Virus record (IMG/VR): IMGVR_UViG_3300020472_000215
Location: 1 to 20,269 of that record
DNA: 20,269 nucleotides
Strand: one strand, 5' to 3'
Origin: a virus
In this document: positions 1 through 20,269 of the stretch, in pieces
Numbering within the stretch: position 1 is the first letter of the stretch
Layout: each line of letters begins with the position of its first letter
The notes under the pieces: generated by a model
What the model was told of the DNA's origin: nothing
What the model saw: only the letters and a program-made list of their open reading frames with translations
The model's database searches: none
Made by a program: the position numbers and the translations under genes

Positions 1-167
1 GCATAATTATTCGACCCAAACAAAAGATAAACAGCAATCCAAGGTGTGTTGTTAGGTGGGGTGAAAGGTGCGTTTTGATAGCTAACAGGATAAGCAGGGC
101 TTAATGCCATCTCTGTAGCAATGCGGCCTTCTATGGCTGCTCTGACATCGTTGAAAGTGCTGCTCAT
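1..167 (-). CDS. Tail terminator-like protein (DUF4128-like), 3' part missing
   Basis: Only the first 55 codons lie in the window; the reading frame runs off the left edge. It begins MSSTFNDVRAAIEGRIATEM and continues with a proline-rich stretch and the segment WIAVYLLFG. Its start codon shares one base with the stop of the gp10-like gene (TAATG), so translation is probably coupled. In siphophages the gene after a gp10-like protein is usually a small tail terminator or tail completion protein that caps the tail tube at the neck. The helical N-terminus followed by a beta-strand resembles DUF4128 proteins. The assignment rests on position and general resemblance only. Confidence 0.45.
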   Translation of the reverse strand, partial: MSSTFNDVRAAIEGRIATEMALSPAYPVSYQNAPFTPPNNTPWIAVYLLFGSNNY

Positions 168-595
168 TATCCTTTGTATTTGATGGACTTAGCAAAATCA
201 GCAACTTCTTTTGCTACTTGTTGGAACCAACCTTTTGATACTTTATTTTCTCTACTTCTAAATTGGCCGCCCCATGACTTTGGAAGATTTGTTCCTAAAA
301 CATTCGGTTCAGCATAAGGAAGATTATTTAAAATAAAATAATTTTTACCTATTTTTTCTTTTGTGTAATTAACTTTTTTAATAGGCGGAGTGGAAGGGTA
401 TTTCCCAGGTAGCAAGGTAGATGTTCCAGATTCAGAAGTTTCTGCAACTTGCCAATTCGCTCTTAATCGACCTGTATCAAATGGTGTTCCTAATTTGATT
501 TTTTGATCAGCTAATAACACCACTTCTCTAAGCATTGCATCATAAGCTTCTTCTGCAAAGTCTCCTATCTGGTCAATGCGGATCTTTTTAGCCAT
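167..595 (-). CDS. HK97 gp10-like neck / tail completion protein
   Basis: This 142-residue protein has the signature of HK97 gp10-type proteins: a helical N-terminus followed by TPFDTGRLRANW (about residues 37-48), then the segment YAEPNVLG and a C-terminal helix. Family members sit at the head-tail interface of siphophages and help complete or connect the tail. Its start codon overlaps the stop of the head-closure gene by one base and its own stop overlaps the next start by one base. That is consistent with head closure, gp10 and tail terminator being made in order from one message. Virion location is inferred from family and context. Confidence 0.75.
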   Translation of the reverse strand: MAKKIRIDQIGDFAEEAYDAMLREVVLLADQKIKLGTPFDTGRLRANWQVAETSESGTSTLLPGKYPSTPPIKKVNYTKEKIGKNYFILNNLPYAEPNVLGTNLPKSWGGQFRSRENKVSKGWFQQVAKEVADFAKSIKYKG

Positions 596-954
596 TACGA
601 CCTCAGAATTAATTCATGACTAATAGCAGTATTACCTTGTTCTGTTGTTTCAATCCTAATAATTTGATGAACTGTAGAACTAATAACAACTCGATCTGAA
701 ACAGTCGGTGTGTAATTCAAATCAGATGCAGCAATTGTCAAACGCCTGTCAGTTGCTTTTATTAATTCGCCTACTTCTCTTTTAGAAACACCTTCAACAA
801 AACCTTTAACAGTTGTATCTGCGGTTGTCTCTCCCATAGCACCTGTAGTTGTATTATAAGCACTTCCTGTAACTTTACGAATCGTAACATTACCACCTAC
901 AGCCTTGAGAACTTTGCTTGCTGCTTTTCTAAAGCCTTTAGGTTTTACTGGCAT
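595..954 (-). CDS. Head closure / head-tail joining protein
   Basis: A 119-residue protein with a basic N-terminus (MPVKPKGFRKAASKVLKAVGG) followed by a predicted all-beta region (VTIRKVTG, VKGFVEGVS, RRLTIAASDL, DRVVISSTVHQIIRIE). This layout matches small beta-barrel head-closure (stopper) proteins of siphophages, which bind below the connector and keep packaged DNA inside. Position between the connector cassette and the gp10-like gene agrees. It shares one base with each neighbour. The fold is inferred from strand pattern and synteny; no catalytic motif is expected. Confidence 0.55.
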   Translation of the reverse strand: MPVKPKGFRKAASKVLKAVGGNVTIRKVTGSAYNTTTGAMGETTADTTVKGFVEGVSKREVGELIKATDRRLTIAASDLNYTPTVSDRVVISSTVHQIIRIETTEQGNTAISHELILRS

Positions 955-1187
955 CAGATTCTATAAGCGACAACAGTACCACTAGCTAACGTAATACTTG
1001 TAAAAATTCCTTCTACTTCACTTCCATGTTTGATAGGGATAGCTGAAACAGTAGAAGATCCATTCTCTGTGACATTAGGACTAACTAAAGTCATCACGGC
1101 ATCTTCTAATGCATGAATTTTGCCAAATCGACCTGTCTGAGCAGACGTGTTTGTGATGATGAGTGCAGCAGGATAAGAGGTTCCCAT
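954..1187 (-). CDS. Small beta-rich structural-cassette protein, function unknown
   Basis: A 77-residue protein, beginning MGTSYPAALIITNTSAQTGRF and ending in ITLASGTVVAYRI. It has no membrane segment and no cysteine. Alternating hydrophobic and small polar residues suggest a small beta-sandwich. The central pattern (GRFGKIHALEDAVMT...GIFTSITLASGTVVAY) resembles small proteins I recall beside capsid or neck genes in marine phages, possibly decoration or spike proteins, but I cannot name a family. One-base overlaps on both sides place it firmly in the head-neck operon. Confidence 0.6.
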   Translation of the reverse strand: MGTSYPAALIITNTSAQTGRFGKIHALEDAVMTLVSPNVTENGSSTVSAIPIKHGSEVEGIFTSITLASGTVVAYRI

Positions 1188-1753
1188 TAGCTTCGTTTTA
1201 CAGCGATGTTTCCAGGTCCACTAATTCTAATACCTGTGAAGTATCTTTCAAACATTGGTGGTACACGATCAGCACCAACAGCACCGTAAAAATTTGGAGT
1301 TGCATCCAAAGATCCAACTTTTATGTTCTGATAATCCTCTAATCCACTAAGCCCAAGACCGTCTTTATTGTTATTCAGGTAAGCAGCTAATACGGCCTGT
1401 GCTTTCTTCAATTGATCAGGTATTTCTGTGTCTGTAAAATAATCAGTTGTTATACGAAAAGGAAAACCAACAGAATAAGTATTGATATAAGTATCAGGCT
1501 TTCTTACTCCAGTACGAGGCCATTGCAACGCTTGAGTATCTGTTGCCCTTGCACCTAAAAATCTTTCACGATCAATTCTCTGTGCTGCTGTATATAAAGC
1601 ACGATTTCTGTAGTCGTCACTTGTTGATCCAGCTTCCCAAGCAATTACATCATCATCAGCAACTAAACCTTCGATCAGTTCATTTGCTTCTGCTAAAGAG
1701 ATGTAGCTGTTTGCGTTAGCTGCTCCCGCCGTGTGATGAATTGTTATTGCCAT
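1187..1753 (-). CDS. DnaT-like head-tail connector protein
   Basis: This 188-residue protein contains the pattern ANSYISLAEANELIE (about residues 14-28), a helical core with RNRALYTAAQRID, and a C-terminal half with LKKAQAVLAAYLNN. It matches the family often annotated as putative DnaT-like ssDNA-binding protein in phages. Its fixed position right after the capsid genes marks it as a head-tail connector (adaptor) rather than a replication protein. The start lies 38 bases inside the preceding lysine-rich ORF. The N-terminal arm is rich in small residues. The older DnaT name should not be taken as evidence of DNA replication function. Confidence 0.7.
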   Translation of the reverse strand: MAITIHHTAGAANANSYISLAEANELIEGLVADDDVIAWEAGSTSDDYRNRALYTAAQRIDRERFLGARATDTQALQWPRTGVRKPDTYINTYSVGFPFRITTDYFTDTEIPDQLKKAQAVLAAYLNNNKDGLGLSGLEDYQNIKVGSLDATPNFYGAVGADRVPPMFERYFTGIRISGPGNIAVKRS

Positions 1754-1865
1754 CAGTAGTTGCTTTAGGTTTACGCTTACGTTTTTGTTTTGGCTTGACA
1801 GGAGTAGAGGCCACCTGTGCGGCAGCCTCCCTTTCCTTTGCTCGCCTAAATGCGAACATTCCCAT
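1716..1865 (-). CDS. Lysine/arginine-rich microprotein between capsid and connector genes
   Basis: A 49-codon ORF: MGMFAFRRAKEREAAAQV, then the basic segment KPKQKRKRKPKATT, ending in NNNSSHGGSS. Its ATG shares one base with the stop of the decoration-like gene and its 3' end overlaps the connector gene by 38 bases in another frame. It fills what would otherwise be the only gap (about 110 bp) in a fully overlapping operon, which supports it being real. A second in-frame ATG lies two codons downstream. The charge suggests nucleic-acid or virion-interior binding, but that is inference; there is no domain I can name. Confidence 0.6.
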   Translation of the reverse strand: MGMFAFRRAKEREAAAQVASTPVKPKQKRKRKPKATTDGNNNSSHGGSS

Positions 1866-2230
1866 TAGCTAGATGCACCTTTTAGGAGCACAAAGTTAAG
1901 AACAATTGCTTGGCTTAAAGAACCGCCAGAAAGATTTCCAACAGTAACTTTAAAAGATCCAGCAGCAATAGCCGAAACGACTAACCAATAAGCACCAGCA
2001 GTTCCAGCAGAACCATGATTGACAACTACAACATCAGTTGCAGCTACACGATCATTGTTCACCTGGAATGTAACTTCTGCTGCATCAGCTAGAGCAGCAT
2101 TGTTCATGGTGATCTGTCCTGACTCTGTATTTAGAGTGACAGCCGTTGACTTGTTAGTTGCTTGAGTAACAGTTCCACCAGTTGTGGGGCCAGCAGCTTT
2201 ACCAGCAGTTACTTCGAATTGAGATGGCAT
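1865..2230 (-). CDS. Capsid-associated beta-sandwich protein (putative decoration protein)
   Basis: A 121-residue protein rich in A, V, T, S and G, with repeated beta-strand patterns (TAVTLNTESGQITMNN, AEVTFQVNND, DVVVVNHGS, GAYWLVVSAIAAGSFKVTVGN, QAIVLNFVLLK). It has no cysteine and few charged residues. It lies 9 bp downstream of the major capsid gene and has a Shine-Dalgarno AGAGGT about six bases before its ATG. The composition and position fit a head decoration or head-fibre protein translated at high level from the capsid message. Similar sequences are, to my recollection, common in marine phages but without experimental function. Confidence 0.6.
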   Translation of the reverse strand: MPSQFEVTAGKAAGPTTGGTVTQATNKSTAVTLNTESGQITMNNAALADAAEVTFQVNNDRVAATDVVVVNHGSAGTAGAYWLVVSAIAAGSFKVTVGNLSGGSLSQAIVLNFVLLKGASS

Positions 2231-2239
2231 AATTTACCT

Positions 2240-3265
2240 CTAATCCTGAGCAGAAACATTGGTCGCTCTCACGATTCCAATATTCTTTGTTTCGTATACC
2301 TTCGACCAGTTGGCTACGGTTTCAAGCTGTGCTCTTGTTGGGTTGACAGTTGTTACTGCCCACTTAGTTCCAACAGGGTGATAGCAGTAATGAGCATCTA
2401 ATGAAAGAGCATCACTCTTTGCAAGGATGTCTCTATCTGTCTCAGTAGTTAGACCCGCTTGCTCACCAGAAGCTACAGCTCCAGCAGTGAAGAAGTAAGT
2501 TGAATACTCAGTAGAAGCACCTGAACCTGTTGTTGCTACGTCATCAGAAACGATAACTCTTAAGCCGCAATAGGTAGGAACAGAACCATTACTACCGTAA
2601 GCAGCAACAATCGAACCACCAGAGGCAGTTGCACCAGCATTTGTGTCAGCAGCTACGACATAATCAACAAGCTTACGCTCAACTAAATCGTAGTAAACCT
2701 TTGAGTGCATACAAACAGCAGAAAGCTGATCACCTGCATCTCCAAGGATTGCCTTTGCCTTAGCAACGTGCTTTGGACTTAAACCTGTTGGAGTATCGCC
2801 ACTCTCTGAATCAATACAGTTAGCAAATAAAGCAGAGTTGCTGTCATTTGCATTGATCGAACCAAAAACTCCAGATAGAGCAGAAAGTAAATCTTTCTGT
2901 CTTTGGTTTGCTATGTAAGCAGCTAACTTTGCTCCTATAGCAGCCATTGGATCAGAACCAGCAGCTAAAGCCGCTAAGTCTCTTGATTCAAAAGCACGAC
3001 CTCTGTGAAGAATCACGCCGATTTGCTTATCAGCCTGAATCTTTCCAGGTGTCAATGAACTGCTATCTGTTAGTACCTCAAAATCTCCAGAAAGGTTCGC
3101 TTTCCAGAAGGGTACGTTGCAAAAATCACCCCCCTCGGTCGCATTAAGCTCGGCCATTGGTTGAACCACACCGCTAGCCAAAAAGGCATCACGCTGAGTT
3201 GTCTGCTCAATAACGTACGGCGTAAAGACCTCAGGAATGATCACGTCCGACCTTACGGTGGCCAT
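2240..3265 (-). CDS. Major capsid protein (Gp13-like / HK97-fold)
   Basis: This 341-residue protein begins with a short arm (MATVRSDVIIPEVFTPYVIEQ). It follows the scaffold gene and has hallmarks of coat proteins of the Gp13-like family: TPYVIEQTTQRDAFLASGVV near the N-terminus, PFWKANL, then the central helix ESRDLAALAAGSDPMAAIGAKLAAYIANQRQ (in part), and a late beta segment with HYCYHPVGTKWAV (about residues 292-304). There is no separate protease gene beside it. The gene is preceded by a strong promoter and a 15-codon leader ORF, as expected for the most abundant virion protein. Its start codon follows TTTTTTAGGTAATTTTT, where AGGT is the likely ribosome site. Confidence 0.85.
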   Translation of the reverse strand: MATVRSDVIIPEVFTPYVIEQTTQRDAFLASGVVQPMAELNATEGGDFCNVPFWKANLSGDFEVLTDSSSLTPGKIQADKQIGVILHRGRAFESRDLAALAAGSDPMAAIGAKLAAYIANQRQKDLLSALSGVFGSINANDSNSALFANCIDSESGDTPTGLSPKHVAKAKAILGDAGDQLSAVCMHSKVYYDLVERKLVDYVVAADTNAGATASGGSIVAAYGSNGSVPTYCGLRVIVSDDVATTGSGASTEYSTYFFTAGAVASGEQAGLTTETDRDILAKSDALSLDAHYCYHPVGTKWAVTTVNPTRAQLETVANWSKVYETKNIGIVRATNVSAQD

Positions 3266-3274
3266 AAAAATTAC

Positions 3275-3322
3275 CTAAAAAATTGGTTTTACGATGTGGG
3301 CATAACCCATTCGGCTCGGCAT
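3275..3322 (-). CDS. 15-residue leader ORF upstream of the capsid gene
   Basis: A tiny ORF (MPSRMGYAHIVKPIF) between the capsid promoter and the capsid start. It has a better ribosome site (AAGGCGGAG, two bases before its ATG) than the capsid gene itself. Its stop codon TAG overlaps the capsid Shine-Dalgarno (TTTTTTAGGT) and lies 9 bases before the capsid ATG. This arrangement would deliver terminating ribosomes to the capsid start. It may act as a translational-coupling leader; expression has not been shown and the ORF could be fortuitous. Confidence 0.35.
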   Translation of the reverse strand: MPSRMGYAHIVKPIF

Positions 3323-3338
3323 AACTCCGCCTTATCTA

Positions 3339-3368
3339 ATTATATTAGCGTTTAACTTGATTTTTCAA
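3339..3368 (-). promoter_or_regulatory. Sigma70-type promoter of the capsid gene
   Basis: On the minus strand TTGAAA (3368-3363) and a perfect TATAAT (3344-3339) are separated by 18 bases. It overlaps the last codons of the scaffold gene and would start transcription near 3332, just before the leader ORF and the capsid gene. It would boost capsid expression over the rest of the late operon. Confidence 0.6.
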
Positions 3369-4025
3369 ACGATCATATAAATCTCGGTCTGTTCTATAAA
3401 TCCTCATCTGCTCAGTAATGTTATAAGTATCTGCTGCAAATGGATTCTTAGTGCCAGCAGGAACTTCACTTCCGCTAGATCTTCCAGCAGGAGCACCGCC
3501 ACCTTGAGGCTTTGGTTGCTTCAATATGTAATCAGGCAACTTCCCTTTTGCCCACTCACTGACAGGCGTTCTTTCATACCCATCTACAACAACAGGTGTT
3601 CCATTATCAACTTCAATTTTGTCCTTTGGTAAGAAGTTGTTTAAGACCAAACTAGGATCATGGACTACTTCCGCCAAGGCTTGTACGGCGGGGGAAACAA
3701 GTTCCAGCTCTCGCAGTTTTGTTTCAAGTTCTGTAATTTTTTTATCTTTTTCGGCTGATCGTTCTCTGAATTGATCCTCAAGCTTTGTTCTTGCTTCGGT
3801 GTACTTTCCTTGTTTCTCAAGTTCAGCTTGTTCAGCATTACGTTTAAATTCAACAAGTTCTTTGTAATCATCAGGAACTTCCATTAGTTCCTTCTTTTGC
3901 ATCTTTCCAATTAGCTCATAATTTTTCTTCTTTAAGTTCTCAATCTCTTGTTGTAACTGTTGGTTCGCTTGATTCTCCATAGGAGCGTCAGTAGCCATAG
4001 GCTCCTGATTCTTTTCTTCAGACAT
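3345..4025 (-). CDS. Capsid scaffolding protein
   Basis: A 226-residue, highly charged protein directly upstream of the capsid gene. Residues about 20-110 form a heptad-rich coiled coil (LQQEIENLKKKNYELIGKM, FRERSAEKDKKITELETKL). A glycine- and proline-rich linker (GGGAPAGRSSGSEVPAG) follows. The C-terminal segment, NPFAADTYNITEQMRIYRTD to the basic end NQVKR, is typical of scaffold proteins whose C-terminus contacts the coat protein. The role, chaperoning procapsid assembly and then leaving, follows from family and position. There is no clear Shine-Dalgarno before the ATG. The next gene upstream ends 77 bp away. Confidence 0.8.
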   Translation of the reverse strand: MSEEKNQEPMATDAPMENQANQQLQQEIENLKKKNYELIGKMQKKELMEVPDDYKELVEFKRNAEQAELEKQGKYTEARTKLEDQFRERSAEKDKKITELETKLRELELVSPAVQALAEVVHDPSLVLNNFLPKDKIEVDNGTPVVVDGYERTPVSEWAKGKLPDYILKQPKPQGGGAPAGRSSGSEVPAGTKNPFAADTYNITEQMRIYRTDRDLYDRLKNQVKR

Positions 4026-4102
4026 AAAAACCCATAAGGCTGTTAAGGCAGTCTAACAATAACCCTTCTTCTTGCCTTTGCCCTTCTTTTTCTTTTTTGC
4101 CC

Positions 4103-4300
4103 TTAATACGAATCCCAAGCTTTTTCTATTAACTCAAAGTCTTTTTCACTTTCTGCTCCAACATATAAAGCTTCTGTTGCTCTTCCTATATCAATTTTCT
4201 CCTTAGAACTTGACTTGTCATAAAGATCTCTCATTAGCCGAGGAACTTCTTTGTCCTTCGGCCAATTAGAAATCAATTCCATTGCTTTTTTAAAGCTCAT
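4103..4300 (-). CDS. Small helical protein between MuF and scaffold genes, unknown
   Basis: A 65-residue, mainly helical protein: MSFKKAMELISNWPKDKEVP at the N-terminus and EKDFELIEKAWDSY at the end. No domain is recognised. It overlaps the stop of the MuF gene by four bases (ATGA), so it is translationally coupled to it. It could be an accessory or immunity-like partner of the C-terminal effector domain of that protein, because small proteins directly downstream of toxin-like fusions often have that role. That is speculation from position alone. Its last codons run into a purine-rich tract that reads as lysine-rich in another frame. Confidence 0.55.
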   Translation of the reverse strand: MSFKKAMELISNWPKDKEVPRLMRDLYDKSSSKEKIDIGRATEALYVGAESEKDFELIEKAWDSY

Positions 4301-6477
4301 TCTGCTTTCAAAGCTTTTGCTAAAGCATCATCAACCCAAGCATAAGCTTCTGGAGATACTTTCTTCAAGCCTACAGGATCGAAAATATATTGCACAAAAG
4401 TCTCTGCAAACTGTTCCATATTATTACTTCCTCCATAACCAGATGGTATATATGTACCTTGAACAACAGGAGCAGTATAGGGGCCTCCTCCTCCTAGCAT
4501 TGGTTTTCTTGCAGCGTAATGAACTTGATGCCCCATTTCGTGAACATAAGTTGTCAGCCAACTTTGAGGACTTTGGGAAATTCCAAAAGGTGAATCAGCA
4601 AACCTTTCAGAAGCCAATTGAGACAGATCAAGTTGTTTAGAACCTGCTTTCTTTACTCCTTCTTTTATTGATCTCACAATATCTTTTAAACTGGTAATCC
4701 TCTTAAATTTAGAACTGTTTCTCATAACAATATGATTAGCACCCATAAAGGTATAACCTGTGGCTCCTGTCTCTCTCCACATAGTTAAGCTTCTCCAAGG
4801 TGTTAACTGAGCTAGATATTCATTTTTTCGTCCTTCAATAAGATCAATTACTCCACGCATTGCTCTATGGCCTCTATCTATAAGCATCTTGTTTACATTG
4901 TCCGTGAAACCCATATCTTTTCTTGCTAATCCTCTTTCTAAACTTTTTTTAAACTGAGGATTTTCCATTAAATAACCGTATCCTTTACCCTTTCCATATC
5001 TTGTTAATTCACGCCCTGTTGACCAAGTAGAGAAGACTTCTCTTTCTTTTGAAAATTTAACTAACTTCTTAGCATTTATTCCCGCTTGCCCTTCCATCTC
5101 TGTCATTAATTTAAAAGCATCATCAATATCAATTTGTTTTATTTTTGATGAACGATTTAAACCTTGAAGCTCTCCCATTGAAGGCAATACTTTCTCTTTA
5201 ATAACGATTTTTTTCTTTGGAGCTGTTTTCTTCTTGACCGTTATGCTCTCTGGCTTGCCATATCTTTTCTTTAACTGAAACAAACTAACTTCTGAACCAT
5301 CTTCTCTTACAAATTTCTTAATCGCATCATCAGCACCGTACTTATTAGCTAATCGGTTGAAATATTTAGCCTTTTCTTTTCCCAATGCTTCAATCTGTCT
5401 TACTCCTGGGGTGAACTTAGTACCCGCTTTTCTTTGTCCATACAACCATTTGCCATAAGTTTCGTTTGCTGGAACCATTCCTCCTGCAGCAGCTCTTCTT
5501 CCCTCTTTCGGAACATCAAAATCAAATCCCCTTTTCTTTAATGCGTCATAATCAACCACAGCAACAGTGGTTGATCTGCAATTAAAATGCTGTGGTGGTT
5601 CTGGCCCTTTCCCATATTCAAACTCTTTTCCATCTAATGAAGCACAAAGAGCTGTAGTTCTACTGTCTAAAGACGCAACGTATTTATATTTTTGTGTTAT
5701 ATCTTCATTTGCCTTATAGACCTGTTGACTTGCTGCATTTGATACCTGATTAACGCTTGTTCTTACGACTGTTCTAATTTGATGAGAAGCCATATTTAAA
5801 ACTTCTTTCCCTGCTAATAAATATTGTTGATTTGTTTTTGCTCCTTGCCCAAATTGCAAATTTCCTATTAATTGACTAACGATTGATTCTGTTGTTTCTC
5901 CAGATAAAAGACCTGTTCTAACAACTTGATTAAACTGTGTTGCTTGACGGCTTGCTAATCCTCTAAAAGCTTTTTGAACAGTTTCACCATTAGGCAATAA
6001 AACTTCTGCTCCCTGTGCTGCTGTTAAATCAAATGTTCCTGTTGATTTAAGGCTTAAAACACTTGGATCTTTTGTTACAACGGCTTTTGCAAAACTAGGA
6101 CTAACTGCAACAGTCTGAACGCTATACCCTAATGGGTTTAAATCAGTTTTTAATACTCCATTAGGTAATGCTTGTGCTATTTGGTCTTCTACGAAACCAG
6201 CTTGTACTCCTGCCAAACCTTCTAACTCTCGAATCATTACATCAACACTTTCCTTTTCCCACGTTGATAAGGATTCTTTCGTTTGCTTAATTAATGATCT
6301 TAATCTTGCAGTTTTATAAGAAGGCGGCCTAGAAGGATCAATTTTAGAAAGTTGTTTTGCTGCCCGAATAATGACATCAATATTTGATTGAACAATCTTC
6401 CTAGAGACACCATTACTAAAACGGTTTAAATCAATTGAGTTCCTGAATAGGACAGCAGGAGTACCTTCTTTCGTCAT
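4297..6477 (-). CDS. MuF-type head morphogenesis protein fused to a C-terminal HExxH metallopeptidase-like domain
   Basis: A 726-residue protein after the portal. Residues about 195-315 carry the MuF (SPP1 gp7-like) domain, with SVNQVSNAASQQVY, then YVASLDSRTTALCASLDG and QHFNCRSTTV. MuF proteins are minor head proteins packed with the portal. A basic linker (KKKTAPKKKIVIKEK, about 415-429) leads to a long C-terminal region not needed for MuF function. This region holds HEMGH at residues 646-650, an YHA segment just after it, and NNMEQFAETF (about 685-694), giving a downstream glutamate as expected for a zinc ligand. The layout matches the known class of MuF fusions to toxin or effector domains carried in virions. 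The catalytic role is inferred from motif spacing. It overlaps both neighbours (1 and 4 nt). Confidence 0.8.
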   Translation of the reverse strand: MTKEGTPAVLFRNSIDLNRFSNGVSRKIVQSNIDVIIRAAKQLSKIDPSRPPSYKTARLRSLIKQTKESLSTWEKESVDVMIRELEGLAGVQAGFVEDQIAQALPNGVLKTDLNPLGYSVQTVAVSPSFAKAVVTKDPSVLSLKSTGTFDLTAAQGAEVLLPNGETVQKAFRGLASRQATQFNQVVRTGLLSGETTESIVSQLIGNLQFGQGAKTNQQYLLAGKEVLNMASHQIRTVVRTSVNQVSNAASQQVYKANEDITQKYKYVASLDSRTTALCASLDGKEFEYGKGPEPPQHFNCRSTTVAVVDYDALKKRGFDFDVPKEGRRAAAGGMVPANETYGKWLYGQRKAGTKFTPGVRQIEALGKEKAKYFNRLANKYGADDAIKKFVREDGSEVSLFQLKKRYGKPESITVKKKTAPKKKIVIKEKVLPSMGELQGLNRSSKIKQIDIDDAFKLMTEMEGQAGINAKKLVKFSKEREVFSTWSTGRELTRYGKGKGYGYLMENPQFKKSLERGLARKDMGFTDNVNKMLIDRGHRAMRGVIDLIEGRKNEYLAQLTPWRSLTMWRETGATGYTFMGANHIVMRNSSKFKRITSLKDIVRSIKEGVKKAGSKQLDLSQLASERFADSPFGISQSPQSWLTTYVHEMGHQVHYAARKPMLGGGGPYTAPVVQGTYIPSGYGGSNNMEQFAETFVQYIFDPVGLKKVSPEAYAWVDDALAKALKAE

Positions 6478-7898
6478 TATTCATCTTCTTCTATTACTTC
6501 TTCTTCTGTCACTTCTTCTTGCGGTTGTTCCATATCAATTAAACCGCCCATCTGAGTAGATTCCAACTCTTGCTCTATATCAAATTCATCTCCTAACACC
6601 TCCCCTTCTTCTAACTGCTTCAATAAGGTTTCTTGCGTGATCGTTCCAGCAGTATATAACTGAAGCAAACTTCCTATCTCTTGCGGATCAAGACGAGCTG
6701 CTAAGAAGTCTCTATTTACAAAACTACTTCCAGACTCGTTGCTTCCTAAATAATTCGCATGAAACAGAAGACAGTTATCAATCATATCCTGAATCTGCTG
6801 TGCCAAGACCATTAGCGTACTATTTCCTTGAGAGTGGTCTATTTCTTTTGATTTTGCTGTCTCTGCGGATAGCTTGGATCCTTGCACAGCCGCTAAACTT
6901 AGATTGTTTATTTGCTTTTCGATCTGTTCAAGTTGCTTAAATTGAGCTTCAAAACCTTTACCATCAGGCTCAATATATTCTGCCCGACCTTCAGCAGGGA
7001 AAGCAATAGCTTCTCCTGGACCAGCAGAAAGTTCTTCTGACGATTGAGGGAAACCAAAAAAAGCTAAAAATGGGACACTGCTTACATGTAATTGATTAGC
7101 AAGATCTGAACCGCATTGATACGAGCGAAGATTGAGTTCAGCAATGTCCTCTAGTGGAGGACGTGACTCCATAAAATTCACCCTGTTGGAATAAGCAACA
7201 GCAAAAGGAATTTCTGTTAATGATGTTGTTCCTTCTTCATGCAATGTATATTCACCACTTTTTTTGTTCTTGCGGTGTATCTCAAAAGTTCCAGGCGTTA
7301 ATACTCTTACCTGCTCAACTTCTTTTTCCCCATAAGCTCCATCTTGTTCTATTACTTTTTCCAAAAGCCTTAGCTGTGTAAATTTCTGCATACCATCAAT
7401 AATTTCTGTTCTCCATCCCAGTATTTCCCTCGGCGTATAAGTACACCAATAAGGACGGCCCTTTGATCCAGCAGCAGGCGCATCAACCAAAACGCCACAG
7501 TGTCCATATCTTATAGCCAATTTTGCTAACTCAAAAGTCCATACATTTAAATCATTTCCTTGAAGGTCTACATCAAACAATTGCTCTCTAATTACATCAC
7601 CAACATCATTCAAACGAACAGGTTTTCTAACTAACATTCCTGCCAACATTCTCTCAATGCGTTGCAGATATGGAGGGACAACAGAACGTGAAAGTCTTGC
7701 ATCATAAGAGACATCTTGTTCAGAAGGTTCTTGTGGAAGATACCTTCTGTGTTTTTTACGAATACTAAACGAACCTCCTTGGAGGTCTTCTATAAGAATC
7801 CAATGCGGTTCCATATTCTGCCAAGCAAAACATGGGTCTTCTACCGTCACACCTGCGGCGGCTTTTTCTCGGTTGTAATGCTGATAGCCGCTATACAC
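6477..7898 (-). CDS. Portal protein (DUF4055-like)
   Basis: A 473-residue portal, the dodecameric ring through which DNA enters and leaves the head. N-terminal features include SRSVVPPYLQRIERMLAGMLVRKP (in part, about residues 80-102), a segment with YGHCGVLVDAPA, and a later stretch SLAAVQGSKLSAETAKSKE, typical of portal stem/crown regions. The order terminase, portal, MuF is conserved in many phages. The start is GTG at 7898, preceded by GAGG at a good distance. The C-terminus is strongly acidic (EEVTEEEVIEEDE) and overlaps the MuF start by one base. The DUF4055 assignment is from remembered family pattern. Confidence 0.85.
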   Translation of the reverse strand: MYSGYQHYNREKAAAGVTVEDPCFAWQNMEPHWILIEDLQGGSFSIRKKHRRYLPQEPSEQDVSYDARLSRSVVPPYLQRIERMLAGMLVRKPVRLNDVGDVIREQLFDVDLQGNDLNVWTFELAKLAIRYGHCGVLVDAPAAGSKGRPYWCTYTPREILGWRTEIIDGMQKFTQLRLLEKVIEQDGAYGEKEVEQVRVLTPGTFEIHRKNKKSGEYTLHEEGTTSLTEIPFAVAYSNRVNFMESRPPLEDIAELNLRSYQCGSDLANQLHVSSVPFLAFFGFPQSSEELSAGPGEAIAFPAEGRAEYIEPDGKGFEAQFKQLEQIEKQINNLSLAAVQGSKLSAETAKSKEIDHSQGNSTLMVLAQQIQDMIDNCLLFHANYLGSNESGSSFVNRDFLAARLDPQEIGSLLQLYTAGTITQETLLKQLEEGEVLGDEFDIEQELESTQMGGLIDMEQPQEEVTEEEVIEEDE

Positions 7899-7939
7899 GA
7901 TTAAACCTCGACACTATGTAAACAGTTTATAGATAAAAG

Positions 7940-9295
7940 CTAATAAATTCTAATACCCGTTCCTCTTCCTGATCGAGCATATAAAGGATTGAACTCTCTC
8001 CAGATAACATAACCAAGTGCATCGTTCATGTGATCATACCCATTTTGCTTGTCGGGATCACCCGTTTTTTCGTCCCATGATTGTAACTCAAGAGTTTCCA
8101 CTAAGGCTCTGCAACGGGAGCTAATCTCCAACCTTGATTCTCCTTTGCCGTTACATAAAAGAGCTTGAACAGACGAGACTCTATCTTTGATTGCTGGATT
8201 CGATTTGGGACTTTGGTTCGTGAACCCATAACTTTCGAGTATGGATATATCGGTGCGTGTTGCATTTGTTGAACGGTTCCCTCCTGATGCGTCTGGATAG
8301 ACAAGAATTTTTCTTCTTGGATAGCGTCTAACCAACTCTTTCGCTAATGCGTCAGTGTCGTGAGCTTTCACAATTTCATCAATTATGACGAGCTTGTTTC
8401 CGTCCCGCACCGCTATGACGCAATTTGTATTCTGGATGTTGAAATCAATACCACAACGCAAAACTTCATCTTCGTAATTAGGCAATTTATCTTTTACATG
8501 AATGTCTCTTGAGAAACGATCATAGACTTGTCCTGTTGTTAGATTTGTAAATTGCCCTTCAAGATAAGCGGCTATTAATTGAGGTGGATAATTCTCTTTT
8601 AACGAATCAATAAAGCCTTCTGGAAGAAATGGATTATCGTATGAGCTGCCTCTTATCAAAGCAGTATCAGGTTTTGCTTCCTTTTCAAAAGTTTTAAAGC
8701 AATATCCATATCCCTCTGGAGTAGTAGAAACATAAAACTGCTGAATATTACCTGATCTCAATCTGGCAAGTGCCATTGTTTGCGCTTGTTCTGCGTCATA
8801 TTGTCCAACAGTATCTGCTTCGTCAAATCCAACCGCGCAGAGATTCTGACCTCTTAAGCGTTGATAAGTCAGGATCGTTCTAAGCAAAATCGTATGATTT
8901 CCTTCTTCAAAAATTAATTTGTATTCAGGCAAAGGCGACACTCGAAACTCATAAGGTATTTCCCACTGCTCCAGAAGCTCGTTAAAGGTACGAATTAAAA
9001 TATCTCTAAGCATCGGAGAAGTTGGCTCAAAGACAGCACTAACGAAACCAACATTCATTGCTGCCAAAATGCAAGCTTTAGAAACTAAAGCGTAAGTTTT
9101 ACCAGCTCCAAATCCACACACTAAAGCTATTTTACGATGTTCAATATCATCACAAAACAATTTTTGATGAGGCAATAAGCCTTCATAAATTCTTGAAATA
9201 ACTTCTTTGCTTGAAGGAGGAGTGTTAAAAGCAGCCTTTTCAGCAAAAGCCATTAACGGCTCGTTATCACATATCCCAGTAATTAAAGAAGTCAA
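7940..9295 (-). CDS. terL: Terminase large subunit
   Basis: A 451-residue packaging motor with ATPase and nuclease domains. The ATPase carries a Walker A-type CGFGAGKT (residues 60-67), Walker B with CAVGFDEAD (153-161, catalytic E159) and the coupling motif STTPEG (190-195). The RNase H-like nuclease shows GIDFN (D284), YPDASG (D336) and YDHMNDALGY (D421/D425), giving the usual acidic metal-binding triad. It cuts concatemers and translocates DNA into the procapsid through the portal encoded next. Its start overlaps the small terminase stop by four bases (ATGA). A 41-bp gap with no terminator separates it from the portal gene. Confidence 0.93.
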   Translation of the reverse strand: MTSLITGICDNEPLMAFAEKAAFNTPPSSKEVISRIYEGLLPHQKLFCDDIEHRKIALVCGFGAGKTYALVSKACILAAMNVGFVSAVFEPTSPMLRDILIRTFNELLEQWEIPYEFRVSPLPEYKLIFEEGNHTILLRTILTYQRLRGQNLCAVGFDEADTVGQYDAEQAQTMALARLRSGNIQQFYVSTTPEGYGYCFKTFEKEAKPDTALIRGSSYDNPFLPEGFIDSLKENYPPQLIAAYLEGQFTNLTTGQVYDRFSRDIHVKDKLPNYEDEVLRCGIDFNIQNTNCVIAVRDGNKLVIIDEIVKAHDTDALAKELVRRYPRRKILVYPDASGGNRSTNATRTDISILESYGFTNQSPKSNPAIKDRVSSVQALLCNGKGESRLEISSRCRALVETLELQSWDEKTGDPDKQNGYDHMNDALGYVIWREFNPLYARSGRGTGIRIY

Positions 9296-9633
9296 TTCAA
9301 ATCAAACCTTAATAACCGAGCCTGTAATTCCACAGCGCGTAAAGCTGCCTGATGATTACCACGTTTTGCTGCTTGAGATTCGTAATTTTGAAGACGGCTA
9401 AGGGCAGACAATAACCATTGTGGTCTCTCAATTTCAGAATCTAATTGAACCAGTATTCTTGCCCGTTTTATATAATTTTCTGCCTGTCTTAAACCAACAC
9501 TATAATTTTCCGAACAGTATTGAACGACCTGAGTTTTACTTTGACCGTTAATCAATAAGTTGTAGACAGAATTAACCCTGCAATCAATTTGTCTATCTGT
9601 TGCTTTTTTACCCATAGGCAAAATATAACTCAT
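9292..9633 (-). CDS. Terminase small subunit-like DNA-binding protein
   Basis: A 113-residue helical protein just upstream of the large terminase. Residues about 20-60 read as a helix-turn-helix unit (VYNLLINGQSKTQVVQYCSE then VGLRQAENYIKRARILV), followed by a helical oligomerisation region (RPQWLLSALSRLQNYESQ, AALRAVELQARLLR). This fits small terminases that recognise the packaging site and feed DNA to TerL. The start overlaps the upstream stop by four bases; an alternative in-frame ATG is at 9615. Assignment from HTH pattern and synteny. Confidence 0.75.
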   Translation of the reverse strand: MSYILPMGKKATDRQIDCRVNSVYNLLINGQSKTQVVQYCSENYSVGLRQAENYIKRARILVQLDSEIERPQWLLSALSRLQNYESQAAKRGNHQAALRAVELQARLLRFDLN

Positions 9634-9848
9634 TCATTAGATAAAGGCTTAAGGTCAGCTTCTTCAGCGCAATTGAGGATGTCAGCAATTCTTACAAGAT
9701 ATTGAGTTAAACCAGCAATAACTTCAGGATCTACTCGTTCACCATCGTCAATAGCATTATCAAGGATTGCATCCGCAACATGTTCAGATTGAGCGAGGAG
9801 AAGGATAAGACGATCAACAACAGGTTGATTCTTTTTTGAGACGTGCAT
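9630..9848 (-). CDS. Small acidic leading protein of the packaging operon, unknown
   Basis: A 72-residue, acidic, helical protein (VVDRLILLLAQSEHVADAIL, then ERVDPEVIAGLTQYLVRIADIL) at the head of the late minus-strand operon. It overlaps the small terminase start by four bases (ATGA). No domain is recognised. It is the first gene after the motif-rich intergenic region, so its upstream DNA must hold the operon's control signals. There is no Shine-Dalgarno before its ATG. It could be a packaging accessory or a regulator. Confidence 0.6.
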   Translation of the reverse strand: MHVSKKNQPVVDRLILLLAQSEHVADAILDNAIDDGERVDPEVIAGLTQYLVRIADILNCAEEADLKPLSNE

Positions 9849-9870
9849 GAGACAGAAATGAGATTAGATA

Positions 9871-10103
9871 GTGTTCCCACGTTCCTACTGTGTACCACCT
9901 TTCTTACACACTTACCTAAGCTATATATATACCCCTTATATACCTATTCTTATATTTATATATAAAAACATAGGAACAGAGGGAACATATAAAGAGAAGA
10001 GAGGTGTACCAAGGAGTTTGAGCGTTCCCACCCTTAGGAACGGAGGAGGGAACAGGAGGGAACTTACGACTTTTGCAAGTTCCAAACCCATTTGGGTGTT
10101 CCC
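9871..10103. repeat. Cluster of ten GTTCC/GGAAC motifs with AT-rich core
   Basis: The pentamer GTTCC or its complement starts at 9873, 9881, 9973, 9982, 10024, 10037, 10049, 10059, 10079 and 10098. Chance would give less than one in this length. Several are paired at 8-10 bp spacing (9873/9881, 9973/9982, 10049/10059). CGTTCC at 10023-10028 and GGAACG at 10037-10042 form an inverted repeat. The middle (about 9920-9975) is alternating A/T (tatatata). The last two copies lie inside the 3' end of the primase gene. No convincing gene lies in the gap 9849-10063. The layout fits iterons/operators or a replication origin; function is inferred. Confidence 0.55.
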
Positions 10104-12106
10104 TCAACTCTTTTTTTCTTTCTCTCGTACTTCAAACTTTTGAGAATAGATGAGACAGTCATGGTGTCCGATTTTGTTTGACGTTCCACTGGTTTTTCAA
10201 TGGCTTCGATAAGTAGTTTTTCAATAGTTACATCCGTACTTTGATTAACAGGATTATTTAACCATTGACTGATAACAGTTAACCAAGGCGAATCAACCAT
10301 ATAACCTAAATTTTCTTTTTCTATTTGGTTTTCCTGTTCAAAGGTTAGGAAATGTGCCTCCTTATTTTTCCAGGCATGAACGGCTGCGGCCCATATCGAA
10401 TCACGTTCTAATTGAAGCCCATCAAGATCAATAGATTCAACGGTGCAAGGGATAACATGAAAGCGGCGGTTGCCAGTGTCATCAAATAACAGACCTGATT
10501 CTTTATTAGAAGATCCAACAATAATTCCACGGCGCGGCCATTCTTCTACAGCTTTACCGTAAGGAACCCGTAAGAAATCTGTAGAGCGCGATAAAAAAGA
10601 CTTAATATGGCCAGCATGTTTTCTAGATGTCACGCTGTCCAATTCGGCCCATTCCATTCCCCATGACTTATGTAAAATTAATATCGAATCTTTCGAGGAA
10701 ATATCGTCAAGAGCGTCCGAGAAAAAGGGGCCAAAGACCGTACTCCAAAAGGAGGATTTTTTTATCCCCTGCCGACCTTGAAGAACAGTTGCGGTATCGT
10801 GCTTACAGCCAGGAAGATATACACGTCTCACGGCGTTTATCAGAGTTACCTTAAGCATTGCATCGTAAATTGTTGGTTCACCAATGGATGCGTCTTGCGG
10901 TCTAAGATATGTTGTTGCTAATTGTTCGATGTAAGTAGGTTCAACTTCAGAAGAAACGTGATCTAAATAAAGTTTTACGGGATCATATTGATTTTCATGC
11001 GCGACCTTAAGCAGACAATCAATCGCCATTTGCTTTTCGACTTTAAATCCAAGCTCGGCGAGCATTAGGTAAAAGAGTTCAATATTTTTTATAACTGCAC
11101 CGTCCATTTCGATTGAGTGTGAAAAAGTATTGAAACGAATTTCTTGTTTTGATTTACGAAGGAATGAAATTAACTCTTGTGATGTGAGCTGTTCAAGTTT
11201 TGAAGGGATCGGAGTTGTTTGCTCTTCTTGAACAGGAACAACAGAATCAGGAAAAACGCGAGGAGGAGAAGTCCACCCATCTTCTTTAGCAAATTTCTGA
11301 AGAGTACCTAGAGAGATGCCAGAGCGTTTAAAGGAATCCCATTTCTTTGCACATTCGCCTGGTTTGTATTTGCTGTTTTTCTGAGACAGGTCTTCCCAAT
11401 CTGCAAGAAGTGAATCACCTGCGGAGTGAGCTGCCATTCCAATTTTGATCCATTGGTCGTAGTCATCAACGCGGTTGGGATTAATTGATTGAAGAAGCGA
11501 ACGGGCTTTATCTATATCTGAGTTAAAAGCTTCAACGGGTACAGGCTTCGCTTTCTTCCTTGATGGCTCCATCATCTTTTGAATAATGGTTAAGGGAGCT
11601 TCTGCTATTTCAAGATCAGAAGGTGAGCGTCCATCCATCCACCTATAGCCGTCAGTCGTTGGATGCTTACCACAGACAATAGATTGTGCTCCATCCCATC
11701 GGAGTTCGATTTGTTCAACGGAGCCGTCAGAATCTTTAACACCTGTTTGAAATTTGCGTGTTTTAATCTTCGGCCAATATTTCTCAGGAACTTTGTAGAT
11801 GAGTTGAAAGCGACCAACCCGTCCTGAAGTAACCATCCAAGAAGGAGGCAAAGAGCCAATAGAAAAACCCCATTCGGTAAGAACTTCTGAAGCGGATTTA
11901 CCATCATGATCGAGGAAGAGAAGACCGCCGCTAGGAGTTCCGCAGCAAACACCAATACCAGTTGATCGACCTGCTGTAATTTCTTTGAAGAGTTGCGCTC
12001 TTGTTAAAGGATTGTTCTGCCAATCATTTTGATAGGGGCGTTTATTTTGAACGGCGACAAAACCCCAGTCCTTCGGCAAGCGAAGAATTTCATCTTTTAT
12101 TGTCAT
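10064..12106 (-). CDS. Primase-polymerase / VapE-type helicase fusion
   Basis: A 680-residue replication protein with three parts. Residues 1-180 are a bifunctional primase-polymerase domain: GIGVCCGTPSGG, the acidic pair in LFLDHDG (D66, D68), and the histidine of CGKHPTTDGYRW (H148). Residues about 198-275 match the primase C-terminal PriCT-2 helix set (YDQWIKIGMAAHS, ECAKKWDSFK). Residues about 405-600 are a VapE-type AAA/helicase domain with Walker A GRQGIKKSS (443-452), MEWAELD (484-490), the sensor-like GSSN (531-534) and a GNRRF arginine finger (545-549). It likely primes and unwinds phage DNA. The start lies 4 bp after the RHH-like gene's stop, suggesting co-transcription from the divergent promoter at 12340. 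Confidence 0.88.
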   Translation of the reverse strand: MTIKDEILRLPKDWGFVAVQNKRPYQNDWQNNPLTRAQLFKEITAGRSTGIGVCCGTPSGGLLFLDHDGKSASEVLTEWGFSIGSLPPSWMVTSGRVGRFQLIYKVPEKYWPKIKTRKFQTGVKDSDGSVEQIELRWDGAQSIVCGKHPTTDGYRWMDGRSPSDLEIAEAPLTIIQKMMEPSRKKAKPVPVEAFNSDIDKARSLLQSINPNRVDDYDQWIKIGMAAHSAGDSLLADWEDLSQKNSKYKPGECAKKWDSFKRSGISLGTLQKFAKEDGWTSPPRVFPDSVVPVQEEQTTPIPSKLEQLTSQELISFLRKSKQEIRFNTFSHSIEMDGAVIKNIELFYLMLAELGFKVEKQMAIDCLLKVAHENQYDPVKLYLDHVSSEVEPTYIEQLATTYLRPQDASIGEPTIYDAMLKVTLINAVRRVYLPGCKHDTATVLQGRQGIKKSSFWSTVFGPFFSDALDDISSKDSILILHKSWGMEWAELDSVTSRKHAGHIKSFLSRSTDFLRVPYGKAVEEWPRRGIIVGSSNKESGLLFDDTGNRRFHVIPCTVESIDLDGLQLERDSIWAAAVHAWKNKEAHFLTFEQENQIEKENLGYMVDSPWLTVISQWLNNPVNQSTDVTIEKLLIEAIEKPVERQTKSDTMTVSSILKSLKYERKKKRVEGTPKWVWNLQKS

Positions 12107-12110
12107 TGGA

Positions 12111-12287
12111 TTATCTAGTTAGCTGAGATTCGTAAGCATCAAGCTCTTTTTTCGTCATTGCATGACGGATGATTGTTCTAATAAAACCAGCTCTAGAAAG
12201 TTCGGGCGGTTTATTTTCGTCTAACCATTTTATCTGAGTAGTTGTGAGCTGAGTGTTGATTGTCTTCAGTTCTGTTTCTAAGTCCAC
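12111..12287 (-). CDS. Ribbon-helix-helix-like small DNA-binding protein
   Basis: A 58-residue ORF with a GTG start (no ATG is available upstream before an in-frame stop): it begins VDLETELKTINTQLTTTQIKWLDE and continues PPELSRAGFIRTIIRHAM. The pattern of a short strand, LTTTQIKWLDE helix, then SRAGFIRTIIRHAM helix matches ribbon-helix-helix repressors and antitoxin-type regulators. It lies 4 bp before the primase gene and is the promoter-proximal gene of that unit, next to overlapping divergent promoters, so autoregulation of that region is plausible. No Shine-Dalgarno is present; ACAACCCC ends two bases before the GTG. DNA binding is inferred. Confidence 0.6.
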   Translation of the reverse strand: MDLETELKTINTQLTTTQIKWLDENKPPELSRAGFIRTIIRHAMTKKELDAYESQLTR

Positions 12288-12292
12288 TGGGG

Positions 12293-12320
12293 TTGTTTTT
12301 GTAGTAGATATGTGTAAGAT
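12293..12320 (+). promoter_or_regulatory. Putative plus-strand promoter of the DnaX-like/SNF2 operon
   Basis: TTGTTT (12293-12298) and TAAGAT (12315-12320) are spaced by 16 bases. The -35 is weak. Its -10 overlaps the -10 of the opposing promoter, so the two would compete for polymerase. Confidence 0.35.
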
Positions 12321-12343
12321 ACCACTAAATCCAACCCCGTCAA
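12316..12343 (-). promoter_or_regulatory. Putative minus-strand promoter of the RHH/primase unit
   Basis: On the minus strand TTGACG (12343-12338) and TATCTT (12321-12316) are spaced by 16 bases, a near-consensus sigma70 pair. Transcription would start about 20 bases before the GTG of the RHH-like gene. The -35 overlaps the CCAACCCC element that precedes the opposite gene. Confidence 0.45.
12326..12338 (+). promoter_or_regulatory. TAAATCCAACCCC start-proximal element (copy 1)
   Basis: This 13-base element ends eight bases before the ATG at 12347, where no Shine-Dalgarno sequence is present. The same 13 bases at the same distance precede the ATG at 14886. The CCAACCCC core or a one-base variant recurs before starts at 15384, 15557, 16857 and 17680. 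It may be a leader-RNA translation element or a protein-binding site; both are inferences. Confidence 0.5.
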
Positions 12344-12346
12344 CAA

Positions 12347-12628
12347 ATGAAACTGTTTAAAGGCGATCTTGATGAAACATGGTCACGGATCATCGCTATG
12401 CTTGAGCTTCCTTCGACAAAGATGCTGTTAAGCGAGCAAGGTAAGTTACTTTCAATCAAGAAAGAAGGAATATTATTTTGGAAAAAATGCACGATTGAAG
12501 TCGCGATAAGCAGTAAATGGATCAATATGATTCAATCACGAAAATATCTTATTGAAGAAGCATGTAGAAGAGCAATTGGGATCAGAAGGGTCAAGGTCGA
12601 ATTAATCCAGCAGTCGGAAGTCAGATGA
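12347..12628 (+). CDS. Stand-alone DnaX (Pol III tau) C-terminal domain-like protein, copy 1
   Basis: A 93-residue protein with TWSRIIAMLELPSTKMLLSE, GKLLSIK, AISSKWINMIQSRKYLIEEA and VKVELIQ. As I recall it, the C-terminal domain of the DnaX tau subunit of marine cyanobacteria shows the same pattern (ELPSTRMLLSQQ, then NWM.MVQSRLPLLEKA and a final V.V.LE strand). In bacteria this domain links the clamp loader to the Pol III alpha subunit. A free copy could recruit or divert the host replicase. It leads the operon with the SNF2 helicase and VRR-NUC, and the following gene looks like a diverged second copy. There is no Shine-Dalgarno; the 13-base CCAACCCC element precedes it. Confidence 0.6.
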   Translation: MKLFKGDLDETWSRIIAMLELPSTKMLLSEQGKLLSIKKEGILFWKKCTIEVAISSKWINMIQSRKYLIEEACRRAIGIRRVKVELIQQSEVR

Positions 12629-12906
12629 ATTTATCAAAGTTTGAGAAAGAGGAATTATGGAAAGCAATTTGCTCTTCAGGCTCTTTTTCCACAAGGTTGT
12701 CAATGATAACGGATTGCAATCTTGTTTCTATGGATCTTCTAAAACCGTGGGGTTTCGATGATGAAACTTATAGCGTCTGGAGAAGCTACAAATTAGATAT
12801 AGAAATTATGAATGAATTTGCTGATCAATCGAAAATCACTGAAGCCTGTAAGACAGGACTTGAGAGCAAACACGTCAACATTACTTTTATAGAGAAATGG
12901 AATTAA
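12625..12906 (+). CDS. Diverged second DnaX-tau-like domain protein
   Basis: Also 93 residues, overlapping copy 1 by four bases (ATGA) and preceded by GGAAG. The same landmarks occur in the same order: ELWKAI, then FSTRLSMITDCNLVSMD (compare PSTKMLLSEQGKLLSIK in copy 1), an insertion, KLDIEIMNEFADQSKITEAC (compare SSKWINMIQSRKYLIEEAC) and a final strand HVNITFIEKW. The match is weak but collinear over the full length, which suggests a tandem duplication followed by rapid divergence. The two products may form a pair. The role is unknown; binding to the host polymerase alpha subunit is the simplest idea. Alternatively it is an unrelated small helical protein. Confidence 0.5.
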   Translation: MNLSKFEKEELWKAICSSGSFSTRLSMITDCNLVSMDLLKPWGFDDETYSVWRSYKLDIEIMNEFADQSKITEACKTGLESKHVNITFIEKWN

Positions 12907-14177
12907 GAAGATACCAAAAAGAAGCAGCGGATAAGCTGTACCACCTTTTGTGGAGTACCCAATTTGCTTATCTCAGCGGCGAAGTCCGCACTGGAAAGAC
13001 TTTAACGGCTCTCTCATTGCTACCGCGCCTTGGAATCCAACGGTGCTTGCTGGTTACAAAGAAAAAAGCAATCCCAAGCATTGAAAAAGATGCCAAAGCT
13101 TTAGGGTTGCAGGATCGGGTAATGATTATTAATTATGAACGGCTGCCCAAGTTTAAATATACGTTTTGGCAGTTATTGATTGTGGATGAAGCACATTGCA
13201 TCGGTGCATATCCAAAACCAAGCGGGCGTTGGCGAAATTTAAGGCAGATGAGTTATGAGAAAGTCTTGTTAATGTCTGGTACCCCATCACCAGAGTCATA
13301 CAGCCAGCTCTATCATCAGCTAACTCTACATAGACCCGTTTGGGCGCATTATAAAAACTTCTATGAATGGGCTAAGAAAGGTTATGTCGATATTGGCGAG
13401 AAATATATAGGAACAGGCCAAACGGTGAACGATTTTTCCAACGCTAATAAAGAACTAATTTTGAAAGATATTGAGCCTTACATGGTGAGGATGACCCAAA
13501 AAGATGCAGGGTTTGAAACCAAGATTGAAGAAGCTGTTCGATATGTAGAGATGAACGAAACAACGTATGGATTAGCCCAAGATATTATTGACGATGGAAT
13601 ATCTACTCTTGAAGGTCAAACAATTCTTGCCGATACAGGGGCCAAAAAACTAAGCAAATTAAAGCAGCTTTATTGTGGAACGGTTATTCCAGAAGAAAGC
13701 GGTAAGGGAATTATTTTTGATCGGTCAAAAGCTGAGTACATCAAACAACGATATGGCAAACATAAGATTGCAATTATGTACTGCTATGAAGCAGAACGAA
13801 AAATGCTCTATGAAGCGTTTCCTAATGCAACCGATAGTCCAGAAGAATTTAATGCAAACAAGGATGCAGTTTTTATTGGGCAGGTAAGATCCAGCCGTGA
13901 AGGAGTGAATTTAAGTAGTGCAACGTATTTGCTGTTCCTTGGCGTAGATTTTTCTGCGCTCTCTTACATCCAATCTAGAGATCGCGCAAGCTTTCTTGGA
14001 AGACAGATTGCCCCTAAGATTAGGTATGTATTTGCGGTGGACGGAATTGAAACTCGAATTTTTAAAACAGTCCGAGAAAAAGAAAATTTCACGATCAGTC
14101 ATTACAACAAAATTAGAATCGAATTATCAAGCGAAGCTGGTGAAAAAATACGAGAAAGACGGATGGGAAGTTATTAA
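12897..14177 (+). CDS. SNF2/superfamily 2 DNA helicase
   Basis: A 426-residue helicase. Motif I is GEVRTGKT (residues 28-35), motif II VDEAH (96-100), motif III SGTP (127-130), motif V GVNLSSA (336-342), and a motif VI-like QSRDRAS (359-365). The N-terminal LRRYQKEAADKL is the Q-like motif of SNF2-type enzymes. It is short and lacks chromatin-remodelling extensions, as is usual for phage versions found beside VRR-NUC nucleases in replication or recombination modules. It overlaps the preceding gene by ten bases. Its last roughly 25 codons overlap the VRR-NUC gene in the +1 frame. Confidence 0.88.
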   Translation: MELRRYQKEAADKLYHLLWSTQFAYLSGEVRTGKTLTALSLLPRLGIQRCLLVTKKKAIPSIEKDAKALGLQDRVMIINYERLPKFKYTFWQLLIVDEAHCIGAYPKPSGRWRNLRQMSYEKVLLMSGTPSPESYSQLYHQLTLHRPVWAHYKNFYEWAKKGYVDIGEKYIGTGQTVNDFSNANKELILKDIEPYMVRMTQKDAGFETKIEEAVRYVEMNETTYGLAQDIIDDGISTLEGQTILADTGAKKLSKLKQLYCGTVIPEESGKGIIFDRSKAEYIKQRYGKHKIAIMYCYEAERKMLYEAFPNATDSPEEFNANKDAVFIGQVRSSREGVNLSSATYLLFLGVDFSALSYIQSRDRASFLGRQIAPKIRYVFAVDGIETRIFKTVREKENFTISHYNKIRIELSSEAGEKIRERRMGSY

Positions 14178-14352
14178 ACTTTTAAAGACAAATAAAAATG
14201 GCTATCCTGATCTGCTATTGCTTAAACCAAATGAAGTGCGATTTGTAGAGGTAAAGGCACTAAAAGGACGTTTAAGTAAGATTCAGGAATATCGAATAAA
14301 AGATCTACGCTCTAAAGGCTTTCCCGTTGAAGTTGCCAGATCGCCTGATTAA
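14101..14352 (+). CDS. VRR-NUC domain nuclease (start uncertain)
   Basis: A VRR-NUC (PD-(D/E)XK superfamily) protein: ESNYQAKLVKKYEKDGWEVI, then NKNGYPDLLLLKPNEVRFVEVKA, with the metal-binding D and ExK of the fold, and QEYRIKDLRSKGFPVEV. The full domain begins within a few residues of 14101. No ATG, GTG or TTG occurs there. The choice is ATT at 14101, giving a natural-looking MTTKLESNYQAKL, or ATG at 13996 with a 35-residue extension coded inside the helicase gene, or a +1 frameshift from the helicase. I give the ATT start because the domain needs no more. These nucleases act on branched or flapped DNA, often with SNF2 helicases. Confidence 0.72.
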   Translation: MTTKLESNYQAKLVKKYEKDGWEVIKLLKTNKNGYPDLLLLKPNEVRFVEVKALKGRLSKIQEYRIKDLRSKGFPVEVARSPD

Positions 14353-14419
14353 GTTAATATTTTGATACATGGGATGGAAATGTTCCCCATCACCTCACCC
14401 CATGTAACTAGAGAGAAGT

Positions 14420-14442
14420 AAGGGTAGTTAGTAGCTGCCCTT
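14420..14442. terminator. Hairpin at the convergent end of the helicase/nuclease operon
   Basis: AAGGGTAG (14420-14427) pairs with CTGCCCTT (14435-14442), one G-U, around a 7-base loop, followed by ATTTCA. The U-run is poor, so termination is probably modest. It lies between the plus-strand VRR-NUC gene and the minus-strand SAP-like ORF and could serve both. Confidence 0.45.
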
Positions 14443-14620
14443 ATTTCATGCTCGCAATTATTCTATCGACTAAAACAGTTTTCTTCACATGACTCGTGGT
14501 ATCTGCTAACGGTTGTAACTGTCTGTTGGAAAGCTGCATAAGGCCAGCTCTGAAACCTTGAAGACCAACAGGACTGCGATAAACGAAGGGAGCACCAAAG
14601 AAATCTAGTAATTGTTTCAT
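14441..14620 (-). CDS. Small protein with SAP-like C-terminus
   Basis: A 59-residue ORF: MKQLLDFFGAPFVYRSP at the start, then LMQLSNRQLQPLADTTSHVKKTVLVDRIIA. The second half follows the SAP helix-extended loop-helix spacing (LSxxxLxxLAxxxxxxKKxxLVxxI), a small DNA-binding motif. The frame stays open further upstream but that part is proline- and leucine-rich and overlaps the promoter repeats, so the ATG at 14620 is preferred. No Shine-Dalgarno is seen. It is the only minus-strand gene between plus-strand units here, and the hairpin at its 3' end supports a convergent gene. It may still be fortuitous. Confidence 0.4.
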   Translation of the reverse strand: MKQLLDFFGAPFVYRSPVGLQGFRAGLMQLSNRQLQPLADTTSHVKKTVLVDRIIASMK

Positions 14621-14624
14621 TTCG

Positions 14625-14664
14625 TTAAGAGAGGTGTGCAGGGATGTATAGGCATGTATATAAT
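14625..14664 (+). promoter_or_regulatory. Promoter/operator A with three 10-bp-phased repeats
   Basis: TTAAGA (14625-14630), a 16-base spacer and TATAGG (14647-14652) align base for base with promoter C at 15333. A second -10, TATAAT, is at 14659-14664. Heptamers GTGTGCA, ATGTATA and ATGTATA start at 14635?/14644/14654-type 10-bp steps (GTGTGCAGGG, ATGTATAGGC, ATGTATATAA). This is the longest of three copies of a promoter family in the window; the phased repeats suggest one regulator bound along one face of the helix. Confidence 0.5.
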
Positions 14665-14802
14665 AAAGGAGTAACGGGCGGAACCGAGGGAGACATCCTC
14701 GGAAAGCTCCCGAACCTTCCTCCACTGTCGGAGGCGGCACTAAGACCTCGAATCCTTTGGAGATTTAGGGCAGTAAGACCGAACAAGGTTGGCAACTGGT
14801 AG
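14644..14802 (+). CDS. Possible microprotein, start and reality uncertain
   Basis: The frame reads VYNKGVTGGTEGDILGKLPN, then LPPLSEAALRPRILWRFRAV and RPNKVGNW, ending at TAG directly followed by TGA. The composition looks protein-like (ordered Pro, Leu and Arg pattern), and the G+C content is above that of the surroundings. The first ATG (14644) lies within the promoter repeats, upstream of the better -10, so a transcript starting downstream would lack it; AAAGGAG at 14665-14671 is followed by no standard start. After the double stop the frame reads SPTRDLVAPARTKIRIAT, so this could be the remnant of a longer gene. Alternatively the stretch is a structured leader: CCGAGG/CCTCGG and CCTCC/GGAGG hairpins occur in it. 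Confidence 0.35.
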   Translation: MYRHVYNKGVTGGTEGDILGKLPNLPPLSEAALRPRILWRFRAVRPNKVGNW

Positions 14803-14864
14803 TGAAGCCCTACCCGTGATCTGGTAGCTCCAGCACGAACCAAAATCAGGATCGCAACCTGAAT

Positions 14865-14877
14865 TAAATCCAACCCC
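14865..14877 (+). promoter_or_regulatory. TAAATCCAACCCC start-proximal element (copy 2)
   Basis: Identical over 13 bases to the element at 12326 and, like it, separated by eight bases from the start codon (ATG at 14886). There is no Shine-Dalgarno sequence in the interval. Confidence 0.5.
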
Positions 14878-14885
14878 ATTTTGAT

Positions 14886-15074
14886 ATGACATCATCAGCC
14901 GTCAAGAATCCTTCATCTCTTTCAGGTTTGCCATACCATCCATTACTAAAGGAAGCGAAGCAACTAGAAGGAACCAACGAAGGCTTGAGCCGCAGGGTTA
15001 AAAATCTAGAAGAGGAAGTTACTATCCTCTTTGCCATCGCAGGACTCGCAACTGCATGGGCCTTAATTTTTTAA
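14886..15074 (+). CDS. Small coiled-coil protein with C-terminal membrane anchor
   Basis: A 62-residue protein: a polar N-terminus (MTSSAVKNPSSLSGLPYHPL), a charged coiled-coil segment (EGLSRRVKNLEEEVTI, about residues 32-47), and a C-terminal hydrophobic stretch (ILFAIAGLATAWALIF, about 47-62) that would form one membrane helix ending at the very C-terminus. No family is recognised. It is the last gene of its transcript: a strong terminator begins 6 bases after the stop. Possible roles are superinfection exclusion or a lysis accessory, but nothing in the sequence decides. Confidence 0.6.
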   Translation: MTSSAVKNPSSLSGLPYHPLLKEAKQLEGTNEGLSRRVKNLEEEVTILFAIAGLATAWALIF

Positions 15075-15079
15075 CCACC

Positions 15080-15101
15080 GCCCCGCTAGTCGGGGCTTTT
15101 T
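15080..15101 (+). terminator. Rho-independent terminator
   Basis: GCCCCG (15080-15085), loop CTAGT, CGGGGC (15091-15096), then a run of T. The stem is perfect. It ends the transcript of the membrane-anchored microprotein. Confidence 0.9.
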
Positions 15102-15113
15102 ATTACCTATTTA

Positions 15114-15141
15114 TAGACAGAGATGTATAGGGGTGTATAAT
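15114..15141 (+). promoter_or_regulatory. Promoter/operator B
   Basis: TAGACA (15114-15119), 16-base spacer, perfect TATAAT (15136-15141). The spacer carries ATGTATA and GTGTATA repeats 10 bp apart, the same arrangement as in promoters A and C. It drives the 44-residue ORF that follows. Confidence 0.75.
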
Positions 15142-15165
15142 GAACAAGTTCACGCATTTCTTTCC

Positions 15166-15300
15166 ATGCATGAGTCAACTATCGCCGCCGCTAAGGCACT
15201 AGCTAAGGCGATCACGGACAACGGAGATCTTGAAGAGATCCGAATTTATAACCTTCCTGAGAACTTGGCCGACTTTCTTGAAGATCACGAGGGGGATTGA
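15166..15300 (+). CDS. Acidic 44-residue microprotein with its own promoter and terminator
   Basis: MHESTIAAAKALAKAITDNG, then DLEEIRIYNLPENLADFLED and the end HEGD. The protein is acidic and helical, with no membrane segment or cysteine. It is the only ORF between promoter B and a terminator whose stem begins inside its last codons. Such a private transcription unit for a tiny acidic protein in the early region is typical of phage anti-host or anti-regulator proteins, for example DNA mimics or inhibitors. The function is unknown. There is no clear Shine-Dalgarno before the ATG (upstream CGCATTTCTTTCC). Confidence 0.6.
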   Translation: MHESTIAAAKALAKAITDNGDLEEIRIYNLPENLADFLEDHEGD

Positions 15301-15313
15301 AACCCCTCTTTTT
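15289..15313 (+). terminator. Rho-independent terminator overlapping the microprotein stop
   Basis: GAGGGG (15289-15294) pairs with CCCCTC (15303-15308) around an 8-base loop containing the TGA stop codon, followed by TTTTT. The translating ribosome would cover the left arm, so translation and termination may interact. Confidence 0.8.
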
Positions 15314-15332
15314 AATGGAGATGTACGGACTA

Positions 15333-15360
15333 TTGACACGGGTGTGCCGAGGTGTATAAT
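15333..15360 (+). promoter_or_regulatory. Promoter/operator C of the recombination operon (full consensus)
   Basis: TTGACA (15333-15338), 16-base spacer, TATAAT (15355-15360): both hexamers match the sigma70 consensus. The spacer has GTGTGCC and GTGTATA 10 bp apart. It precedes the exported microprotein and, with no terminator between, the exonuclease/ERF genes through 17955. Confidence 0.85.
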
Positions 15361-15383
15361 TAAATATATAAGCAGCCAACCCC

Positions 15384-15533
15384 ATGAAGCTTTTTACTTT
15401 CGGCATTATTGCCAGCCTTATTTATTTCAACGCAACCAGTAGCGCGTTAACAAAGATGACCCAAGCAGATTGCAACGCTGGAATCCAAGCGGCGTGTGAG
15501 CAATTAAGGAGTCAGGCGACCACCAACCCCTGA
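15384..15533 (+). CDS. Exported microprotein with two cysteines
   Basis: A 49-residue ORF directly downstream of promoter C. Residues 1-21 form a Sec-type signal peptide: Lys at position 2, a hydrophobic core FGIIASLIYF, and a small-residue cleavage site near SSA. The mature part has two cysteines in DCNAGIQAACEQL. The C..G...AC..L spacing resembles one half of a Sel1/Hcp-like repeat, where such cysteines form a disulfide. That resemblance is short and may be chance. CCAACCCC touches the ATG with no spacer, so it has no Shine-Dalgarno. As the first product of a strong phage promoter and an exported protein, superinfection exclusion at the envelope is a reasonable guess. Confidence 0.6.
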   Translation: MKLFTFGIIASLIYFNATSSALTKMTQADCNAGIQAACEQLRSQATTNP

Positions 15534-15556
15534 CAGCCGCCCAACGTCCAACCCTA

Positions 15557-15766
15557 ATGTATCTATTTTTTCCGATGACCTCACAGGAAGTTTTCAACAC
15601 CTTTAATACTGTTATTGAAAGTGCTGATAGCAGTCCATTCTTTAAGCAGTTAGCAAAAGCAGCTTTAGTTGCCACGCCTGATGATAAGGCTTTAATTATG
15701 CGAACTTGGCCCAAGTTTGTACAAAACTACGGCCCAGGTTCTTCTTTATATAAGGAGGCAGCATGA
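15557..15766 (+). CDS. Small helical protein, unknown
   Basis: The 69-residue frame reads MYLFFP then MTSQEVFNTFNTVIESADSS, ALVATPDDKALIMRTWPKFV and ends GPGSSLYKEAA. The in-frame ATG at 15575 may be the true start, since the first six residues are atypical; I keep the first because CCAACCCT lies one base before it. Its stop overlaps the next start by four bases (ATGA). No domain is recognised. It is second in the recombination operon, following the exported microprotein by 23 bases. Confidence 0.6.
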   Translation: MYLFFPMTSQEVFNTFNTVIESADSSPFFKQLAKAALVATPDDKALIMRTWPKFVQNYGPGSSLYKEAA

Positions 15767-16062
15767 CAAAAACAATTTCAACACCCAAATTTGCAAATGG
15801 TGTTTTAGTAAAAAAAAGAAACTTACCTCAAAAAGACGTTAGAAACTTTTGGCGAAAGAGAAGAGAATCAAAAGATGTTTCTTACGAGAAAGATCTTGGC
15901 CGAGTTGGAAAAGTAATTAAAACAGAAAAAAGAAACCAGAAAGTAAAAAACCGAGAGAATCTAACTCAAGTTTTTTATTGTGAAGTTTTATGGAAAGGGA
16001 GAGAACAAACAGAATGGATTTTTCAAAACCGACTTGAAAAAGTGGAGGAGATTCAAAAATGA
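15763..16062 (+). CDS. Basic protein with SH3/KOW-like barrel pattern
   Basis: A 99-residue, strongly basic protein with a good Shine-Dalgarno (AAGGAGG). The pattern FANGVLVKKRNLP, a charged region, GRVGKVIK, a linker, then FYCEVLWKGREQTEWIFQNRLE suggests a small beta-barrel of SH3/KOW type with a long insertion. These often bind nucleic acid or other proteins. It overlaps the exonuclease start by four bases (ATGA) and so is likely made in step with it. The function is unknown; a recombination accessory role is inferred from position. Confidence 0.6.
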   Translation: MTKTISTPKFANGVLVKKRNLPQKDVRNFWRKRRESKDVSYEKDLGRVGKVIKTEKRNQKVKNRENLTQVFYCEVLWKGREQTEWIFQNRLEKVEEIQK

Positions 16063-16856
16063 CACAAGGCAGCGTACAAATCACAAACGCCCAGTATCAC
16101 AAAGACCCTGCAATATCAGCGTCAATGTTGAAGGTCATGGCAAAGCATGGCCCGAAAGCGTACTGGAATAGTTTTCACAATCCTGACCGTCCCGAAAGGA
16201 AATCATCTCCAGCTCTTGTGCTTGGAAGCTTGACCCATGCGGCGGTTCTTGAACCTGAAGATTTAGAGAATCAATTCACGGTTGTTTCTAGCCGTACAAC
16301 AAAGAAAGGAAAAGAGGAAGCAGCAGAAGCAGCTAAAAAAGGTATTACGGCTGTTACAGGCGACCAATGGGAGTTAGCAATGGCAATGCGTGAGTCTGTG
16401 TATAACGAGAAGGAGGCAACAGATTTATTAGCAAAAGGCGTAGCAGAAAAATCATGGTGGTCTGTCGATGAATCAACAAGTCTTGATGTAAAAGCTAGAA
16501 GTGATTGGTTTACTGGGAATACAATTGTTGACCTAAAAACAAGTCGCTCTGGTGCAGCTCCAAAAGAATTTGCAAAGGCTGTTGCTAACTTCGGCTATCA
16601 CATACAAGCGGCTCATTATTTAGAAGTCACAAGGGCAAAAAGATTTATTTTTTTAGTAGTTCAATCTGAGTGGCCGTTTGATGTTGGTCTATATGAACTT
16701 GATAAGCAAAGTATTGATCTTGGATATAGACAACGGCGGCAAGCGTTAGATCAGATTTCAGAATGTCAGATTTCGGATCACTGGCCTAGCCATAGTGAAG
16801 CTGGAGTCCAAATCCTCACGCTTCCACGTTGGGCATTTCCATCAACCCCTAATTAA
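16059..16856 (+). CDS. RecE/DUF3799-type PD-(D/E)XK exonuclease
   Basis: A 265-residue nuclease. N-terminal YHKDPAISASMLKVM and GSLTHAAVLEP (H60) are typical of RecE C-terminal-like (DUF3799) nucleases. The catalytic core shows EKSWW (E130), KARSDWF (D149), IVDLKTS (D158 and K160) and HIQAAHY (Q183, Y187), the standard order for this fold. It would resect 5' ends of dsDNA so that the ERF protein encoded next can anneal the 3' strands. A strong Shine-Dalgarno (GGAGG) lies upstream. It shares four bases with the preceding gene; its last codons include the TCAACCCC element of the ERF start. Confidence 0.88.
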   Translation: MTQGSVQITNAQYHKDPAISASMLKVMAKHGPKAYWNSFHNPDRPERKSSPALVLGSLTHAAVLEPEDLENQFTVVSSRTTKKGKEEAAEAAKKGITAVTGDQWELAMAMRESVYNEKEATDLLAKGVAEKSWWSVDESTSLDVKARSDWFTGNTIVDLKTSRSGAAPKEFAKAVANFGYHIQAAHYLEVTRAKRFIFLVVQSEWPFDVGLYELDKQSIDLGYRQRRQALDQISECQISDHWPSHSEAGVQILTLPRWAFPSTPN

Positions 16857-17459
16857 ATGAAAGAACTTTATCAAGCACTACAAAAATTCCAACAGGAATG
16901 TCCTTCTTTAACCAGAAGCAAAGAAGGTTACAACTATCAATACACTCCACTGGAAGAAATGCTTTCAGTAATCCAACCTGTATTGCACAAAAATGGATTG
17001 ATATTAATTCAACCTCCTACTTCAACTTGTGACGGTGTTTCTATTATTTTGACTCGTTTAATTCATGTTGAGTCAGGTCAAGAAATTACAAGCGAGCTTC
17101 CTATCTTCTTACCTGAAGACATGGGTAATAAGCCAATGTTTACATACGGTGGAAGTCTTACCTATGGCCGCAGGTATGCCGTCAAAATGATTTTAGGGAT
17201 AGAGGCGGACATGGATTGCAACACTGAGCCAGTTGAGGTAATCGAGAAGAAGAACAAAACCGCCGTTAAGACTGAGCCGCCAAAAACAAGCGATGAAGGA
17301 GAAGCTTTAACTAAACAATTTATTGCTTATGTAAAAAAGAATCCAGACAAAGTTGATTCTGTAAAGACTAGATTGAGTGACCGCTACGGAGAAGGAAAAA
17401 TAACTGAAAAGCAAAGAGATTTAATACTTCAGGCTATTTTAGAAACGGAGGATAAATGA
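16857..17459 (+). CDS. erf: ERF-family single-strand annealing protein
   Basis: A 200-residue ERF protein: YNYQYTPLEEMLSVIQPVL and GLILIQPP near the N-terminus, and the signature GGSLTYGRRYAVKMILGI followed by acidic EADMD (about residues 98-120). The C-terminal third is charged and probably flexible (KKNKTAVKTEPPKTSDEGEA), as in relatives. It anneals complementary single strands during phage recombination or genome circularisation, acting with the exonuclease immediately upstream. Its ATG follows that stop codon with no gap; there is no Shine-Dalgarno, but TCAACCCC lies seven bases upstream. Its stop overlaps the next start. Confidence 0.9.
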   Translation: MKELYQALQKFQQECPSLTRSKEGYNYQYTPLEEMLSVIQPVLHKNGLILIQPPTSTCDGVSIILTRLIHVESGQEITSELPIFLPEDMGNKPMFTYGGSLTYGRRYAVKMILGIEADMDCNTEPVEVIEKKNKTAVKTEPPKTSDEGEALTKQFIAYVKKNPDKVDSVKTRLSDRYGEGKITEKQRDLILQAILETEDK

Positions 17460-17677
17460 CCGAATATTTAAGACCAAACGACCTTGCAGACCGTTACGGA
17501 ATTTCGTTATTCACGTTGCAACAATGGAGAAAGAAGACAAGAAAAGGGGAGGCAACTGGGCCTCCGTTTGAGGACATCGGCTTAACACCGTTGAACCCAT
17601 ACGCCCCACGCATTAGATACAAGTTAACTGATGTCATCGAGTGGGAAGCTAAACACAACATCCAACCCCGTAATTAA
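17456..17677 (+). CDS. Excisionase/MerR-like helix-turn-helix protein
   Basis: A 73-residue protein with YLRPNDLADRYGISLFTLQQ leading into WRKKTRKGEATGPPF and RIRYKLTDVIEWEAKH, the standard winged HTH of excisionase (Xis/AlpA) and MerR-like small DNA-binding proteins. The wing turn GPPFEDIG is followed by the strand PRIRYKLTDVIEW. It has a good ribosome site (GGAGG) and overlaps the ERF stop by four bases. It could be a recombination directionality factor or a transcriptional regulator. No integrase gene is in the window, so an Xis role cannot be confirmed. Confidence 0.75.
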   Translation: MTEYLRPNDLADRYGISLFTLQQWRKKTRKGEATGPPFEDIGLTPLNPYAPRIRYKLTDVIEWEAKHNIQPRN

Positions 17678-17679
17678 CT

Positions 17680-17955
17680 ATGGACTCCGCTTTCACAGCA
17701 CGTTTTCGCTTTAAAAACAAAGATCAAAAGGGCAATTCAAAAGCCCCAGATAAAAACTTAATTATTGACTTCACACCTGAAGAAGCAAAGAAAGCCGCCA
17801 AATGGCTCATGGCCCAAGCGGCTGATGCTGAATTGGGAGGTTCAACCATTCGCGTCTATAAAGGCAAGAATGATTTCCAGGAAGTAGAAGGCTTTACGAT
17901 TTGGGGATCTTATTGGTCAAACAACGAAGGAGGAACAATCTCACCTCAAGCTTAA
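17680..17955 (+). CDS. Small protein, last gene of the recombination operon, unknown
   Basis: A 91-residue protein: beta strand ARFRFKNKDQKGNSKAPD, strand LIIDFT, helix PEEAKKAAKWLMAQAADAEL, strands STIRVYKGKND and GFTIWGSYW. An alpha-beta fold with aromatic residues on strands could bind single-stranded DNA, which would suit the operon, but I recognise no family. Similar small proteins in my memory follow ERF modules in marine phages. CCAACCCC lies ten bases before the ATG and overlaps the end of the previous gene. A strong terminator follows. Confidence 0.65.
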   Translation: MDSAFTARFRFKNKDQKGNSKAPDKNLIIDFTPEEAKKAAKWLMAQAADAELGGSTIRVYKGKNDFQEVEGFTIWGSYWSNNEGGTISPQA

Positions 17956-17960
17956 ACATA

Positions 17961-17992
17961 AAAAAGCCCCTCGAAAGAGGGGACTTTTGTTT
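17961..17992 (+). terminator. Strong rho-independent terminator of the recombination operon
   Basis: CCCCTC (17967-17972), tetraloop GAAA, GAGGGG (17977-17982), flanked by AAAAAG and ACTTTTGTTT. It is the first of three hairpins in 120 bp. Confidence 0.85.
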
Positions 17993-18000
17993 CCAATGCA

Positions 18001-18021
18001 GACCTACGGAGGTCTTTTTTT
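18001..18021 (+). terminator. Second terminator
   Basis: GACCT (18001-18005) and AGGTC (18010-18014) close a four-base loop, followed directly by seven T. It backs up the terminator 10 bp upstream. Confidence 0.75.
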
Positions 18022-18040
18022 ATGGTAGCAAATAAACACT

Positions 18041-18078
18041 AAAAAACCCCTCGGAGCGCGATTCCCAAGGGGTTTTAA
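18041..18078. terminator. Bidirectional terminator between convergent operons
   Basis: AAAACCCC (18043-18050) pairs with GGGGTTTT (18069-18076) around an 18-base loop. It has T-runs on both strands: four T on the plus strand and six on the minus strand. On the minus strand it ends the microprotein operon 19218-18179. Confidence 0.75.
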
Positions 18079-18083
18079 AGTTT

Positions 18084-18161
18084 TGAGATGAAAGCCGTCA
18101 TTTGGTTTCCCTTATGACCTTCGAAGACTGTGCAGTCGGGAACTACCCGAAGCCCATCTCA
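18084..18161. other. Structured element in the convergent intergenic region
   Basis: TGAGATG (18084-18090) and CATCTCA (18155-18161) are perfect complements enclosing further hairpins: GTCAT/ATGAC (18097-18101/18114-18118), GACT/AGTC (18126-18129/18134-18137) and GGG/CCC (18138-18140/18146-18148); an alternative pairs CTTCG with CGAAG (18119/18148). Together they could form a multibranch junction. It is on the minus strand the 3' UTR of the microprotein operon, and on the plus strand it lies beyond three terminators. I recognise no riboswitch, ribozyme or tRNA. It contains no supported ORF. Confidence 0.4.
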
Positions 18162-18178
18162 GCTTTTCATCAAACCTA

Positions 18179-18451
18179 TTATAGCCCAATCAATCTTTTA
18201 ATCCAGTTTTTTTTTGCGGGTGTAGCACAAGCCAGCTTTGCTTTTAGAACATGGATTTCATCGAAGCATCTAGCAATAACTTTCTGCTGTTCGAGATGGC
18301 ATCTCGCTACGGCCTCAACGTAGAGTTTTAATTCATTTATATCCGTAGAGGCTTGCAATTCTCTTATATCTTTCTCCACTTCAAGCTCTTCTTCTAAAGT
18401 CGGAGGAAAGGAAGTCAAAATTAATTTCAATTCTGGGGAAAGATCGGACAT
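18179..18451 (-). CDS. Acidic helical protein, last gene of the microprotein operon
   Basis: A 90-residue protein starting at MSDLSPELKLILTSFPPTLE, with ELEVEKDIRELQASTDINEL and LKLYVEAVARCHLEQQKVIA forming helices, and a basic end (PAKKNWIKRLIGL). The frame is open to a TTG at 18526, adding a lysine-rich 25-residue arm; I prefer the ATG at 18451 because the protein from there is compact. No family is recognised. It is downstream of four overlapping small genes and closed by a bidirectional terminator. Confidence 0.55.
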   Translation of the reverse strand: MSDLSPELKLILTSFPPTLEEELEVEKDIRELQASTDINELKLYVEAVARCHLEQQKVIARCFDEIHVLKAKLACATPAKKNWIKRLIGL

Positions 18452-18535
18452 GTTTTTTCTTTTAGTTTTAGCAATTTTTGCTGCCAATTTCCATGCCTTG
18501 CTTGTTGCTTTCTTAGTTCTTTGCAATGGGAGCAG

Positions 18536-18706
18536 TTACACAATTCCATCAAAGCTATCAAGATCCTCTGCTTTAGCTGCTAATCCAGTGTATAGACCAT
18601 GTTGAGGATGATTAGGTCTGTGACGGCCATCCATGATATACCAACGATCCATATTCATGACCCTTTGACGGTCTTCTTCTATCCATTCTTTCTTATACAT
18701 GCTCAT
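18536..18706 (-). CDS. 56-residue microprotein, unknown
   Basis: MSMYKKEWIEEDRQRVMNMD, then RWYIMDGRHRPNHPQHGLYT and GLAAKAEDLDSFDGIV. The middle segment (MDRWYxMDGRxxPxHPxHGLYTGLA) is ordered, aromatic and histidine-rich, a pattern I recall in short marine cyanophage proteins, but with no known function. Its ATG overlaps the previous stop by four bases (ATGA on the minus strand). Histidines could bind metal; this is a guess. Confidence 0.65.
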   Translation of the reverse strand: MSMYKKEWIEEDRQRVMNMDRWYIMDGRHRPNHPQHGLYTGLAAKAEDLDSFDGIV

Positions 18707-18858
18707 TGAAGTTTTAGCGTTCGATTAGGCCACAGTCTAGCCTCTATAAAGTCAACGTCTGATTGATTAAGACTGTTGTTATTTTGTTCGGTAGCAGATG
18801 TTAATACCCAAAGCGTAAAACGTTTACCTTGGTTACTGCTAAAAAATAGTTGTTTCAC
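18703..18858 (-). CDS. 51-residue microprotein (GTG start), unknown
   Basis: KQLFFSSNQGKRFTLWVLTS (after the initiating GTG), then ATEQNNNSLNQSDVDFIEAR and LWPNRTLKLQ. It has a beta-rich start and a short helix. GTG is the only initiation codon in this frame near the upstream stop, and it overlaps that stop by four bases (GTGA). The operon-wide overlap pattern is the main support for expression. Confidence 0.6.
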   Translation of the reverse strand: MKQLFFSSNQGKRFTLWVLTSATEQNNNSLNQSDVDFIEARLWPNRTLKLQ

Positions 18859-19034
18859 TGTCCACGCCAATTTCTCGGTTTGTTGGCTTCCATTCTTGCC
18901 AGGTCTTTCTCAATAGCATTCAGGCGGTGAAAAATTTCTCTAATGTCACCTTGCCTTTTGCTTGACCTGTTAGACAAGACCATCAGCAACGCTGACACCA
19001 TAGCACCAATTAAAGCAGCAATAACTTCAGGCAT
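18855..19034 (-). CDS. Small protein with N-terminal membrane helix and coiled coil
   Basis: A 59-residue protein: MPEVIAALIGAMVSALLMVL is a membrane helix (about residues 3-20). It is followed by the basic SNRSSKRQG and a charged helix (DIREIFHRLNAIEKDLARME) reading as a short coiled coil. This topology is shared by many phage membrane microproteins linked to lysis or to phage exclusion. It overlaps the upstream gene by eight bases and the downstream one by four. Holin-like function is possible but unproven. Confidence 0.65.
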   Translation of the reverse strand: MPEVIAALIGAMVSALLMVLSNRSSKRQGDIREIFHRLNAIEKDLARMEANKPRNWRGQ

Positions 19035-19218
19035 TTACGTTAGGCCAATATCCTTGCTGTATATTAATCCATGCCTTCTGAGCCTCTACTAGGTCAGGCT
19101 GAGATATGTCTGGATCATTGATTAGACTCCATAATTCAATACGCTTATTTATCTGATCGACTGTGAGGCCATGAGCTTTAGCAATTGTTTCTTTCTGCTC
19201 TAGGGAAAGGAACTTCAT
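19027..19218 (-). CDS. 63-residue helical protein, first gene of the microprotein operon
   Basis: MKFLSLEQKETIAKAHGLTV, then DQINKRIELWSLINDPDISQ and AQKAWINIQQGYWPNVNA. The frame is open upstream to 19317 but that part overlaps the divergent gene and is atypical, so the ATG at 19218 is preferred. The first half could form a small helix-turn-helix (LEQKETIAKAHGLTVDQINKR), perhaps a DNA-binding protein. It lies head to head with the putative holin operon, 51 bp apart, so a shared promoter region is likely. Confidence 0.55.
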   Translation of the reverse strand: MKFLSLEQKETIAKAHGLTVDQINKRIELWSLINDPDISQPDLVEAQKAWINIQQGYWPNVNA

Positions 19219-19269
19219 TACTTTTTTGCAATTTATGCTTAATGTAGGTGTGTTTGCTTTCTTTGCTAC

Positions 19270-19713
19270 ATGGATGAGAAGAAATCTACCGAACCAAAAA
19301 AGAAGAATCCTCTTCAAAGATTCAAGGATGGTTTAGATGATAAAGAAGAACAATTGCAAGTCTTGTCTACATTTGTGCGTTTGGGAGTTGTCGTCTGGAG
19401 TGGCTTTATTTTAACATTAAACTATGTAGAATTGCCTGGTTTAGGTAAACAAGAAAGGATCGACCCGACTTTTATAGCAAGCGTTTTCACGGGAGCTTTA
19501 GCGAGTTTTGGGCTTGAGACTGCAAAGAAAAGAGGTGATGGAACTTACAAAGCCGATGAAGAGAAAAGAAAGGCAGAAGCAGCAGGTTTTGAAGGTGGGG
19601 TTCCTTACACAATTATCAGGGTTGAAACTCCAATTAAATTAGTACCAGACAAACCAAGGATTGACCCTATAACGAATAAGCCAGTCGATCCACAATCAGG
19701 AAAATTAACATGA
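19270..19713 (+). CDS. Putative holin / membrane protein
   Basis: A 147-residue protein with a basic N-terminus (MDEKKSTEPKKKNPLQRFKD), a first membrane helix LSTFVRLGVVVWSGFILTLN (about 32-51), a short periplasmic turn (YVELPGLGKQERID), and a second weaker helix PTFIASVFTGALASFGLETA (about 66-85). A charged cytoplasmic tail with many prolines (VPDKPRIDPITNKPVDPQ) follows. This matches class II-type holins and holin-like proteins I recall from cyanophages. It starts the plus-strand operon at the right end. A holin would open the membrane for an endolysin, which would have to be outside this window. Confidence 0.6.
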   Translation: MDEKKSTEPKKKNPLQRFKDGLDDKEEQLQVLSTFVRLGVVVWSGFILTLNYVELPGLGKQERIDPTFIASVFTGALASFGLETAKKRGDGTYKADEEKRKAEAAGFEGGVPYTIIRVETPIKLVPDKPRIDPITNKPVDPQSGKLT

Positions 19714-19919
19714 ATAGTGAAGGTCTTTCCTTAGATGCAAATCAACAAACAGCCATCGTAGTGATGGAAATGAAATTGAAGCGTCTAGAAGAACGTAATT
19801 CAGATTTAGAAGATAGAGTAAGAGTCCTAGAAAGGAGAGTTTTCGCAGCAGCAGCAGTGATTTCAAGCGCTTTGGCGCTCTTGGGACTGTTAGCACAAAT
19901 TAGCAAGGCTTATCTATGA
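19710..19919 (+). CDS. Small coiled-coil protein with C-terminal membrane helix
   Basis: A 69-residue protein. Residues about 18-46 (VMEMKLKRLEERNSDLEDRV, then RVLERRV) are a coiled coil and residues 46-64 (FAAAAVISSALALLGLLA) a membrane helix near the C-terminus. It overlaps the putative holin by four bases (ATGA) and the next gene by four. Topology and position suggest a holin partner or antiholin/spanin-like component. No lipoprotein box is present. Confidence 0.6.
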   Translation: MNSEGLSLDANQQTAIVVMEMKLKRLEERNSDLEDRVRVLERRVFAAAAVISSALALLGLLAQISKAYL

Positions 19920-20269
19920 AAGCTGCAATAGAAACCGTTAAAAACATCATTTCTCCAGAGCAAAACTGGAGTAAGTTTTTAATGAAGATCGTTGGCCTAT
20001 CTGCTATCTCTGCAATAGGTCTAATTGGTTTCAAAGCTTATACCGAATCACAGGAAGTTGATGATGGAGGCGATAAAGAAATTAGCGTTCTATTTGAAGA
20101 AGATCCAAGCAAGAAACTAAAAGTAGAAGCGTTGCTAAATGGCATCCTTACTAAGAACAGAGATATAAAATCTGTTTGGTTATATGACTGGCCCGATGCG
20201 AGAAATATCGTTCCCCTAAAAAATTACCCGAGGGGGTCAAGCGACCCTATCCCAACAGGTTATTTGATG
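19916..20269 (+). CDS. Membrane-anchored protein, 3' end beyond the window
   Basis: The first 118 codons are in the window. The N-terminus is MKAAIETVKNIISPEQNWSK, then a membrane helix (MKIVGLSAISAIGLIGF, about residues 23-39), then a polar, acidic domain (EVDDGGDKEISVLFEEDPSK, LKVEALLNGILTKN, VWLYDWPDARNIVPL) that would lie outside the cytoplasm or in the cytosol depending on orientation. The frame is open to the right edge. No family is recognised. It overlaps the previous gene by four bases, so it belongs to the lysis-like operon. Confidence 0.65.
   Translation, partial: MKAAIETVKNIISPEQNWSKFLMKIVGLSAISAIGLIGFKAYTESQEVDDGGDKEISVLFEEDPSKKLKVEALLNGILTKNRDIKSVWLYDWPDARNIVPLKNYPRGSSDPIPTGYLM

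Follow-up and report, generated by a model that had tools for sequence, protein, structure and literature searches.

A Conserved Iteron Array at the 3' End of a Primase–Helicase Gene as a Probable Replication Origin in Tailed Phages

The repeat array located at the end of the primase–helicase gene of the viral DNA analysed here (hereafter the window, a linear virus record of 20,269 bases) is very probably the replication origin of a tailed phage, of the type found in SaPI and PICI elements, and the C-terminal winged helix of the adjoining primase–helicase is, to judge from sequence comparisons, the domain that would bind its iterons. The position of the array, its conservation, its coincidence with the weakest duplex, its covariation with the winged helix and the performance of a single-residue rule on unseen relatives were computed directly; the functional steps, from protein binding through helicase loading, melting and priming to initiation itself, are proposed by analogy with known systems. 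The covariation of the wing with the repeat hints, moreover, at how such an initiator may recognise its own start site. A preliminary description of this DNA had left open an origin, a packaging site or late-promoter control. Of these readings, an origin with iterons beside an AT-rich element is upheld by position, conservation, weakest duplex and winged-helix covariation, while the packaging site is not. The array and its surroundings comprise the following features, given in window coordinates.

9873–9881, minus strand: iteron CGTGGGAAC, outer set
9881–9889, minus strand: iteron AGTAGGAAC, outer set
9890–9897, no strand: GTGTACCA, probable degenerate (decayed) iteron, with a second copy at 10004–10011
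9922–9971: AT-rich tract between the two iteron sets, putative unwinding element, least stable 50 bp of the window
9969–9977, plus strand: iteron CATAGGAAC, gene-side set, beside the AT tract
9978–9986, plus strand: iteron AGAGGGAAC
10024–10032, minus strand: iteron GGTGGGAAC
10033–10041, plus strand: iteron CTTAGGAAC
10045–10053, plus strand: iteron GGAGGGAAC
10055–10063, plus strand: second copy of iteron GGAGGGAAC, abutting the primase stop codon
10079–10087, minus strand: iteron-like GTTTGGAAC, within the primase coding region
10098–10106, minus strand: iteron TGAGGGAAC, within the primase coding region, its GGAAC kept in clade A
10064–12106, minus strand: initiator gene, 680 aa, with Prim-Pol, PriCT_2, VapE ATPase and C-terminal winged helix
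10076–10288, minus strand: winged helix, initiator residues 607–677, from AlphaFold2 models
10121–10123, minus strand: codon of R662 in the wing, the residue that best predicts iteron base 4
9292–9848, minus strand: two small genes behind the array, 72 and 113 aa
7940–9295: TerL, after the two small genes

Ten copies of GTTCC or its complement GGAAC occur between 9873 and 10102, as the preliminary description had counted, starting at 9873, 9881, 9973, 9982, 10024, 10037, 10049, 10059, 10079 and 10098; about 0.6 would be expected per 233 bp, since the whole window contains 54. The further details of that account also proved accurate: pair spacings of 8, 9 and 10 bp are all found, as are an inverted pair CGTTCC/GGAACG and an alternating A/T run between copies, and the last two copies (10079 and 10098) are coding because the primase stop on the minus strand lies at 10064, the next gene starting at 9848. 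An eleventh copy, at 10183, is situated deeper inside the primase gene, beyond the interval 9871–10103. Shuffling the window 200 times with dinucleotides preserved never packed more than five copies of this pentamer into 233 bp, a number reached once, and 1000 shuffles of the 233 bp alone gave at most four, twice. The raw pentamer count was rejected as sufficient proof, given that three other pentamers also reach at least ten in some 233-bp stretch, namely ATATA (14, at the array), AAAAA (13) and AGAAG (10, near 6485). The GTTCC count is therefore not unique, and it is conservation that convinces.

Read as 9-mers ending in GGAAC, nine of the ten repeats carry a purine at base 4, the tenth, within the coding region, having T. 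Two copies (9873–9889) lie on one side of the AT tract at 9922–9971 and eight on the other, from 9969 on, and the copies next to the tract on its two sides, 9873–9889 and the pair at 9969–9986, are in opposite orientation. Beyond this pair, six further copies extend toward and into the primase gene, two of them being coding.

An array at the end of the primase gene is present in the window and in 79 of the 80 relatives fetched first, which share 77–93% protein identity; the remaining record (L070) is cut off there. The outcome that the preliminary description had named as fatal to its reading, loss of the repeats while the flanking genes stay, is thus the opposite of what was found. In clade A (30 rows including the window, two of them incomplete), each row contains 7–11 copies of GTTCC, and same-orientation neighbours lie 8–12 bp apart in 139 of 157 cases, with the other 18 at 19 bp. 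Clade B (51 loci) mixes GTTCT with GTTCC, its 48 complete loci holding 8–10 in total. At about the place of the degenerate copy at window positions 9890–9897, some loci (L006, L018 and others) contain an intact extra iteron. Furthermore, the gene of the primase of Synechococcus phage S-LBS1, which is 45% identical, is followed at the corresponding place by a different repeat, AGGTTAGGCAG. In L020, L060 and other clade-B loci, the last ~15 primase residues are translated repeat DNA (e.g., WVWFLPVLTPVLTTENA in L028), because the reading frame continues into the array.

Arrays were also sought de novo with an 8-mer scan allowing one mismatch and up to ten control windows per locus, an exact 6-mer scan being too blunt for degenerate repeats. 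The 152 loci searched comprised the window, S-LBS1 and 150 of 160 fetched loci, leaving out those without a stop or with under 200–250 bp behind the gene. All control windows were beaten in 127 of the 152: 28/28 in clade A, 70/76 in the S-LBS1 group and 29/48 in clade B, whose arrays are weaker by this score, 19 of the 48 failing to beat the controls. The same holds for 167 of 204 further viral loci, many of them on contigs already counted, and for 35 of 75 loci on genome contigs, mostly alphaproteobacterial by title; among three full-length relatives on genome contigs, one beats the controls and L378 and L379 do not. Eight of 11 VapE-type phages and satellites from GenBank beat all control windows, each with its own repeat (Staphylococcus 47, C. 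difficile phiCDKH02, Rhodobacter RcMrWorf, Corynebacterium StAB, Paenibacillus Bloomfield, streptococcal satellite Javan748, Streptococcus PH15 and APSE-1), and no significant array was found behind the gene in S-2L, CKB-S1 and HNL35. The iteron behind VapE in StAB (L481), TGGAACAA, resembles the GGAAC core of the window in a phage of an unrelated host, a likeness that is likely due to convergence. No significant array was found behind VapE in L398–L400, L402–L407, L410, L411, L413, L415–L417, L419, L423, L433 and L434; these copies have near-identical C-terminal ends and titles that mostly name Rhodobacteraceae relatives, and they may be domesticated.

The AT tract provides a second, physical line of evidence. 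No 50-bp segment of the window is less stable than 9922–9971, inside the A/T run, which ranks first of 20220. Among loci of at least 5 kb with 300 bp behind the gene, the 50-bp stretch of lowest duplex stability falls within the array in 57 of 58 clade loci and in 48 of 65 loci of the S-LBS1 group; random segments contain it in 0.3% and 1.1% of cases, respectively. The GC-skew analysis that had been suggested gave a divided answer: in the clade of the window, three long records place the minimum 508, 56 and 19 bp away from the array, but it is far from the array in five of the 11 records. In other records, the minimum of the detrended cumulative skew is found at 323 bp (S-LBS1), 770 bp (G004) and 1.7 kb (G003) from the array. 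The curve of the window is flat from 9.8 to 11 kb and lowest at 10694, and the sense-strand skew of the primase gene is near zero (−0.01), unlike that of most neighbours. As the skew signal is mixed with gene direction and five of 11 records disagree, GC skew was rejected as decisive evidence, and it lends mild support to the array as an origin.

The protein encoded beside the array unites Prim-Pol, PriCT_2 and VapE/VirE domains in a single chain, as PrimQH-like initiators do, with Pfam matches to PF09250 (E 5e-17), PF08707 (E 1e-21) and PF05272 (E 2e-60). The C-terminal winged helix of such initiators appears in predicted models (AlphaFold2), with helices at residues 607–617, 628–635 and 645–657 and wing strands at 660–667 and 670–677; modelled alone, this domain reaches a pLDDT of 88.8 and a pTM of 0.77. 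The top Foldseek match of the whole model is 7pds, "The structure of PriRep1 with dsDNA" (E 2e-10; molecule name "Similar to D. nodosus vapE"), followed by entries of NrS-1 primase-polymerase and pRN1 ORF904. In a profile search of solved structures, 7pds is the sole match at E ≤ 0.01 (E 4e-33, over the ATPase). PriRep1 presumably comes from a SaPI. With the winged helix alone, Foldseek returned no match at E 0.001 or better, and structural alignment placed many winged-helix proteins among tied matches (Z 5–7; 7pds, Z 6.0). The leading matches being tied, no kinship closer than "winged helix" is therefore claimed. The P4 alpha protein, a wHTH relative, is not among the best 50 structural matches listed for this domain.

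It is this winged helix that diverges with the repeat. Only protein positions 551, 615 and 664 separate clades A and B at ≥90%, and position 659 nearly does so (K in 30/30 vs. H or Q in 49/50); three of these four positions are within the winged helix. At matched N-terminal divergence (0.072 and 0.073), the winged helix differs by 0.238 in 518 pairs with different repeats vs. 0.100 in 337 pairs with the same repeat. Likewise, the protein differences between L041 and L060 or L078 are concentrated toward the C-terminus, as they are in the matched-divergence pairs.

At the level of single residues, the iterons of the S-LBS1 group share a frame, roughly GGT-[T/A/G]-[G/A]-G-[G/C/A/T]-[C/A]-[A/C], in which base 4 looked linked to residue 662. 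This association was first spotted by eye, after which all 672 usable protein columns were scanned in the 86 of the 152 loci with a confident array and a well-fitting repeat frame, reduced to 43 by removal of near-copies; nearly all clade-B loci were lost in this selection, L064 being their representative. Column 662 is the best of the 672 for base 4, with 41/43 correct in leave-one-out prediction, the next column attaining 36/43 and 200 label shuffles never exceeding 34. Arginine at 662 goes with A or G in 23 of 24 loci, and K, Q or S with T in 19 of 19, the one exception being L140, whose repeat register is ambiguous. The best columns for base 7 (671, 39/42) and base 9 (666, 36/42) are also in the wing, and that for base 8 (611, 38/42) is in the first helix; at bases 1 and 5 the variation is too small to tell.

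The rules were fixed in writing before new loci were fetched. On unseen, non-redundant relatives, the base-4 rule predicted 15 of 15 and then 4 of 4 loci correctly, in total 19/19. The first set began with 127 confident full-length loci and shrank to 15 once near-copies, whether of one another or of the 86 retained loci, had been taken out, those resembling dropped training loci (e.g., L146) being excluded only if identical at the end; the second went from 118 loci to 59 confident ones and, after near-copy removal, to 4. The same test gave 8/12 for base 7 and 0/1 for base 9, and these two rules are kept as suggestions. A tree built from residues 1–600, which leaves the winged helix aside, requires at least 14 changes of base 4, nine of them forced by starred branches, and residue 662 changes with base 4 in eight of nine independent pairs, with none opposite and one showing no difference (p 0.008). 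The rule is local and limited in its family range. Its extension to distant alphaproteobacterial VapE genes was rejected, since at least 12 loci there, judged by eye without an alignment, combine R with T (L418, L420, L421, L429, L432, L439, L441, L442, L446, L447, L453 and L454); L395 breaks it as well, with K and A, and L380, L414 and L438 agree with it.

Several pairs of genes suggest that the winged helix and the repeat change as a unit. L094 and L102 are 97% identical over residues 10–560 and 50% in the winged helix, with iterons GGTAGGGCA vs. GGTTGGCA; L083 and L092 (body 87%, winged helix 49%) and L120 and L125 (body 83%, winged helix 42%) also differ in their iterons. To judge by these identities, such pairs look like the exchange of winged helix plus origin as one piece. 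It is untrue that the differences between close relatives are confined to the winged helix, as S-LBS1 differs from L084 and L085 in the N-terminus and the linker too. In L083 (the S-LBS1 record), about 120 bases of the array, from 34266 on, recur at the end of the record, from 34520 on, which raises its repeat count somewhat and is perhaps an assembly or end effect.

The balance leans, with considerable reserve, towards a broader reading, namely that PrimPol–VapE phages carry at the 3' end of the gene an exchangeable and fast-diversifying cassette of winged helix plus iterons that would be swapped between near-identical genes. In the full-length family, a code would apply in which residue 662 sets base 4 (R for a purine; K, Q or S for T) and residues 671/653 and 666 contribute to bases 7 and 9, and origin identity would be under selection to change. 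If this is true, such change could serve the escape from satellites, origin-cutting nucleases or co-infecting relatives. A pressure of the nuclease type as the driver of origin diversity in these phages is speculation by analogy with the RepA–ori modules of PLE, the Vibrio cholerae satellites, whose exchange has been proposed as a way around an origin-cutting nuclease (PMC8263062, excerpts).

The mechanism proposed for the array is modelled on the behaviour of SaPI Rep and Cch2 (excerpts of PMC7581432) and on the layout of PICI origins (excerpts of PMC6092414). The winged helix would use its wing to bind the 9-bp iterons, whose last bases are RGGAAC in the clade of the window, in two sets flanking the AT tract and oppositely oriented beside it. 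The bound protein would then load as VapE ring helicases on the AT tract and unwind it, giving the Prim-Pol domain an opened site at which to prime. Since the site directly borders the gene and partly lies within it, winged helix and origin could be passed on or swapped as a single cassette, and the wing would diverge in step with the repeat.

Among known systems, the rep–ori units of SaPIs and PICIs are the closest in layout. There, too, the origin lies directly 3' of the initiator gene (layout in excerpts of PMC6092414), as does the window array, inside which the primase stop at 10064 is located. The iterons recognised by SaPI Rep and by Cch2 lie directly downstream of the respective genes, and SaPI Rep uses its C-terminal domain for origin recognition (PMC7581432, excerpts); PICI Rep plus ori drive autonomous plasmid replication (PMC6092414, excerpts). 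A further likeness is that the best structural match and the only sequence-profile match of the initiator is 7pds PriRep1. Unlike these elements, the window belongs to a phage record and not to a satellite, since the fragment has its own terminase and head genes (Pfam matches to a terminase large subunit and a Mu-F-like head protein, besides a DUF4055 protein). Moreover, its primase, helicase and winged helix form one protein and the array enters the coding region, although PICI pri and rep are "sometimes fused" too (PMC6092414, excerpts).

The SCCmec helicase Cch2 is comparable in having short iterons just downstream of its gene, bound by its C-terminal domain; the SCCmec origin, with AAGTG iterons, is putative, and the associated primase prefers iterons. 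It differs in that this primase is a separate complex of polymerase type and that the iterons are three only (all from excerpts of PMC7581432). In PLE RepA, as in the phages examined here, the DNA-binding domain of the initiator covaries with the iterons and is swapped with the origin as a module, but this domain is of RepA_N type, its iterons are semi-palindromic and ~30 bp long, and the initiator is not a primase–helicase (excerpts of PMC8263062). The domain order of the PrimQH family (AEP, PriCT, VirE or another ATPase, winged helix) is identical to that of the window protein, and its winged helix has been suggested to recognise origins, whereas the term "iteron" is absent from the text of PMC5862659, excerpts of which give neither an origin position nor a base–residue correspondence.

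No family-wide origin or residue–base rule was found in CC-licensed PMC literature searched by titles and the beginnings of abstracts. As far as this search can tell, the array is thus of a known kind, a PICI-type origin, here in tailed phages, and the residue–base rule and the cassette exchange are the more novel part. Reportedly, Foley et al. (1998) described in Streptococcus phage Sfi21 a noncoding element with the characteristics of an origin, which we take to lie behind a primase gene. The layout has been described as unique to phage-inducible islands, a view that these phage loci contradict if they function as origins. It occurs behind VapE genes in phages of cyanobacterial, firmicute, actinobacterial and proteobacterial hosts and could therefore help to suggest origins in the genomes of many uncultured phages. 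In addition, the base–residue rule makes it possible to test with natural protein pairs how initiator and origin can change together without losing each other, and the structure of the cassette suggests that phages and satellites could switch their replication identity in a single recombination step.

Three alternatives to the origin were weighed. It is very unlikely that the array is primarily a transcription operator, at which a regulator, possibly the primase–helicase itself, would control the late or packaging operon or its own gene. The array does lie upstream of the packaging operon, and replication initiators often autoregulate. However, the array keeps its place at the primase even where other genes lie downstream, the covarying DNA-binding domain belongs to the primase–helicase, and a simple operator would not need some ten sites, on both strands, surrounding the least stable duplex of the locus. 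An added regulatory function, including late-promoter control, is possible as a second role of the origin.

Even less likely is that the iterons serve mainly as single-stranded priming sites read by Prim-Pol and PriCT, rather than as duplex sites of the winged helix. Precedents for this role are CCPol-MP, which primes at the SCCmec iterons (PMC7581432, excerpts), and NrS-1 primase-polymerase, which uses TTTGGTTA and GTG-type sites resembling the GGTTAGG and GGTGG iterons (PMC8718748, excerpts). Against it, the best columns for bases 4, 7 and 9 (662, 671 and 666) are all in the wing, that for base 8 (611) belongs to the first helix, and the AT tract is bordered by copies in both orientations. 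Priming and duplex binding may operate at once.

Across relatives, the type of repeat follows the primase and not the small terminase. The latter was taken to be the 113-aa gene product, which has no Pfam match and was assigned from gene position alone. L062 (GTTCC) and L024 (mainly GTTCT) have small terminases that are 97% identical despite their different repeats, and the window and L062, both with GTTCC, share only 28% in this protein. A DNA-methylase-like gene (as in L020) or 3.6 kb (L006) may intervene between array and terminase, the array staying with the primase, and where a neighbouring annotated gene is shown behind a significant array in the GenBank records, it encodes a helicase, a nuclease or a hypothetical or unnamed protein, and in no case an annotated terminase. 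Hence, although terminase genes come after the array in the window and most of its clade, a packaging (pac) site, at which the product of the small-terminase gene right behind the array would bind the repeats, as the preliminary description had also considered, is the least likely reading of all. In L020, the DNA-methylase-like gene occupies about 205–1405 bases behind the primase stop. In the window, a stretch of the 72-aa gene (9707–9728) has a 22-bp match of 95% identity at the distant positions 19010–19031.
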